The notes beneath the pieces are model-generated. The model did no database searches, was not told the DNA's origin, and was given only the letters and a program-made list of their open reading frames with translations. The position numbers were made by a program, and so were the translations under genes. Below are positions 1 through 60,233 of a stretch of DNA of 60,233 nucleotides, piece by piece; positions within the stretch are counted from its first letter, which is position 1, and each line of letters begins with the position of its first letter. The DNA comes from Bacteroidales bacterium (GTDB lineage: Bacteria; Bacteroidota; Bacteroidia; Bacteroidales; UBA932). Where the stretch lies: assembly GCA_024401745.1 (NCBI GenBank), contig JAKSKK010000010.1, positions 1 through 60,233 of the forward strand. The letters run 5' to 3'.

Positions 1-42
1 TTTACCCTATTATTTTAAGGCTATTTTGAGCCTGCACCAAAA

Positions 43-408
43 GTGACGAAGAACCGCCTTAATGGTACTTCGTATTCTTTTGTTTTATCAGCCAATATAT
101 ACTGTAATTCAACCTATTTGATGATTAAGCAAAATGCACAATTAGGGTTGCCCGCTGTATCAGGTAAAAAATTGACCAAGGTCGTAGCTACTAATAGTTC
201 AGGATGTTCAACAAAAGTAGAAGTTGGTATTACATCTAATAATTCAGACACAGCATCGTATGTTTCTGGCGGCGCTAAACAGACATGGAACTCGAAAGCT
301 TCCGATTGGACATACACACTAACCAACCTCGCGGTTAATACCACATATTACATGTGGATAACTAACGCTAATGCTCAGATTACCAAATTGGTATTGACAT
401 ATGAATAA
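43..408 (+). CDS. C-terminal fragment of a secreted/surface protein, probably truncated
   Basis: An open frame runs from 19 to 408, but an in-frame TAA at 16-18 closes it upstream and the only early start is a GTG at 43. The protein (about 121 residues) has no signal peptide. It reads like a beta-rich C-terminal domain rich in Ser, Thr and Asn, with alternating hydrophobic residues and the ending KLVLTYE. That pattern recalls C-terminal domains of Bacteroidales surface or lipoproteins; this is resemblance only. The AT-rich sequence contrasts with the GC-rich genes downstream. The likeliest reading is a decayed or frameshifted 3' end of a larger gene whose body lies left of the window. A standalone small protein from GTG 43 is the alternative. 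Confidence 0.45.
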   Translation: MTKNRLNGTSYSFVLSANIYCNSTYLMIKQNAQLGLPAVSGKKLTKVVATNSSGCSTKVEVGITSNNSDTASYVSGGAKQTWNSKASDWTYTLTNLAVNTTYYMWITNANAQITKLVLTYE

Positions 409-514
409 TAGAACCAAGGTCATATCTTAATACTAAACAATAGTAACCTTAAAGTTCCTACGGGTTCTTGGACCCGAGTTTATTCTAACGAATAAATAAT
501 TATTTTTCACACTC

Positions 515-549
515 AAACCTCGGTTGCTGCGAAGCACCCGAGGTTTTTT
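515..549 (+). terminator. Intrinsic terminator
   Basis: A perfect 9-bp stem, aaacctcgg (515-523) and ccgaggttt (538-546), is followed by a run of T ending at 549. It lies about 105 nt past the fragment ending at 408 and just before the next promoter, so it probably ends transcription coming from the left. The 409-514 stretch contains one shorter hairpin (cgggttc/ggacccg, near 470) and nothing else recognisable. Confidence 0.75.
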
Positions 550-569
550 ATGATCATGATGCCGTTGCG

Positions 570-601
570 TTTGCAAAATGGTAGGAAAATTCCTACTTTT
601 A
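570..601 (+). promoter_or_regulatory. Promoter with overlapping operator palindrome (HicB-like gene)
   Basis: A -33-like TTTG at 570-573 is followed after 20 nt by TACTTTTA at 594-601, close to the Bacteroidota -7 box. The spacer holds a perfect inverted repeat, gtaggaa-aa-ttcctac (581-596), which also touches the -7 box. A palindrome in this position before an HTH-bearing antitoxin gene suggests autorepression; that is inference. Confidence 0.55.
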
Positions 602-610
602 TACCCAGTT

Positions 611-1012
611 ATGAAAACAGTGAAAGTATACGTCGAAAAGTCACAATACGGCTACTCAGCATACATGGATGACACGCCCCTTGACTATTCCTGCCTCGGG
701 GAAGGCAAGACGGTGGAGGAAACCATCGCCGACTTCAATTTAGCGTATTCCGAGATGAGGGAGCACTATGCCAAGGCCGGCAAGCCGTTCGAGGAAATCA
801 AGTACGAGTTCTACTACGACACGGCATCGTTCCTTCAGGAGTACGCCCCAGCCTTCAGCCTGGCCGGGCTCGAGAGGATAACCGGCGTGAACCAGACCAT
901 GCTCGGGCATTATCTGCATGGCCGCCGCAAACCCTCCAAGAAGACCGTCGAAAAGATCGAGCAGGGCATCAAGACCTTCGCCCGCGACCTCTCCGCCCTG
1001 CATTTCGCCTAA
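611..1012 (+). CDS. HicB-like antitoxin with C-terminal HTH, orphan
   Basis: A small protein (133 residues) with an N-terminal HicB-type fold (residues about 1-60: MKTVKVYVEK, then YSAYMDD and the GKTVEETIADF helix). A C-terminal Cro/XRE-like helix-turn-helix follows (about 85-120, LERITGVNQTMLGHYLHGRR). HicB proteins neutralise HicA RNases and repress their own operon. No HicA-like small ORF lies beside it: upstream is a terminator and downstream a convergent gene. ATG 611 is preferred over the further upstream ATG at 578 because 578 would lie inside the promoter and operator. It is either an orphan antitoxin or a stand-alone regulator. Confidence 0.75.
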   Translation: MKTVKVYVEKSQYGYSAYMDDTPLDYSCLGEGKTVEETIADFNLAYSEMREHYAKAGKPFEEIKYEFYYDTASFLQEYAPAFSLAGLERITGVNQTMLGHYLHGRRKPSKKTVEKIEQGIKTFARDLSALHFA

Positions 1013-1029
1013 TTCGACAGTATTATTGA

Positions 1030-1314
1030 TTAAAGTACCCGTATGCTGACTCGCCGCCCAAGCCCGCGGAAGACTTTCACGAGTGTAGACAGCTGAATGT
1101 CTGCCTTACCCTTCTCGACCCGGGAGATGAAGCTTTTCTTGGTGCCGATTTTCTCGGCGAGCTCCTCTTGCGTCAAGCCGGCTCTGCGCCTTTCTTCCTT
1201 CAGCTGCTCACCGATGATGAACGCGTCGCACTCCATCTCGAATGCGTCGCGTTCCGCCGTACCGACCTTTCCGAAGTCCTCGGTAATCAGATCTTCAATA
1301 GGTGTGAGGTTCAT
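1030..1314 (-). CDS. XRE-family HTH regulator, HigA-like antitoxin without adjacent toxin
   Basis: A 94-residue protein with a clear Cro/C1-type HTH: EERRRAGLTQEELAEKIGTK (about 41-60), then SFISRVEKGKADIQLSTL. The N-terminal stretch (MNLTPIEDLITEDFG) resembles antitoxins paired with RelE/HigB-type toxins. Those toxins are normally encoded directly upstream, but here only 77 nt separate the start from the end of the GH92 gene, and that gap is occupied by the promoter. It converges with the HicB-like gene (17 nt apart). It is therefore an orphan antitoxin or a stand-alone repressor; the HTH call is firm, the pairing is inference. Confidence 0.8.
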   Translation of the reverse strand: MNLTPIEDLITEDFGKVGTAERDAFEMECDAFIIGEQLKEERRRAGLTQEELAEKIGTKKSFISRVEKGKADIQLSTLVKVFRGLGRRVSIRVL

Positions 1315-1335
1315 ATTGTCGTCCTAAGCTTTTCG

Positions 1336-1366
1336 CAAAGTTAACTAATTAGTGAACATTATCAAA
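1336..1366 (-). promoter_or_regulatory. Promoter of the XRE gene with near-perfect 18-nt palindrome
   Basis: Read on the minus strand: TTTG (1366-1363), a 19-nt spacer, then TAACTTTG (1343-1336), an ideal Bacteroidota promoter. Inside it lies gttaactaattagtgaac (1340-1357), an 18-nt palindrome with one mismatched pair. Its place between the -33 and -7 boxes fits an autorepressor operator. A GC palindrome (gccgccggcggc, about 1375-1386) also lies just past the GH92 stop, without a T run. Confidence 0.7.
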
Positions 1367-1391
1367 TCGTTTACGCCGCCGGCGGCGCCCC

Positions 1392-3701
1392 TTAGAACTC
1401 CAGCACCAGCTTGCCGCCGCGCACGAGGTCGTCGTGGGCGAGGAATGAGCTGCGGTAGGGCCTGCCGTTCAGGCGCGCGCTCTTGACCACGGGGCTGGCG
1501 TCGGAATCGCCCTTGCAGCTTATCACAAAGCGGGTGGGAGTGCCGTCAGGCTGGCTCAGGTGCAGGGTGATTCTGCTGAAAATGGGGCTGCCTATCTGGT
1601 AGCAGGTCCGCTGCCCGCCAAGGCCATCGCCCGAGCTCCCGCCGCCCGTCGCCGAAGCGCCCTCCATGCTCCTCACTCCGCCGTCGGCCTGGAACAGGCC
1701 TATCTTCATGGCCACGGCCAGGCAGCTCATCGAGCCCTGGTCCTCGTCGCCGTTGTAGCCGTCTTCGGGCGACATTTCGGAGTACACGGCGCGCACTATC
1801 CTGTGGCTCCAGTACTGCGAGAGGTCGGGCCTGTCGAAGTAGTGGAACACGAACGCGGTGTGTATCGACGGCTGATTGCCGTAGTTGATGGGGATGCGCT
1901 TGTTCTGCTCCTCGGTCTCGACGTTGTGCGACTTGCCGGAGGTGAAGTCCATGGCCGATGCCGCCTCCATGCAGGCGTTCAGCTTCTCGGCTGCGGCGGC
2001 CTTGCCTCCCATCAGCTCGGCTAGGCCTTCCTCGTCGTGCGGCACGTACCAGGTTGCCTGAGCAGCGTTCGCCTCGATGAATCCGTTGGCATAGTCGTAC
2101 GGGTCGAAGGGGTCCATCCACTTGCCGTCCACGTCCTTGGGCCTCATCCAGCCGCTCTCGGCGTCGTACACGTTCCGGTAGTTGAGCGCGCGCGCCATGT
2201 AGCGCTCGTAGTCGTCGGTCTTGCCCAGCTTGAGCGCCAGCTGAGCCAGCGCGTAGTCCTCGTAGGCGTACTGCAGAGTCAGGCCCGCGCCCTGCTGGTG
2301 GAAGCCGCCCGATGCCACCGGATTGGGGTAGGGCACGTAGCCCATGCTCAGGTAGTAGGGGAAGCCACCGCCCGTGCTGGTGTAGTGCTCATAGCCCGTC
2401 TTCTCCATGATTCCGCCGGGCTCGTGGTTCTTCCTGAGCGCCTGGTATATCTCCTCAAGGTCCTCAGTCACAATGCCTTTCAGCACCGCGCTCACCACGA
2501 AGGCGCAGTTGCAGTCGCCCGTCATCACGTAGGAGTAGTTGGCGCCGGAAGGGCCTCTCGGGAACAGCCCGCCGTCTTTGTAGTATTGCATCATCGACAG
2601 CACGTGCTCGCGCGAGATGTCGGGGTACAGCAGCAGCCAGATGTTGTCGAACGCGCAGTTGCCGCCCCAGAAGCCGTCGGTGTTGAAGTGCCTGAATGCG
2701 GGGGTGCCGTCGTCGCGGAGCGGGAGCCTGCGCACCTTGAACTCGGCTCCGGTGTTGTCGGGATAGTATCCGTTTACGTCGCTGATGGTGTGCTTGCCCA
2801 GCAGCACGTGCCAGAGGTCGGTGTAGAAGCGGCTCACGTCGGCCTCGCTGCCCTCCAGCTCGACCCTGCCCAGGAGCCCGTTCCATTCGCGCTTGGCATC
2901 GGCCACCACGCCGTCGAAGTCCCAGCCGGGGTTCTCGGCCTGCATGTTGATGCCCGCGTTCTCCTCCGATGTGTACGACTGCGCCACCTTCATGTTCAGC
3001 TGCCCGGCCTCCTTGGCTATGTGCAGGAGCACCTTGCCGTCCTGCTGCTCGACCTCGGTCACCGGCTGGTCAAGCTCTATCCTGAAGTACACGTTGAAGG
3101 GCTTGGGGCGCCGTATCGTGGGCTCTGAGACCACCATGCCCTCGAAGCTGCTGCTTCCGGTCTGGGTGAACGACTCCAGCCTGTTCCAGCAGGGGCCCAC
3201 CTGCGATGTCAGGTTCAGCAGCACGCCCTTCTCGGCTGTGCCGCCGTCGCTGAAGCTGTAGCGGTGGAAGCCCGTCCGGTTGGTGCTGGCCAGCTCAACC
3301 TGCACGCCGTAGCGCTCCAGAAGCAGCTTGTGATAGCCCACCTTGGCCACCTCGCCTTCGTGCGAGAAGGGCGAACTACAGTCGGTAAATATCTCATTCT
3401 GAGCACCTTCGCTGAACGTCACCGGCATTACCGACACGCCCGAGATCTGCCAGCAGTGGATGTGGCTGATGCCCTGGATCGAGGGGGAGTTGTAGCGGTA
3501 GCCCGCTATCCAGTCGTCGCCCTCGTCGGTGTCCGGGCTGAGCGCCACCATACCGAACGGCCGGCACGCCGACGCGAAGTACGCCCACCGCGAGTGAGCC
3601 GAGTCCATCTGCGGATACACCAGGTCTGACAGATCCTGCTGCCCGGCGCTGCACGCCGCCAGGAATAGCAGGGGAAGGAGGAAGAAGGGGATATGTTTCA
3701 T
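1392..3701 (-). CDS. GH92 family alpha-mannosidase-like lipoprotein with Gln at the catalytic-acid position
   Basis: A 769-residue protein, the usual length for GH92, the Ca2+-dependent exo-alpha-mannosidases of Bacteroidota. The lipobox LAAC (Cys17) predicts a lipid-anchored enzyme outside the cytoplasm. Family landmarks are present: the early FGMVALSPDT region, the GFIEANAAQATWYVP stretch, and the late GDEDQGSMS stretch carrying the candidate general-base acids. The motif that is normally GNEPS reads GNQPS: codon CAG at 1874-1872 encodes Gln610. In GH92 that Glu is the general acid, and Gln there has been reported for a mannose-phosphate-uncapping GH92. The substrate may therefore be mannosyl-phosphate linkages, or activity may be reduced. 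It stands alone, with its own promoter. Confidence 0.88.
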   Translation of the reverse strand: MKHIPFFLLPLLFLAACSAGQQDLSDLVYPQMDSAHSRWAYFASACRPFGMVALSPDTDEGDDWIAGYRYNSPSIQGISHIHCWQISGVSVMPVTFSEGAQNEIFTDCSSPFSHEGEVAKVGYHKLLLERYGVQVELASTNRTGFHRYSFSDGGTAEKGVLLNLTSQVGPCWNRLESFTQTGSSSFEGMVVSEPTIRRPKPFNVYFRIELDQPVTEVEQQDGKVLLHIAKEAGQLNMKVAQSYTSEENAGINMQAENPGWDFDGVVADAKREWNGLLGRVELEGSEADVSRFYTDLWHVLLGKHTISDVNGYYPDNTGAEFKVRRLPLRDDGTPAFRHFNTDGFWGGNCAFDNIWLLLYPDISREHVLSMMQYYKDGGLFPRGPSGANYSYVMTGDCNCAFVVSAVLKGIVTEDLEEIYQALRKNHEPGGIMEKTGYEHYTSTGGGFPYYLSMGYVPYPNPVASGGFHQQGAGLTLQYAYEDYALAQLALKLGKTDDYERYMARALNYRNVYDAESGWMRPKDVDGKWMDPFDPYDYANGFIEANAAQATWYVPHDEEGLAELMGGKAAAAEKLNACMEAASAMDFTSGKSHNVETEEQNKRIPINYGNQPSIHTAFVFHYFDRPDLSQYWSHRIVRAVYSEMSPEDGYNGDEDQGSMSCLAVAMKIGLFQADGGVRSMEGASATGGGSSGDGLGGQRTCYQIGSPIFSRITLHLSQPDGTPTRFVISCKGDSDASPVVKSARLNGRPYRSSFLAHDDLVRGGKLVLEF

Positions 3702-3708
3702 GGTGATA

Positions 3709-3739
3709 CAAATTTATACAGTATTTTTCATGTTTCAAC
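3709..3739 (-). promoter_or_regulatory. Promoter of the GH92 gene
   Basis: On the minus strand GTTG (3739-3736), 19 nt, then TAAATTTG (3716-3709). The -7 box ends only 7 nt before the ATG at 3701, so the mRNA would be leaderless or nearly so. Confidence 0.55.
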
Positions 3740-3763
3740 TACGTTCTGTTCGCCGATTTTTCA

Positions 3764-3771
3764 TAACTTTG
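3764..3771 (+). promoter_or_regulatory. -7 box of the MmeI-like gene
   Basis: TAACTTTG is an exact match to TAnnTTTG, 5 nt before ATG 3777. No convincing -33 box is visible. Its position argues that the in-frame ATG at 3693 is not the start. Confidence 0.5.
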
Positions 3772-3776
3772 ATGAT

Positions 3777-6539
3777 ATGATGACGCTGACTGAACAGAGA
3801 ACTTCCGCAAAGGCTTTTGCAAGAGCATGGAAAGGCCATGGCGACGAGAAGCAGGAGACATCCAAGTTTTGGATCGAGCTCCTGCATGACGTTTTTGGTA
3901 TCGATAGCCCCACGGCCTATCTTGAATTCGAAAAGAAGGTCAGGCTGGAAGGATCTGTCCGCTTCATTGATGTCTATGTTCCAGATACCAAGGTCATCAT
4001 CGAACAGAAGAGCATCGATGTCGATCTGAGCAAGCAGAGCTGCCAGTCAGGAGGCGAGTGGCTCACACCCTACAACCAGGCAAGGCGCTACGACAATAAC
4101 CTTCCGCTGAACGAAAAGGCACGTTGGATAGTATGCTGCAATTTCGAGCGTTTCGAGATTCACGACATGCAGAACCCTCTCGGAGAGCCTGAGATTGTGC
4201 TGTTGGAGAATCTTGAGAAGGATTTCCCCAAGCTCCAGTTCATAGCCGACATCAAGGTTGACAAGATCCGCCGCGAGGAGGAGATTTCGTTCAAGGCAGG
4301 AAAGCTCGTCGGCGAGCTTTATGACATGATCCTCCCGCAGTACAAGGATCCCAACAATGCCGATACACTTCGAAGTCTGAACCAGCTCTGCGTACGTCTG
4401 GTGTTCTGCCTTTACGCTGAGGATACCGGTCTGTTCGGCGAGAAGGACAAGTTCTACAATTACCTCAAGGAATACAATCCCGGCCAGTTCAGGAAGGCCC
4501 TGATCGAGCTGTTCAAAGTCTTTGATACGGCATACGAAGACAGGGATCCCTACATGGACCCTGCCCTCGCATCGTTCCCCTACATAAAGGGCGGACTGTT
4601 CACGGATGACATCGAGATTCCTCTGTTCACGCCCGAAATCATTGAGAAGTTGCTGGTGAAGGCCAGCCTTGAAGTGGACTGGTCAGACATCAGCCCCACC
4701 ATATTCGGAGCCGTTTTCGAGAGTACTCTGAACCCCGAGACCAGGCGCAGCGGAGGAATGCACTATACTTCGGTAGAGAACATACACAAGGTCATAGACC
4801 CGCTGTTCCTTGATGAGCTGAAGGCGGAACTGAATGCTGCGTTGGCCATTCCCGTGAAGGGCAAGAGGGACAAGGCATTGATGGAGTATCAGGATAAACT
4901 GGCATCGTTGAAGTTCCTGGATCCGGCATGCGGCAGCGGAAACTTCCTCACCGAGACCTACCTTTCTATCCGAAGGATGGAGAACAAGGTGCTGGAGGCA
5001 TTGGGGGTGGAAGGACAGCTGTACCTTGGCGATGACTTCTCTCCGATAAAGGTGAAGATTGACCAATTCTACGGTATAGAGATTAACGATTTCGCTGTCT
5101 CAGTTGCCCGTACTGCACTTTGGATTGCCGAGGCACAGACCCTGAAGGAGACCGAGCACATCGTCGGACGGCCCATTGAATACTTCCCGCTGAAGGAGAA
5201 CCCGAATATCGTTGAGGCCAATGCCTTGAGGATTGACTGGAACGATGTGGTTCCTGCAAGCGAGGTGAACTATATTATGGGTAATCCGCCGTTCATTGGG
5301 TATTCGCTGCAGAGCAAGGAGCAGAAGGAAGACTTAGCCGCAATAGCTATTAATATGGGTAAAAACATAGACTATGTGGCTGGTTGGTATGTTAAAGCAT
5401 CAGAGATGATGGACCAAGAACGTCATATCAAGGCCGCGCTTGTGTCAACGAACTCAATCTCTCAGGGAGAACAAGTAGCCGTTCTATGGCCTGAGTTATT
5501 AAGGCACAACATCCATATTGACTTTGCATATAGGACATTCAGATGGGATAGTGAAGCCTATTTGAAAGCACATGTTCATTGTGTAATCATTGGCTTTTCT
5601 GCTGGAAACACGGAAGGAAAGCGAATGATCTATGATGGGGAGGAATCGAAACAGGTTGATGTAATAAACGGCTATTTAGCTGATGCTCCTTTTGTTATAA
5701 TTCAAAGTCGAAAAAAACCTCTGTGCAATGTTCCAGAGATTGTAAAAGGAAGCAGTCCGGTCGATGGTGGGAATTTGATTATCGAAGCGGAAGAATACAA
5801 TGACCTTATTCAAGCTGATCCTTCTGCAGAACCTTTTATCAAACGGTTTTTTGGAGCGAGAGAATTCTTGCATAATATTCCCAGATATTGCCTTTGGCTC
5901 ATTAACATCAGGCCAAGTGAGTTGTCAAAACATAACTTACTAAAAGAAAGAGTTCGCAAGACTAGAGAATTTCGTTTGGCAAGTACCAAAGAAGCGACAA
6001 GGAAATATGCAGATTTTCCAATGAGGTTTATGGAGGTTCGTCAACCGGACAGTGATTACATTATTATTCCAAGACACTCATCCGAAGGCCGCAGGTATAT
6101 TCCAATGGGATATATGGATAAAGACGTGATATGTGGCGATGCTAATATTTTGATGCCCAATGCGTCTATTTACCATCTAGGTGTATTGGAGAGTCTTATT
6201 CATATGGCATGGATGCGTGTGGTTTGTGGTCGAATTAAGAGCGACTATCGTTATTCTAACGACATCGTCTACAACAACTTCCCCTGGCCCACTCCCACCG
6301 AAGCCCAGAAAGCAAAGATCGAACAGACCGCCCAGGCCATCCTCGACGCCCGCGCCCTGTATCCCGACTGCTCCCTTGCCGACCTCTACGACGAACTCAC
6401 CATGCCCATCGAGCTCCGCAAGGCCCACCAGGCCAACGACAAGGCCGTCATGGACGCCTACGGCTTCGACAAATCCCTCTCCGAATCCGACATCGTCGCC
6501 GCCCTCTTCAAGATGTACCAGCAACTGACAGAGAAGTAG
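3777..6539 (+). CDS. MmeI-like type IIL restriction-modification enzyme (fused endonuclease and DNA methyltransferase)
   Basis: From ATG 3777 the protein is 920 residues, close to MmeI (919). An N-terminal nuclease domain carries a D-x10-E-x-K site (Asp65, Glu76, Lys78, in VIIEQKS), and a helical linker follows. The methyltransferase has DPACGSGN (about 382-389) for S-adenosylmethionine binding and NPPFIG (about 503-508) for N6-adenine methylation. The remainder contains the target-recognition region. Such enzymes modify and cut from one polypeptide, so no separate R or S gene is needed. About 5.33-6.25 kb, covering the recognition region, is visibly more AT-rich than both flanks, as expected from exchange of specificity domains. 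The NERD gene follows after 1 nt. Confidence 0.88.
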   Translation: MMTLTEQRTSAKAFARAWKGHGDEKQETSKFWIELLHDVFGIDSPTAYLEFEKKVRLEGSVRFIDVYVPDTKVIIEQKSIDVDLSKQSCQSGGEWLTPYNQARRYDNNLPLNEKARWIVCCNFERFEIHDMQNPLGEPEIVLLENLEKDFPKLQFIADIKVDKIRREEEISFKAGKLVGELYDMILPQYKDPNNADTLRSLNQLCVRLVFCLYAEDTGLFGEKDKFYNYLKEYNPGQFRKALIELFKVFDTAYEDRDPYMDPALASFPYIKGGLFTDDIEIPLFTPEIIEKLLVKASLEVDWSDISPTIFGAVFESTLNPETRRSGGMHYTSVENIHKVIDPLFLDELKAELNAALAIPVKGKRDKALMEYQDKLASLKFLDPACGSGNFLTETYLSIRRMENKVLEALGVEGQLYLGDDFSPIKVKIDQFYGIEINDFAVSVARTALWIAEAQTLKETEHIVGRPIEYFPLKENPNIVEANALRIDWNDVVPASEVNYIMGNPPFIGYSLQSKEQKEDLAAIAINMGKNIDYVAGWYVKASEMMDQERHIKAALVSTNSISQGEQVAVLWPELLRHNIHIDFAYRTFRWDSEAYLKAHVHCVIIGFSAGNTEGKRMIYDGEESKQVDVINGYLADAPFVIIQSRKKPLCNVPEIVKGSSPVDGGNLIIEAEEYNDLIQADPSAEPFIKRFFGAREFLHNIPRYCLWLINIRPSELSKHNLLKERVRKTREFRLASTKEATRKYADFPMRFMEVRQPDSDYIIIPRHSSEGRRYIPMGYMDKDVICGDANILMPNASIYHLGVLESLIHMAWMRVVCGRIKSDYRYSNDIVYNNFPWPTPTEAQKAKIEQTAQAILDARALYPDCSLADLYDELTMPIELRKAHQANDKAVMDAYGFDKSLSESDIVAALFKMYQQLTEK

Positions 6540-6540
6540 A

Positions 6541-7302
6541 ATGCCAGAAACTCTCATCGTTGTTCTTCTTGCCTTTGGCATATTCGCCTTAATCGTCCGC
6601 CGAATTATCAAGGCGAAGAAGTACCGTGAGCAGATTCAGTCAGTCACTTCAATGGATAGGGGAACATGGTCGGAAAGGGACTTGATACCACAGCTACTCA
6701 ATAAATGCGGCATCGACCAGCGCGCAATCTACCACGACCTTTATATCCGCAAGTCTGACGGGACATATACCCAGATAGACCTTGCCGTTCCTACACCACA
6801 GGGCATCATTGCTTTTGAAGTCAAGGATTATAGCGGGTGGATCTTCGGCAACGAAAACAGCAAGTACTGGATGCAGGTCCTTGCATACGGTAAGGAGAAG
6901 CATCAGTTCTATAATCCAATATGGCAGAACCATTCCCACATTACGGCGCTTCGCAAATTGCTTCCAAACAATCCTGATGTCCCTATATTCAACATCGTCG
7001 TCTTCTATGGAAACTGCGAGTTCAAGGATTTGGACTATGATACAACGGGAAGAGTTCGTGTCATCTATGGCGGCTCACAGGTCAAACGGTTGATAAACCA
7101 TATAAAGACTCTTGAGCCTGGCAACTATGGTAACAAGCGTGAGGTAGCGAATGTTCTCGCAGAAGGCGTGAAAAATGGCAGAGATCCTGAAATCCGACAG
7201 GCCCAACAAAAACTCGCAGCTCGTGCCAAAGCCAACGGTCGCGAAACACACACATATAGTTCCGGCGGTTGGTGGTTCGGAATTCCTCTCAACGAACCAT
7301 GA
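6541..7302 (+). CDS. Membrane-anchored NERD-domain (nuclease-related) protein
   Basis: A 253-residue protein with one N-terminal transmembrane segment (about 3-22) followed by basic residues, then a NERD domain (about 40-170). The domain shows GTWSERDLIPQLL and a putative nuclease core of Asp80 in QIDLAVPT and Glu93-x-Lys95 in AFEVKDY. NERD domains are related to restriction-endonuclease folds and occur in defence and DNA-processing proteins. The gene starts 1 nt after the MmeI-like stop, so the two are almost certainly co-transcribed. Function is unproven: it could add cleavage at the membrane or be a passenger gene. Confidence 0.8.
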   Translation: MPETLIVVLLAFGIFALIVRRIIKAKKYREQIQSVTSMDRGTWSERDLIPQLLNKCGIDQRAIYHDLYIRKSDGTYTQIDLAVPTPQGIIAFEVKDYSGWIFGNENSKYWMQVLAYGKEKHQFYNPIWQNHSHITALRKLLPNNPDVPIFNIVVFYGNCEFKDLDYDTTGRVRVIYGGSQVKRLINHIKTLEPGNYGNKREVANVLAEGVKNGRDPEIRQAQQKLAARAKANGRETHTYSSGGWWFGIPLNEP

Positions 7303-7623
7303 CTAGACGATTGATAAGAAAGCTTTTAAGGTAAAAGCCTTATACATGGTATGGCTCCCGGGCTAGGTCTATTTTCATATATGGGGACCTAGCCCGTTCT
7401 GCGCCGTGATTCCCTCCTGGCGTGAACGCAAAACGCCCTTTTTGTTCACGCCGAAGGCATTTTCGGTGTTCCGGTGAACGTTTGGGCCCTTTTTGTTCAT
7501 CGCAGGCTCTGTGGTGCCGCTGCGGGTGTTGCCTAAGCGGATTCGGGTTCGAGACGAGGCCCGAAGTGGCCGTCGCAGAATCCCGTAGCGAGGCAACAGC
7601 CCGCAGCGCACACGCTAAGCGGA
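7303..7623. repeat. Hairpin-rich intergenic region with imperfect direct and inverted repeats
   Basis: No gene is credible in these 321 nt, but several structures are. A perfect 11-bp inverted repeat, cgggctaggtc (7359-7369) and gacctagcccg (7386-7396), has a 16-nt loop. Two similar units start gtgaacg and end ctttttgttca (7422-7449 and 7474-7500). A near-perfect inverted repeat, ctgcgggtgttgcct (7520-7534) and aggcaacagcccgcag (7591-7606), encloses a 6-bp hairpin ttcggg/cccgaa (7542-7547/7560-7565). A stretch at 7531-7572 is partly repeated at 7613-7657, across the GH43 stop codon. It could be a REP-like element, a structured RNA, or a bidirectional terminator zone. Confidence 0.5.
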
Positions 7624-8592
7624 TCAGGGCTTGAGATAAGGCCGGCACCTGCGGCCGTGGCCTTTCCAGAGCACTTCCTTCTGTGAGATGTACCAGGTGC
7701 TGCCGTTCGTGCAGTTGCCCTGGAAGAAGAGGTATGTCCTGCCGTCGGGCGCCTCGAAGATGTGCGGGTGCCCCGACTCCGAGCTGTTCCACGCTCCCTC
7801 CGGGCCGTTGGCCAGGAAGGGCTCGTCCTGCAGCCTCTCCCAGTTGATGCCGTCGCTGCTCACGGCCACGCCTATCTGCTGCGGATGGTTGTTGTAGGCG
7901 CCCGCGTAGAACATGAAGAGCCTGCCGCCCTTCTCGATCACCGATGCCCCCTCGATGCATTCCTGCTCCCAGGGCAGTTCCGGCGCAAGGATGGGTGCGT
8001 CCTTCGCGAGAGTCCATGACCCGCGGCTGAAGTCGCTGCCGCCGTCGGCCACGGCCACGCCCTGCAGCTGTATCTTGAACTCAGGGTCGCGCGTGGCGAA
8101 GTATAGATAGTATTTCCCCTTGAACTCCACCACCTCGGCGTCGATGGCCCTGCCGCAGCTCCAGTCGCTCGGCTCCGGCGCAAAGATCGGATTGCTCGGG
8201 TCGCCCCTGAAGTTGAGACCGTCGTCAGACGTTGCGTGGCAGATGGCGTCCTGTGCCCAGCGCCCGTAGGACTGATAGAACAGATGCACCTTGCCGCCGA
8301 TGACCCTGGCGCATGGTGCGCAGTAGCCCAGCTTCTCCGGCTCCGACAGCGGTTCCGGATACACCTCGCCCGCCTTCTCCCAGTGGATGAGGTCGGTGCT
8401 GGTGGCTATGCCGATGGTCCACCCCGGAACGGCAGGCCTGGCCGGTGCCCAGCTTGCGCTTTGTGCCCCGGCCCCTTCCGTCTCAGAGGCCGGCGGCATG
8501 GAGTAGTACAGGAAGTACCTGTCCTTGAAGAATATGACGTGCGGATCCTTACTCATCGGCCTCCCCGTCCTCGTGGAGTCCGCGAACATCAT
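7624..8592 (-). CDS. GH43-like five-bladed beta-propeller glycosidase (arabinan/xylan type)
   Basis: A 322-residue protein with repeated propeller blades (KDRYFLYYS, GGKVHLFYQSYG, KGKYYLYFATRD, GGRLFMFYAGAY). The expected Asp/Asp/Glu set fits KDPHVIF (Asp16 region), AIDAEVV and CIEGASV. GH43 enzymes remove arabinose or xylose; family assignment within the GH43/GH117/GH130 fold is uncertain. Unlike its neighbours it has no signal peptide: the start ATG lies 15 nt after the GH51 stop, so it is either cytoplasmic or has lost its leader. It is the last gene of the leftward arabinose operon. Confidence 0.75.
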   Translation of the reverse strand: MMFADSTRTGRPMSKDPHVIFFKDRYFLYYSMPPASETEGAGAQSASWAPARPAVPGWTIGIATSTDLIHWEKAGEVYPEPLSEPEKLGYCAPCARVIGGKVHLFYQSYGRWAQDAICHATSDDGLNFRGDPSNPIFAPEPSDWSCGRAIDAEVVEFKGKYYLYFATRDPEFKIQLQGVAVADGGSDFSRGSWTLAKDAPILAPELPWEQECIEGASVIEKGGRLFMFYAGAYNNHPQQIGVAVSSDGINWERLQDEPFLANGPEGAWNSSESGHPHIFEAPDGRTYLFFQGNCTNGSTWYISQKEVLWKGHGRRCRPYLKP

Positions 8593-8607
8593 CCGCTCCC
8601 CGGTCAG

Positions 8608-11109
8608 TCAGTAGTCGACCTTCACCTTCACCCTCAGCACGGTGTAGGAGTAGGGCTGGAGCTCGTAGGTGAAGTTCTTGCCGAAGCCGTTCCAGCGGCT
8701 CTCGACGGGGCTGATCTTCATCGTGTCCTCGAAGGTGTTCTCGTCGGTGGCGTTCTCGGCAGCGAGGGTGATCACCTTGCCGCTGCGGGCAACCTTGCCG
8801 GCGCCCACGAGAGTCACATTCAGAGGATATACCTTGCAGCTGCGGTTCACGACCTTGATCACTGCCTCTGACGCAGCCTCGTCGAATCCTGCAGCATAGT
8901 ATGTTGCGCATTCCTCCAGCATCTCGTTCTCCACGATCTTCTCTCCGTCGATGTAGAGTGTGCTCTTGCCACCCGTCACATCCAGGTGGAGCGTCTGCCA
9001 CTCGCCTGTGATGAGGCTGCACTCAGCCGTGCTGGTGCCGGTGCCGCTGTTGCTCATCACCTTCTCGATGGCGGTCTTGGTGTCGTTCCAGCCGCCCACT
9101 GAGCATCGGTAGCCGTTCATTGCGTCGTCTGTCATGGCAAAGCCTACGTAGCAGCCTTCATTGCCCTTGGTCCTGCGGAACTTGACGTCCACCGAGTAGC
9201 TGCCCTCGTACTTGCCCTCGAAGGTGCATACCGAACCCTCGCCAAGCGAAGTCTGGCAGAGCACGCCGTCAGCGTAGCTCCAGTCGCCCTTCTTCGCGTC
9301 GAATGTGCCGAGGTCGATAGCCTTGGCCTCCCCGTCGACGGTGACGGTGAGGTCCTTGAATTCTGTCGCTGTCCCGTTCGTACCGAGCGAGATCTTTCCG
9401 CACTCGTACTCTGCGGGCGTCTGTGCGCTTTCGTATGCGCTCACGGCCACATTGTAGTCAGGACGGTTGTCGGCAGCCATCTTCTGCACATAGTATGAGC
9501 TGCGGCCCAGTACCTGCGCAGAGTTCACCCAGATCAGGTTCACCGGCCATACGCGGTCGTTGCTGTTCTCGAGCAGGGGTGCGTATGAGCACATCTTCAC
9601 AAAGTCGCCGTTGCGCTCCATTCCGCCTATCCATGCGGCCTCCGAGAGCGCTGCGAGCATGTTGCCTGAGCCCACGCCGGAGTTGGCGGCGTATTCACCC
9701 ACGTAGGCGGTGTATTTACCGCGCTCGGCATTGTCGAACAGATGGGTGTTGTCGAAGAAGTAGTTGGGATTCACATACCAGTGAGGGTCGATCATGTCGG
9801 TCTCCTCGATGCTGCCGGGGCCGTCCATGCGGTTGTTGCAGATGAGCGTGAGCTCGGGATACTTCTCCCTGATTGCCTTGTGGAACATGTTGTAGCGCCT
9901 CTCGTACTCGACGCCCCAGTTCTCGTTACCTATCTCGACATACTTGAGCGGCAGCGGCTCGGGATGTCCGGCCTGAGCCCTGACTGCGCCCCACTCAGAG
10001 TCCACGGGACCGAGTGCGTACTCGATGGCGTCAAGGCAGTCGTCGATGTAGAACTGTATGTCCTCCTCGCTGCAGGCGTCGCCCTGCCTGTACTGGCAGC
10101 CTATTCCGACGTTGCACACGAACATGCCGCCTGCGCCTATGGACTCGCAGAAGCAGAGCATCTCATGGTAGCCGAAGCCGTAGCTTGCGTGGTATCCCCA
10201 GGTGTCGTAGATGCCGGGGCGTGCTGCAGGGTCGCCAAGGGTCTTCTTCCACTCTACGCGGTCATTCAAAGAGATTCCCTCCACAACGCATCCGCCCGGC
10301 CAGCGTACGAACCTGGGCTTCAGGCCAACGAGCATTTCGGCCACGTCCTTGCGGAAAGGAAGCTTGCCGCCCTCGTAGGCGTAGCGCTCCTCGGGCATCA
10401 GCGATACGTAGTCGAAGCTCACGTCACCCTTGCCCTCGATTGCGAATGCGAGGCTGCCTGCCTGAGCCGTAGCCTTGGGGCTGAGAACCATGCTGACGTC
10501 GTTCCACTGGCCTGCAGCGGCCTCCACGGGTGCCTCGGCGAGCACTTCGCCGTTCTCAGACACCAGCCTTGCAACCACGCTGCTGCCCTCGCAGGGCTTC
10601 ACGATGGTGCGGAACTCGTAGTTCTTTCCCTCTTGGAGGTACATGCCCCAGAAGCCGTCGTTTGCCAGCACGGCCTGGCCGTCAACGCTGACTTTCAGGC
10701 TGTTGGGAGCCGATGCGAACATGGGGTCCTCTTTGGTAAGAGCCATTGTGGCAGCACCTTCCAGCACCCAGCCGGGAACTGCTTCGGTGGTCCAGCGGTA
10801 GTCGCCTGTCACCATCTGCTTCTGTGAGTGGTGATACAGCATAGGGGGGTGGATCCTGTCGCCCTCGACGTAGTAGCCCTCGGGCATCTCAAGGTCTTCG
10901 AAGCTCTTGTTCTCAACCATCTCGGCAAGGAGTCCGCCGTCACCGGAGTGGTTGATCTCCTCGAAGAAGATGCCGTACATGTCGGGAGAGATGTCGGCGC
11001 CCTTCTCGGCAAGGTTTACTGTGATGGAGTCCTTTGCCTCAGGAACGTTGCCTGTGGTGCATGCAGCGCAAGCAATGCCTGCCGCAATGATGAGTAGGAG
11101 TTTTTTCAT
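8608..11109 (-). CDS. GH51 alpha-L-arabinofuranosidase, lipoprotein, with inserted sugar-binding-like domain
   Basis: An 833-residue protein, long for GH51 (often 500-660). The lipobox is ACAAC near residue 17. The catalytic TIM barrel shows RWPGGCV, the acid/base in EIGNENWG and the nucleophile in YVGEYAAN. After the barrel, near residues 550-740, a beta-rich insert (YADGVLCQTSLGEGS, GCYVGFAMTDD, WQTLHLDVTGGKSTLYIDG) resembles a LamG/concanavalin-like fold. The usual beta-sandwich then resumes. It hydrolyses terminal alpha-L-arabinofuranose from arabinan or arabinoxylan. The gene begins 1 nt after the cysteine desulfidase stop, within the operon that starts with GH127. Confidence 0.92.
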   Translation of the reverse strand: MKKLLLIIAAGIACAACTTGNVPEAKDSITVNLAEKGADISPDMYGIFFEEINHSGDGGLLAEMVENKSFEDLEMPEGYYVEGDRIHPPMLYHHSQKQMVTGDYRWTTEAVPGWVLEGAATMALTKEDPMFASAPNSLKVSVDGQAVLANDGFWGMYLQEGKNYEFRTIVKPCEGSSVVARLVSENGEVLAEAPVEAAAGQWNDVSMVLSPKATAQAGSLAFAIEGKGDVSFDYVSLMPEERYAYEGGKLPFRKDVAEMLVGLKPRFVRWPGGCVVEGISLNDRVEWKKTLGDPAARPGIYDTWGYHASYGFGYHEMLCFCESIGAGGMFVCNVGIGCQYRQGDACSEEDIQFYIDDCLDAIEYALGPVDSEWGAVRAQAGHPEPLPLKYVEIGNENWGVEYERRYNMFHKAIREKYPELTLICNNRMDGPGSIEETDMIDPHWYVNPNYFFDNTHLFDNAERGKYTAYVGEYAANSGVGSGNMLAALSEAAWIGGMERNGDFVKMCSYAPLLENSNDRVWPVNLIWVNSAQVLGRSSYYVQKMAADNRPDYNVAVSAYESAQTPAEYECGKISLGTNGTATEFKDLTVTVDGEAKAIDLGTFDAKKGDWSYADGVLCQTSLGEGSVCTFEGKYEGSYSVDVKFRRTKGNEGCYVGFAMTDDAMNGYRCSVGGWNDTKTAIEKVMSNSGTGTSTAECSLITGEWQTLHLDVTGGKSTLYIDGEKIVENEMLEECATYYAAGFDEAASEAVIKVVNRSCKVYPLNVTLVGAGKVARSGKVITLAAENATDENTFEDTMKISPVESRWNGFGKNFTYELQPYSYTVLRVKVKVDY

Positions 11110-11110
11110 A

Positions 11111-12406
11111 TTATTTGCAGCTCATTATGTCAAGTATCATCTCGTCGGTGGTCTGCATGCCAACAGAGCCTATGCGTCCGAGGTTCGAGATTGTCTTCTC
11201 TATGTCCTTTTCAATTATTCCGTCGTTGGCCGATATGCAAATTCCGTCGAGCGCCAGTATGGCCGACTGCATCGAGCAGGCCACGCCTGATGCCACCTTC
11301 ATGGCGCAGCCTTCCTTGGCTCCGTCGCATACCATGCCGGTGATGTTGCCTATCATGTTCTTTATGGCGGAGCAGATCTGCTCGTAGCCGCCGCCACGCA
11401 GGTACACTATGCCGCAGGAAGATCCCGTGCTGGCAATCACGCAGCCGCACAGCGCCGAGAGCTTGCCCAGATGGCCCTTGATGTGTATGGCCACCAGATG
11501 GGCGAGGGTGAGGGCGCGGATCAGCTGCTCGCGTGAGGCTCCCGTCTTCTCGGCCACCGCAATCACGGGTACCGTGACTGTGATGCCCTGGTTGCCGCTG
11601 CCCGAGTTGCTCATTGCGGGCAGGGTGCATCCTGCCATGCGGGCGTCGGATGCCGCGGCCGTCCTGGCCATGGCGTAGGTCAGGATGGTATCGCCATACA
11701 CGGCGGCGTTGAGGCTGCTGAGGATGGTGCGGCCTATCTGCAGGCCGTACTTGTGGTTTAGTCCTTCGTCAGAGAGGGCCTTGTTCAGCTTCACGGAGTC
11801 CATTATGAACTCCAGCTTCTCGATGGGGGTCTCCAGCGCGAAGTCCACTATCTGCCTGACTGTGATGGTTCTGGCCAGGTCGGGGCTGAGCTCGGTGGCG
11901 CTTTCCTCCACTTCTGCCGCGGTGTGCTGCACGCATTCCAGCTCTTTGCCGTCGAGGCGCAGTTCCGTTATGGTGTCGTGGCTGCCGGAAACGACTGCCT
12001 CGGCGCGGTGCCCGCCGCCCGTTGCCGTTGCAAGCACGTAAAGCTTGTCGGGCCTGTGCGAGCGTTCCACCTTCACCTTGCCGTCTTCCACAAGCTTCTT
12101 GGCGGCTGCGACGCTTTCAGGGTCGAGGTCCTTGAGCACCTCCAGCCTGTACTCCGACTTTCCGCACACGGCGGCCAGTGCAACCGCTATGTGCAGGCCC
12201 ACCATTCCCGTGCCGGGTATACCCACGCCCATTCCGTTCTTGAGGATGTTGGCGCTGACCTCGGCACTCAGTTCCGAGGGCTCGGCGCCAGCTTCGCGAA
12301 GAAGCTCGCAGGCCTTGGCCACCGCCAGTGCCACGGCTATGGGCTCGGTGCATCCCAGAGCAGGGATGACTTCCTGCTTGATGAGAGCTATCAGTTTGTC
12401 AGTCAT
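11111..12406 (-). CDS. cyuA: L-cysteine desulfidase / iron-sulfur L-serine dehydratase alpha-like (UPF0597 family)
   Basis: A 431-residue protein of the UPF0597 family. Visible marks are the N-terminal IPALGCTEPIAVALAVAKA, the glycine-rich GNQGITVTVPV, and the C-terminal MVCDGAKEGCAMKVASGVA with Cys residues expected to hold a [4Fe-4S] cluster. Members release sulfide, ammonia and pyruvate from L-cysteine in the cytoplasm. Its ATG overlaps the previous stop (TAATG) and GH51 follows after 1 nt, so it sits inside a glycan operon, an unexpected place for amino-acid breakdown. The symbol follows the E. coli YhaM/CyuA homologue; substrate preference is not provable here. Confidence 0.85.
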   Translation of the reverse strand: MTDKLIALIKQEVIPALGCTEPIAVALAVAKACELLREAGAEPSELSAEVSANILKNGMGVGIPGTGMVGLHIAVALAAVCGKSEYRLEVLKDLDPESVAAAKKLVEDGKVKVERSHRPDKLYVLATATGGGHRAEAVVSGSHDTITELRLDGKELECVQHTAAEVEESATELSPDLARTITVRQIVDFALETPIEKLEFIMDSVKLNKALSDEGLNHKYGLQIGRTILSSLNAAVYGDTILTYAMARTAAASDARMAGCTLPAMSNSGSGNQGITVTVPVIAVAEKTGASREQLIRALTLAHLVAIHIKGHLGKLSALCGCVIASTGSSCGIVYLRGGGYEQICSAIKNMIGNITGMVCDGAKEGCAMKVASGVACSMQSAILALDGICISANDGIIEKDIEKTISNLGRIGSVGMQTTDEMILDIMSCK

Positions 12407-13821
12407 TATTTTACAGTTACGGCTACAGGTCTGTGGTCTGAGGCTGTGGGAACAGCGGGAACGCTTGTTCCGCTTACCTTGTCAAGCTTGCCCTTGGGGC
12501 TGCCCTTCCATCTTGCTATGAAGTCGATGGTCCTGTCCGGTACGTCGGCGGGGAAGGTGAAGACTGACTTGTCTGTAAGTATCTCGAAGTTCTCTTCAAT
12601 CTTTGCGATCACCTCTGAATCAGGCATGTCGTTCCAGTCGCCTGAGATGAACACGGGCTTTCCCGTACCCTTTGCGAAGGCTGCAACTTCATTGTTGATG
12701 ATGTCGACGGAAGCGAGCCTGTCCTCCTTCACTAGTGAGAGGTGGGTGCAGCAGAAGATGTAGTCTGAGAGCTCTGCCATCAGCAGCACGCGCTGCTCCT
12801 CCCTGCCGGGAAGGGGCACGTACTTGGTGTGGCTGGGAAGCTCGCTGGTGAGCATTGCCACACCGTACCAACCACCGTCCATGTCGACGGCCTTGGCAAA
12901 GGTGGGCACCTTTCCTGTAATCTCTGCAAGTATCGCGGTGATGTCATCGCCCTCGTTGCGGCCTGTGCCCAGGTCAACTTCCTGGAGAGCCACGGCGTCG
13001 GCTCCGAAGCTGTGTATGACCTCGCCTACGCGGATGTAGCTCCTGGTCTTGTCCATTCCGTTGCAGTTGCGGATGTTGTAGCTGGCGAGCTTGATCTCCT
13101 TGCCTGCGTGTGCTGCGGCGTGTGCGGCCATCTCGTCTTTGAGGTTGTCGAGCAGCACGCTCTCCATGATCTCGTAGCCCTCGTTGGTAGGGTGAACGCC
13201 GTCGCGTGCGAGCTTGCGTGCAAGGCCGTTCTCGTTCTTAGGATTGCTGTCGACCATTGCGGCGAAGAAGTCGACGTAGGTGATGTCCTTGTCGGCCGCA
13301 AGCTTCTTCAGCATCTCGTTGAGTGCGGGGATGTGGATGTCGGGGCGCATCTCGGGTGACCAGGGATATCTGTGTGCGGGGAGCACTGAGCAGATGAGCG
13401 GGCGCACGCCGTTGGCCTTTGCGAGGTCGCACATGCTGGCGATGTTGTCCACGATCTCCTGCAGGGGAGTGGGGCCGTTGTTGCCGGCGATGTCGTTGGT
13501 TCCGGCGAGTATGGCCACGGCTACCGCGTGGTTCTCGATGACGTCACGCCTGAAGCGCAGAAGCATCTGGGGCGTGGTCTGGCCGCTGATTCCGCGGCCT
13601 ATGATGCCGTTGCTGGCGAAGAAGCCGGGGCGCATGCGTGCCCAGTTGTCGGTGATGGAGTCGCCCATGATCACGACCCTGCCCGGGTCGGGCTGTGCAG
13701 CCAGCATGACGTCGGCCTCCTCATATCTTCCGAACTGTGCGTAATCGCGGGTGATGATTCTCTGACCCCACATAGGGAGTGTGCAAACAAGCAGCGCAAT
13801 GGCTGCGACAAGTCTTTTCAT
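12406..13821 (-). CDS. Secreted fusion of SGNH esterase and endonuclease/exonuclease/phosphatase-type hydrolase
   Basis: A 471-residue protein with a signal peptide ending near LPMWGQ. The first half (about 25-235) is an SGNH/GDSL hydrolase: VIMGDSITDNW carries the Ser, AGTND block III, and DGVHPTNEGY the Asp/His pair. The second half (about 243-471) is an EEP-fold hydrolase: KLASYNIRN, ALQEVDLG, ISGDWNDMP and ASDHRPVAV match its metal and catalytic blocks. SGNH enzymes often deacetylate sugars; EEP enzymes cut phosphodiesters or phosphate esters. Combined in one exported chain within an arabinose operon, it may unmask decorated glycans. That role is inference, the two folds are clear. Confidence 0.85.
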   Translation of the reverse strand: MKRLVAAIALLVCTLPMWGQRIITRDYAQFGRYEEADVMLAAQPDPGRVVIMGDSITDNWARMRPGFFASNGIIGRGISGQTTPQMLLRFRRDVIENHAVAVAILAGTNDIAGNNGPTPLQEIVDNIASMCDLAKANGVRPLICSVLPAHRYPWSPEMRPDIHIPALNEMLKKLAADKDITYVDFFAAMVDSNPKNENGLARKLARDGVHPTNEGYEIMESVLLDNLKDEMAAHAAAHAGKEIKLASYNIRNCNGMDKTRSYIRVGEVIHSFGADAVALQEVDLGTGRNEGDDITAILAEITGKVPTFAKAVDMDGGWYGVAMLTSELPSHTKYVPLPGREEQRVLLMAELSDYIFCCTHLSLVKEDRLASVDIINNEVAAFAKGTGKPVFISGDWNDMPDSEVIAKIEENFEILTDKSVFTFPADVPDRTIDFIARWKGSPKGKLDKVSGTSVPAVPTASDHRPVAVTVK

Positions 13822-13833
13822 ATTCTGTGGTTT

Positions 13834-15759
13834 TTATTCTGTGCAACGTCTCAGCCATACGGTCATGTCTCCGCGTCCGCGGTGGTTCCATGCATAGTAT
13901 GGTACGAAATTGATTCTTCCGTCGGCATTGATGGTGCCGACCTTCACGCCCTCTATCTCTGTTGTTCCGGTGGTGAACTCCGAGCATGCGTCCAAGGGCT
14001 CTGAGAACACGCTGATGCCCTCGTTGTCAATGCCTTCGGCGCAGTATACGATAGGTCCGCGCTCGACTGCGACTAAGCCAGTGAGGTCGGCCACGCGGCT
14101 GTCGGCAACCACGGTGCGGGGGTTTATGTCGAGCGATACGCTAACCTTGTCGCCCTTCTTCCACTTGCGGTCGACGCGGCAGTATCCGTCCTCGAGCGTG
14201 CAGTCCACGCTCTGCCCGTTCACTGCTACGCTCCAGCCGGCTTCACGGCCGTCGGCGTAGGTGTAGAGGGTGCCGGGAACGGGCCTGTTCTGTGCCCAGC
14301 AGGGGATGCGGAGCATGAGCGCATAGTCGCCCGATGTGCCTGCGGTGATCTCGATGTCGCCGCTCCAGGGGTATTCTGTCTTCTGGCTGATGCTGACCTT
14401 CTTTCCGCCGAGCTTGATCTCGGCCTTGCCCTCGACGTAGAGGTTCACGTATATCGATTTGCCCTTGACGGCATAGACGTATCCGGGGAACGACGATATG
14501 AAGCGCACGTCGTTGGTGGGGCAGCATGAGCAGTCGAACCACTCTGAGCGCCCAGCCTGGCCGCGGTTGAATCCGTCGCCTGCGTTCTCGGTGCTGAGCA
14601 TGTTGGGGTAGAAGAACTTGGTGCCGTCAAGCGAGATGCCGGCGATTAGGCCGTTGTAGAGTATCCTCTCCAGCACGTCGATGTACTTCGCTTCGCCGTG
14701 CAGCAGGAACATCTTCTGGTTCCAGTATACGCCCGCGATGGATGCGCAGGTCTCGGCGTAGCCGTTGTTGGGGAGCACGAAGTTCTCGCCGTACGCCTCG
14801 CCGGCGGGGTTGGATCCGAGTCCTCCCGTGAGGTAGAGCTTCTTGTTCACCACGTTCTCCCAGAGGCTGTCGACCGCGGTCTCATAGTCCTTGTCGCCTG
14901 AGAGGGCGGCGTAGTCGGTCATTGCGGTGTAGAGGTAGTTGGCGCGTACCGCGTGGCCCATGGCCTCGAACTGCTCCACTACCGGCTTCTGGTCCTGGAA
15001 GTAGGGGTTGAAGCCCATGATTCCGTGGCCGCGGCGGTCCATGAAGGTCTTGGCAAGCTCGAGGTATCTGAAGTCTGAAGTGACCCTGTAGAGCCTCAGG
15101 AGGCCGATCTCGATCTCCTCGTGGCCGGGCATAGCCTCGGTCTTTCCGGGGCCGAACAGGCTGTAGATGTGGTCGGCGCTCTTTATTGCTATGTCGAGGA
15201 AATTTCTCTGGCCCGTGGCGATGTAATGAGCCACGGCGGCCTCGTACATGTGGCCCATGTTGTAGAACTCATGGCTGTTGGAGAGGTTGTCGTAGCGCTT
15301 CTTGTCGTAGGTGCACCAGAGGTTCATGTAGTCCCTGCACTTGAGGGTGTAGGGGGTGTACAGGTAACCGTCGGGCTGCTGTGCGGCGGCAATGTAGTTG
15401 ATGAGGGTGTCCATCTGCTGCCTGACGGCTTCGTCGCCACTCACGCTGTAGCTGTATGCCATGCCCTCGAGGACCTTGTAGACGTCGCTGTCGTCGAAGC
15501 CGAAGTGGCCCCTGAACTTTCCTTCCTTCAGGCCTCCGGCGAAGATGAAGTTGTCCACTCTGCCCTCGTCGTAGCATTTCTTGATTGCGTGGGGGATGGT
15601 GACCTTCTCGTTCACATCGAGGCGCTGCCTCCAGAAGCTGTCAGTGATCTTGACTTTTGTGAAGTCCACAGCTCCCAGGACTTCGCTCTTGTCGGTGGTT
15701 GCAGTGCATGCGCAGAGCATGGCTGATGCAATGAGGATGAGGATTGTACGACGTGTCAT
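13834..15759 (-). CDS. GH127 beta-L-arabinofuranosidase-like lipoprotein
   Basis: A 641-residue protein, typical for GH127. The signal peptide ends with MLCAC, a lipobox. Family features include FWRQRLDVNEKVTIPHAIKK, the AETCASIAG segment and the FDCSCCPTND segment. In characterised GH127 the Glu and Cys of the former and the Cys-Cys of the latter bind Zn and include the nucleophilic Cys; all are present. It removes beta-L-arabinofuranose, for example from hydroxyproline-linked or pectic side chains. It is the promoter-proximal gene of a five-gene leftward operon with gaps of 15 nt or less. Confidence 0.92.
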   Translation of the reverse strand: MTRRTILILIASAMLCACTATTDKSEVLGAVDFTKVKITDSFWRQRLDVNEKVTIPHAIKKCYDEGRVDNFIFAGGLKEGKFRGHFGFDDSDVYKVLEGMAYSYSVSGDEAVRQQMDTLINYIAAAQQPDGYLYTPYTLKCRDYMNLWCTYDKKRYDNLSNSHEFYNMGHMYEAAVAHYIATGQRNFLDIAIKSADHIYSLFGPGKTEAMPGHEEIEIGLLRLYRVTSDFRYLELAKTFMDRRGHGIMGFNPYFQDQKPVVEQFEAMGHAVRANYLYTAMTDYAALSGDKDYETAVDSLWENVVNKKLYLTGGLGSNPAGEAYGENFVLPNNGYAETCASIAGVYWNQKMFLLHGEAKYIDVLERILYNGLIAGISLDGTKFFYPNMLSTENAGDGFNRGQAGRSEWFDCSCCPTNDVRFISSFPGYVYAVKGKSIYVNLYVEGKAEIKLGGKKVSISQKTEYPWSGDIEITAGTSGDYALMLRIPCWAQNRPVPGTLYTYADGREAGWSVAVNGQSVDCTLEDGYCRVDRKWKKGDKVSVSLDINPRTVVADSRVADLTGLVAVERGPIVYCAEGIDNEGISVFSEPLDACSEFTTGTTEIEGVKVGTINADGRINFVPYYAWNHRGRGDMTVWLRRCTE

Positions 15760-15781
15760 AAATATAAGGCTCTATATCCTT

Positions 15782-15818
15782 CAAATTTACATAATTAAAA
15801 TGAATGTTCGTATATTAG
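15782..15818. promoter_or_regulatory. Divergent promoter boxes between GH127 and patatin genes
   Basis: CAAATTTA (15782-15789) is TAAATTTG on the minus strand, facing GH127. TATATTAG (15811-15818) is a weaker -7 box facing the patatin gene, 4 nt before its ATG. No clear -33 box was found for either. Confidence 0.4.
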
Positions 15819-15822
15819 CGAC

Positions 15823-18237
15823 ATGAAACGTATCTCACTTGCTCTCATATTTCTGCTGACCGGTGTTCTGACGTTCGCCCAGGGCTATCCCAACGGGCTT
15901 TCTGCCGACACTGTTGACCCCGAAGCCGATGCCAGGTTCATTTCCGAAATGAAGGCGAAGATGGACAAGGTGCGCCGCACCCAGCAGAGGCCCACGGTGG
16001 CTCTGGTGCTCAGCGGTGGCGGTGCCCGCGGTTCGGCACACGTCGGTGTCATGAAGGTTCTCGAGGAGATGAGAATCCCCATCGACATGATCTGCGGCAC
16101 CAGCATGGGCGGCCTCATGGGCGGCCTCTATTCCATGGGATACACTGCCGACCAGCTCGACTCCCTTCTCAAGGAGCAGGACTGGAACCTGACGCTGTCT
16201 GACGACATCTCTCCCAGATACAAGCCATACAAGGAGAAGGAGTATCGCTCGAAGTACGTCCTCACGGTGCCGTTCCACTACGAGAACGCTGCCGACAATC
16301 CCAAGCATATCAAGGACCTTGACCTCGGTGCCGGTGCCGGCGACCTCTCTACCCAGAGCGGTCTCAACACCATCGCCAGCTCGCTCCCGTCGGGCTATGT
16401 GGTCGGCTTCAACATCAACAATCTGCTCGCCAGCCTCACCGTGGGCTATCAGGACAGCATAGCCTTCTCGACTCTGCCCATACCTTACTTTGCCGTGGCC
16501 ACCGACATGGCCAGCTGCAAGGCCAAGAACTGGGGCAACGGCGACGTACGCGACGCCATGCGCTCCACCATGTCGATCCCCGGCCTGTTTTCGCCCGTGT
16601 GGACCGGCGACATGGTCCTCGTCGACGGTGGCACGCGAAACAACTTCCCGGCTGACCTTGCCCGCGCGATGGGCGCCGACTATGTGATAGGCGTGGAGCT
16701 TTCAGCCGCCGCTGCCGAGAATTCGGAGGTCGACAACATAGGCAACATCGTGATGCGCTTCATCAAGATGCTGGGCCAGGATGCATACAACAAGAACATT
16801 GGCGAGGCCGACATTCTCATCAGGCCCGACCTCGAGGGCTATGGAATGCTGAGCTTCGAGACTGAGGCGATAGATACCATGATAACCCGCGGCTACAGGG
16901 CCGCCAAGCTGCATGAGGAGGAGCTCAAGGAGGTCAGGAGCCATGTCAAGTCCGGTGCGCCCCGCCTTCAGGCCCGCCCCGCGACCGACATTGCCCAGCA
17001 CCCCGTGAGCGTGTCTGCCATCGAGTTCCCCGGCATGAGCGACCGCGAGTCCCGCACCATGATGCGCAAGATAGGCCTCGACGTCACCAAGAAGATCGGC
17101 AAGGCCGACCTTGATGAGGCCATGCAGGAGATAGTGTCGGTGCCCGCATTCGAGACTGCCACATATTCTCTGCTGGGTTCCGAGGAACCCTACCGCCTGC
17201 AGTTCGACTGCATCAAGAAGCCCGTGCACCAGCTTGGGCTTGGCGTCAGGATGGATACCCAGGACTGGGCCGCCCTGCTGCTGAATCTTGGCCTGAACAC
17301 CAACAAGCTCGAGGGCTCGAAGCTGGAATTCGAGACCAGGATAGCCCAAAACTTCTACACCAGGCTGCACTATTCCTTCGATATTCTGGCCCTGCCCACG
17401 ATCAATGCGGAGTTCAAGTGGTTCAACAGCAACCATGACTATCAGGTCACCACATCCAACCTGCTGATCAACTCGATGTACCGTGGCCACGAGGAGTCAG
17501 TGTACCTGTCTAACAGCAGATGGACCGCACTCAACATGCAGGCAGGTGTCAAGAACAGGCACTATCTGACCAAGAAGCTGCTGAGTCAGTTCATCGTCGG
17601 TGACGTAAGCGGTGGTGACGGAAGGGTTGGAGCCGGCGGCGGGGTCGATGAGCTGGATCCGTACATCAACGGAGACTTCCCCCTGGCCTTCGTGAATGTA
17701 GACATATTCACATACGACAGCAAGTACTTCCCCCGCAGGGGTCTAGACCTGAAAGCCAAGGCGGAATATTACTTCAAGAACAGCTGCCCCATAGTCTCGT
17801 TCGACTTCGGCCACGCCTTCAGCTTCGGGCAGCATGTGTCGCTGGTGGCTGACGTCCATGCCCGCAGCATCATGTCATCGGAGCCCTGCTTCTACGCCTG
17901 CAACGCCGTGGGTGGATTCATGGAAGGACGTTACTGGGAGCAGCAGATACCTTTCGTAGGCTTCCAGCAGATGTGCGTCTGCAGCAACAACCTGCTTGTG
18001 GCGAATGCCGAACTCCGTGTGAACCCTGCCAAGAACTTCTACGTCTCGGCAATGGCCGGTGGCTTCGACAGCAGCTACAGCATCGACGAGATGTTCTCTG
18101 ACCATAGCAGGACAGTCCTCGGACTGGGCGGTCAGCTCAGCTACAACACCATAGGCGGACCCATACGTGCAAGGGTCTGCTGGTCGACTTTCGACAGGAA
18201 AGTGAACTACGTGATCTCAGCGGGCTTCGACTTCTAG
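15823..18237 (+). CDS. Patatin-like phospholipase with C-terminal outer-membrane beta-barrel
   Basis: An 804-residue protein with an N-terminal signal peptide (cleavage near LTFAQG). The patatin domain (about 58-270) has the oxyanion loop SGGGARG, the nucleophile in GTSMGG and the Asp in VDGGTRNNF. The central part resembles a POTRA-like linker. The last 300 or so residues alternate beta strands and end in Phe (VISAGFDF), as in proteins inserted by the BAM complex. This architecture matches the type Vd/PlpD-like autotransporter lipases and their Bacteroidota RssA-type relatives. The stop overlaps the convergent MFS gene by 21 nt. Confidence 0.9.
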   Translation: MKRISLALIFLLTGVLTFAQGYPNGLSADTVDPEADARFISEMKAKMDKVRRTQQRPTVALVLSGGGARGSAHVGVMKVLEEMRIPIDMICGTSMGGLMGGLYSMGYTADQLDSLLKEQDWNLTLSDDISPRYKPYKEKEYRSKYVLTVPFHYENAADNPKHIKDLDLGAGAGDLSTQSGLNTIASSLPSGYVVGFNINNLLASLTVGYQDSIAFSTLPIPYFAVATDMASCKAKNWGNGDVRDAMRSTMSIPGLFSPVWTGDMVLVDGGTRNNFPADLARAMGADYVIGVELSAAAAENSEVDNIGNIVMRFIKMLGQDAYNKNIGEADILIRPDLEGYGMLSFETEAIDTMITRGYRAAKLHEEELKEVRSHVKSGAPRLQARPATDIAQHPVSVSAIEFPGMSDRESRTMMRKIGLDVTKKIGKADLDEAMQEIVSVPAFETATYSLLGSEEPYRLQFDCIKKPVHQLGLGVRMDTQDWAALLLNLGLNTNKLEGSKLEFETRIAQNFYTRLHYSFDILALPTINAEFKWFNSNHDYQVTTSNLLINSMYRGHEESVYLSNSRWTALNMQAGVKNRHYLTKKLLSQFIVGDVSGGDGRVGAGGGVDELDPYINGDFPLAFVNVDIFTYDSKYFPRRGLDLKAKAEYYFKNSCPIVSFDFGHAFSFGQHVSLVADVHARSIMSSEPCFYACNAVGGFMEGRYWEQQIPFVGFQQMCVCSNNLLVANAELRVNPAKNFYVSAMAGGFDSSYSIDEMFSDHSRTVLGLGGQLSYNTIGGPIRARVCWSTFDRKVNYVISAGFDF

Positions 18238-19386
18238 CCTGCGCCCGCGCATCAGGAACCATACCGATACGGCCGAGCCCACAAGGGCTATGGCTGCTCC
18301 TATGTAGCCCACCGTGTGCAGGCCAGGGCCGTTTATCGCCCATGCGCCGATCACCGGGCCGGCGCCTATGCCTACGTTGAAGAGGCCTGAGTACAGGGCC
18401 ATCGCCACCGTGGTGGCCTTCTTCTCTGCAGCCATCAGCTCTGCCTGGAACACCAGGTTCATGAAGGTCATTGCTATGCCCCAGAATATGCACAGTGCAG
18501 TGATTGTCCAGAGCGATGCTGACGCAGCCCCCAGCAGTGCGAGCCCGATGGTGATTCCCACGAACGAGACGACAGTGAGCACGGTGCGCTGTGAGGGGAA
18601 GTTCTTCGAGAATATCGCGCTGGCTATGATACCGGCCAGACCGAAGATCATCAGCACGACGGTGATGGTGTTCTGCGGCAGACCTGCAATCTGCAGCAGG
18701 AAGGGCTCGATGTAGCTGTATGCGGTGAAGTGACCGGTGACAAGAAGTACGATTATGGCGTATATGGCGAGCAGCCTTCTGTTCCTGAGCATCCTCGGGA
18801 GCTCGCTGACCGAGAAGACGGTGTTGTTCTCTACCTTTGGGAATGCCAGGATGAGAAGGATAAGCACTATCGCCGCCACGGAGCCTATGCAGATGAAGGT
18901 CATCCTCCAGCCAAGGGCAAGGCCCACCATGCGTCCTATCGGCAGGCCGATTATCTGTGCCACTGACGTGCCCGTCATTATCAGGCTCATCGCCAGAGCC
19001 CGCCTGCCTTTGGGCGAGACCTCCACGGCGATTGGCGTGGCTACGGCCCAGAACAGCGAGTGCGCGCAGGCGACTCCCATTCTCGAGAACATGAGCATGT
19101 AGTATCCGGTCGCAAGTCCCGACACCACATGGCTTGCCACGAAGAGGCCTACGATGCCTATCATCAGCTTCCTGTATTCGACATGCGAGCATGCCATCAT
19201 GAGTGGCAGCGACATTATCGCCACCACCCATGCGTATGCTGATATGAGGAATCCGGCCCTCGCCTCGCTTATTCCGAGGTCGGCCGATATGTCGGTGAGC
19301 AGACCTATGGGGGCCGACTCGCTCGTGTTGAACACGAACGCGGCCACCGTGAGGATAAGGACAGGTAGCAGGCTACCTTTCTTCAT
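18217..19386 (-). CDS. MFS transporter, sugar-efflux/drug-efflux type
   Basis: A 389-residue protein with about 12 hydrophobic segments and the MFS loops ADLGISEARAGFLISAYAW and SPKGRRALAMSLIMTGTSVA. It resembles the AraJ/SotB/DHA1 efflux branch, so the substrate could be a sugar, nucleoside or drug. Its ATG overlaps the phosphoesterase stop (TAATG), tying it to the PRTase-permease-phosphoesterase operon. It may export a product of those enzymes; that is inference. The 3' end overlaps the patatin gene tail on the opposite strand. Confidence 0.88.
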   Translation of the reverse strand: MKKGSLLPVLILTVAAFVFNTSESAPIGLLTDISADLGISEARAGFLISAYAWVVAIMSLPLMMACSHVEYRKLMIGIVGLFVASHVVSGLATGYYMLMFSRMGVACAHSLFWAVATPIAVEVSPKGRRALAMSLIMTGTSVAQIIGLPIGRMVGLALGWRMTFICIGSVAAIVLILLILAFPKVENNTVFSVSELPRMLRNRRLLAIYAIIVLLVTGHFTAYSYIEPFLLQIAGLPQNTITVVLMIFGLAGIIASAIFSKNFPSQRTVLTVVSFVGITIGLALLGAASASLWTITALCIFWGIAMTFMNLVFQAELMAAEKKATTVAMALYSGLFNVGIGAGPVIGAWAINGPGLHTVGYIGAAIALVGSAVSVWFLMRGRRLEVEAR

Positions 19387-20969
19387 TACTGTAGAGTGTA
19401 TTCAGCCGGCTTGTCGGGGAGTCTCCACCAGAGGACTGAGGGGTCGAGCTCCTTGACGTCGTCGTTGTCTATCCACTTGACGTTGAGGGTGAACTTATTG
19501 TCCTTGACCATCTTCAGGGGGATGTGCACTACGCCGTCGTCAAGCTTGCACTCGTACTCCTTGGTCTGTCCGCCGGACTGGAAGATGACGTAGAGCTTGT
19601 CGGTTGCGCGGATGTCGTCATGCAGGAACACGGCCACCCTGATGCAGGTCTTGTCGTGGTCGACCTCGATGTCGAACGTGCCGTCGTCGGTTCCGTGGTA
19701 GTCCCAGCTCTCTTCAATCTTGTAGGGGTCTGTGCAGCGGATCTCGTCCCTGCAGCCGAGAGGAAGGGTCCTGGTGTAGTCGGTGAAGAGGTTCACGGTA
19801 TGCTCCACCTTCTTCATCGAGCCGTTCATCTCGAATCCGTTGGTGACTGCGATGGGGATGCGTCCGACCTCTTTGCAGCCCTTGCCGCACTTGGCGTTGA
19901 TGGTGAATGTGCGGGTCTCGTGCGGGTCGAGGGTGCCCTCGCCGCATGCGGGCTCGAAGGTGATGCCCTTGTCCTCAGGAAGAGCGAAGGAATAGTACAT
20001 CTTCTCGCCTGTGGTGTTGTCGGCCGACAGGGTGAAGCGGAAGGTCTCGGGTACAGGCTGGTTGAATGTGAGGTAGGGAGCCTTGAAGAAGCCGCTGCTG
20101 AGCAGTGCGCCCACGAGTGCGGCGTTCTTGTTGCTCACCACGTCATTGGCTACCATTGCACCGATGGGGATGTTTGCGATCGCGGGCTTGCCGTCGCGGG
20201 CAGACACCATCATGTAGTGGTCGAATTCGCCCACCTCGGCGCCGCGCAGCTCGGAGTCACCGCCTGCGGTTGCAACCACATAGTACTCCATGCCGCCGCG
20301 CTCCTCATAGTAGTACATGTGGGTGTGGCCGCTGAAAACGGTGTACTGGTGGCCCTGCAGCATGCTGTCGATGAACTCGTAGCCGCCGTGGTTCTGGGGA
20401 TACCAGAGGGGATCGTGCATGAACACATAGATGTGGCGGCCGTTCCAGCCGTTCATCACGTTCTTGAAGTACTCCACCTGCTTTTCGGAGATGGCCCTTC
20501 CGCTGTGTTCCTCGGTGTCGAGCACCAGGAAGAGGTCGGGGCCGAAGCTGAAGCTGTAGTAGGTGCAGCCGAAGCGACGGATGTAGTCGTCGGTCTGCGC
20601 CTGGCTTGAGAGGTCATGGTTGCCGCCGCAGAGGAAGAAAGGCACCTCGAGCTTGGAGAGCCTCTGCATCATGTCGGCCCACTGGGGCTCAGAGTACTTC
20701 ACGTCGCTCACGAAGCCTTCCACGAGGTCGCCGACGTTGATCACGAAGGCGGGAGCAAGGCGGTTGATCTCCTGGATGGCCGTCTCGAACGCGCCGGTGT
20801 CGCTGCCGCCCGTCTTGTCGGGAAGCACGATGAACTTGTAGTCGTCTGCCTGGCACGTGGGTACGCCGGTCCAAGGCTTCTTCTCAGTCGAAAGGGGGCT
20901 GGAGAATGTCTGTGCGCCTGCGAGGGTGCAGGCGAGCAGCATGGCCGCTGCGATTATTCTTTCTTTCAT
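19386..20969 (-). CDS. Secreted calcineurin-like metallophosphoesterase
   Basis: A 527-residue protein with a signal peptide (cleavage near LAGAQT). The phosphoesterase domain (about 45-260) contains FVINVGDLVEG, CGGNHDLSS, FMHDPLWYP and FSGHTHMYYYE, the metal-binding blocks. One oddity is that the first block reads FIVLPDKTGG, where D-x-H is usual. A C-terminal beta-rich region (about 300-527) with VRVAVFLHDD-like strands recalls a CBM9-like fold. Co-transcribed downstream of an NCS1 permease (adjacent codons), it may dephosphorylate extracellular nucleotides before uptake. Confidence 0.85.
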   Translation of the reverse strand: MKERIIAAAMLLACTLAGAQTFSSPLSTEKKPWTGVPTCQADDYKFIVLPDKTGGSDTGAFETAIQEINRLAPAFVINVGDLVEGFVSDVKYSEPQWADMMQRLSKLEVPFFLCGGNHDLSSQAQTDDYIRRFGCTYYSFSFGPDLFLVLDTEEHSGRAISEKQVEYFKNVMNGWNGRHIYVFMHDPLWYPQNHGGYEFIDSMLQGHQYTVFSGHTHMYYYEERGGMEYYVVATAGGDSELRGAEVGEFDHYMMVSARDGKPAIANIPIGAMVANDVVSNKNAALVGALLSSGFFKAPYLTFNQPVPETFRFTLSADNTTGEKMYYSFALPEDKGITFEPACGEGTLDPHETRTFTINAKCGKGCKEVGRIPIAVTNGFEMNGSMKKVEHTVNLFTDYTRTLPLGCRDEIRCTDPYKIEESWDYHGTDDGTFDIEVDHDKTCIRVAVFLHDDIRATDKLYVIFQSGGQTKEYECKLDDGVVHIPLKMVKDNKFTLNVKWIDNDDVKELDPSVLWWRLPDKPAEYTLQ

Positions 20970-22232
20970 TTATTGCTTTCTTTGGATAAGTTCTCCGATT
21001 ACGAATATCACAGCTGCCACTGTCATGCCGTTGATTGAAGGGATGCCCCACTTCAGGAGGTTGGCAACCACTGCACCAAGCACTACGCCTGCAATGGCGA
21101 ACCAGTTGACTGTCTTTACTTCCTTTGTGCCGTCAAGATATTTCTTGCGGTTCATGAAGTAGCTGAGAATGAGGATGATGCCTACGGGAGGAAGGGTGCA
21201 GTTGAGCACGTTGAGCCAGCCGCAGAAGTTCCAGTACAGCCATACGGCGGCAACGGTACCGATGATACCTGCAACGAGCACCATGGTCTTCTTCTTGATG
21301 CCGAAGATGTTGCTGAGGCCGAGGCCTGAGGTGTAGAGGGCGTTGTCGTTGGTTGTCCAGATGTTGAGGCCGAGCACGATGGTGGCTGACCAGAAGAGGC
21401 CGAGGTTCAGCATGACCTCGAAGATGTCGTTACCGCCTACGTAGATGCTTGAGACGGCACCGAAGAAGAACATCAGGGAGTTGCCGAGGAAGAATGCGAC
21501 CACCGTCACGATTGCACCGATCCAGCCGTTCTTTGCGAAGCGCGAGAAGTTGGGCGTTGCCGTACCGCCAGAGACGAAGCTGCCGATCACGAGGCCTGCG
21601 CCTGCGATGACGGTCATGTCCTTGGTTCCGCGGGCGAACTGCTCGATGAGGGTGGAGTCTCCTCTGGTCACAGCAAGTATCATTGCGGTGGTGCCGAGAA
21701 TGGCGACGAGGGGAACTGCTATGTAGCTCACGACGGTGAGGCCCTTGATTCCGTAGTATGCCGATGCGGTCATGCAGACACCTGCAAGCAGGACGAGCAG
21801 ATAACCGGCGATGGGCATGTGCTCGGGAGTCACGTCAAGTCCGAGGAGCTCCTTCGCGATGGGGATTGCGAACATGGCAAGACCTACGCCGAACCAGCCG
21901 ATCTGGGTGAAGCTGATCATTGCGCTGGGCAGCCAGCTTCCCTTCTTTCCGAAGCTGCGGTGTGCGAGCATGTCGAGGGTGAGTCCGCTCTCTGCGCCGA
22001 TGAAACCGAGTGCTCCGGTGTAGGCACCGAGGATCGCGCCACCGAGGATGAGGGCGAGGATGAATCCCTTGAAGTCAAGGCCTGCAGCCAGGTTCTGGCC
22101 GGCCCACATGCTTGCTGAGAAGAAGGTGAATCCCAGCATGATCATGAACATAGTGAGGTTGGACTTGCGTCCTTTCTCGTTTACGACGCTGTTGGTGTAG
22201 TCGTAATCGACGGTTGGTTTGTCTGTACGCAT
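20970..22232 (-). CDS. codB: NCS1-family cytosine/purine permease (CodB-like)
   Basis: A 420-residue protein with about 12 membrane segments. NCS1 features are the N-terminal FFSASMWAGQNLAAGLDFKG, GFIGAESGLTLDMLAHRSFG and ISFTQIGWFGVGLAMF. NCS1 proteins import nucleobases with Na+ or H+; the sequence is closest in feel to cytosine permease CodB. It lies 5 nt downstream of a PRTase gene and directly before a secreted phosphoesterase, a setting that fits base salvage. No cytosine deaminase is nearby, so the base is uncertain. Confidence 0.85.
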   Translation of the reverse strand: MRTDKPTVDYDYTNSVVNEKGRKSNLTMFMIMLGFTFFSASMWAGQNLAAGLDFKGFILALILGGAILGAYTGALGFIGAESGLTLDMLAHRSFGKKGSWLPSAMISFTQIGWFGVGLAMFAIPIAKELLGLDVTPEHMPIAGYLLVLLAGVCMTASAYYGIKGLTVVSYIAVPLVAILGTTAMILAVTRGDSTLIEQFARGTKDMTVIAGAGLVIGSFVSGGTATPNFSRFAKNGWIGAIVTVVAFFLGNSLMFFFGAVSSIYVGGNDIFEVMLNLGLFWSATIVLGLNIWTTNDNALYTSGLGLSNIFGIKKKTMVLVAGIIGTVAAVWLYWNFCGWLNVLNCTLPPVGIILILSYFMNRKKYLDGTKEVKTVNWFAIAGVVLGAVVANLLKWGIPSINGMTVAAVIFVIGELIQRKQ

Positions 22233-22237
22233 TGTGA

Positions 22238-23320
22238 TTATTTATATTGGGTCATTTTCTTCTTGAACTCGTCCAGGCGGATGTTGCATATCTCGGCGAG
22301 CTTGCGCTTGAGCGACCTTGCGATGAAGTCCTGCTCCTTGTAGAACAGTTCCTCGGTGCCGGGGAGGCCCTGAAGGCGGGTGATGTCCAGCCACTCGTCG
22401 TAGTCGGTGTCGGGGCTGTATCCTATCTTCTCCTCTATGAAGTGGCTGATGTTGGTGTGGGGAGCCGCCGCGAGCAGGGAGTTCCAGTACTCTAGCACTT
22501 CCTCGATGTGGGCGTAGATCTCGTATCTGCGGGCGCCGCCGTCGTAGATGATGCACTTCTCGAAAAGGGCGTTGGGGTCGTTCACTATGTAGGCGCGGAA
22601 CTCGGGGCTGATGATGCCGTCCTGCCAGCCGAAGTCGATGTCGGGAGTGTTCACGCCGGTGACTCCGTAGTTTTCGTAAACCGAGAAGATGCCTTCGTAG
22701 AAGAAGCATTCGAAGCCCTGGAAGTCAGGCCACATCTGGCGGAAATCGTCGGTCATGTGCTCCATGATGCTGATGGCCTTGGTGCCTCCGATGGTAAAGA
22801 ACACCACCTTCTTGAAGCTGCCGCCGAACCTGTTGAAGATCTCTGCCACCTTGCCGAGGCACATACGCAGGGTGTCGCCCGATGCGATTATGTCGCCAAT
22901 CATGAGCACGCAGTCCTTCTCAGGATGCAGCTTCTCGTACTTGATGTTGAGGCCGGTTATGACGCCTCTGTCGATCACTCTCTCACAGGACACGAAGTTG
23001 ATGCCCTTGACGTTGATGCCCGTCTTGCTGCAGCATTCCTCGAGAGGGTAGTTGAGGCCGCCGCGGAGGATGGTCAGGATGCTTACGTTCTCAGACAGCC
23101 CGTTGTTCTTCAGATACTTCAGGCCTGCCGTGGTGGCGGGACCCATAGCCAGATAGGAATCGTATCCGACGACTTCCGGAGAAGCCATCAGACGCCTTGT
23201 GCCCTTGCTGCTGACGATATAATAGTTATTCTGAATCCGATCGGACTCCAGCTTGTAGATACTCGTTTCATCTGACAGGACTACTTTGCGCAGACCTGCA
23301 TTTTCAATGTATTTCAGCAT
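22238..23320 (-). CDS. Phosphoribosyltransferase-family protein, nucleobase salvage-associated
   Basis: A 360-residue protein with the PRPP-binding block CVLMIGDIIASGDTLRM (about 137-153) and TILRGGLNYP upstream, as in uracil or purine PRTases. It is much longer than a normal UPRT (about 210). The C-terminal 170 residues (GFGWQDG-like DFGWQDGII, then YDEWLDITRL) belong to no family I recognise. The first gene of a four-gene operon, it probably converts the imported base to its nucleotide. Which base is used, and what the extension does, cannot be told. Confidence 0.75.
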   Translation of the reverse strand: MLKYIENAGLRKVVLSDETSIYKLESDRIQNNYYIVSSKGTRRLMASPEVVGYDSYLAMGPATTAGLKYLKNNGLSENVSILTILRGGLNYPLEECCSKTGINVKGINFVSCERVIDRGVITGLNIKYEKLHPEKDCVLMIGDIIASGDTLRMCLGKVAEIFNRFGGSFKKVVFFTIGGTKAISIMEHMTDDFRQMWPDFQGFECFFYEGIFSVYENYGVTGVNTPDIDFGWQDGIISPEFRAYIVNDPNALFEKCIIYDGGARRYEIYAHIEEVLEYWNSLLAAAPHTNISHFIEEKIGYSPDTDYDEWLDITRLQGLPGTEELFYKEQDFIARSLKRKLAEICNIRLDEFKKKMTQYK

Positions 23321-23330
23321 TTGGTAAAAG

Positions 23331-23384
23331 TTGGACTACGTCCAATCGGGATACAAAGATAATCAATTATCCGTTCTGCACAAA
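23331..23384 (-). promoter_or_regulatory. Strong promoter and start-site palindrome of the PRTase operon
   Basis: On the minus strand TTTG (23384-23381), 19 nt, TATCTTTG (23361-23354): an ideal match, lying partly within the comF 3' end. Just downstream is the perfect inverted repeat ttggac-tac-gtccaa (23331-23345), at or after the expected start of transcription. It could be an operator or a leader hairpin. Confidence 0.7.
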
Positions 23385-24110
23385 CCCCAGAGTGGCTATC
23401 GAGATGCGTTTTTCGGGCGAAATCTGCTGCCGGAGGGCATCATAGCAGGCCGCGAGGGTGGCACCGGTGGTGAACACGTCGTCGATGAGGAGCACATGGT
23501 GCGCGCCGGCCAGTGCCGGTGAGCCGGCGGCCCTGAACGCACCGGCCAGGTTCGCCGCCCTGTCCTTGCCCGTCAGCCGCACCTGGGTCGCTGTCCTCCT
23601 GACTCTCCTGAGCGCCCTTGAGTCCATGCGTGCGCCAAGCGCCGAGGCCACTTCGCGGGCTATGATCTCCGCCTGGTTGTACCCCCTCCTGAGCCTTCTG
23701 GTCCAGTGCAGCGGCACGGGCACCACGAGGTCGACGTCGGCGTACTGCCCGCTTGCCTTGAGCTCCTCGCCCAGCATCCGCGCGAACATCCGCCCCGCCC
23801 CGAAGTCCCTGTGGTACTTCAGCGCCTGCGTAATTTTCCTATACGGCGACGTCGCGCTGTAATAGAAGAGCGCCGTCGCGTATTGGTAGAAATCTGCCTC
23901 GATCCGGGCGTTGTAGAGGTCGGCCATGGGGTTGTGCGACATGCCCGAGAAGCGCGTGAGCGGCAGGTCCGCGAGGCACTCCAGGCAGATGTGCCGCTCC
24001 TCGGGCATCAGCCCCTGCCCGCACACAACACAAACCCTCGGCAGCGCCAGATCAGCGATTGCCGAGGTAAAAGTCTTGAAGTTCAGTTTAAGCAGGCGTT
24101 TGTCAATCAT
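23367..24110 (-). CDS. comF: ComF family phosphoribosyltransferase-like protein
   Basis: A 247-residue protein with the ComF layout: an N-terminal zinc motif (CVVCG ... ICLEC), VPVPLHWTRRLRRGYNQAE in the middle, and the PRTase block VLLIDDVFTTGATL near residue 206. ComF proteins take part in DNA uptake and fork repair in other bacteria; their biochemical role is unsettled. The PRTase operon promoter overlaps its end. It is 10 nt downstream of the FabG-type gene on the same strand. Confidence 0.9.
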   Translation of the reverse strand: MIDKRLLKLNFKTFTSAIADLALPRVCVVCGQGLMPEERHICLECLADLPLTRFSGMSHNPMADLYNARIEADFYQYATALFYYSATSPYRKITQALKYHRDFGAGRMFARMLGEELKASGQYADVDLVVPVPLHWTRRLRRGYNQAEIIAREVASALGARMDSRALRRVRRTATQVRLTGKDRAANLAGAFRAAGSPALAGAHHVLLIDDVFTTGATLAACYDALRQQISPEKRISIATLGFVQNG

Positions 24111-24120
24111 TGTCAGGGAA

Positions 24121-24858
24121 TCAGCAGTTCATTGCTCCGCAGCAGCTGATCACCTGCCCGCTGACGTACGACGACAGGTCGCTGGCCAGGAAGAGCGCCA
24201 CCTTGGCAACGTCTTCCACCGTGCCACCGCGCCGCAGCGGGATGGTCTTTATCCAGGCCTGGCGCACCTCCTCGGGCATGGCCGCAGTCATGTCGGAGAT
24301 GATGAATCCGGGAGCTATGCAGTTGGCGCGTATGCCGCGGGGGCCCATCTCCTTGGCGATGGACTTGGCAAGCCCTATGAGACCAGCCTTGGAGGCAGAG
24401 TAGTTGGTCTGACCGGCATTGCCGTGCTCGCCCACAACGGAACTCATGTTGATGATGCTTCCGCAGCGCTGCTTCGACATCACCGGTACTACCGCGTGGG
24501 TGAAGTTGAAGGCCGACTTGAGGTTTACGTTGATGACGGCGTCCCACTGCTCCTCTTCCATGCGGAGCATAAGGCCGTCCTTCGTGATGCCGGCATTGTT
24601 CACCAGCACGTCAATGCGGCCGAAGTCGGCAACTATCTGATCCACAACGCTGTGCGTGGCGGCGAAGTCGGCCGCGTCGGATTCGTAGGCCTTGACCTTT
24701 ACGCCCAGGGCCTCCAGCTCAGCCACCGTGTCGGGGTTTATGCAGATGTCGGTGAAAGCTATGTCAGCACCCTCGGATGCGAACTTCAGGGCTATGGCCT
24801 TTCCTATGCCCTTTGACGCGCCTGTGATCAGCGCAACCTTTCCTTCGAGTAGTCCCAT
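24121..24858 (-). CDS. fabG: 3-oxoacyl-[ACP] reductase FabG-type (SDR)
   Basis: A 245-residue classical short-chain dehydrogenase. TGASKGIGKA binds NADPH, NNAG follows, and the Ser/Tyr/Lys site appears as SSVVGEHG then NYSASKAG. The C-terminal end fits FabG, which reduces 3-oxoacyl-ACP in fatty-acid synthesis. It lies 3 nt after the stop of the M24 peptidase gene, on the same strand. Confidence 0.9.
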   Translation of the reverse strand: MGLLEGKVALITGASKGIGKAIALKFASEGADIAFTDICINPDTVAELEALGVKVKAYESDAADFAATHSVVDQIVADFGRIDVLVNNAGITKDGLMLRMEEEQWDAVINVNLKSAFNFTHAVVPVMSKQRCGSIINMSSVVGEHGNAGQTNYSASKAGLIGLAKSIAKEMGPRGIRANCIAPGFIISDMTAAMPEEVRQAWIKTIPLRRGGTVEDVAKVALFLASDLSSYVSGQVISCCGAMNC

Positions 24859-24861
24859 ATT

Positions 24862-26283
24862 CTAGTCGTTTGCCATTGCTGATTCAACGTCGTCGGGAGC
24901 GATGGGCAGACGCTTCGAGCCGAGCCTGCGCGCTCCGCCTTCGGTCACCAGGAGGTCGTCCTCGAGGCGTATGCCGCCGAAGTCGTAGTAGTCCGCGAGC
25001 TTGGCGTAGTTCACGAATCCCTTGTCGCTTCCGTCCTTCTTCCAGCTCTCGATGAGGGCGGGGATGAAGTAGATTCCGGGTTCGTCGGTCATCACGTGGC
25101 CGGGCTGGAGCTTGCGCGCCATGCGCAGTGAACCGAGGCCCAGCTGGCTGCTGCGGGTCTGACCTTCGTCGTAGCCCACGAGGTTCTCGCCCAGGTCTTC
25201 CATGTCGTGCACGTCAAGGCCCATGTTGTGGCCGAGCCCGTGAGGCATGAACAGGCCTGCGATGCCCTCTGACACCATGTCGTCGATGTTACCGCGCACC
25301 AGGTCGAGGTCGCGCAGGTTCTCGAGCATGTGGCGGGCAACTGCAAGGTGGCAGTCGCGGTACTCCACACCGGGGCGTGCCATGCTGAATGCCAGTTCGT
25401 TGCACTCGAACACGGTCTGGTATATGTCTCTCTGCTTCTGGGTGAACACTCCTCCGGTGGGGTAGGTTCTCGTGAAGTCCGATGCGTAGTGGATGTTGGT
25501 CTCGGCGCCGGCGTCTATGACCATGAGCTTGCCGGGAGCCACGGGCATCTCGTGCGAGTGGCAGTGGAATATCTCGCCGTGCTGGGTGAGGATGGTGGCG
25601 AAGCTGACGCCCCAGCCATTGGCGAGGGTCACGGCCTCCATATCACCCACTATCTCCTGCTCGATGCGGCCGAGCCTGATGCCCTTGCGGGCTATGGTAT
25701 GCATCTCGTAGCCGAGGTCGCACGCAGCGTCGATGGCTGCGATCTCCCTCTCTTCCTTGATGAGGCGCAGGCCGATCACTGCCTTCACGAATGCCTCCGA
25801 TGCGGCGGGGCAGCCTGCCTTGCCGGCGCTGAAGCAGTCGTCTGCAGGGACTCCGGTGAGCTTTGAGAGCTTGATTGCGTTGTAGTAGCGGCTTGCCGGC
25901 AGGAAGTGTATCCTGCGGCCGGCTGCGCGTGCCTTGGCGATGTACTCGTCGAGCGCGCCGTAGGGTGCGGTCCTGCTCACGCCTACGCCGGCAGCCTGCT
26001 CACTGACCGAGGGCATGGGGCCCATCCAGATGATGTCGTCGACATCGAAGTCGGTCGACCAGATGGTCTCCTCTCCGCTCTCAAGATCGATGGTGGCGGC
26101 GAAGAGGGGCTCGTCTATGCCCCAGAAATACAGCCAGTTGCTGTCCTGACGCCACTTGTAGCCGTTGTCTCTGTACTGTGCGGGAGACTCTGCATTTCCG
26201 ATGAAGAGCAGAATTCCGCTCTCTGAACCCATAGCCTTCACAAGCGCCTGGCGCCTGCTTGTATATACTTGCTTTTCAAACAT
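24862..26283 (-). CDS. pepP: Xaa-Pro aminopeptidase (M24B)
   Basis: A 473-residue protein with an N-terminal aminopeptidase-P domain and a C-terminal creatinase fold. Metal ligands are visible in VIDAGAETNIHYASDFTRT (Asp, Asp), HGLGHNMGLDVHD (His), DEPGIYFIP (Glu) and RLEDDLL (Glu). It removes N-terminal residues before proline, in the cytoplasm since there is no signal peptide. The symbol is by family. Confidence 0.9.
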   Translation of the reverse strand: MFEKQVYTSRRQALVKAMGSESGILLFIGNAESPAQYRDNGYKWRQDSNWLYFWGIDEPLFAATIDLESGEETIWSTDFDVDDIIWMGPMPSVSEQAAGVGVSRTAPYGALDEYIAKARAAGRRIHFLPASRYYNAIKLSKLTGVPADDCFSAGKAGCPAASEAFVKAVIGLRLIKEEREIAAIDAACDLGYEMHTIARKGIRLGRIEQEIVGDMEAVTLANGWGVSFATILTQHGEIFHCHSHEMPVAPGKLMVIDAGAETNIHYASDFTRTYPTGGVFTQKQRDIYQTVFECNELAFSMARPGVEYRDCHLAVARHMLENLRDLDLVRGNIDDMVSEGIAGLFMPHGLGHNMGLDVHDMEDLGENLVGYDEGQTRSSQLGLGSLRMARKLQPGHVMTDEPGIYFIPALIESWKKDGSDKGFVNYAKLADYYDFGGIRLEDDLLVTEGGARRLGSKRLPIAPDDVESAMAND

Positions 26284-26308
26284 ATTCGTATCCGTTGCGA
26301 TATCATAG

Positions 26309-26330
26309 CAAAGATAATTAATTATATTTG
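26309..26330. promoter_or_regulatory. Divergent -7 boxes, pepP and DUF456 genes
   Basis: CAAAGATA (26309-26316) is TATCTTTG on the minus strand, facing the peptidase gene. TATATTTG (26323-26330) faces the DUF456 gene and lies 4 nt before ATG 26335. The -33 boxes are not clear. Confidence 0.5.
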
Positions 26331-26334
26331 CAAT

Positions 26335-26817
26335 ATGACAGTTTTGATAGTATTCGCCATCATTTGTGCGCTCATCGGCCTGGTGGGCAGCATAGTGCCC
26401 GGGCTGCCCGGTCCTCCTATCAGCTGGGTGGGCATGCTGCTCGTGTATTTCTCGTCTCAGACGGCAGACAATCCCATGACTCTCACCTTCCTTTTCGTGT
26501 GGCTTGCCATAACCATCGTCGTGACGGTGCTCGACTATGTGGTCCCGGCCTGGTTCACCAAGGTGACCGGAGGCAACAAGGGTGCTTCCATAGGTGCCAT
26601 AGTCGGTCTGTTCGCAGGAATGTTCATTCCTCCCGTGGGAATGATCGTGGGCTCGCTCATTGGAGCGTTCCTCGGTGACTTCCTGGTTCAGGACCGTGGC
26701 GTATGGGCTTCGTTCAAGGCCAGCATAGGTGCCTTCCTGGGCTTCATCTGCGGCACCGGAATGAAGCTGATCGTGAGCGGTGTGATGGCATACGAGATTT
26801 TCAAGTTCGCATTCTGA
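26335..26817 (+). CDS. DUF456 family membrane protein
   Basis: 160 residues from ATG 26335, which lies directly after a -7 box; an earlier in-frame ATG at 26269 would sit inside the divergent gene. Four or so hydrophobic, glycine-rich segments include GLVGSIVPGLPGPPISWVG and the paired GASIGAIVGLFAGMFIPPVG and IGAFLGDFL repeats, the signature of DUF456. Function is unknown. Its stop overlaps the next ATG (TGATG). Confidence 0.85.
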   Translation: MTVLIVFAIICALIGLVGSIVPGLPGPPISWVGMLLVYFSSQTADNPMTLTFLFVWLAITIVVTVLDYVVPAWFTKVTGGNKGASIGAIVGLFAGMFIPPVGMIVGSLIGAFLGDFLVQDRGVWASFKASIGAFLGFICGTGMKLIVSGVMAYEIFKFAF

Positions 26818-27989
26818 TGGTCTGGAACATTCTTCTTGTGCTTGTGTTCCTGCTTGCCCCCGCAGCAGTCCTGTGGCTTTGCAGGCGTGTGCGCTGGGTG
26901 GGCAAGATAGGCCCGGTGCTGATCCTGTACCTCCTGGGTATTCTGTTAGGAAACATAGGGCTCGTGCCCGGGCTGAGCCTGCCGTCCGGCGCCGCCGGAA
27001 TTCAGGACATCCTGAGCAGTGCGATGGTGCCCATAGCCATCCCCCTGATGCTGCTGGGCTGCACTTTCAAGAAGAGTGAGACCCGCAGCCAGGTGCTGGC
27101 CCTCTTCACCGGAATGATCGCGGTAGTGCTGGCCGTCATGGCCGGATACCTCGTCTTCGGCAGGACCATCGACGCCTCCGCCAGCGGAGCCGACACTGCC
27201 GCCAACATAGGCGGAATGCTCACCGGCGTGTACACCGGCGGAACCATCAACCTGGCATCGCTGAAGAGCATGCTGGGCGTCTCAGAGGAGACCTTCCTGC
27301 TCCTCAACGGCTACGACATGGTCATCAGCTTCCTGTACCTGATGTTCCTGGTGGCCATAGGCATAAAGCTCTTCCGCAGGTTCCTTCCCAACGAGACCCC
27401 GCACGACGAGTCGGTCAGCGTGGCTCAGGAGGAGAACCCCTACAAGGGCCTCGGCACCCGCAGCGGCCTCATAACTCTCGCTAAGCTCATCGGCATCGTG
27501 GCAGTGGTGTGCGGTGCGGCATACGGAGTGACCCTGCTCTTCCCCAAGGCTCCGTTCATGACTGTGTTCATACTGGCGCTCACGACCTTCGGCATAGCGG
27601 CTTCCTTCATTCCCAAGGTGCGCGCCCTGCCTTACGCCTACGACGTGGGCATGTACTGCATATACGTGTTCTGCATAGTGGTGGCATCCATGGCCAACCT
27701 CAAGAACCTGAACATGCAGGGAGGACTTGCCATACTCGGATACCTCACGCTCGTGATCTTCGGCTCGCTGCTGCTGCAGGTGCTGTTCGCGAAGCTGCTG
27801 CGCATCGACTCCGACACCATGGTGGTAAGCTCAGTGACCTTCATCTGCTCGCCTCCGTTCGTGCCCATGATAGCAGCGGCAATGAAAAACCGCCGCGTGA
27901 TCGTGGCGGGTCTTTCAATAGGCATCATAGGATATGCAGTGGGCAACTACCTGGGATTCATCATCTCCAGGCTGCTCGCGCTGCTGTAG
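26817..27989 (+). CDS. DUF819 family multi-pass membrane protein
   Basis: 390 residues from ATG 26817, coupled to the previous stop; the frame is open further left but lies inside the DUF456 gene. It has about 10-12 hydrophobic segments, with GNIGLVPGLSLP, GCTFKKSETRSQVLALF and the GGMLTGVYTGGTINLASL block typical of DUF819 (YjcL-like). Function is unknown; the fold suggests a transporter with two inverted halves. Confidence 0.85.
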   Translation: MVWNILLVLVFLLAPAAVLWLCRRVRWVGKIGPVLILYLLGILLGNIGLVPGLSLPSGAAGIQDILSSAMVPIAIPLMLLGCTFKKSETRSQVLALFTGMIAVVLAVMAGYLVFGRTIDASASGADTAANIGGMLTGVYTGGTINLASLKSMLGVSEETFLLLNGYDMVISFLYLMFLVAIGIKLFRRFLPNETPHDESVSVAQEENPYKGLGTRSGLITLAKLIGIVAVVCGAAYGVTLLFPKAPFMTVFILALTTFGIAASFIPKVRALPYAYDVGMYCIYVFCIVVASMANLKNLNMQGGLAILGYLTLVIFGSLLLQVLFAKLLRIDSDTMVVSSVTFICSPPFVPMIAAAMKNRRVIVAGLSIGIIGYAVGNYLGFIISRLLALL

Positions 27990-27990
27990 A

Positions 27991-28575
27991 TCAGTCGAAT
28001 ATCACTCCTGGGTTGGTGGCACTCGGGCTCGCCCATTCGATTCCGTGCCTTGCCAGCGCTGCTTTCTTGGCTGACCAGTAGGAGTAGCAGAATCCCATTC
28101 CGCGGGGCTCTCCCTTAAGTTCCTCGTCCACTTCCTTCTCGACCTCGTAGATCACCTTCTCCCATTCGGGGCTGCGTTCTACGTTGTCGAACCTCAGGTG
28201 GCGGTTGTACTTGCGGCAGAATGCGTTAACCGAGACGAGAGGGTTCAGGTAGTCCTTGAGCCTTTCGATGTCCTTTTCGATGTCCTGCCTGCGGGTCTCG
28301 CATCCTTCGGCCTGGTCATAGATAGAGAGCTGATACTCTCTCATCCTGAGGCTGAAACGGGGGATGTCCAGCTCGCTGATGCAGTCAGCGAAGTGCCCGA
28401 TGAGGTCCACGCGGTTGGCGGCGTTCACCTCCTCGTCAAAGTCCAGGGGAAGGGCCACGAGCTTCTCGTAGGCCTCGGGAACCAGCTGGAGGTTCTTCCA
28501 GCGGGCATTGTTGTCTGCGTCATTCTTGGCTATTGCCTTGCAGAGCTTGAGCATTTCCTTCATTTGCTTCTTCAT
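27991..28575 (-). CDS. Small unknown protein at the end of the kinase cassette
   Basis: 194 residues from ATG 28575. The frame stays open to 28728, giving a lipoprotein-like leader (FACCSS), but that would overlap the DUF1963 gene by about 140 nt, so the shorter form is preferred. It is highly charged and mostly helical, with a coiled-coil-like stretch (DIEKDIERLKDYL) and an aromatic C-terminal part (GFCYSYWSAKKAAL ending NPGVIFD). No family is recognised. It follows the DUF1963 gene by 10 nt and is the last gene of the cassette. Confidence 0.65.
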   Translation of the reverse strand: MKKQMKEMLKLCKAIAKNDADNNARWKNLQLVPEAYEKLVALPLDFDEEVNAANRVDLIGHFADCISELDIPRFSLRMREYQLSIYDQAEGCETRRQDIEKDIERLKDYLNPLVSVNAFCRKYNRHLRFDNVERSPEWEKVIYEVEKEVDEELKGEPRGMGFCYSYWSAKKAALARHGIEWASPSATNPGVIFD

Positions 28576-28585
28576 GTTCAGTGAA

Positions 28586-29209
28586 TCAGAATGAGTGTAG
28601 GTAACATTTTGTGTACTGGAATCTGCGTTCCTCAAGGTCCTGGGGCTGGAGCAGCATGCAAAGCATGCCACAGTCATAAAAACGAAGGCCCCAGTCATCG
28701 TTTTCGTCAATCTGTAAAAGGCTGACATAATCGTGATATTGTTCGTTTATTTCCTGCAGGTACGGTCTGCCCAGCAGGCGGGTGTCGTCTGACGTATCGT
28801 CGCATTTCCTGAATGATATGGCTTCGGCAGGCATGCAGGCCGGGGTGCCGTCGTCATATACGGTAACGTGCGTGTGCAGGGTGCCGCAGTCCTTGCTGTA
28901 CAGCACCTTGAAGAATGGTGCCTGCCACTCTCCCATGCCGGGGTTGCACTCGGCTTCGGGGTTGCCGAGGAAGTAGTCCAGCGAGCCGAAGAACCAGAGC
29001 ATGCCTTCGTGGGGGAGCAGGCCCTCGGTGTCAAGTTCCGCCAGCTCTTCGCAGCGTATCTGGCAGATGAAGGTGAGAGGGTCGCTGTAGTCCTCGTCTA
29101 TTGGGACCTCAGGGTATTCCAGCGACTCCGGCATGTCGGGAAAGCCCCACCACTTGCTCCTGCCGGTGAGGTCCTCGTCCGTTTTCCTGAATTCCAGTGC
29201 TATTGCCAT
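28586..29209 (-). CDS. DUF1963 (YwqG-like) domain protein
   Basis: A 207-residue protein matching the DUF1963 pattern: KWWGFPDMPESLEYP near the N-terminus, PLTFICQIRCEELAELD, MLWFFGSLDYF, and a C-terminal MLCMLLQPQDLEERRFQ. The family's biochemistry is unknown, though its members often accompany signalling or polymorphic-toxin genes. It lies 12 nt downstream of the PP2C gene. It could be a substrate-recognition or immunity-like partner; that is speculation. Confidence 0.8.
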   Translation of the reverse strand: MAIALEFRKTDEDLTGRSKWWGFPDMPESLEYPEVPIDEDYSDPLTFICQIRCEELAELDTEGLLPHEGMLWFFGSLDYFLGNPEAECNPGMGEWQAPFFKVLYSKDCGTLHTHVTVYDDGTPACMPAEAISFRKCDDTSDDTRLLGRPYLQEINEQYHDYVSLLQIDENDDWGLRFYDCGMLCMLLQPQDLEERRFQYTKCYLHSF

Positions 29210-29221
29210 ACTGTCTGATAA

Positions 29222-29995
29222 TCAAGCCCATGCATCGAAGCGGCCGTCGTCGTCGGGCCCTTCCGCACTGGCAAAGTCTCCGCCGCCGATGACGGCGGCT
29301 ATTATGCTTATATTGTCGCTGGAGCCGTTCTCCTCAGCCCAGTCCAGCAGGTCCTCAGCGGGCCTTGGCGAGTTGGTGAGCCAGTACTCCAGGGTGTCGT
29401 CGTCGGCAACGTCGCCCAGGCCGTCGGAGCACACGAGCACTATGTCGTCGTCCCTGAGCCTCTCGGTGATCTCGAACACGGCCAGAGTGGTCTCGGTGCC
29501 TCCTCCTATGCAGTTCGTCAGTGCACCGTCGGGGTTCTCGTCGTCGTATGATATCTGCTGGATGAGCCCGTCGCGGAAGATGTAGGTCCTGCTGTCGCCG
29601 GCATTGACCAGCCATGCGTGGCCGTTCAGCCATACTATGCCGGAGAGGGTGCAGCCCATGGGCTTCTCCTGCTGCTCGTACCTGGCCATGTCGTTCATCT
29701 TGATGCTGACGTACTTCACCTCGCGGGTGAACTCCTCGGCAAAGTTCTCGGGGTCGATGTCGCCGAAGTGGAAGCATTCGCGCAGGTGCTCCATCAGCAT
29801 GCTGCTGGCCATCTCGCCCCTGTCGTGACCGCCCATTCCGTCGGCCACAAGCAGGTAGAAGTAGCCGTCGTCATCGATGCTGACGGGCGTGGATATCTTC
29901 TCGTCGCGCAGCAGTATGCCGCCCAGCGAGACCATGTCCTCGTTGTTGCCGCGGACGCATCCGCAGTCGCATATCGCATTGATGTTCAGCTTCAT
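29222..29995 (-). CDS. PP2C-family Ser/Thr protein phosphatase
   Basis: 257 residues from ATG 29995, whose ATGA overlaps the FHA stop. Metal-site motifs are complete: RGNNEDMV (15-22), ADGMGGHDRGEMAS (51-64), VNAGDSRTY and CSDGLGDVADD. Bacterial PP2C enzymes remove phosphate from Ser/Thr on targets of partner kinases. The kinase is encoded three genes upstream in the same cassette, so this is its likely eraser. No signal or membrane segment, so it is cytoplasmic. Confidence 0.92.
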   Translation of the reverse strand: MKLNINAICDCGCVRGNNEDMVSLGGILLRDEKISTPVSIDDDGYFYLLVADGMGGHDRGEMASSMLMEHLRECFHFGDIDPENFAEEFTREVKYVSIKMNDMARYEQQEKPMGCTLSGIVWLNGHAWLVNAGDSRTYIFRDGLIQQISYDDENPDGALTNCIGGGTETTLAVFEITERLRDDDIVLVCSDGLGDVADDDTLEYWLTNSPRPAEDLLDWAEENGSSDNISIIAAVIGGGDFASAEGPDDDGRFDAWA

Positions 29996-30456
29996 TGCTC
30001 TACGGTGAATTTGCTGGTCGCTATCTTGACGCTGCTTCCGGCAGCGATGTCGTGCCATTCGTCCTTGGGCAGTCTGTGCCCGTCGACGAATGTGCCGTTG
30101 GTGCTTCCGAAGTCACGTATCTGCCACTTTCCTGACAGGCGGCGCAGTTCTCCGTGCTTCCTTGAGACGTATTGCATGGCGGCAAGCTCGGGATAGATTC
30201 CGCCGTCGCGCCCGAACACACCTTCGCGGAGGGGCAGCCTGAGCCCATCCCCGACAAGGAACAGAGCCTTTTCTGCTGCAGGCTTTGCCTTGAAGTACTC
30301 CTCAGCGCTCACAAGGTCGGCTCCGCAGGCCGGGCATTCGGTCCCGCGCGCAGGCTTGTGGCAGTCGGGGCAGAAGTGCAGCTCCTTGCCGCACTGGTCG
30401 CAGAACCAGCTGTCGTCCGGGATCTCCGCCCGGCAGAAAGGACATTTCATGCTCAT
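29992..30456 (-). CDS. Zinc-ribbon plus FHA-domain protein
   Basis: A 154-residue protein. The N-terminal third has two zinc ribbons (CPFC/CDQC and CPDC/CPAC). The rest is an FHA domain with GRDGG (82-86), SRKHGEL (98-104) and GSTNGTFVDG (117-126), the residues that bind phosphothreonine. It is the reader of the cassette. The ATG overlaps the end of the AAA gene, and its stop overlaps the PP2C start, so reader and eraser are probably made in step. Confidence 0.92.
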   Translation of the reverse strand: MSMKCPFCRAEIPDDSWFCDQCGKELHFCPDCHKPARGTECPACGADLVSAEEYFKAKPAAEKALFLVGDGLRLPLREGVFGRDGGIYPELAAMQYVSRKHGELRRLSGKWQIRDFGSTNGTFVDGHRLPKDEWHDIAAGSSVKIATSKFTVEQ

Positions 30457-32900
30457 ATTATGTCTTCGGGTTTGATTGTCTTGAGTTCTTCTATGCTTGC
30501 GTCCTCGACGTCCAGCAGGCGCAGAGCCATGTTGTTCCGCACGTCGTCCAGCAGGTTCCTCACCTCGCGTGCGTTGGCGAAGTCATAGCCTCTGTGGTCG
30601 TAGATGTCCTGAAGCTTTGCGGCCACGGCCTGCCTTGACTCCTCGGGGAGTATGAAGCCCTGCCTGCCGCACTGCAGCTCGAATATCTTCAGCATATCAT
30701 CGGGCCTGTAGTCCTCGAACTCTATGCTGTTGCGGAAGCGTGACTTCAGGCCTGAATTCGCGTCCAGGAAGTCCTGCATCTCCTTGGTGTAGCCCGCGGC
30801 GATGCACACGAACTTGCCTTTGTAGTTCTCCAGCATGGGCACAAGGGTGTTGATGCACTCCTGGCCGAAGTTGTCGTTGGTCCCGTTCACCAGAGAGTAG
30901 GCCTCGTCGATGAACAGCACACCGCCCATGGCGCTCATGACCACGTCCTTGGTCTTCGTGGCCGTCTGGCCCTGGAATCCTGCCACCATGTCGTCGCGGC
31001 CCACTTCCACGACGTCGGCGCGGGGGATGAGCTTCATTGCATGGAGCATCTTTCCCATCAGGCGGGCAACGGTGGTCTTGCCGGTTCCGGGATTGCCGAG
31101 GAAGAGGTAGTGGCCCACGCACACGTCGGGGGTGCGGCTCTCGGCCTGGGCGAGCTTCAGCTCCCTGTTGACCGATGCCACAAGGCGGCGTATGTTGGTC
31201 TTCACGCCCTCCAGTCCTATGAGGGAGTCAAGCTCCTCCATCACGTCCTTGAGCTTTACCTCGGTGCCGGCATCCTTTCCTGCTATATCGCTGTAAATCA
31301 AAAGCTTACCCTCGCTTGCTATGGCTTCATCGCTCATGGTGCGTATGCGTTCGCGGCGGCGTTCCTCAGCCTTCCTCAGGGCGTTGCGCACGTCGCGGGC
31401 ATTGCCGAAGTTCTCGGAGCGCATGTTGTACATCTTCTCCATCTCGACATGGAGCTTGTCGGAAGCCTCGGAGTCGAGGGTATAGCCGTCCTTGCCGGCC
31501 ATAGAGCGGTAGATCTGCTCCAGTTCGGCGGCGTTGTAGTCGGGGAAGTCGATGGTCTTGTTGAACCTGGATTCCAGGCCGGAATTCGCCTTCATGAAGT
31601 CGCGCATCTCGCGGCTGTAGCCGGCCAGGATGCACACGAAGTCGCCCCTGCGGTTCTCTACGATGGGGAGCAGCTTGTCGATGGCGGCCTGCCCGAACTG
31701 CCCGTCGTTGAGGCCGTAAGCCTCGTCGATGAAGAGTATTCCGCCCATGGCCTTGTCGACGGCCTGCTGGACGTTGCGCTCCGATCCGCCAATCACGTCG
31801 GCTATCAGGTCCTTGCCTGCGAGTTCCACGAACTGGCCCTTTGGCAGTATGCCCAGCGCGCCGAGCACGTCGGCGAATATGCGGGCGATGGTGGTCTTGC
31901 CCGTGCCGGGGTTGCCGGTGAAGACGTAGTGGTCCTCTATGCGCATTGTGCCGCCGCAGCGCTTTGCATCCTTGATGGAGTCGATTATGCCGTGTATCTC
32001 CTTCTTGACGTTCTCCATGCCCACGAAGCCGTCCAGTTCCTTCCATATCTCCTCGTCGCTGCGGGGCTCGAACACTTTACCGGTGATGTCGCCTGCATGA
32101 ACTGACCTGTGCCCTGCCGATACGGCGTTCACTGCCAGTTCCTGGGCCACGAAGGTGGCCAGGTGGCCGTTCACAGGGCCGTTCCCGTCTTCGCGGCATA
32201 TCCATCTGATGCGCTTGGCCAGCTTCTCGGCGGCATCGGGCTCCACGCCCATTCCGAAGTCGTCCTTGAGTTTGCTGACGGTGAGGGCGCTGATTTCATC
32301 CTCTTCCATTCCGTTGAGGAAGAAGCGGAACTCGAACAGGGACGCGGTGTCGGGGTTCTTCTCAAGGAACGGCTCAAGGCCTTTCCTGAGGCCGCAGAGG
32401 AACACGGTGGGGACGGTAGAGGGGGAGGACTTCATCCTCGAGAAGAGCTTGTCGAGCTGCCCCACGCTCGTCGAGAACTCTCCGGGCACCAGCTTCTGGG
32501 CATTGGTGATCACGAGCACGCCCTTCTCTATCTTCTTGATATTGGCGTCGAAGGCCTGCATCCAGCTGCCTATCTCGGCAGCATCCACCACCTTGGGACT
32601 GGCGTCGGAGACGTAGTTCTCCTTCAGCAGTATCTTGAAAAGCTCGCCGCTCAGGAAATTCTTGCCCGTGCCGGCATCGCCCATGATGACGCAGTCCATG
32701 CCTATCCTTGCCTTGCCGCCAAGCTGGTGCAGGCGGGAGGCCACGGATGCCCGTCCGGTGAACTTCTCAAGTTCCGGCTCGATGCACTTCTTGCCTATGA
32801 AGCCCTTGTACTTCTCTTCTTCGGGCATGGGCGCTCCGCAATGCCTGCAGAACCTTGCCTCGGGCCTGTTGTCAGTGTTGCAACTATTGCACTTCGCCAT
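30453..32900 (-). CDS. Zinc-ribbon protein with three AAA ATPase domains (CbbX/SpoVK/EccA-like)
   Basis: An 815-residue protein. It starts with a zinc ribbon (CNSC ... CRHC, 4-21). AAA1 has GDAGTGKN (74-81), but the Walker B region reads VLVITNAQ, lacking the usual DE. AAA2 (GNPGTGKTT, about 327) and AAA3 (GNPGTGKTT, about 601) are complete, with near-duplicate DEAYGL/DEAYSL, AGYSREM/AGYTKEM and ANSGLESRF/ANSGLKSRF. AAA2 and AAA3 match the CbbX family, whose members remodel Rubisco or serve type VII secretion. Here it probably remodels a target of the kinase system. It lies between the kinase and the FHA gene. Confidence 0.9.
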   Translation of the reverse strand: MAKCNSCNTDNRPEARFCRHCGAPMPEEEKYKGFIGKKCIEPELEKFTGRASVASRLHQLGGKARIGMDCVIMGDAGTGKNFLSGELFKILLKENYVSDASPKVVDAAEIGSWMQAFDANIKKIEKGVLVITNAQKLVPGEFSTSVGQLDKLFSRMKSSPSTVPTVFLCGLRKGLEPFLEKNPDTASLFEFRFFLNGMEEDEISALTVSKLKDDFGMGVEPDAAEKLAKRIRWICREDGNGPVNGHLATFVAQELAVNAVSAGHRSVHAGDITGKVFEPRSDEEIWKELDGFVGMENVKKEIHGIIDSIKDAKRCGGTMRIEDHYVFTGNPGTGKTTIARIFADVLGALGILPKGQFVELAGKDLIADVIGGSERNVQQAVDKAMGGILFIDEAYGLNDGQFGQAAIDKLLPIVENRRGDFVCILAGYSREMRDFMKANSGLESRFNKTIDFPDYNAAELEQIYRSMAGKDGYTLDSEASDKLHVEMEKMYNMRSENFGNARDVRNALRKAEERRRERIRTMSDEAIASEGKLLIYSDIAGKDAGTEVKLKDVMEELDSLIGLEGVKTNIRRLVASVNRELKLAQAESRTPDVCVGHYLFLGNPGTGKTTVARLMGKMLHAMKLIPRADVVEVGRDDMVAGFQGQTATKTKDVVMSAMGGVLFIDEAYSLVNGTNDNFGQECINTLVPMLENYKGKFVCIAAGYTKEMQDFLDANSGLKSRFRNSIEFEDYRPDDMLKIFELQCGRQGFILPEESRQAVAAKLQDIYDHRGYDFANAREVRNLLDDVRNNMALRLLDVEDASIEELKTIKPEDII

Positions 32901-34923
32901 TGTCTTCTACTGTTTCAGTCTGTTCGACATTGCTGTTCCTGCTGTCTATCTTCGCATCCACCCCCGCTGCTATGAACATATATAGCAAGGTGATGAAGGT
33001 CATAAGTATCAGCCTCTTGCGCCTTATCTTGATGTCATCCTTCCACCACTCCATGTCGCTGTCCTTCAGCTGGGTCTCGATGGAAGAATTGAAGGTCTTC
33101 TCGTTGTTGAAGGCATAGTACAGGGGGTCCGTCCGCAACTGCTCGGTCGAAGGAGGAAGCAGTTCGTTCTTCCCGACTGAGAACACGCTCTTCTGGAAGA
33201 AGAAGAAAATGCAGTCGAGCAGGGCGACTATGGCGGCTCCTATCTTCAGCGCAGGTGCCGCGCCGAATGCGACGAACAGCAGGGGCGGCACCATGAGCAC
33301 AAGGCCGATGATGGTCTGGGCGCGGGTCTTCTTCCAGTTCTTCTCGACAACGAAGAGCTGATGTCTGTATATGTCGAGCACTTTGTTCTTCGCCTGCCTG
33401 AATCTCAGGCTCTCGTCGGCAAGAGGGTCTATTTCGTGGATCTCGTCGAGATACTGTTCCAGGAGTTCCTCGTACCTGCCTTTTTCGCTCAGGTCCTCGA
33501 ACGGGTTCTCGTGGAACTGCACGGCGAGCCATCCCTTGAGGCCTTTCCTGAGGGCAGCCTTCCTGTCGCCCTTGGCGTTGTGGATCTCATCAAGCGTGGT
33601 GATGGTCTCTCCGCTGTCTTCGAAGGTGTATTCCGGTGTGTATCCGAAGCCCCTGATGGTCTTCATTATCGAGATCTCCAGCCTTGTCATGCCGTCCTGC
33701 GGCCCTGCCTTGCGCCGGTTGTCGTCGGATTCCCAGTCGCAGCAATACCGCATCCAGTCCAGCTGCTCCGAGAAGACGGATTCCTTGCCATCGAAGAACA
33801 CCTCCATGTAGGACTCCTCGAAGTTCTCGAAACTTGAGAGAATAAGGCCTGCCAGTTTCCTGTCCTCTATCGGGCAGGGATAGGAGTCAAGCCTGAACCA
33901 TTTGTACAGTTCGTTGAACAGTATGGCTATCCTGGGCGGGGTGCCCAGATAGTCGGGGGAATCCATATCGGTGTTGAAGACGGGGTCGGACAGAGGGTCC
34001 GTGTACAGTCTGAGTGCATATTCGCCCACTTCGCCTTCGCCGAGGTAGTTTGCCAGGTCCTCCAGCTTGAATCTTCTGGCGGGGTTCTTTTCCAGAAGGC
34101 CATTGACGATTTCCCTGAGATTGTCGGGCATGTCGGCCGGCGCCTTGATGCCTGTGGTGAGCTTTGTCACTGCCAGGTCCTGCTCCTTGCCGAGGAATTC
34201 CTTCTCTCCCATCCAGAGGCAGATTGCGGTCATTCCCAGCGAGTAGAAGTCGGCGGCCGGAGTTATCTGGAATATGTCCTGTCCGTCGATGCGGGCCACG
34301 GCATTCTTCGGGTTGTACAGTTCCGGGGCCGCATATATGGGCGTGCGGGCCTGCTTTGTGCTGACTTTCCCGTCGGTGAGCACGTCCGCTATGCCGAAGT
34401 CGCACAGCTCGCAGGTCCAGAAGGTATCGTCGGTGATGAGTATGTTGGCGGGCTTCACGTCCTTGTGGATGATGCCGGCCTTGTGGCACTTGTCCAGCGC
34501 CAGGGCTATCTTGAGGATGATGGACAGGATCTCCGACGACTGGCCCTTGAAATTGTATTTCGCTGCCGATCCGCAGGGGTACCAGTGCATTATCTCGTAC
34601 TCGCGTCCATCCTTGACGCCGGTGCTGAGCACTTCAGCAATCAGGCCCTTGCCATGCAGTTTCCTGAGGTAGGGGAAGACCTTCTTGTTGGGAGCGTGGC
34701 CGTCCTTGTAGAGCTTCATGGCGCAGGTCTCGCCATTGAACTGCACTTTGTAGATGTCGGCCTCCGACCCTGAACTTACCAGTGCCGGATCGCCGTCGTC
34801 CAGGCCCGTGGCCTTCGTGCCTGTGCCAGGTGCATGCATTGTCACGGTTCCTTCAGGAGCAGTGACAGTCCCTTCCGGGGCGACGCATGTGCCCTGGGGC
34901 GCTATGATTGTTCCTTCACTCAT
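32884..34923 (-). CDS. Membrane-associated Ser/Thr protein kinase with Thr-rich N-terminal repeats
   Basis: 679 residues from ATG 34923; this start overlaps the zinc-ribbon gene's stop as ATGA and drops a 41-residue upstream extension. Residues 5-36 hold short repeats of the form A-P-x-G-T. The kinase domain has a glycine loop near 50-58, Lys70, HKDVKPANIL (153-162) and DFG (175-177), then TPIYAAPE. A long C-terminal part follows, with hydrophobic stretches at about 530-575 and 636-655, so the protein is likely in the inner membrane. The tail is acidic. It is the writer of the cassette; the AAA gene overlaps its end by 17 nt. Confidence 0.9.
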   Translation of the reverse strand: MSEGTIIAPQGTCVAPEGTVTAPEGTVTMHAPGTGTKATGLDDGDPALVSSGSEADIYKVQFNGETCAMKLYKDGHAPNKKVFPYLRKLHGKGLIAEVLSTGVKDGREYEIMHWYPCGSAAKYNFKGQSSEILSIILKIALALDKCHKAGIIHKDVKPANILITDDTFWTCELCDFGIADVLTDGKVSTKQARTPIYAAPELYNPKNAVARIDGQDIFQITPAADFYSLGMTAICLWMGEKEFLGKEQDLAVTKLTTGIKAPADMPDNLREIVNGLLEKNPARRFKLEDLANYLGEGEVGEYALRLYTDPLSDPVFNTDMDSPDYLGTPPRIAILFNELYKWFRLDSYPCPIEDRKLAGLILSSFENFEESYMEVFFDGKESVFSEQLDWMRYCCDWESDDNRRKAGPQDGMTRLEISIMKTIRGFGYTPEYTFEDSGETITTLDEIHNAKGDRKAALRKGLKGWLAVQFHENPFEDLSEKGRYEELLEQYLDEIHEIDPLADESLRFRQAKNKVLDIYRHQLFVVEKNWKKTRAQTIIGLVLMVPPLLFVAFGAAPALKIGAAIVALLDCIFFFFQKSVFSVGKNELLPPSTEQLRTDPLYYAFNNEKTFNSSIETQLKDSDMEWWKDDIKIRRKRLILMTFITLLYMFIAAGVDAKIDSRNSNVEQTETVEDNGEVQ

Positions 34924-35585
34924 TTCTCGTACTCGTAGCTGGTGGTTTCGGTTATGGTCTCGGTGTACTGCCACTGCCCGCCGAGTTCGGGCCTTGCGCA
35001 TTCGCCGGGGTTGCTGTGGGTGCAGCCGCAGAAGTTGCATACCCATCCCACAGGGGTAAGCGTGCGCTGCTGGTGCACTACGGCTATCTTTCTTGCAGAG
35101 AAATAGTTACGCTGCTGCTGTGGTGTGCTTCCGGCAGGCGGGAGCATTTCAGCGAGAATCTGGTTGAGCGACTTCACCGTCCGCACGTACTCCTTCTCGT
35201 CTGTGGTTTCGGCGGCCTTGCGGCTCAGCTCCACGGCCTCCTGGAACCTGGGGTCGGCCTGGGCCTTCTGCAGCACGCGTTCCGCCGCCTTCGTGAGGGG
35301 GTGGTTGCACTTGCGGCAGAATCCGCGCTGGTTGAGCGTTCCGCATTCAGGGCAGACTATGCCTCCGGTGCCGGCTCCGCAGTCGGGGCACACCGTCTCT
35401 CCCGGAAGAAGGTCGGCTCCGCAGAAGGTGCAGTAGGGCACGAGCCTCCTGCCGCAGTGCGGGCAGAACTCCTCGTGTCCGCTGATGCCACGGCCGCAGC
35501 CTGGGCACTTGCCGCCTGCTTCGGCTTCTGCTCTTGGTGCAGCTTTAGCGGCGGCCTGAACTTTTGCATTTACATAATCTGCCAT
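34920..35585 (-). CDS. Multiple zinc-ribbon protein, first gene of the kinase cassette
   Basis: A 221-residue protein with zinc ribbons at about 27-44 (CPGC/CPHC), 52-69 (CTFC/CPDC) and 78-93 (CPEC/CRKC). A helical part follows, then a C-terminal CNFCGC with a further Cys. No catalytic domain is visible. Zinc ribbons of the same type start the AAA and FHA proteins, so they may be a shared docking element. The gene has its own promoter, divergent to the LOG gene. Confidence 0.85.
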   Translation of the reverse strand: MADYVNAKVQAAAKAAPRAEAEAGGKCPGCGRGISGHEEFCPHCGRRLVPYCTFCGADLLPGETVCPDCGAGTGGIVCPECGTLNQRGFCRKCNHPLTKAAERVLQKAQADPRFQEAVELSRKAAETTDEKEYVRTVKSLNQILAEMLPPAGSTPQQQRNYFSARKIAVVHQQRTLTPVGWVCNFCGCTHSNPGECARPELGGQWQYTETITETTSYEYEK

Positions 35586-35592
35586 GATTGGA

Positions 35593-35640
35593 TAAAATTA
35601 TGAAAAAAACCACACGAAAGCAAAAAGTGATGTATATTTG
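35593..35640. promoter_or_regulatory. Divergent promoters: kinase cassette (minus) and LOG gene (plus)
   Basis: Minus strand: TTTG (35624-35621), 20 nt, TAATTTTA (35600-35593), facing the zinc-ribbon gene at 35585. Plus strand: TATATTTG (35633-35640), 5 nt before ATG 35646. The kinase cassette would be transcribed as one unit, since later gene gaps are all under 13 nt. Confidence 0.6.
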
Positions 35641-35645
35641 TGATA

Positions 35646-36764
35646 ATGAAACCCATAAGAAACACTACACCATACATAGAGATCAACTCGATTGCATCTC
35701 TTCCCGATCCCGAGGACGGACTTGTAAAGCATCACGTATTCCAGTATATCGACTTCAACGAGGCCATGGACTATGCAGTCAGCCATCATTTCTGCGACTG
35801 CCTGTTCACGGGCTGCGTGATTCCCACGGCCATGAGCCGCCGCCTGTGCGAGGACTGCCTCGTGTTCCCAAGGATGGGCATGATATACGCCGCCTTCGCG
35901 AACCGTCTGTACAGCGGCGAGACGCTGTACGAGGGCTTCGACCCAAAGCGTCCTGAGACCTTCGAGACCTGCTACGATACGCGGGTGTTCCGGAACTACA
36001 TCGAGAAGGGCAAGCATGCCGACGACTTCCGCGAGACCCTGGCCCGCTCCATCCACGACCATTCCATGACCGATGCGATGTACGAGCTGCTTGACGAGTA
36101 TGACGAGATGGATGTGGTTGCCGTGATGGGCGGCCATGCTATGAAGCGTACCGACGGATCCTACGCCAAGGTGGTGCGCATCAGCAAGGCCCTGACCGAG
36201 AACGGAGCGCTCATGGTTTCAGGCGGCGGCCCCGGTGCAATGGAGGCCACACACGTCGGTGCCTGGATGGCCGGCCGCAGCGAGGAGGAGCTGCAGGACG
36301 CGCTTTCCATCCTTTCGGTCGCCCCCACTTTCAAGGACGAGGGCTGGCTCTCGACGGCCTTCCAGGTGAGGGAGAAGTACCCTCAGAAGAAATATCGCAG
36401 CCTGGGCGTGCCCACCTGGTTCTATGGCCATGAGCCTGCAACACCCTTCGCCACGCACATAGCCAAGTACTTCGACAACAGCATACGCGAGGATGGCATA
36501 CTCACCATAGCCAAGGGCGGAGTGATCTATTCTCCCGGTTCCGCCGGAACCATGCAGGAGATTTTCCAGGATGCTGCACAGAACCACTATGAGACCTACG
36601 GCTACGCCAGTCCCATGGTGTTCCTGGGAGTCGATTACTATACTAAGGAAATGCCCGTGTACCCGTTCATGCAGAAGCTTGTGGAGAGCGGGAAGTACAA
36701 GAACCTTATTCTTTCGATTTTAGACGACTGCGAAGAGGTGATCAGGACTTTCTGTGGGGCTTGA
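35646..36764 (+). CDS. LOG-family nucleotide hydrolase-like protein (Rossmann fold)
   Basis: 372 residues from ATG 35646. The core has VVAVMGGHAMKR, MVSGGGPGAMEATHVG and SPGSAGTMQE. LOG proteins cleave the base from nucleoside monophosphates, and their second motif is normally PGGxGTxxE; here the second Gly is Ser. The long N-terminal part (about 1-150) resembles PpnN-type enzymes more than short LOG proteins. Cytoplasmic. The 3' end overlaps the convergent CBS-domain gene by 23 nt. Confidence 0.75.
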   Translation: MKPIRNTTPYIEINSIASLPDPEDGLVKHHVFQYIDFNEAMDYAVSHHFCDCLFTGCVIPTAMSRRLCEDCLVFPRMGMIYAAFANRLYSGETLYEGFDPKRPETFETCYDTRVFRNYIEKGKHADDFRETLARSIHDHSMTDAMYELLDEYDEMDVVAVMGGHAMKRTDGSYAKVVRISKALTENGALMVSGGGPGAMEATHVGAWMAGRSEEELQDALSILSVAPTFKDEGWLSTAFQVREKYPQKKYRSLGVPTWFYGHEPATPFATHIAKYFDNSIREDGILTIAKGGVIYSPGSAGTMQEIFQDAAQNHYETYGYASPMVFLGVDYYTKEMPVYPFMQKLVESGKYKNLILSILDDCEEVIRTFCGA

Positions 36765-37785
36765 CGGCCTGCTTCTTCCACTTCTCCCTGGCGAGCTGCT
36801 GCATGTCCTCGACTTCGTCGCGCTCGTCAACTATCTCGTCTCCGAGCACAGTCTCGATCACGTCTTCCATGGTGATTATGCCCTGGAATGAGCCGTATTC
36901 GTTGATTATCACGGCAATCTGCTCCTTCTTGGCGAGCATGTCGTCCCAGATGGTGTCGAGCTGCGTATCCTCTGAATAGCTCTCGATGCTGCGCTTGATG
37001 TCGCCCAGGGTCACGTCGAACTTGTCCTCGGCCATGAGCTGCAGTGCGTCCATACGCAGGATGTAGCCGGTGATGTATTCGTCGTTGTCGGCGTATACCG
37101 GGATGCGGCTGTGGTGCAGGAACCTGCGGTCCTTGTAGAAGCGCTTGATGGTCATCGACTCGGGCGCTATTGCTGCCACCACGCGCGGGGTCATGGTGTC
37201 CTTTGCCGTGAGCTCGTCGATGTTGATGAGGTTCTGGATTATCTCGTTCTCGTCTTCCTCAAGCTCGCCGGATTCCTCGGCAACGTCGGCCATGGCGCCC
37301 ACTTCCTCACGGGAGATGGAGGTGTCGGACTGCTTGCCGGAAATGAGCTTCTGCAGGAACTCCACGCATACCACGATGGGGAAGAGTATGAATATCAGCG
37401 CCCTGATGGTCCTGGCGCAGAAGCCGGTCAGGCTCTTCCAGTAGGTGGTGCCAATGGTCTTGGGGATGATCTCTGAGAACACCAGGATGAGTATGGTGGT
37501 GATTGCGCTCACCAGGCCGAACCACTGCGAGCCGAACACCTTTGTGGCCTGTGCGCCAACGCCGGCTGCGCCTATGGTGTTGGCTATTGTGTTAAGCGAC
37601 AGTATGGCCGCGAGGGGGCGTGAAGAGTCCTGCTTGTAGGCCTTGAGCCTGGTAGCCTGGCGGTCGCCCTCGTCTTCCTTCATGGTTATGTATGAGATGG
37701 GGGTGCTCATCAGGGTCGCTTCCAGCACGGAGCACAGAAACGAGATGAGCATTGCGCCCAGGAGGAATATCAGTAATGCTAACAT
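36742..37785 (-). CDS. CNNM/CorC-type membrane protein with CBS domains
   Basis: 347 residues from ATG 37785, which lies just past a -7 box. The N-terminal CNNM domain has about 3-4 membrane helices (SFLCSVLEATLMSTPISY, LVFSEIIPKTIGTTYWK). A CBS pair follows (DTMTPRVVAAIAP, SRIPVYADNDEYITGYI, and GIITMEDVIETVLGDEIVDE). Family members handle Mg2+ or Co2+ export. There is no C-terminal CorC_HlyC domain; the protein ends in a basic tail. Confidence 0.88.
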   Translation of the reverse strand: MLALLIFLLGAMLISFLCSVLEATLMSTPISYITMKEDEGDRQATRLKAYKQDSSRPLAAILSLNTIANTIGAAGVGAQATKVFGSQWFGLVSAITTILILVFSEIIPKTIGTTYWKSLTGFCARTIRALIFILFPIVVCVEFLQKLISGKQSDTSISREEVGAMADVAEESGELEEDENEIIQNLINIDELTAKDTMTPRVVAAIAPESMTIKRFYKDRRFLHHSRIPVYADNDEYITGYILRMDALQLMAEDKFDVTLGDIKRSIESYSEDTQLDTIWDDMLAKKEQIAVIINEYGSFQGIITMEDVIETVLGDEIVDERDEVEDMQQLAREKWKKQAVKPHRKS

Positions 37786-37789
37786 GTTG

Positions 37790-37797
37790 CAAAGATA
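37790..37797 (-). promoter_or_regulatory. -7 box of the CNNM gene
   Basis: TATCTTTG on the minus strand, 4 nt before ATG 37785, so the mRNA is probably leaderless. It lies between the CNNM start and the end of the MBL gene at 37799. Confidence 0.5.
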
Positions 37798-37798
37798 C

Positions 37799-38647
37799 TC
37801 ATTTGCCGGCAATTGGAAAATCTATGCGCAGGCCGCTGTGCAGCTTCCTGACGCTGATGCTTTCCTGAAGGACATCGATGGCCTTCTCGCCGGTGCAGTG
37901 GCCGGTGTACAGCTGCTTCACGCCCGCTGTCCTGAGGGCCCCGGCAACCTTGGCAACCCCGCGCCTGCCGGTCTTGTACAGGTGCAGCCCGCCTATGTAC
38001 GCGAGTATCTTCCTGCCCGGGAGCACTCTGCTGACCTCGGCCAGTATGGCCTCTGGCCCTGTGTGGGAACAGCTGTTCAGCACCACAAGGCCGTCCTCGC
38101 ACTCGCACACCAGGGTCATCTCGTGCTGCAGGTCATCGGTGCGGAGCTTGCCGTTCCGCTTGCGGTAGAGCCTCTGGCGGCTGCCGGCTTCAGTGTTCCC
38201 ATAATGGGGGATGAGCCATGCGCCCTGGCCTATCTGGAGGGGCTCCGACACTCTTATCAGGCGGTCTCCAGCCTTCTCGAGCGTGCCGTAAGGCAGGCCT
38301 ATGTAGCGCTGCTCGAAAAGAGCAGCCAGCAGGCCTCCCTTGCTATGTGACAGGCCCTTTGCCCAGCAGTCCTCATCAACTGCCGTGGATATGTAGATGG
38401 GTGCTGTGGAATTGCATTCCAGGAAGGCCGGGATGCCGCCGCCGTGGTCATAGTGCGCGTGCGAGAGCACTGCGCAGTCCACCGTGGCAAGGTCTATCCC
38501 CAGCGCGGACGCGTTCTGCGCGAACCTGCCGCTGGCTCCGAAGTCGAGCAGGATGCGGCGGCCGCCACAGTCAATAAGGAAAGAGAGCCCCCATTCGCAC
38601 AGGAGCTCGCTTTCGCTGGTATTGTCGATAAGTACAGTTATCTGCAT
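37799..38647 (-). CDS. MBL-fold metallohydrolase
   Basis: 282 residues from ATG 38647, which overlaps the oxidoreductase stop as TAATG; the longer frame to 38770 lies within that gene. The metal site is LSHAHYDHGGG, with later Cys/His blocks NSCSHTGPE and YTGHCTGEKA. The pattern fits the family annotated as 7,8-dihydropterin-6-yl-methyl-aminobenzene-phosphate synthase-like. The substrate is unknown. No signal peptide, so it is cytoplasmic. Confidence 0.82.
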   Translation of the reverse strand: MQITVLIDNTSESELLCEWGLSFLIDCGGRRILLDFGASGRFAQNASALGIDLATVDCAVLSHAHYDHGGGIPAFLECNSTAPIYISTAVDEDCWAKGLSHSKGGLLAALFEQRYIGLPYGTLEKAGDRLIRVSEPLQIGQGAWLIPHYGNTEAGSRQRLYRKRNGKLRTDDLQHEMTLVCECEDGLVVLNSCSHTGPEAILAEVSRVLPGRKILAYIGGLHLYKTGRRGVAKVAGALRTAGVKQLYTGHCTGEKAIDVLQESISVRKLHSGLRIDFPIAGK

Positions 38648-40050
38648 TACTTGGTTGCACGTGAGAAGCCCTGGATCTTGTTCCAGTCGCCGCGTGTGAA
38701 GTCGGGAACAGCCACGGGAGCTGAGCCGTTCTTGATAGAGAGGCCGCTGAGCTCGGTAAGGCAGCACCACTCTGCTGCGTCATAGACGTCCTCGTCAAGA
38801 GGAAGACCGTTGCGCAGGCAGTAGATGAGGCGGTAGTCCATGATGTAGTCCATTCCGCCGTGGCCACCGACCTTGCGGGCATCGTCTTCGATCTCCCTGA
38901 TCATCTCGGGCTTGTAGGCCTCCATGAGCTTATTGAAAGCCTCATGGTCCATGAATCCTTCTGCGTCAAGTTCCTCGAGTCCGAGCTCTGCTGCATTGGG
39001 GATGTTCTTGCCTGAGATTGCGAGGCACTCGACAGGATACTTCTGTGCCGAACCTTCGGTACCTATGATCTGGTGCATGCGGCTGTAAGGCCTTGTGCAG
39101 TATACGTTGTGCTGTATCTCCACCATCTTTCCGTTGACGGTGCGGATGAGGGAGGTGGTATGGTCGCCGTCAGCGAACTCATCCACGCCCATCTGCATCT
39201 TTGCCCTTGCTGCTCCGCGTACAGACTTGGTGTCCATTGAAACCACATAGTCGAAGCGGTCACCGCGGTGGATGTTGAGAACCTGGCATACAGGTCCAAT
39301 GCCGTGGGTGGGATAGTTGTCGCCGCGGTGTGTCTGGTTGTATGAGAGGCGCCAGTTGTCGGTGTATCCGGGCCAGAATCCGTCGAGGCAGTGCAGATAT
39401 GCACCCTGCACTTGCAGGACTTCGCCGAAGAGGCCCTTCTGAGCCATCTCGAGGGTCGTGATCTCGAAGAAGTCATAGCAGCAGTTCTCGAGCATCATGC
39501 AGTGCTTGCGGGTCTTCTCGCAGGTGTTGACGAGCTGCCAGCATTCCTCGATGCTGGTGGCGATGGGAACCTCGCATGCAGCGTGCTTACCGTGCTCCAT
39601 TGCGTACACTGCCATGGGGGTGTGCAGCAGCCAGGGTGTGCAGATATACACGAGGTCGATGTCATCGCGCTCGCAGAGCTCCTTCCATGCATCCTCACCG
39701 ACGTATGCGTCAATTCCGGTGATGCCTTCTTCAGCCAGGCCGTTGATGATATTGTCGATCTTCTCCTGATACTTGTCGGCAACGGCTACGATCTTGGTGC
39801 CGGGAACGTGGGTGTAGCGCCATACTGCGCTGTTTCCGCGGCCGCCGATTCCGATGAAACCGATTCTTACGGTGTCGATGGGCTCGCATGCCATCTGCAG
39901 TGCGCTCTGCTGGCCGGGCTCGCGCTCGGGAGTCTCGAGGACTATCTTTCCGTCTTCAAAATGTGCGGGGACTGAACATTCGATCTTCTTGCTGCAGCCA
40001 CTCAGAATGAGTGCGGCTGCCATTACGATGAATACTAGATTCTTTTTCAT
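38647..40050 (-). CDS. Gfo/Idh/MocA oxidoreductase, GH109-like lipoprotein
   Basis: A 467-residue protein with a lipobox (ILSGC, near 19). The Rossmann part has RIGFIGIGGRGNSAV and the family block EVPIATSIEECW. The C-terminal half includes YPTHGIGPV and GGHGGMDYIMDYRLIYCL, matching GH109, in which NAD is used as a cofactor to hydrolyse alpha-N-acetylgalactosaminides. Export of an NAD-binding enzyme is normal in this family. It is divergent to the WbsX-type gene and coupled to the MBL gene. Plain sugar oxidoreductase activity is the alternative. Confidence 0.82.
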   Translation of the reverse strand: MKKNLVFIVMAAALILSGCSKKIECSVPAHFEDGKIVLETPEREPGQQSALQMACEPIDTVRIGFIGIGGRGNSAVWRYTHVPGTKIVAVADKYQEKIDNIINGLAEEGITGIDAYVGEDAWKELCERDDIDLVYICTPWLLHTPMAVYAMEHGKHAACEVPIATSIEECWQLVNTCEKTRKHCMMLENCCYDFFEITTLEMAQKGLFGEVLQVQGAYLHCLDGFWPGYTDNWRLSYNQTHRGDNYPTHGIGPVCQVLNIHRGDRFDYVVSMDTKSVRGAARAKMQMGVDEFADGDHTTSLIRTVNGKMVEIQHNVYCTRPYSRMHQIIGTEGSAQKYPVECLAISGKNIPNAAELGLEELDAEGFMDHEAFNKLMEAYKPEMIREIEDDARKVGGHGGMDYIMDYRLIYCLRNGLPLDEDVYDAAEWCCLTELSGLSIKNGSAPVAVPDFTRGDWNKIQGFSRATK

Positions 40051-40066
40051 GGGTTGTTTTCAGTTG

Positions 40067-40097
40067 TTTCGGCAAAGATAATAATTTAATATCTTTG
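40067..40097. promoter_or_regulatory. Divergent promoters, GH109-like and WbsX-like genes
   Basis: Plus strand: TTTC (40067-40070), 19 nt, TATCTTTG (40090-40097). Minus strand: TATCTTTG (40080-40073). The two -7 boxes are 9 nt apart, so the two promoters overlap and may compete. Confidence 0.6.
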
Positions 40098-40118
40098 TAG
40101 AATCATACGTACATTATC

Positions 40119-41288
40119 ATGAAGAAATTATTCTATCTGCTCGCAGTCATTCTGCTCAGTTCCTGCACCACTTCAACCAGATACGACGTCGCGGCCTACA
40201 TCTGGCCCGCATATCAGGACGATCCCAGGTGGCAGGAGATAGGCCTCTTCGGAGACCACAAGGGAGAGTGGGAGGCCATATACAAGGCTGAGCCCAAGTT
40301 CGAAGGCCATCGCCAGCCCAGAGTCCCTTCCTGGGGATACTTCGACGAGACCTCGCCTGCCATGCAGGAGAAGATAATCCACACTGCGCTGGAGTACGGC
40401 GTGAACACTTTCATCTTCGACTGGTACTGGTTCGAGAACAGGCCCTTCCTCGAGGGAGCGCTGAACGACGGTTTCCTCAAGGCCGGGAACAACGAGAAGA
40501 TGAAGTTCTACATCATGTGGGCCAACCATACCGCCAACTCATACTGGGACCGCGACGAGTACGACAAGAGCATCGACTACTGGAGCGGACTGGTTTCCTC
40601 CGAGGTCATGGACGGATTCACCGACCATCTCATCAACGACTATTTCAAGCGTCCTAACTACTACAGGATCGACGGCAAGCCCGTCTTCTGCATCTACGAG
40701 ATCGCAAACTTCATAGAAGGAATGGGCGGCATCGACGAGGCTCGCGCTGCGCTTGACGCATTCCGCCTGAAGGCTGCTGAGGCCGGCCTTGGCGGGCTGC
40801 ATCTGCAGGCAATAATATGGGGAAGCCTCCCTGCAAGTCTCTCCGGCGTGCCCGGCGACACCGAGCCCACCCAGGACAACACCCTCAAGGCCCTCGGCTT
40901 CGACAGCGTCACCAACTATCAGTGGTGTCACCTCGTGCCCACCGACAGGGAGTACACCGAATGGGGCGAGGAGGCCATCGCCAACTGGGAGGACTACGAC
41001 AAGGAAATCTCCGTGCCTTACTTCCCTCATGTATCTATCGACTGGGACCCCAATCCGAGATATCCCGTCGACTGCGTCCAGAACTGCGTGAAGGATCCTA
41101 CCCCCGCGAAGTTCGAAGTGTTCCTGCGCAAGGCGAAGGACTATGTTGACGCGCATCCCGGCCAGGCACCCCTTGTAACCATCAATGCCTGGAACGAATG
41201 GTCAGAAGGCAGCTATCTCGAGCCTGACGAGGAGAATGGCTATGGCTATCTTGAAGCCGTCAGGAACGTATTCGGAAGTGTTGAATAA
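40119..41288 (+). CDS. WbsX/GH99-like glycoside hydrolase, lipoprotein
   Basis: A 389-residue protein with lipobox LLSSC near 16. The body matches the WbsX (GH99-like) pattern: AAYIWPAYQDDPRW, WGYFDETSP, NTFIFDWYWFENRPFLEGAL, KFYIMWANHTANSYWD and the C-terminal TINAWNEWSEGSYLEPD. The domain occurs in polysaccharide-processing enzymes and is related to GH99 endo-mannosidases. Activity is unproven. The band-7 gene follows after 18 nt, so the two and the GH88 gene form an operon. Confidence 0.82.
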   Translation: MKKLFYLLAVILLSSCTTSTRYDVAAYIWPAYQDDPRWQEIGLFGDHKGEWEAIYKAEPKFEGHRQPRVPSWGYFDETSPAMQEKIIHTALEYGVNTFIFDWYWFENRPFLEGALNDGFLKAGNNEKMKFYIMWANHTANSYWDRDEYDKSIDYWSGLVSSEVMDGFTDHLINDYFKRPNYYRIDGKPVFCIYEIANFIEGMGGIDEARAALDAFRLKAAEAGLGGLHLQAIIWGSLPASLSGVPGDTEPTQDNTLKALGFDSVTNYQWCHLVPTDREYTEWGEEAIANWEDYDKEISVPYFPHVSIDWDPNPRYPVDCVQNCVKDPTPAKFEVFLRKAKDYVDAHPGQAPLVTINAWNEWSEGSYLEPDEENGYGYLEAVRNVFGSVE

Positions 41289-41306
41289 ACCTCAAAACTT
41301 ATAGAT

Positions 41307-42143
41307 ATGAATAAGACAGCAAAGATCCTTGTCAGGATTGGCATAGTGCTGGGCTTTCTGCTCATCCTGTCCCTCTCCTGCTGCACTGTAGTTGACAACA
41401 GTGAAGTCGGCATCAAGTTCAAGAAGTTCTCAGTGACCGAGCAGGGCAAGCTCAAGACCACCCCTGTGAGCGGTTTCACATTCTTCAACCCCATCACCAC
41501 ATCGGTATATACCTATCCCGTATTTATCCAGCGCGTCGACTACCAGCCTTTCAACGTGACCACCAAGGATGCCGCCGCATTCACCATGGATCCCGTTCTG
41601 GCTTACCAGATCAACCGCGACATGGCAAGCGAGATATTCTCGAAGTACAGGAAGCCTCTGCGCGACATCGAGTCCGGCTACATGCGCACCTGCGTCTATG
41701 ACGCATACCGCATCACGGCCAACAACTACACTTCAGACGAGCTGATGGCTTCCCGCGCCAAGTTCGAGGCGGAGGTCAGGGCCATGCTCGACACGTCCCT
41801 TGGCCAGGAAGGCTTCATCGTGACCGAATTCACCTCGCAGATCACTCCTCCCCAGTCGCTGTCTGCCGCCATCGAGGCAAAGAACCAGGCCATCCAGGAG
41901 AGCCTCAAGGCCGAGAACCTCGTAAAGCAGGCCGAGGCAAACGCCAAGATAGCCATAGCAAAAGCTCAGGGTGAGGCAGAGGCACTGCGCATCCAGGCCG
42001 ACGGTGAGGCATACTACAACCGCACCGTGGCAGCATCGCTGAACGAGCTTCTCGTCCGCCAGGACGCCATCGAGAAGTGGGACGGCAAGCTTCCCGAGTA
42101 CAACGGCGGCGGAGCACTTCCTTTCATCAACCTGAAACAATAA
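41307..42143 (+). CDS. SPFH/band-7 (prohibitin-like) membrane protein
   Basis: A 278-residue protein with one N-terminal membrane segment (about 9-28, ending SLSCC, which could also be a lipobox). The SPFH domain (about 30-200) starts NSEVGIKFKKFSV and is followed by a coiled coil rich in Ala, Glu and Lys (KQAEANAKIAIAKAQGEAEA). Prohibitin relatives form membrane rings and scaffold proteases or lipids. It sits between two glycosidase genes with 10-18 nt gaps, where its role is not obvious. Confidence 0.88.
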   Translation: MNKTAKILVRIGIVLGFLLILSLSCCTVVDNSEVGIKFKKFSVTEQGKLKTTPVSGFTFFNPITTSVYTYPVFIQRVDYQPFNVTTKDAAAFTMDPVLAYQINRDMASEIFSKYRKPLRDIESGYMRTCVYDAYRITANNYTSDELMASRAKFEAEVRAMLDTSLGQEGFIVTEFTSQITPPQSLSAAIEAKNQAIQESLKAENLVKQAEANAKIAIAKAQGEAEALRIQADGEAYYNRTVAASLNELLVRQDAIEKWDGKLPEYNGGGALPFINLKQ

Positions 42144-42153
42144 AACCCCGATA

Positions 42154-43296
42154 ATGAAGAAGATACTTGTAATCATCGCAGCCGTTGCGGCTGTATGCGC
42201 CTGCACGAAACAGGAAACCATGTCACAGATTGCAGACAGAGTGTATGCTCTGGCTGACCAGCAGCTTAAAGTCATGGCTCCCGAACTTTCCGCCGGAGTC
42301 ACCCCCGTGCACGTCGAGGCTGACGGCGAGTTCATCAAGTCCGATGCTGGCAGCTGGGTGAGCGGATTCTATCCCGGCTCGCTCTGGCTTGCGTACGAGT
42401 ACACGAAGGATGAGGAGCTGAAGTCCCTTGCTGAAAAGTTCACCATGGACCTCGACAGTCTTGTGAACTACGAGCCCGACCATGACCTTGGCTTCCGCGT
42501 GAACTGCAGCTATGGCAACGCATACAGGATCACCGGCGACGAGAAGTATCTTCCCATGATAAAGTGGGCCGCCGAGACACTTGCAGACCGCTTCAACCCC
42601 GTCGTAGGCTGCACCCGCAGCTGGAACCACGGCGTGTGGGAGTTTCCCGTCATCATCGACAACATGATGAACCTCGAGCTCCTCTTCAACGCCACCAGCC
42701 TGTTCGAAGGCGTCAACTACGACGACGTCTGCAACACCCACGCGCTGACCACGATGAAGAATCACTTCCGCGAGGACTACTCAACCTGGCACCTCATAAA
42801 CTACTCGACTGAGGACGGCCACGTCATTGGCAAGCAGACGGTTCAGGGCTATGCCGACGACTCCATGTGGGCCCGCGGTGAGTCTTGGGCACTCTATGGA
42901 TACACGATGATGTACCGTGAGACCAGGAACGAGATCTACCTCCAGCAGGCCTGCAACATCGCTGACCTTCTTCTCAGGCGCCTTCCCGAGGACGGCATTC
43001 CTTACTGGGACTTCGACTGCAAGGACATTCCCGATACACCTCGTGACGCTTCTGCAGGATGCATAATGGCCTCTGCATTCGTCGAGCTTGCCGGACTTTC
43101 AGGCAATCAGGAATACAGGGCAATGGCAGAGAAGCAGATACGCACTCTCGCCAGCCCCGAGTACCTGGCACAGCCCGGTGAGCAGCACGGCTTCATCCTG
43201 AAGCACAGCGTGGGCAATTTCCCCGGAGGAGACCAGATCGACGTGCCCCTCACCTACGCAGACTACTACTTCCTCGAGGCGCTGTCAAGACTCTAG
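42154..43296 (+). CDS. GH88 unsaturated glucuronyl hydrolase-like lipoprotein
   Basis: A 380-residue protein with lipobox VCAC near 16. GH88 landmarks: the SWVSGFYPGSLWLAYEYT start of the (alpha/alpha)6 barrel, HDLGFRVNCSYGNAYRITGD, IIDNMMNLELLF with the key Asp, and ARGESWALYGYTMMY. GH88 enzymes act on the unsaturated uronic acid left by polysaccharide lyases, so chondroitin or heparin fragments are possible substrates. No lyase is encoded in this window. Its stop shares the four bases CTAG with the convergent esterase stop. Confidence 0.88.
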   Translation: MKKILVIIAAVAAVCACTKQETMSQIADRVYALADQQLKVMAPELSAGVTPVHVEADGEFIKSDAGSWVSGFYPGSLWLAYEYTKDEELKSLAEKFTMDLDSLVNYEPDHDLGFRVNCSYGNAYRITGDEKYLPMIKWAAETLADRFNPVVGCTRSWNHGVWEFPVIIDNMMNLELLFNATSLFEGVNYDDVCNTHALTTMKNHFREDYSTWHLINYSTEDGHVIGKQTVQGYADDSMWARGESWALYGYTMMYRETRNEIYLQQACNIADLLLRRLPEDGIPYWDFDCKDIPDTPRDASAGCIMASAFVELAGLSGNQEYRAMAEKQIRTLASPEYLAQPGEQHGFILKHSVGNFPGGDQIDVPLTYADYYFLEALSRL

Positions 43297-44468
43297 CGCT
43301 GGAAGAGCTTGGGGAGGAATCCGTAATACAGCAGATGCCTCCAGGTCGACCAGTCGTGGCCGGTCTTTCCGTAGCATAAATACTCATATTCGATTCCGTG
43401 ATTCTCAAGGGCGTCACGGAATCCTTTTACTCGCATGTTGAAGAAGCCAGCCTCCTCGGCACCGCCCTGGCCCACGAACAGGTAGTCGACCTTGTCGTTG
43501 GCCTTGGGGTCGTTGAGGAAATCTTTCAGCGTCTCCTCAGCGGTGTTGTCGCCGGCGCTCAGGACACCGAAATTGGCGAACAGGTCAAGTGAGTTCAGAC
43601 CCACGAACATGGTGTGGCGTCCGCCCATGGAAAGGCCTGAGATTGCGCGGCCGTGAGGGTTCGCGATTGTCTTGTAGTGGCTGTCGATGAAGGGGATCAC
43701 CGCCTCGCGGTATTCGCGCTCCATCACGTCGAAGGTGAGCTCGGCATGCTGGGGATGGTTGCGGTGTACCACCTGATTGTTCACTATGGCTATGATCATG
43801 GGCACGGCCTTTCCTTCGGCCAGCAGATTGTCCATTATGAAGTTGACGCGGCCGTCATACATCCAGTTCGAGGGGAGTTCTCCGCTGCCGCCCATGAGGT
43901 AGAGCACGGGATACTTCTTCTTAGGGTTGTACTGAGGGGGAGTGTACACATAGATCTCACGCTCGCCCTGAGTCACGGGGCTGTAGTAGATGTGACGGGT
44001 GACCGAGCCGTGAGGCACATCCTCCTTGGCATCCCACCACTGGGGGCCGTCGCCGTGGACTATCAGCTCGCTGTACGGAGGCATTGCGGTGAATGCGGCG
44101 TAGGTGTTGTTAGGGTCGGCCATGCTCACTCCGTCCACTATGATGTTGTACTGATACATGTCGACGGGGAGAGGACCTATGGTGAGGGTCCAGATTCCGT
44201 CTTCGCCCTTGGTGAAGGGGATGGGTCCGCGGACGCCCATGACGGTGGTCATTGCTCCTGAGAGCGCCACTGACTCGGCCTTGGGAGCCCGGAGACGGAA
44301 GACGACGGTATGGTCGTCATTCACCTGCGGAGAGTTGAGGTTGGCGCTGAAGGGAATGAGGCCTTCGGTGTCCTTCTGGGGGTTGTAGCTGAGGTTGACG
44401 TTCGACTGCTGGGCGAGTGCCGGAAGTGCGAGGAGCAGCATGAGAGCCGCGGTGATTATCTTCTTCAT
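43293..44468 (-). CDS. CE1-like alpha/beta hydrolase esterase, secreted
   Basis: 391 residues from ATG 44468, giving a standard signal peptide (cleavage near PALAQQ); an upstream in-frame ATG at 44486 is also possible because the -7 box lies just before it. An N-terminal E-set domain (about 40-130, HTVVFRLRAPKAESVALSG) precedes the esterase domain with GLSMGGRHTMF (nucleophile Ser) and KTGHDWSTWRH (His). Similar enzymes release ferulate or acetyl groups from xylan. It could equally be an enterochelin-esterase-type hydrolase. Confidence 0.87.
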   Translation of the reverse strand: MKKIITAALMLLLALPALAQQSNVNLSYNPQKDTEGLIPFSANLNSPQVNDDHTVVFRLRAPKAESVALSGAMTTVMGVRGPIPFTKGEDGIWTLTIGPLPVDMYQYNIIVDGVSMADPNNTYAAFTAMPPYSELIVHGDGPQWWDAKEDVPHGSVTRHIYYSPVTQGEREIYVYTPPQYNPKKKYPVLYLMGGSGELPSNWMYDGRVNFIMDNLLAEGKAVPMIIAIVNNQVVHRNHPQHAELTFDVMEREYREAVIPFIDSHYKTIANPHGRAISGLSMGGRHTMFVGLNSLDLFANFGVLSAGDNTAEETLKDFLNDPKANDKVDYLFVGQGGAEEAGFFNMRVKGFRDALENHGIEYEYLCYGKTGHDWSTWRHLLYYGFLPKLFQR

Positions 44469-44493
44469 AAGGGATGAATTGGTCATTACTCAT

Positions 44494-44559
44494 CAAAATT
44501 AGTAATAATATGGGAGATAATGGCAAGTTTTTCCCTTAATGAAATTGTCACTATCTTTG
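44494..44559. promoter_or_regulatory. Divergent -7 boxes, esterase and GH116 genes
   Basis: CAAAATTA (44494-44501) is TAATTTTG on the minus strand, facing the esterase. TATCTTTG (44552-44559) faces GH116, about 19 nt before ATG 44579. A -33 box is not clear for either. Confidence 0.5.
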
Positions 44560-44578
44560 AGACAAATAACACTGAGAT

Positions 44579-47095
44579 ATGAGAAAATGCTTCGCCATTG
44601 CCATCGTGGCTGCTCTTCTTGCAGCAGGATGCAGCAAGAGCCCGGTTGCGGGAGATTATGATTCTGTGTTCGACAAGGACCACCTGGACTACATAGCCTT
44701 TCCTATTGGAGGCATGGGTGCAGGCATGTTCTGCCTGGAGGGAACCGGTGCCATTTCGCATGTGTCCGTAAGGAACAATCCCGCCCTCTTCAACGAGCCG
44801 GCCATGTTCGCAGCCATCTACGTGAAAGGTGTCGAGAACGGCACCAAGGTGGTCGAAGGTCCGGTACCTGACAGGAAGAAGTTCGGCAATCCCGGCAATG
44901 GCCAGGGCTCCTGGGGAATGACGTATGGTCTCCCGAGGTTCGCCGAGGCCGAGAGCTTCGAGGCCCGCTTCCCCTTTGCCAGCGTGCGGCTGAAGGACGA
45001 GACCATGCCCGTTACGGCAGAGATCACGGGATGGAGCCCCTTCATTCCTGGCGACGAAGACAATTCCGGCCTGCCTGCAGGCGCCCTTGAGTACAGCTTC
45101 ACCAATACCTCCGGCAGCCAGGTCGAGGCCGTTTTCTCCTTCAACTCGCGTAATTTCATGGGCTGGAACAACGCCGACGAGTGCGCCACTTCCCAGCTTG
45201 AGAAGGGCTTTGCCCTGGAGTGCATCCCCAGCGATCCCTGGGACAAGGGTGCCTTTGCCGTGACCGCCCCCTTCGAGAGCGATGTCACCACCGACTGCGG
45301 ATGGTTCCGCGGCGGCTGGCACGACCCCATGACCATGGCCTGGAACAAGGCCGTCGCAGGCGATACCACGCCTGTGGAGCCCACTGAGAACACCACCGGA
45401 GGCTCGCTCTACGTGCCGTTCTCGCTCGCTCCCGGCGAGACCAGGACCATCAGGCTCCTCGTGAGCTGGTATGTGCCCGAGAGCGACATCCGCTTCGGCG
45501 GCGACCCCACCACGGCATCAGACTACGGCACGCGCTACGATGCCACTCTCTACCGCGACTATCCCGACACCTACGTTCCCTGGTACGCCACCCGCTTCGC
45601 CTCAGTTGAAGAGGTAAGCAATTACTGGAGAGATAATTATGAAGCCCTGCGCAGCGGTACGGAAGTCTTCACCGAGGCCTTCTACGACTCCACCCTGCCC
45701 ACCGAACTGGTGCGCGCCGTGGCCGACAACCTCACGATATTGAAGTCCACGACCGTGCTTCGCCAGCACGACGGCCGCTTCTGGGCATACGAAGGCAGCG
45801 GCGACAGCTGGGGCTCCTGCTCCGGTTCCTGCACCCATGTGTGGAACTACGCGCAGGCCCTGCCTCATCTCTTCCCGCGCATGGAGCGCAGCCTCAGGGA
45901 GACCGAATTCAACGTCAGCCAGGACACCTACGGTCACCAGATGTACCGCAGCGCCCTGCCCATCAGGCCTCTGCACCACGACCACATAGCCGCCACCGAC
46001 GGCCAGCTGGGCGGTGTCATCAAGGCCTACCGCGACTGGCGCATCAGCGGTGACACCGAGTGGATACGCGGCCTCTTCCCGCAGATAAAGGCCAGCCTCG
46101 AGTACTGCATCAGGACCTGGGATCCCCGCGAGGTGGGTGCCATGGAGGAACCTCACATCACCACCTACGAAAGTGAGTTCTGGGGTGCCGACGGCATGTG
46201 CAACAGCTTCTACGTTGCGGCTCTGGAGGCCATGGTCGAGATATGCAAAGGCTTGGGCGAAGACGCCACAAGGTACGAGGAGCTCTACGCGAAGTGCCGC
46301 TCCTACATGGAGAACGAGCTGTGGAACGGTGAATACTTCTACCACAAGGTGCGCTGGACCGGGCTCGACGCCAAGGATCCCACGCGCCTGACAGGCATCA
46401 ACGACCAGGCTTATTCTCCCGAGGCGCTCGCCCTGCTCGAGAAGGAAGGTCCCAAGTACCAGTACGGCACCGGATGCCTTTCTGACGGCATCATCGGAAG
46501 TTGGATGGCCCTCTGCGCCGGCCTGGACGACCCCGTCGACAGCGACAAGGTGGCGGAGCACCTGCGCTCGGTTTACAAATACAATCTGAAAAAGGACCTT
46601 TACACACACGCCAACCCTCAGAGGCCCGGCTATGCCTTCGGCCACGAAGGCGGACTGCTCCTCTGCTCATGGCCGAACGGTGGCAAGCAGAGCCTGCCCT
46701 TCGTCTATTCCGACGAAGTCTGGACGGGAATCGAGTTCCAGGTGGCAGCGAACCTGATCTTCGAGGGTGAGGTCGAGAAGGGCCTCGACATCGTGCGCAC
46801 CTGCCTCGACAGATACGACGGCAGCGTTAGGAACCCGTTCAACGAATATGAGTGCGGCAACTGGTATTCAAGGGCCATGTCGAGCTATTCGCTGCTCCAG
46901 GCAATGACCGGAGCAAGGTATGACGCAGTCACCGGAACGCTCTACATCGATCCTCGCGTGAAGGGCGATTTCCGCTCATTCATCTCCACTGACGGTGGCT
47001 TCGGCACCGTCGGCATCAAGGACGGAAAGCCTTTCCTGGAGGTCCGCCATGGCGAAATCCCCGTGCAGAAGGTGGTCCTGTCGGGTGAGGAATGA
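44579..47095 (+). CDS. GH116 family beta-glycosidase (GBA2-type), lipoprotein
   Basis: An 838-residue protein with lipobox LAAGC near 18. The N-terminal beta-sandwich starts YIAFPIGGMGAGMFCLEGTG, typical of GBA2/GH116. The catalytic barrel includes GSCTHVWNYAQALPHLFP, TTYESEFWGADGMCN (expected nucleophile Glu) and the SDGIIGSWMA stretch (expected acid Asp). GH116 members cleave beta-glucosides, beta-xylosides, N-acetylglucosaminides or glucosylceramide. It stands alone with its own promoter. Confidence 0.88.
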   Translation: MRKCFAIAIVAALLAAGCSKSPVAGDYDSVFDKDHLDYIAFPIGGMGAGMFCLEGTGAISHVSVRNNPALFNEPAMFAAIYVKGVENGTKVVEGPVPDRKKFGNPGNGQGSWGMTYGLPRFAEAESFEARFPFASVRLKDETMPVTAEITGWSPFIPGDEDNSGLPAGALEYSFTNTSGSQVEAVFSFNSRNFMGWNNADECATSQLEKGFALECIPSDPWDKGAFAVTAPFESDVTTDCGWFRGGWHDPMTMAWNKAVAGDTTPVEPTENTTGGSLYVPFSLAPGETRTIRLLVSWYVPESDIRFGGDPTTASDYGTRYDATLYRDYPDTYVPWYATRFASVEEVSNYWRDNYEALRSGTEVFTEAFYDSTLPTELVRAVADNLTILKSTTVLRQHDGRFWAYEGSGDSWGSCSGSCTHVWNYAQALPHLFPRMERSLRETEFNVSQDTYGHQMYRSALPIRPLHHDHIAATDGQLGGVIKAYRDWRISGDTEWIRGLFPQIKASLEYCIRTWDPREVGAMEEPHITTYESEFWGADGMCNSFYVAALEAMVEICKGLGEDATRYEELYAKCRSYMENELWNGEYFYHKVRWTGLDAKDPTRLTGINDQAYSPEALALLEKEGPKYQYGTGCLSDGIIGSWMALCAGLDDPVDSDKVAEHLRSVYKYNLKKDLYTHANPQRPGYAFGHEGGLLLCSWPNGGKQSLPFVYSDEVWTGIEFQVAANLIFEGEVEKGLDIVRTCLDRYDGSVRNPFNEYECGNWYSRAMSSYSLLQAMTGARYDAVTGTLYIDPRVKGDFRSFISTDGGFGTVGIKDGKPFLEVRHGEIPVQKVVLSGEE

Positions 47096-47101
47096 CCGGA
47101 T

Positions 47102-48124
47102 CTACTCCTCGTCACTGAGGCAGGCTGACTGTTCGATAACCTTCTTTGTCGTCTTGCCGTCACCCACTGTGACGGTTTCCCTCGTGCTGTACCACTGGAT
47201 GGGCCATCCTGAGGCAAGGTGTATCTCAGTAGTGGTGTAGACTTCCATCGTAATGTCCAGTATCTGCTTGTTCAGCTCCTCGGTAAGAGTGGCGACAATC
47301 TCGTCTTCGGGGAGTTCCTCGCCTGCCGTCTCAAGGGCCGTCTTCGCAAGCTGGACAGAGGAAGCCAGCACTAACGGAAACAGCACGTCCTTCGTTGCCA
47401 GGGCATCTGTGCGTATCACTGCCGAATTCTCGTCAGTCAGTTTCTCGTCGACCCACAGCTCGGTTTCAACCTCGAATGTCTGATTACCCGCCATGGGGAG
47501 CGTGTAGTCCTGAGGGAAGGAATAGACCTGAGTGGTGTCAAGCCTTGCGCCGTGATAGGTGAAGAAAGGGGTGATGTCGGCCCCTGCAGTCAGTGAGATG
47601 AATTCATCGCTGCAGAACATGCTCTTCAGATTGGTCAGGAACTGCCCCTTTGGAAAGGCCTTGTGGGTCTCCTTGTCCATTTCCTTCATCTTCCCCTCGG
47701 CCATTTTATCTATCATGTCGGAGAGCAAGGCTTTGCATTCTTCGGAATCGACTATCCCGGTCACGCTGCCGAATTCGTCGGTGGTGAAAGTGATGGTGAG
47801 GTTTTCACACAGCGCATGGTATTCCTCGGGCGTGAGGTAATCGATGGTAGTTGGGCTGAACACATTCTTGTAGGAAAGACGCAGAGTGTAGCCGTCTTCC
47901 CTTGCATCGAGGACTTCGAAAACCCTTGTCTCCGATGTGGCGCTGACGTCGCTCCGGTTGTCATTCTCGTCAGCAGTGTATGAAGTAGTTGTGCAGTCGT
48001 AGGCTACCTTGTCGCCCTTTGACCAGTATGCAACTATCTGCACTGTGGAATCAGGCATCATCTGGGCGTATGCGGCTACCGAAGCCACAAGTGCGACAGC
48101 AGAAAGAATCACTCCTCTTTTCAT
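47102..48124 (-). CDS. Secreted protein of unknown function
   Basis: A 340-residue protein with a signal peptide (cleavage near VAAYAQ). It is a soluble, beta-rich protein with many Asp, Glu and Thr residues; YWSKGDKVAYDCTTTSY near the start recalls Bacteroidota proteins annotated as DUF6263-like, a weak resemblance. A helical middle part (CKALLSDMIDKMAEGKMKEM) interrupts it. It lies 26 nt downstream of the M16 peptidase gene on the same strand, so the two are probably co-expressed in the periplasm or at the surface. Confidence 0.75.
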   Translation of the reverse strand: MKRGVILSAVALVASVAAYAQMMPDSTVQIVAYWSKGDKVAYDCTTTSYTADENDNRSDVSATSETRVFEVLDAREDGYTLRLSYKNVFSPTTIDYLTPEEYHALCENLTITFTTDEFGSVTGIVDSEECKALLSDMIDKMAEGKMKEMDKETHKAFPKGQFLTNLKSMFCSDEFISLTAGADITPFFTYHGARLDTTQVYSFPQDYTLPMAGNQTFEVETELWVDEKLTDENSAVIRTDALATKDVLFPLVLASSVQLAKTALETAGEELPEDEIVATLTEELNKQILDITMEVYTTTEIHLASGWPIQWYSTRETVTVGDGKTTKKVIEQSACLSDEE

Positions 48125-48150
48125 GATAGAAAGTTTATGGTTTTCCGTAA

Positions 48151-50958
48151 TCAGAGAGCCTCGATGAGCTTGGCCTCAGGGAGGTTCTTGAGCTGGGTGG
48201 CGGCATCACCGACGACTACGATGATCATGTTGTCGGTGTTGAGGTACTCGGCGGCCTGGGCCTTGATATCCTCGAGGGTCATTGCCTTGACCACTTCCTC
48301 CTCCTTTACGATATAGTCGTCAGGGAGCTTGTTGTCCCTGATGGCAGAAAGCATTCCTACAAGGCTCTGCGTCATTTCGAAGGCAGAAGCGTTTGACCTT
48401 AGCATGGCGCCCTTGACGCCGTCAAGCTTCTCCTGGGTGTAGTCGTCAGCGAAACTGTCGATGATTTCCTTGAAGAGAGCGACGGACTCCTTTGTGGAGC
48501 TGCCCTGCACGCTGGATGCGGCGTGGAAGTATCCTGACTCGAGTGATGAGCTGAAGGCTGAGCTTGCGCCATAGGTATATCCCCTCTGGAGGCGGAGAAC
48601 TTCGAAGAGGCGTCCTGCAGAACCTGCACCAAGCTTCTCGTTGAGCACGTCAAGCTCGTAGTATTCAGGGTCGCTGATCTTCCTGCCAGGGCCGATGAGG
48701 TAGATATAAGACTGCTTCGAGCCGGGGAAGTCGATGAAATATGTGCCCGGGGCGGCATGCTGGCCGACGGTTATTTCAGGAACTGCCACATCGGCGCCCT
48801 CCCATCCTTCGAGTGCTGCGAGGGCCTTCCTGACTGTATTCAGGTCGACGTCGCCTGCAACATCGATATGGGCATTCTTCGGAGTGAGGGTGGCATAGTA
48901 TGCCTTTATGTCATCCATCGTGATGGCGTCGATGCTCTCGTTGGTGGTGTAGTCGGTAAAGATGCAGTCTCCGAGCCAGAGCTTGTTAGCCGCCCTCTGG
49001 CCGATGGAAGTGATGCTGGTAAGAGCCCTCTGGATAGAGGATTTCTGGCTCTTGACGGCTCTGGTGAAGGCAGCCTCGTCGAATCTGGGCTTTGTAAGCA
49101 TCTCGTTGACGATCTCCATTGCAGCAGGAAGATTCTTTGCGAGAGAAGACACGCTGATGTTGGTTGCCTTGGTTCCGCCCATTATGCGTACGCTGGCACC
49201 GAGTCTCTTGAGAGACTGCTCGATCTCGACGGCAGTATGCTCGGCCGTGCCCTCGTTCATCATGCTTGCATTGATGGCGGCAGTGCCCCTCTTGCCTGCC
49301 GGGTCAAGGAGAGAACCTCCGTCGATGGAGATGGTCATGTTGACCATGGGAATCTCGTTCTGGGTGATGCCTGCGACCTTGATGCCGTTGGAGAGAGTGG
49401 TCCTCCATATCTCAGGGATCCTGGTCTGAGGAGTATTTGCCATGTAGGCAGGCTCGATGCTGCGGTCGATCTTGGAAGGGGTGCGCTCGTAGTCATCGTC
49501 GACCACCGCACCGGCGGCGCTGCGCATGGTCTGCTTGCTCTGGTCTTCCATCGTGAGGTTAGCGAGCTCGCTGCCTTCGATGGCGAGGTCTACCTCTCCG
49601 TCAGGGACTGCTACCACTGCGACATAGTTCTTGCCCTTCACGTATTTTTCATATACCCTCATCACATCTTCGGCCGTCACTTTCTTGAGGTCTTCGATGT
49701 CGTCGATGAACTTGTCGGCCTTGCCATAGAACTCCTTGCTTCTCGCAAGCATCTGGGCTTTGCCGAGCACGCTGCCGAGCCTGCGGTATGATGAGGTCTC
49801 GTACTCGGCCTTGAGGGTGGCAAGCTCTTCCTCGTTGACTCCGTTGGCCTCGAAGTCAGCCATGGCCTGCTCGATTGCAGCCATGATAAGGTCGATGTCC
49901 ACGCCAGGATATGCGGTGGCGCTGATGCTGACCTGGCCTGCGCTCTCGCGGGTCATGTTATAGGCTGAAACGTTGGGGGCAAGGTTCTTCTCCACGATGT
50001 TCTTGTAGAGAGGGGAGTTCTTGCCGCGTCCGAAGAGGGTGCAGAATGCACTGAGGGCCTTCTCGTCCTCATGGCCTTCGGCTACGGATGGCCATGCTAT
50101 CTCGACCGCCGGCATGCTGGCGAACTGGTCCTCGTAATAGAGCTTCCTGGTCCTGTCGAGGGTGACGTCCCATACTGCGGGTTTCTGCACAGGATGGCCC
50201 GGAATCTCAGCGAAATACTTGTTGATGAGAGCCTTGACCTCCTTGGGGTCGAAGTCGCCGGCGATGCAGAGGGTTGCGTTCGAGGGCACGTAGTATGTGC
50301 GGTAGAATTCCTTTACATCCTCGATGGTTGCCGACTTGATGTCCTCGAACTCACCGATGACTGTCCAGCTGTACGGATGCCTCTTCGGGAAGAAGTTCTT
50401 GCACATCACGTCATCCATCATGCCGTATGCGTTGTTCACCTCGGTCTGGCGCTTCTCGTTGCAGATGACGTCTATCTCACGCTCGAGGCCGCTCTGGGTG
50501 ACGGTGTTGATGAAGTATCCCATACGGTCGGACTCCATCCAGAGTATCTTCTCGAGTGCATTGCGCGGCACGCACTCATAATAGATGGTGTAATCGTTTG
50601 AGGTGCCACCGTTGAAGGTGCCGCCCATATCGGCGATCTTGTTGAAGAAGGAGTTCCTCGGCAGGTTCTCGGAACGCTGGAAGAGCATGTGCTCGAAGAA
50701 ATGGGCAAAACCGGTCTTGCCTTCCTTTTCGCGTGCGCTTCCAACATGGAAAGCGATGGCCTGGGCGACGATAGGGTCGCTGTGGTCTTCATGCAGCACA
50801 ACCTTGAGTCCGTTGTCAAGGGTGTACTCCTCGTAGTCGATGTGCATGGTTTCGCTGCCATTGCTGCTGTTCTTGCTTACTTTGGACGCATTGGAACAGG
50901 AAGCAAGGGTGATGACGGTTGCGACTACAACCAGGACAGATAGGAGGGTCTTCTTCAT
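48151..50958 (-). CDS. M16 family zinc peptidase, double-domain, lipoprotein
   Basis: A 935-residue protein with lipobox LASC near 21. The first M16 unit has the inverted zinc motif in HFFEHMLF and the downstream Glu stretch (ERYIDVICNEKRQTEVNN-like). The second unit lacks the HxxEH motif but keeps RLFEVLRLQRGYTYGASSAF, the Arg/Tyr pair that holds substrate. This is the pitrilysin/processing-peptidase layout fused in one chain. It probably degrades peptides outside the cytoplasm. Confidence 0.9.
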   Translation of the reverse strand: MKKTLLSVLVVVATVITLASCSNASKVSKNSSNGSETMHIDYEEYTLDNGLKVVLHEDHSDPIVAQAIAFHVGSAREKEGKTGFAHFFEHMLFQRSENLPRNSFFNKIADMGGTFNGGTSNDYTIYYECVPRNALEKILWMESDRMGYFINTVTQSGLEREIDVICNEKRQTEVNNAYGMMDDVMCKNFFPKRHPYSWTVIGEFEDIKSATIEDVKEFYRTYYVPSNATLCIAGDFDPKEVKALINKYFAEIPGHPVQKPAVWDVTLDRTRKLYYEDQFASMPAVEIAWPSVAEGHEDEKALSAFCTLFGRGKNSPLYKNIVEKNLAPNVSAYNMTRESAGQVSISATAYPGVDIDLIMAAIEQAMADFEANGVNEEELATLKAEYETSSYRRLGSVLGKAQMLARSKEFYGKADKFIDDIEDLKKVTAEDVMRVYEKYVKGKNYVAVVAVPDGEVDLAIEGSELANLTMEDQSKQTMRSAAGAVVDDDYERTPSKIDRSIEPAYMANTPQTRIPEIWRTTLSNGIKVAGITQNEIPMVNMTISIDGGSLLDPAGKRGTAAINASMMNEGTAEHTAVEIEQSLKRLGASVRIMGGTKATNISVSSLAKNLPAAMEIVNEMLTKPRFDEAAFTRAVKSQKSSIQRALTSITSIGQRAANKLWLGDCIFTDYTTNESIDAITMDDIKAYYATLTPKNAHIDVAGDVDLNTVRKALAALEGWEGADVAVPEITVGQHAAPGTYFIDFPGSKQSYIYLIGPGRKISDPEYYELDVLNEKLGAGSAGRLFEVLRLQRGYTYGASSAFSSSLESGYFHAASSVQGSSTKESVALFKEIIDSFADDYTQEKLDGVKGAMLRSNASAFEMTQSLVGMLSAIRDNKLPDDYIVKEEEVVKAMTLEDIKAQAAEYLNTDNMIIVVVGDAATQLKNLPEAKLIEAL

Positions 50959-50997
50959 AATGAGTGGATTTAAAGGGTCAATTTACTAGCCAACAAA

Positions 50998-51005
50998 CAA
51001 ATATA
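50998..51005 (-). promoter_or_regulatory. -7 box of the M16 gene
   Basis: TATATTTG on the minus strand, about 40 nt before ATG 50958. The composition changes here: genes to the left are GC-rich, the sequence to the right is AT-rich. Confidence 0.45.
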
Positions 51006-51046
51006 ATAATTTTTGCGGTCAGTGTGTCGTACCCTCAATAACAACT

Positions 51047-51090
51047 AAGACCTTGTATATGACTGAAAAACCAGCAATATACAAGGTCTT
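51047..51090. repeat. Perfect 14-bp inverted repeat at the island boundary
   Basis: aagaccttgtatat (51047-51060) and atatacaaggtctt (51077-51090) are perfect arms around a 16-nt loop. No T run follows, so it is not a standard terminator. It overlaps the upstream side of a possible promoter (TACTTTTG at 51109-51116) and lies where base composition changes. It may be an operator, an attenuator or a remnant of a mobile-element end. Confidence 0.6.
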
Positions 51091-51117
51091 GTGTGCCTCG
51101 GGCGGGAGTACTTTTGT

Positions 51118-51270
51118 ATGCTTATTATCAATGAATTACATAATTTCCAAGCTAAAACGCAAGCTGCAATTAAGGGTTATAGACAAAATGCATTATCAAC
51201 GAGACAAATCTGGGAACTCGGCATAGCATCTTTTTCCATTTGTCTGAACAAAAGCCGGGCCGACAATTGA
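51118..51270 (+). CDS. Possible small ORF, 50 residues
   Basis: ATG 51118 follows an exact TAnnTTTG box (TACTTTTG, 51109-51116) by 1 nt, so a transcript from it would start at or past the ATG. The frame runs to TGA 51268 and encodes a 50-residue peptide starting MLIINELHNFQAKTQAAIKG and ending LNKSRADN. It resembles nothing I recognise. It could be a real short protein, the head of a decayed gene, or chance. The rest of 50959-51415 holds only the hairpin at 51047-51090. Confidence 0.25.
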   Translation: MLIINELHNFQAKTQAAIKGYRQNALSTRQIWELGIASFSICLNKSRADN

Positions 51271-51415
51271 CGTTTTAACTTTTATTAAAGGCGGACGAAT
51301 TCAACAAACAAGTATATGTTTATAACAGATAATAGATTAACTCCTCAAATAGAGTTGAAATTCTTTTGTCTCTTATCGATTCTCGTTGTTATTTCTCCTC
51401 CGTCCTTTAGTTGTT

Positions 51416-52312
51416 TCATTGCTGCATCATACCACGCGCCCCTTCATAAGAGCAACTCTCGGCACCTACTTTCTGCGCTTCTTTCAGAGCTGTTTCCAAA
51501 TCTGATTCTAAGAGATCGCATATTCCAAACAATACTTTGTCTTTGAACAAATAATTAATCAAAGCAGCCGTTGTCCAATCGCCTGCACCAGCAGTATCCA
51601 CCACTTTCTCATTAACGACGGGATCTAGATGCTTCCAACCAGAATCCAAACGGTAGATCAATCCCTTTGCCCCTTGTGTCTGTATAAACAGCTTACCCTT
51701 GTAGTCTTTAAACTGCTTAATGTCTTTTATCCTCTGTTCCGAAAACTTGACTATATCAGCCATCTCGACGCATTTGTTGAACAGGATGACATTTCCACCC
51801 CTGCTGGAAGGCTCAAAGAATATCACCGAACCTTTTTCCTTGAATGTGGTAGCCAATTTCAATATAGCGGGCGAAACCCTATCGAAGAAAAACACCTTGG
51901 GAACAAAGTTAATTCTCTCTATTACCGCTTTCGCCTGGGGCAGTGTCAACGACTTAAAATCCAGATAGAACCGCCCAACGTTGTTACGTGACTCAAACTT
52001 ATGTGTGGGAGTGCCGTCTTTATTGATAAAATTACGCTGGACTATCACCGGTGTCTTGCCGTCTTGGGTGGAAACATAATCCGTGTGTACATGGTGTTTT
52101 TTCATGTCGTCCAGTACCCTCAATCCGTCTTTCGTGTCGTCCAGACGGGCTATGGGGTAGGCATCCCAGCCCATGCGTGATAGTATCATCATCACATTAC
52201 CGCACGTACCACCCACATAATATGATACTGGAATGCAGTTTCCTTCCCAAATCAACACATCCAGACTGATCAGGCCTGCACCGACTATGATACTATTTGT
52301 TTCTAGTTCCAT
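51416..52312 (-). CDS. PfkB-family carbohydrate/nucleoside kinase
   Basis: A 298-residue protein with the ribokinase fold. The N-terminal GAGLISLDVLIW and YYVGGTCGNVMMILSRMGW segments bind substrate, and VVDTAGAGDWTTAALINYL (about 236-254) is the PfkB signature 2 with the catalytic Asp. Its substrate could be a sugar, a sugar phosphate or a nucleoside. It starts 17 nt after the AbiEii stop on the same strand, so it is likely co-transcribed with that toxin gene, an unusual pairing. AT-rich codon use matches the island. Confidence 0.87.
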   Translation of the reverse strand: MELETNSIIVGAGLISLDVLIWEGNCIPVSYYVGGTCGNVMMILSRMGWDAYPIARLDDTKDGLRVLDDMKKHHVHTDYVSTQDGKTPVIVQRNFINKDGTPTHKFESRNNVGRFYLDFKSLTLPQAKAVIERINFVPKVFFFDRVSPAILKLATTFKEKGSVIFFEPSSRGGNVILFNKCVEMADIVKFSEQRIKDIKQFKDYKGKLFIQTQGAKGLIYRLDSGWKHLDPVVNEKVVDTAGAGDWTTAALINYLFKDKVLFGICDLLESDLETALKEAQKVGAESCSYEGARGMMQQ

Positions 52313-52329
52313 TTCTCAAGTTTTAAGAA

Positions 52330-53133
52330 TCAAACTTCCGTATTAAACCTCTCAACCAACTCTGCTTTCACTTTCTCCCATGCCACCTGCGGATCATACT
52401 CCACTTGTGGACCGAGAATCATTTCCGTATCTGCAAGGAATTCCTCATCCTGGAGTTTTCCGTCCATATTCAGCACAAACTCCTTGAACGTGGGCAGGTG
52501 AGATGACGTGAAGCCCAGATATCGCTCATAGCTCTCCATCACTTTCCCTTTATCCAACTCGGGGTGCATTGACAATATTTTCCACAGGTCAAACAAATCT
52601 CGTCCTTTTCTTCGCTGATACACCGCCCGCAACTTTGTCCCTGTCAACTCTGCCAACTCATACGTCAACACTTCGCAAGCCCCTTTGAACCACGAACTAT
52701 CCACCGCAAAAGGCACTCTCACCATTGGAAACACACTGAAGTGCTCCTTACAGTTAATCTCCACTTTCAAGTGAATCTCACCTGCACCCATATCCGTCGG
52801 TTGCACCTTGAACACCAGTGTATTGTTGTGCTTCTTCTGCTTCACTACGGGGTCGCCAAGCCAGGAGAGAGCTTCCCGTAGATGGTCAATCGTCTCCTTG
52901 ATGGGCTCTGCCTGCACTTGCACCAGGTCGATGTCCTCCGAGTATCTGGGCTGCGGACTCAAATACAGCTTGCCCAATGCTGTGCCGCCACGGAACGCCA
53001 GATGCTCCGCAAGAAATGCATCTCTATAGATCGACACTAACGCACGGCAAACTATCAAGTCCTGTTCGATGAACTTATTTACCACCCACGGGGCCTGTTC
53101 ACTCCACTCAGTAATATAACTGTCAGGTATCAT
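52330..53133 (-). CDS. abiEii: AbiEii-type nucleotidyltransferase toxin
   Basis: A 267-residue protein of the DUF1814/AbiEii family. GGTALGK (49-55) and RYSEDIDL (63-70) form the nucleotidyltransferase core, LKVEINC supplies the next motif, and AVYQRRKGRDLFDLWKIL the fourth. Toxins of this family transfer nucleotides to tRNA or other targets and stop growth, often during phage infection. Its ATG overlaps the AbiEi stop by 4 nt. All motifs look intact. Confidence 0.92.
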   Translation of the reverse strand: MIPDSYITEWSEQAPWVVNKFIEQDLIVCRALVSIYRDAFLAEHLAFRGGTALGKLYLSPQPRYSEDIDLVQVQAEPIKETIDHLREALSWLGDPVVKQKKHNNTLVFKVQPTDMGAGEIHLKVEINCKEHFSVFPMVRVPFAVDSSWFKGACEVLTYELAELTGTKLRAVYQRRKGRDLFDLWKILSMHPELDKGKVMESYERYLGFTSSHLPTFKEFVLNMDGKLQDEEFLADTEMILGPQVEYDPQVAWEKVKAELVERFNTEV

Positions 53134-53936
53134 AGCTCGTCAATCTCTATGGTTTCGTTCACTATAATTCTCCACTTGGCGTTCCGCTGGCCGATCTCAC
53201 CACTCTTACCTACCTTCAATGGCACATACTGGAGCACGTGGTGGGAACACTTCAACAGACCATATACCGACTCTGCCGCTTCATCTTCCTCCAATACCTC
53301 GTCCAGAATATAGCCCAGACGCTGCAAACTGGTTACTGGTACCTCCTTCGCAAAGTCAGCGCTTAAGTGCCCATAATCCAGTTTCTCAGCCAGTTCAGCC
53401 AGTACAGTGGCTGCCCGCGAAACGCTCCCTGTCTTAGACTGATACGTCAGCAAATCCACTGCCGTCAGTTCAGGACACGACACGTTAATGTAGCCCGTCC
53501 GCGTCTGCCTTCTCTCCACGTATGCCTCAGGAATATGGCTCTTGCAGAAATAATGCGTTAGGTATTTCTCTCCCTTCTTGTCTCGCATGGCGGGAGGCTC
53601 TATCATCACGCTGAACCGTAGCGGGACCTGATGCGAAGCTCCGTGATAGCTTGCCGCACTCAGCAGAGCCACATAGTATTTGCGTCCCAGGTGGTGCATC
53701 ATGTCGTCCAAGTAAAACGACTGCGGCACAGCCCCGCGCAGCACATACTCATCCGGCACTATGACGTAAAAGCCGCGCAGGGGCGACATAATCCGTCCTT
53801 TGCTCACCTCCCTGGTCAACGCACGTGCAATGCTGCCGGCATTCATCTCAGGAAATGCCCGAGCCACCTCGTCATGTGTAAAGGTGTAGTTGCCTCTCAG
53901 CGGCTTATCATATATCCAGCTTGCGATGCTCGCCAT
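53130..53936 (-). CDS. abiEi: AbiEi-type antitoxin / transcriptional repressor
   Basis: A 268-residue protein, a longer-form AbiEi. The N-terminal winged helix (YTFTHDEVARAFPEMNAGSI) binds DNA, GRIMSPLRGFYVIVPDEYV links to a C-terminal domain that neutralises the toxin. The C-terminal region has SCPELTAVDLLTYQSKTGSV. In characterised AbiE systems this protein represses its own promoter through inverted repeats, and one lies just upstream here. A type IV toxin-antitoxin partner of the next gene. Confidence 0.9.
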   Translation of the reverse strand: MASIASWIYDKPLRGNYTFTHDEVARAFPEMNAGSIARALTREVSKGRIMSPLRGFYVIVPDEYVLRGAVPQSFYLDDMMHHLGRKYYVALLSAASYHGASHQVPLRFSVMIEPPAMRDKKGEKYLTHYFCKSHIPEAYVERRQTRTGYINVSCPELTAVDLLTYQSKTGSVSRAATVLAELAEKLDYGHLSADFAKEVPVTSLQRLGYILDEVLEEDEAAESVYGLLKCSHHVLQYVPLKVGKSGEIGQRNAKWRIIVNETIEIDEL

Positions 53937-53961
53937 TTCCCATTGCCATTTTTTTCGTTTG

Positions 53962-53994
53962 CAAAAATAGACATTTTTTGTCTATCTACGCAAA
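53962..53994 (-). promoter_or_regulatory. AbiE promoter with operator palindrome
   Basis: Minus strand: TTTG (53994-53991), 21 nt, TATTTTTG (53969-53962). The spacer contains the inverted repeat tagaca-N5-tgtcta (53968-53984), whose edge touches the -7 box. This is the expected place for AbiEi binding. Confidence 0.65.
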
Positions 53995-54033
53995 TGGACA
54001 AAGAAAAAATTAGCCCTGTTTTTTTGACTAGTA

Positions 54034-55140
54034 TCAATTCTCATTGTATGCCTCTCCTGTAATCCAAAGGAGGAAAGGTTCACTATCTTCATTAATCTGT
54101 TTAAAAACAGTAGCATCTTCTATTTCATAGTTGGCTGAACTCACGTTGTAAATTGTGACACAGTTGTTATACTCCAATCCCACGAGCAAAGCACCAAGTG
54201 ACAGCAATTTACTTGTCAGCAACGCAATACCAAAACACACGTGGTCACTGATCGGCTTGAAGGTTGCCTGATGTCCTTGAATCATATTTGACACAATACG
54301 ATACAGTTCAAACGGATTCTGCTCATCAGCGTAAGTGATATTCTGTGGCTCGGTAAACTGTTTCTCAGTAAAGAACTCATGGTATTTCAGCATCAAATAG
54401 TCAGAGTGCCGTGGGTCTTTCGATGGGAATGGCAAGACTGGGAACATATCCGAAGGCTGAAAATGATTGTAGATGCTCCGTAGAATGTCAATATTCTGGT
54501 CTCCCATCAAGCTAATTAGGATATTGATCCTATCCAAATTGGACTCACGGCTTGACAACGATCGGAATCCTACCAGTGGCTCAATATTGTCAATAACCGG
54601 AGTCTTCTTAATACGCTCATCGATAGTTACATTTTCAGACACTGCAAAGAACAGATTCTTAGATTTGTCTTTGTCAAGCTTGTTGAACAAGGCTTTGCCA
54701 ATATTGAAATAGAAAGCTCTGGGCAAAGAACTGACATCCATTATCACATCATTGTACACGCTCAAGTCTTTGACAATTACTTGACGGCTCATCTGAGCTA
54801 TGCGTTTATCCCAAGGCAATCTACCATCAATCTGCAACTCCTCATAACCAAAGCCGTATCGGTCTTTTAACTCTGCCAGTTGCCGCGAGTTGATTTCATA
54901 CAGCTTCTTGTTCTCCTCTGGATCTTTTTCATTGGGAAAATCAAAAGCAATACAATCTAATTGCTGCTCAGGATTATTTTCAAGGAACAGCTTCAGGATA
55001 TTATTCATTCTAGGGTCGAAGCCCTTGCCCAACAAAAACAGGACCTTCACAGCAGGCTTATCCTTGTAGTATTCTTTCCAGAACTCCACCAGCTTCTCAT
55101 TCTGGCGATACATCACGTATGATTCCCAACGTTTTTTCAT
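54034..55140 (-). CDS. Unknown protein, last gene of the four-gene island module
   Basis: 368 residues from ATG 55140, overlapping the ATPase stop as ATGA (a GTG at 55146 is the alternative). An alpha/beta protein with VKVLFLLGKGFDPRMNNILK near the start, then VIMDVSSLPRAFYFNIGKAL and CFGIALLTSKLLSLGALLVG. The early glycine-rich loop could bind a nucleotide or sugar phosphate, but there is no standard Walker motif. No known family is recognised. It is always made with the ATPase, PRTase-like and SIS-HAD proteins in this operon. Confidence 0.75.
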   Translation of the reverse strand: MKKRWESYVMYRQNEKLVEFWKEYYKDKPAVKVLFLLGKGFDPRMNNILKLFLENNPEQQLDCIAFDFPNEKDPEENKKLYEINSRQLAELKDRYGFGYEELQIDGRLPWDKRIAQMSRQVIVKDLSVYNDVIMDVSSLPRAFYFNIGKALFNKLDKDKSKNLFFAVSENVTIDERIKKTPVIDNIEPLVGFRSLSSRESNLDRINILISLMGDQNIDILRSIYNHFQPSDMFPVLPFPSKDPRHSDYLMLKYHEFFTEKQFTEPQNITYADEQNPFELYRIVSNMIQGHQATFKPISDHVCFGIALLTSKLLSLGALLVGLEYNNCVTIYNVSSANYEIEDATVFKQINEDSEPFLLWITGEAYNEN

Positions 55141-56972
55141 AGCCACGAATTGAGTTTATGAAGTGTCAATGGACGCCATCCTCCACGTTCAAGCGGCAAA
55201 TGTGCGTATGCACAAAGCCAGCTATTCAAGTAGAAAATAGTCCATTTCTGGTCTTTTTTACCTTGGGTTACACCTTGTTTCATCAAGAAGTTATACGCGA
55301 GACAATCCTTCAGGATTGATGCCAAGTCTTCATTATCGGGGTCTTGGAACCAAAAACCATCCTTACCCCATTTGCCAGAATTCTCTTCCTTCACGGCAAA
55401 TCCGGTAACAGAGCGATATGAATATGTTGGAGTGAATGTCACATTATAGCAGAAATCTATCAATTGCATCAGGAATCCATAGATTTTGTTGCCTCGTGGC
55501 AGGCGCTTGATGTCCTCCAAACGAGCAAGTGCAAAGTCCCTGACAATCTTATCTTGTTCCTCTGCAGTCAATACATAGTGAGAGGGGTCAGAGATCTTCT
55601 TGGCCACCAATAGTTCATACATCTTGGCAGACAAATCCAAGAATTGCTCTACATTCTGGCTGGCCAAGTCCATAAGTGTTGAGAAGCCATAGTACTGAGG
55701 TAACTTCTTAATTTCACCAGGCATTACTTCCTTCACCAATGGCATCAATGGATTTAACATCCAGTCTATATCTTGAGCCGTATATCCGAACAGGTTCATC
55801 GCTCCGTTTGCGCCTTGACGGGCAGCATGCATCAACAAGGCTCGCATATTAAGCACCCGCTCATACGGGTCTTGTTTTTCTATAGTAGCAACGCATTCAG
55901 CGTAGTTGTCATAATTGTGCAGTTCCGACAATTGCGCCAGATATTTCTTGCTTGCATCGTTATAAAGCGCCTTGTAGTTAATAGTGGTATCACTGGCAAG
56001 CGCACTGGCAAGGATAATTCCGTCAGCAGAGAAGGCACTACGCAAAGTAGATATATTCTTCACCATTGGATTGAATATACCCTTCTTAGTGTTCTCTAAG
56101 TGGATGGTCTGGTCATCCCTATCTTTGATATTCTTATCACTCAGTATATCTGTAGTAGAGAGTGTTTCCAAACGTTCCGCTATCCAAAGCGTTACAGGCA
56201 TACGCACCTCAACAGTCTCATCACGTATAATCTTCTTTTGATTCTTGGTGAGTTTATGACCGTCGTCAATCTGGAAGATGAAGTCTTCACATAGTTTATC
56301 TCCATTATAGGTAAACCAAGAAGCCTTCATAGCTTGCAACGCAAATAACTTGCTACTGCCCTGGATACCCCCTTCCGGCATCACAAAGCTATCAAGGAAC
56401 TCGCATATCTTCCGCTCCTGTTCAGCAGCCCAATCCAGCAATTCCTTTCCAGTATACTCTGCCTTGAAGTCTCCAAGTTCTGGTATTATTTCCTCTGGTG
56501 TATAAGTAATTTCATTTAGTTGGGTATATTTGACACCAGCCAATGCCATCAAGCTTTTTAGAGTGGCCAGCACAATCCTCGCATTGAGAAGCGTCAGAAA
56601 TATCCTTTTCTGCTCTATCTCATTAAATAGAACATCATCTTCAAGAAACTCATAGTCACGACCTAACTGTAAATAGACACCACATTTCTTGATATGATCG
56701 CTGTCTATCACTTCCAACTTTTTCAGTTTTTTGTAGGCCGTATTGCGTTCCGTAATACGCTGAAGAATTGTCGGTGAGAAAAGACGCAATAGCGTAGTCT
56801 TTCCTGCGCCTGGCGAACTAAGTATGGTAGTCACGTTGTTCCATAGCTTATCCTGCTCATATTTTTCTTCAAGATGAGTTAAGGGTTCCGACGAGAAGAG
56901 TTCCAAGAACATCTCGTCAGTTTCTATTCGCTCAGAGGCGCGTATGGCAAACGGATTCTTATAGATATTCAT
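55137..56972 (-). CDS. P-loop ATPase (ORC/CDC6- or STAND-like AAA) of the island module
   Basis: A 611-residue protein with LSSPGAGKTTLLRLF (Walker A, about 51-65) and FIFQIDDGHKL (Walker B, about 230-240). The rest is helical and unassigned; the overall length and the early N-terminal KNPFAIRASERIETDEMF recall ATPases annotated as ORC-CDC6-like in defence loci (recollection, not checked). It is probably the sensor or switch of the module. It starts 4 nt after the PRTase-like gene. Confidence 0.8.
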   Translation of the reverse strand: MNIYKNPFAIRASERIETDEMFLELFSSEPLTHLEEKYEQDKLWNNVTTILSSPGAGKTTLLRLFSPTILQRITERNTAYKKLKKLEVIDSDHIKKCGVYLQLGRDYEFLEDDVLFNEIEQKRIFLTLLNARIVLATLKSLMALAGVKYTQLNEITYTPEEIIPELGDFKAEYTGKELLDWAAEQERKICEFLDSFVMPEGGIQGSSKLFALQAMKASWFTYNGDKLCEDFIFQIDDGHKLTKNQKKIIRDETVEVRMPVTLWIAERLETLSTTDILSDKNIKDRDDQTIHLENTKKGIFNPMVKNISTLRSAFSADGIILASALASDTTINYKALYNDASKKYLAQLSELHNYDNYAECVATIEKQDPYERVLNMRALLMHAARQGANGAMNLFGYTAQDIDWMLNPLMPLVKEVMPGEIKKLPQYYGFSTLMDLASQNVEQFLDLSAKMYELLVAKKISDPSHYVLTAEEQDKIVRDFALARLEDIKRLPRGNKIYGFLMQLIDFCYNVTFTPTYSYRSVTGFAVKEENSGKWGKDGFWFQDPDNEDLASILKDCLAYNFLMKQGVTQGKKDQKWTIFYLNSWLCAYAHLPLERGGWRPLTLHKLNSWL

Positions 56973-56976
56973 ACGG

Positions 56977-58110
56977 TCAATGGCGGCTTATACGGGGGAA
57001 CAATCCATGAAATCTTTCTGCATCCTGCCAAATGATGGGCAGTGAATTATTAGGCGTATTGTGAGCAAGCACTACCGGCAAGGCACATTCATCAAATCCC
57101 AACCAAGGGCTGTCATTCTTGCCAACTTTGTAACTCTTGGATATAACACACTCTTCCACAAAGTGTTTATCTTTCTTCAACACTTTCACCAAGTCATTGT
57201 CTGTTTTGATATCGTTAGATAGCTTGTTTTCCAGAAGCTGTACTATGTGTATGTTGAACACCACTTTGTCTTGCCAACCAACTGATTTCAAGTAATTGTC
57301 AAGATTGCTCTTTATAGTGGTTCTTGCCTTTTCTGTAGCTATACAAAACAAGATATCTATCTGTATCTTTTGCTCTGGCTCCAGTAGATAGCTCAAATGT
57401 TCAATTTTCTGTCCTCTTTCAACATACCCTCGCGTACATAATTCATCAATGATTTTCTTCAACTTACCATGATACGTACCATCACTCTCATCATAGCGGA
57501 TGAAGCTTTTACCACTGGCAGTAAAGTCATCAATCAAAAAAATCCTACGGAAGTATGGCTTTTCTATGCCTTTCAACTTTTCGTCTTTGCGCAGTTCTTC
57601 CAGCATATCCTTTAGTTTCTTTCCATCAGGATAATAATTGGTCAAGACCTGCTCATTATTGAAGCCTGCACTACGACGCAATATGTCCGTATGAGCACCA
57701 TCGCTGAGACCTACCACCAATGCAGAACGTTTTTCTATTTCAAAGCGATTTCGCACCACCTGGCTTGATCGTTTATATGACGGCATCCCTGTTTCAGTAG
57801 TAGCCATATCCAGCAGAATAGGTCGTATCTTAGAATCATACAACAAATCCACCAGATAGTTCATCTGCGTTGAGGATATGAAGACCAGCTTTTCCTTTAT
57901 AAACTTATAAGCCTCATCACGGTCTTCTTCCTCAATATCATTCAGCCACTGTACCAGGCTGCTCATAAAGCGCATTCCCGGCATATACCGGTCATAAGCA
58001 TCATACTTCATGCTACCCATGAATTCAAGGGCTGCACGTTCAGATGCCAATGTCGGGGCATCCCACTTCATGATGCTGGCAAGAAGTTGATTTGCTAAAT
58101 TACTGTTCAT
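56977..58110 (-). CDS. Phosphoribosyltransferase-like protein of the island module
   Basis: A 377-residue protein. RIFLIDDFTASGKSF (about 188-202) is a PRPP-binding-type loop, and ALVVGLSDGAHTDILRR upstream fits a PRTase-like fold. The helical flanks are long and match no base-salvage enzyme, so it may use PRPP on an unusual acceptor or only bind a nucleotide. Such PRTase-like proteins occur in predicted conflict systems. ATG overlaps the SIS-HAD stop by 4 nt (ATGA). Confidence 0.78.
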   Translation of the reverse strand: MNSNLANQLLASIMKWDAPTLASERAALEFMGSMKYDAYDRYMPGMRFMSSLVQWLNDIEEEDRDEAYKFIKEKLVFISSTQMNYLVDLLYDSKIRPILLDMATTETGMPSYKRSSQVVRNRFEIEKRSALVVGLSDGAHTDILRRSAGFNNEQVLTNYYPDGKKLKDMLEELRKDEKLKGIEKPYFRRIFLIDDFTASGKSFIRYDESDGTYHGKLKKIIDELCTRGYVERGQKIEHLSYLLEPEQKIQIDILFCIATEKARTTIKSNLDNYLKSVGWQDKVVFNIHIVQLLENKLSNDIKTDNDLVKVLKKDKHFVEECVISKSYKVGKNDSPWLGFDECALPVVLAHNTPNNSLPIIWQDAERFHGLFPRISRH

Positions 58111-60011
58111 AAACTAAACTTACATTTGATGATACCGTCGGTAACGGTAAGATGGCTAAGGTAGTAAAGCGTAGCGTCAAGTCCGTAAATGCCCGGAGGT
58201 GCTATGTTCCAGCAACTTTCTGCATTGCGTGATACACGGTCGACACTGAGAGAATACTTGCTAGTGAGTAGTTCGTAGTCGTTGCCTTCCACACTGCCGT
58301 AGTCGCCAATGCACAGGGAGTGCGCTGGGTCTTCCAGCACACGGAGCTTGCTCACATCATGATATACTACAATGTCCATACTGTGGCTGCTGCGCCACAC
58401 ACGGATGCCGGTGAGATGAAGGTCCCAGATAATTTCACGGCATGTTTCATAAACTAGTTGTGATTCCGTCTGGGTCATTTCTCCCTCAATTGACAATTGA
58501 AGGCTGCGCTCTTCAAATTTGTAGTCCACACAACTATTAGGGAGTCGTTGTTTCAGTTCCTCCTCCAGTGCTTTCAGTTCATTGTCAAAGGGCTGTTCCT
58601 TCCACGCTTTCAGTTTATCCTCTTCGCCTAAAACCAATAGGCAAGCACCATTATAGTAGCCCACCTTGATTTGCGACCAGTATTTCTGGTCAATGGATTT
58701 TTGGAACGACTCGCCCACCGACTTGCCACGACCTGTAGCTACCACTATCTGTGCCCCGTTTTCCAGCAGAGGCATCAGTGCACCTCTGATCTCATCGCAT
58801 AATCCATTCGTAAAACGACTTTTGCGGTCTGGTGCTGACAATGTTCCATCATAGTCAAAGGCTACGGTGGTGAACTTACCATGGTTCAACTGGCGTACAA
58901 AACGGTAACAAGCCTCCCTATAATGCACCCACAACGGGGCATTCTCCCTACCTGCTACGCCCAGTTTACGCAGTACGGCAACCTCGAGTGTCTTCTCTGT
59001 GGGTAGGATGCGATTGGTCAGCTTGAAGTAGTCCAAGTTGTAGAGTATACGGCCATATCCAGGCACACCCGGTTTTCCGGGGTCAATGCCACGTGCTTCG
59101 CCCAAGTCGTTGACAAAGCGAAATGCCTTTAGGAGCATGTCAATGGATGCCTGAGGTCCATCCAACTCTGTTTCTAAATAGATGACGGGCACGCTCGTAG
59201 GCAAACATCCAATGGTCTTGTAGGCCAATTCCCGCTCAACGGGCGTTACCAGTGCAATAATGCAAGAGTTTTCACCCCGCTTGTCAAACCAGTGGTGACG
59301 GCCGTGACCGAAGTTGCGATAGTCGCTGAGCAAGGCTGAACCAAGGGCTGCCTCCGTGAGTTTGGACTCAATATCCCAAGCCACGGGTTCGCCAGCCGCA
59401 CCATAGAGAACAATGAAGTTTTGGATTCCAGACAGTCCAAGGTTCAACGGTCTTGTGGTCAGTTCAAGGTCTAAGGGATTTAATCCTGAAACTTGGAACT
59501 TGGAGCTTTCTGCTGCTTTACATAGGAGTGTAAAAGTAGCGGCCAATGAGTTGGTGGCCAGGAAGCCGTCTTTCTCGCTTGGGATGTCCTCGCACCAGCG
59601 TTGCACCTTGGGGTACTGCTGGAGCAGTTCCTCGGTGGGGTTATCCTTTCGCAGGGTCAGGCTCATTATGCCTGTCTCATTATATTTAACGCCATACTTG
59701 ATGGCATTGAGGATATCTTTGTTCTTGCCGCTGGCACTGAGGAAAAGCAGTTTGTTTCCACGGATAATCTCTTGACCAGAATACATCAGCTGCAAGGGGG
59801 ACATCGCTTTTGCCATCACACCATTGCACTGCTGATAAAGCTGGGCTGCATAGTGGCAAGCACTGAGCGAACCGCCAGAGCCAATGCAAACCAGAGGTAT
59901 CTGCTTGTTCTCTGCAAACAGAAACCGTGCAAGACGAGTCACATCCTGCTGCTCAGCCCATCGAATGGTCTCCGAAAGCATTTTCAGCTCTCCCTTAAAT
60001 GGCTTTCCCAT
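58107..60011 (-). CDS. SIS-domain and HAD-phosphatase fusion protein
   Basis: A 634-residue protein. The N-terminal half has a sugar-isomerase (SIS) fold with CIGSGGSLSACHYA (42-55) and LLFLSASGKNKDILNA, as in enzymes acting on phosphosugars. The C-terminal half (about 380-634) is a HAD phosphatase of the Cof/sucrose-phosphatase type: AFDYDGTLSAP (nucleophile Asp about 386), IVVATGRGKS and SLCIGDYGSVEGND. The two halves could isomerise and then dephosphorylate one sugar. First gene of the module, with its own promoter. Confidence 0.87.
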   Translation of the reverse strand: MGKPFKGELKMLSETIRWAEQQDVTRLARFLFAENKQIPLVCIGSGGSLSACHYAAQLYQQCNGVMAKAMSPLQLMYSGQEIIRGNKLLFLSASGKNKDILNAIKYGVKYNETGIMSLTLRKDNPTEELLQQYPKVQRWCEDIPSEKDGFLATNSLAATFTLLCKAAESSKFQVSGLNPLDLELTTRPLNLGLSGIQNFIVLYGAAGEPVAWDIESKLTEAALGSALLSDYRNFGHGRHHWFDKRGENSCIIALVTPVERELAYKTIGCLPTSVPVIYLETELDGPQASIDMLLKAFRFVNDLGEARGIDPGKPGVPGYGRILYNLDYFKLTNRILPTEKTLEVAVLRKLGVAGRENAPLWVHYREACYRFVRQLNHGKFTTVAFDYDGTLSAPDRKSRFTNGLCDEIRGALMPLLENGAQIVVATGRGKSVGESFQKSIDQKYWSQIKVGYYNGACLLVLGEEDKLKAWKEQPFDNELKALEEELKQRLPNSCVDYKFEERSLQLSIEGEMTQTESQLVYETCREIIWDLHLTGIRVWRSSHSMDIVVYHDVSKLRVLEDPAHSLCIGDYGSVEGNDYELLTSKYSLSVDRVSRNAESCWNIAPPGIYGLDATLYYLSHLTVTDGIIKCKFSL

Positions 60012-60233
60012 AATAAAATAGAATCCTCTTGAGGATGAAGCATTAATCTAATTTACAAAGATAATACTTTCCATATAGATTGCTGGCAATTGATTAGACA
60101 GTTTGTCAAGAAAAGTGTTTGGTTGTTTGGCGTTTTTTTGCGTGTCTGGAACTACCAAAAACAATAAAAGCAAGTTAATAATTTGAATCAGTAGTTGAAA
60201 ATTAAAAAAATGAATGCGATGGCGAGCTTGCCA
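60012..60233. promoter_or_regulatory. Promoter region of the four-gene module, with leader palindrome
   Basis: TATCTTTG on the minus strand (60063-60056) faces the SIS-HAD gene; no clear -33 box. Between it and the ATG lies the perfect inverted repeat atcctc-tt-gaggat (60023-60036), which could be an operator or leader hairpin. The remaining sequence is AT-rich. A short open frame starting at ATG 60210 runs off the end of the window on the plus strand and cannot be judged. Confidence 0.55.

Follow-up and report, generated by a model that had tools for sequence, protein, structure and literature searches.

A Five-Gene Core Joining a Membrane Kinase, an FHA Protein, a PP2C Phosphatase and a Multi-Module AAA ATPase in Bacteroidales

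Introduction

A tightly packed cassette in a Bacteroidales genome has a fixed core of five genes, to which a DUF1963 gene and a gene for a 194-aa protein are accessory. With a probability of roughly 55%, the cassette is considered to be a membrane-anchored, envelope-linked phospho-switch controlling an AAA+ remodelling machine. Three features are new here: a threonine array in the kinase, an array motif at the C-terminus of the FHA proteins of distant classes, and a peptidoglycan-binding domain in most of the kinases. The first and the last of these were not anticipated in the first-pass annotation. Sets of kinase, phosphatase and FHA genes are already known in bacteria, and the protein that serves as ligand of the FHA domain is often unclear in them. 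In this cassette the sequence itself points to a likely ligand, the threonine array of the kinase, whose motif is repeated on the distant FHA proteins; docking is therefore testable with peptides. The cassette also connects the putative phospho-switch with a multi-module AAA ATPase and, for many relatives, with the binding of peptidoglycan. Most of what is known of its Bacteroidales carriers comes from gut and rumen metagenomes, and little is known of envelope signalling in them. A literature search for the gene set found no description, in agreement with the first-pass annotation, which knew of no named system of this content.

Organization and Conservation of the Cassette

The stretch of DNA analysed (the window) is 60,233 nucleotides long. 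All cassette genes lie on its minus strand, and their coordinates include the stop codon.

34920..35585, minus strand: zinc-ribbon protein, core gene 1 (221 aa; several C4 ribbons and a C-terminal WxCNxCGxxH...C...GGxW domain)
32884..34923, minus strand: membrane Ser/Thr kinase, core gene 2 (679 aa; Pfam Pkinase, 87.5 bits)
34840..34914, minus strand: N-terminal threonine array of the kinase (residues 4-28: GTIIAPQGTCVAPEGTVTAPEGTVT)
30453..32900, minus strand: AAA ATPase, core gene 3 (815 aa; NCBIfam spore_V_K, 461 bits)
29992..30456, minus strand: zinc-ribbon-FHA protein, core gene 4 (154 aa; Pfam FHA, 47 bits; DZR, 39 bits)
29222..29995, minus strand: PP2C phosphatase, core gene 5 (257 aa; Pfam PP2C_2, 40.5 bits)
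28586..29209, minus strand: DUF1963 (TYPP superfamily) protein, accessory (Pfam, 69 bits)
27991..28575, minus strand: accessory protein with no assigned family (194 aa; C-terminal PRGMGFCxxYWxxK...GIxW motif)

The kinase start is an ATG that overlaps the stop codon of the upstream zinc-ribbon gene as ATGA; the mechanical open reading frame extends to 35046. The AAA and kinase genes overlap by 17 nt, and the same ATGA arrangement joins the zinc-ribbon-FHA gene to the AAA gene and the PP2C gene to the zinc-ribbon-FHA gene. Gaps of 12 nt and 10 nt separate the DUF1963 gene from the PP2C gene and the 194-aa gene from the DUF1963 gene. The first-pass annotation had described seven tightly packed leftward genes at 27991-35585, with zinc ribbons in three of the proteins. 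Both descriptions hold: the ribbons match Pfam above cut-off, and Pkinase, AAA (123 bits, with AAA_lid_6), FHA, PP2C_2 and DUF1963 all exceed their Pfam cut-offs. Its seven-gene cassette stands as far as the packing goes, but only five of the genes belong to the core.

The core was found in all 42 uncut Bacteroidales loci, the window included, and in the same order in 41. Two divergent Bacteroidales and four genomes from other classes of the phylum have it as well. Because of this recurrence the cassette is more than a chance association, and the core genes, previously seen side by side in a single stretch, are adjacent in the 42 uncut loci and in the four genomes of other classes rather than scattered. 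Because the zinc-ribbon protein served as bait in the search for the Bacteroidales loci, the linkage of the core is conditional on that protein; several of these loci are near-duplicates. Four truncated loci (L060, L061, L066 and L087) are outside the core count. Evolutionary distances co-vary for all ten pairs of core proteins (r 0.85-0.95), a level reached by none of 500 permutations per pair. A Clostridiales locus (L092) with a 26-bit match was dropped as a chance ribbon.

Within the genus of the window, a full-length ATPase was found in 6 of 37 genomes, many of which are incomplete. An FHA search across 395 genomes of the phylum matched the window alone, its settings being too strict for a protein of 154 aa. 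No relative of the cassette was found in viral contigs, scanned with the same alignment as the genomes, and no copy was found in plasmids. In an empty-site test, the neighbouring DUF819 gene had matches in 22 of 61 genomes of the genus. Four other flanking genes were not seen in other genomes within the short flanks of the DUF819 loci, so synteny gives no reading of gain or loss of the cassette.

The accessory neighbours differ between loci. DUF1963 lies within the fetched stretch at 12 of the 42 loci and relatives of the 194-aa protein, which matches no Pfam family above cut-off, at 21, the window being counted in both. DUF4062 occurs at six of the 42. Of five distant cassettes, two have SUKH proteins that score above the Pfam cut-off and a third has one below it. 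A scan for protein families covered 57 accessory proteins, namely 53 of 85 listed neighbouring open reading frames and four others; frames that already bore a DUF1963, DUF4062 or unknown label were excluded by hand, as were some that looked doubtful or housekeeping. TerB was found in 11 of these 57 and in none of the seven window proteins.

The Kinase and Its Threonine Array

The window kinase carries the catalytic residues K70, HKD (D155), N160 and DFG (175-177), and these are invariant across the 42 loci. Hydropathy places hydrophobic stretches at residues 534-561, 562-583 and 637-657, followed by a C-terminal tail of 22 residues. In relatives, the end of the kinase often carries a further domain: Pfam PG_binding_1 was found there in 26 of 42 kinases and was lacking in 16, including that of the window. 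When two of these domains were used to build a model, it matched 26 of the 42, always beyond the last hydrophobic stretch. PASTA was not among the ten families found in the 42 kinases (E up to 0.001).

The N-terminus of the window kinase holds threonines 5, 12, 19 and 26, spaced by seven, as are threonines 21 and 28. At least three threonines in a seven-residue register were found in 40 of 44 kinase tails, a count that includes the truncated loci L066 and L087, rests on crude cutting patterns with a few tails defaulting to 120 residues, and may be partly chance in the threonine-rich tails of L071, L073, L081 and L087. Adjacent seven-spaced threonine pairs numbered 132, against a mean of 25 and a maximum of 41 in 1000 shuffles. 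Four tails have other spacings, and the L093 kinase has scattered threonines and no clear array. The codons of the array threonines are mixed (ACG 82, ACA 77, ACC 63, ACT 53), and 29 of 35 arrays use at least three different ones, as expected if threonine is kept at the protein level. The L091 array uses one threonine codon throughout, as after a recent expansion.

The array unit is of the KTAVAPQ type in Bacteroidales and of the DKTIR type in distant classes, and threonine is common to the unrelated repeats KTAVAPQ, DKTLKP, SGTQRP and DKTIR. Among 61 open reading frames scanned from the distant classes, the form [DE]KT[IV]R is restricted to the kinases, all five of which have it, and to the FHA proteins, where it makes up the final residues in 4 of 4. 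The motif, which was defined after these same sequences had been seen, has 24 matches there against a shuffle mean of 0.66. An array query of five distant-class genomes returned seven matches, all within the cassette kinase. The array threonines are predicted phosphorylation sites; some repeats hold two threonines, either of which may be the tagged one.

The FHA Protein and the Phosphatase

The residues GR, SxxH and NG have been named as FHA pocket residues (PMC1262709, excerpt). The window FHA protein has the corresponding phosphothreonine-pocket residues (G82 and R83, S98, H101, N120 and G121), and GR, SxxH and NG are invariant in all 42 loci, which predicts phosphothreonine binding. In the four distant-class FHA proteins the DKTIR-type motif forms the extreme C-terminus. 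Within Bacteroidales FHA proteins, a distinct copy of the array motif was found in about five of 42 (L062, L065, L072, L074 and L077) with crude linker-cutting patterns that at several loci take in the FHA domain itself. By eye, no copy is present in the FHA proteins of the window, L093 or L095. The conserved aspartates of the PP2C phosphatase are present in the window and invariant in the 42 loci; against the NCBIfam Stp1-type model it scores 117 bits, under the cut-off of 230.

The ATPase and the Multi-Ribbon Protein

The window ATPase consists of an N-terminal zinc ribbon, one degenerate module and two intact modules of the SpoVK/CbbX type. Motif scans place Walker A at 329 and 602 and Walker B (DEA) at 388 and 661. 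In the first module, a pattern scan found a Walker A of GDAGTGKN and no DEA-type Walker B, and two of the three modules therefore look active. The three-AAA ATPase of the first-pass annotation is thus right as to its three SpoVK-type stretches and needs amendment in that the first is degenerate. Most relatives are longer (36 of 42; 1093-1139 aa), with four modules in those listed module by module. The spore_V_K model exceeds its cut-off of 422.95, but does so across three stretches of one chain. The SpoVK assignment was set aside, since SpoVK is a single module of 261 residues and three modules are present here in 815 aa. A type VII assignment was likewise set aside, the NCBIfam EccA score of 379 bits being under the cut-off of 466.65. 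Judged by this score and the neighbouring genes, the cassette does not appear to be a type VII regulatory locus with secretion genes nearby, in keeping with the earlier reading.

The multi-ribbon zinc-ribbon protein matches Pfam DZR at 42 bits. An alignment of 32 homologues (A5) shows invariant cysteines together with W181, C183, H190, C196, G202, G203 and W205. The zinc ribbons shared by three of the proteins may, as the first-pass annotation suggested, keep the assembly together.

A Proposed Phospho-Switch and Its Alternatives

In the proposed mechanism, the transmembrane kinase would monitor the envelope, a role suggested by the peptidoglycan-binding domain of 26 of 42 relatives, though not of the window kinase. 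Once active, it would phosphorylate the threonines of its own N-terminal array. The phosphorylated array could then offer multivalent docking to the zinc-ribbon-FHA protein through the FHA domain of the latter, as the conserved pocket suggests. This putative adaptor would recruit the multi-ribbon protein and the ATPase, which has an N-terminal zinc ribbon of its own, to the membrane, where a client protein would be remodelled. As the adaptor of the distant classes ends in a single copy of the array motif, it might itself be tagged and bound, and so act as a switch or a chain link. The phosphatase, to judge by its family, would strip the tags and reset the system. The variable neighbours (TerB, DUF1963, SUKH, DUF4062, an M48 peptidase and DnaJ-like zinc fingers) may be attached to the core as clients, co-chaperones or effectors.

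In eukaryotic DNA-damage signalling, threonine clusters recruit FHA proteins. A tentative proposal, by analogy, is that the cassette holds a bacterial counterpart: a multivalent phospho-threonine ladder that the kinase would write on its own tail and a dedicated FHA adaptor, itself bearing the tag in some lineages, would read, so that a giant AAA+ machine is gathered and switched at the membrane. As the tag sequence differs by clade while threonine and the partnership are kept, each lineage would have a private phospho-code.

The array could instead be a mere flexible, repeat-prone linker, with the FHA domain reading other phosphoproteins and the kinase N-terminus having no docking role. Low-complexity repeats expand easily, one array is single-codon, L093 has no clear array, and few Bacteroidales FHA linkers hold a recognisable copy. 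This explanation is nevertheless unlikely, given that threonine is kept across unrelated repeats and mostly through varied codons, and that the array motif ends the FHA protein in all four distant cassettes.

An anti-phage or inter-bacterial conflict system, in which the kinase switch and the ATPase would sense infection or a toxin and the accessory genes would encode effectors or immunity proteins, is also improbable. Its patchy occurrence in the genus and the accessory SUKH and DUF4062 proteins would fit such a role; for DUF4062, a defence function as a TIR-like NADase has been reported (PMC13174449, excerpt). In PADLOC, the best match of the kinase is MAD6 of MADS (91 bits), and MAD8 matches the ATPase. 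These matches, however, span the kinase and AAA domains only, bar a weak match of the 194-aa protein (PDC-M39B, E 0.003), and the NCBIfam MAD6 score is 67 bits against a cut-off of 460, so that the cassette does not qualify as MADS. The viral contigs and plasmids yielded no copy, and accessory sets vary by locus whereas the core co-diverges as a unit. It would be more surprising still if the cassette were the regulatory section of a machine for secretion or envelope assembly not yet recognised, its ATPase acting like EccA: the EccA match and the kinases with a peptidoglycan-binding domain favour this, as do the known type VI associations considered below, but the match is under its cut-off, TssC is missing from nine carriers, and no secretion family was found among the 57 accessory proteins scanned.

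Relation to Known Systems

The phospho-switch proposed above has partial likenesses among known systems. Kinase, PP2C and FHA genes accompany some type VI loci. TssC (PF17541) was found in none of nine carriers, of which five are at least 90% complete and one is a single-contig genome; it was also absent from 14 control genomes and present in 7 of 81 in the family of the single-contig carrier, which served as positive control. The FHA protein scores 26 bits against the TagH-family model TIGR03354 (cut-off 120).

In the TerY-P triad, a vWA protein (TerY) is linked to a kinase and a PP2C, with linked TerB-type proteins. No linked vWA gene was found in twelve carriers with the PF00092 model alone, several of the cassette contigs being short; in 11 carriers the PF00092 matches are on a contig other than that of the cassette, and in G454 the distance is 700 kb. 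With neither TssC in the nine carriers nor a linked vWA gene in the twelve, the cassette does not qualify as a type VI or a TerY-P locus; that secretion genes and a vWA gene are absent had already been remarked in the first-pass annotation. A zinc-ribbon/membrane-helix kinase adjoining a PP2C is shared with TerY-P, and TerB proteins accompany some cassette loci as well. The same kinase arrangement is seen in GAP1-N2 kinase-PP2C-vWA sets (PMC7159879, excerpt). Unlike either, the cassette has an FHA protein and a multi-module AAA ATPase in its core.

The closest layout in Actinobacteria is the pknA/pknB-pstP-fhaA/fhaB locus, where genes for a transmembrane Ser/Thr kinase, a PP2C and FHA proteins lie together, as here; the kinase likewise has a part that binds peptidoglycan. 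The binding part consists of PASTA repeats there, in contrast to PG_binding_1 in 26 of 42 kinases here. The actinobacterial locus is not known to have an AAA ATPase, zinc-ribbon proteins or an N-terminal threonine array. In M. tuberculosis, FHA genes have been described to cluster with kinases and phosphatases (PMC1262709, excerpt).

OdhI/GarA is an FHA protein in which a phospho-threonine motif, placed outside the FHA domain, is set by a kinase (PMC12321487, excerpt); the reference list of that paper includes a title that speaks of an intramolecular switch. Its ETTS motif is N-terminal and metabolic enzymes are its targets (PMC12321487, excerpt), whereas the motif described here is C-terminal, of the DKTIR type and limited to distant classes. 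The profile of the FHA protein also matches ArnA of Sulfolobus (5a8i, E 1.3e-6) over both its N-terminal part and its FHA domain. ArnA is regulated by phosphorylation and its partner ArnB is a vWA protein (PMC6509490, excerpt), for which the cassette has no linked counterpart.

The KKP prophage module likewise combines kinase, PP2C and FHA, but has two kinases, one of them fused to the FHA domain, and is widespread in prophages (PMC11341870, excerpt). KKP requires two adjacent kinase genes, while each cassette core has one kinase, a separate FHA protein and an ATPase; L074 alone has a second kinase match, which is weak (378 aa, 50 bits) and on the opposite strand. Finally, the ATPase resembles SpoVK, CbbX and EccA in the sequence of its modules and differs from them in that a single chain combines a zinc ribbon with three to five modules.

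Organization of the cassette

The five core genes described here constitute a real signalling cassette of Bacteroidota that is phylum-wide yet sparse, is co-inherited and matches no named system tested. In the window, positions 27991-35585 hold seven leftward genes, each pair of neighbours overlapping or lying less than 13 nt apart, and the labels given to them in the first-pass annotation are backed by Pfam and NCBIfam matches. The core encodes a zinc-ribbon protein, a membrane Ser/Thr kinase, a SpoVK/CbbX-type AAA ATPase, a zinc-ribbon-FHA protein and a PP2C phosphatase. The kinase and the two accessory genes are placed as follows:

34923 (start), leftward: kinase, 679 aa
28586-29209, minus strand: DUF1963 protein
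27991-28575, minus strand: unknown protein

The ATPase begins with a zinc ribbon. Its description as a three-AAA protein stands for the number of modules; by pattern scan, module 1 has a Walker A motif and lacks a DEA-type Walker B, and only the two modules beyond it are intact. The top curated model was SpoVK (461 bits, over cut-off, spread across three stretches), and the EccA and CbbX models both fell below cut-off. SpoVK-type AAA proteins of 600-1,150 aa from the same order were also seen at seven loci (L038, L039, L040, L043, L044, L045 and L046), with no cassette in the stretches read.

Conservation within the order

Genome contigs were scanned with a zinc-ribbon protein profile as bait, giving 46 loci, from which L092 was removed; the 45 kept are titled Bacteroidales, Bacteroidia, Prevotellaceae, Cryptobacteroides, Alistipes, Bacteroides or Barnesiella. 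Four loci interrupted by a contig end were excluded from the core count, leaving 41 loci and the window. The five-gene core was complete in all 42, several of which are near-duplicates (e.g. L053, L055, L056 and L057) and so not independent cases. Its order was kept in 41, the exception being L074, where the kinase gene comes last. The ATPase, kinase, FHA and PP2C genes are thus not scattered in relatives, in line with the adjacency first proposed. Irregularities were a looser spacing of 1.2 kb between the FHA and PP2C genes (L055), about 0.7 kb between the ATPase and FHA genes (L071, L073 and L080), a zinc-ribbon gene broken into two ORFs (L090) and one starting at the contig end (L091). Among more divergent Bacteroidales, the core was complete in L093, from a single-contig genome, and in L095; contig ends truncate L094, and L041 is a relative both partial and divergent.

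With the ATPase as query, independently of the zinc-ribbon bait, 61 relatives were searched; full-length homologues turned up in six of the 37 genomes of the window's genus, its own included, and in genome G056. The cassette was present in all six other positive genomes and complete in five; in the sixth, G006, the ATPase, FHA and PP2C genes were present as far as the contig end. The cassette is sparse, since strong matches came from only five of 393 scanned genomes of the order (its own, G056, G727, G664 and G454) and a partial match from one, G047; 24 more, at E up to 1e-5, had short ribbon matches only.

Occurrence across the phylum

In a sample of 395 genomes across the phylum, the zinc-ribbon protein was found in seven: the window's own, G454 and five sharing only the phylum with the window. 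The same five genes stand in the same order in four of these five distant loci (L120, L122, L123 and L124). L124 carries a SUKH-like ORF between core genes 1 and 2, and its PP2C gene is interrupted by the end of the fetched stretch; L121 lies on a 7-kb contig that stops shortly past the kinase gene. The four distant ATPases have five modules in three cases and four in one.

Co-inheritance and invariant residues

Pairwise protein distances among the five core proteins of the 42 loci correlated with r between 0.85 and 0.95; the observed value was matched by no permutation of the 500 run for each pair. This shows co-inheritance rather than contact, as the shared ancestry of the genomes would yield the same. 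A single locus, L088 (titled Candidatus Alistipes equi), holds the closest relative of all five window proteins. The kinase Lys, HxD, Asn and DFG, the FHA residues GR, SxxH and NG, and several PP2C aspartates were invariant in 42 of 42. GR, SxxH and NG of FHA domains are described as phosphothreonine-binding (PMC1262709).

The threonine array

The window kinase begins with MSE, followed by GTIIAPQGTCVAPEGTVTAPEGTVT, a threonine-repeat stretch at residues 4-28. In 40 of 44 such kinase tails, three or more threonines fall in a seven-residue register, and 132 adjacent seven-spaced pairs were observed where shuffling gave 25 on average (maximum 41 in 1000). Because tandem repeats alone would produce this spacing, stronger evidence comes from repeats that have diverged with the threonine retained. 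These include KTAVAPQ, GTAVAPQ, PTAAAPQ, EKTAVKP, DKTLKP, SGTQRP and GTDVMPD, some repeats having two threonines. The threonine codons are mixed (ACG 82, ACA 77, ACC 63, ACT 53), with three or four different codons in 29 of 35 arrays and a single codon in one. Repeats in the tails of L074, L080, L084 and L085 have other spacing, and a clear array was not found in the L093 kinase.

In the distant classes the repeat is [DE]KT[IV]R. A relaxed form of this motif, defined post hoc from these same sequences, had 24 matches in 61 ORFs of the five fetched stretches (27,095 residues) against a shuffle mean of 0.66 (maximum 4 in 200). All 24 lay in cassette kinase tails (five of five kinases) or in the final residues of the FHA protein (four of four). 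One kinase's array, searched against the five whole distant genomes at E up to 10, gave seven matches, all within the cassette kinases. The motif common to both proteins gives the strongest evidence for the proposal that the kinase writes to the array and the FHA domain reads it. The predicted phospho-array mechanism is specific and testable. An adaptor bearing its own tag is not general, because just about five of the 42 Bacteroidales FHA linkers contain a convincing copy and the window FHA protein has none.

A possible envelope link

By hydropathy, every kinase (42/42) has at least three hydrophobic stretches, nearly all close to the C-terminus. PG_binding_1 matched 26 of 42 kinases; a model derived from two such domains matched 26 of 42, always beyond the last hydrophobic stretch. 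The L095 kinase ends in a bacterial SH3 domain. Three-module ATPases shorter than 900 aa occur in six loci, the window included, and their kinases extend 12-40 residues past the last hydrophobic stretch, without a PG_binding_1 domain.

Comparison with known systems

The earlier reading that secretion genes and a vWA gene are absent was borne out: TssC was found in none of nine carriers, with the same model working in a control family, which argues against a type VI locus, and no PF00092 vWA gene was found near the cassette in 12 carriers. No copies were found in viral contigs or plasmids. For Sulfolobus ArnA, the FHA profile matches the N-terminal part and the FHA domain together, a precedent for such a fusion; ArnA's vWA partner, however, has no counterpart beside the cassette. 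In PADLOC, the kinase scores highest with MAD6, and the ATPase matches the IetA, DolB and MAD8 models as well; these matches span only common kinase and AAA domains. Searches of an open-access library found no paper describing this gene set, and the cassette fits none of the named systems tested, as had been supposed. The nearest described sets are kinase-PP2C-vWA (PMC7159879) and the KKP module (PMC11341870).

Accessory genes and neighbours

In stretches ending at about 10 kb, the unknown protein was present in at least 21 of 42 loci, DUF1963 in at least 12 and DUF4062 in at least six. Another 57 accessory proteins, 53 of them from genome-contig loci, were scanned and gave matches to TerB (11), Sel1 (4), MORN (2) and SUKH (2). 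SUKH (SMI1/KNR4) proteins, a family that often provides toxin immunity, lie inside or right behind distant cassettes (L123:10445-10966, L124:9289-10083 and, below cut-off, L121:4665-5198). A chaperone-like role has been proposed for the TYPP superfamily, of which DUF1963 is a member (PMC4275035), and DUF4062 is reported to be a TIR-like NADase acting in phage defence (PMC13174449). A roughly 1,000-aa DUF4062 protein follows or lies near the core at L034:11868-14930 and L036:5560-8679, in both succeeded by a 600-aa protein (in L034, with no Pfam family over cut-off) and then DUF1963; others downstream in L050, L053, L055, L056, L057 and L083 are each interrupted by the stretch end.

In a 930-aa accessory protein (L059:2085-4877), a ribosomal L7/L12 C-terminal domain (64 bits) is fused to an N-terminal region that resembles TerB weakly, below cut-off. 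A CxxCxGxG-repeat protein (L054:18481-19827, L069:14440-16020 and relatives) lies two genes past PP2C, behind a small lipoprotein-like protein; it matches the DnaJ zinc finger weakly, under the cut-off, possibly hinting at protein folding. The C-terminal YWxxK...GIxW of the unknown protein was seen again by eye in an otherwise dissimilar accessory protein encoded upstream of the cassette in L080 (L080:8314-9447). L033:434-1879, two ORFs past the kinase of the rearranged cassette, encodes a protein that combines a zinc ribbon, BspA-type leucine-rich repeats and a BatD-like domain.
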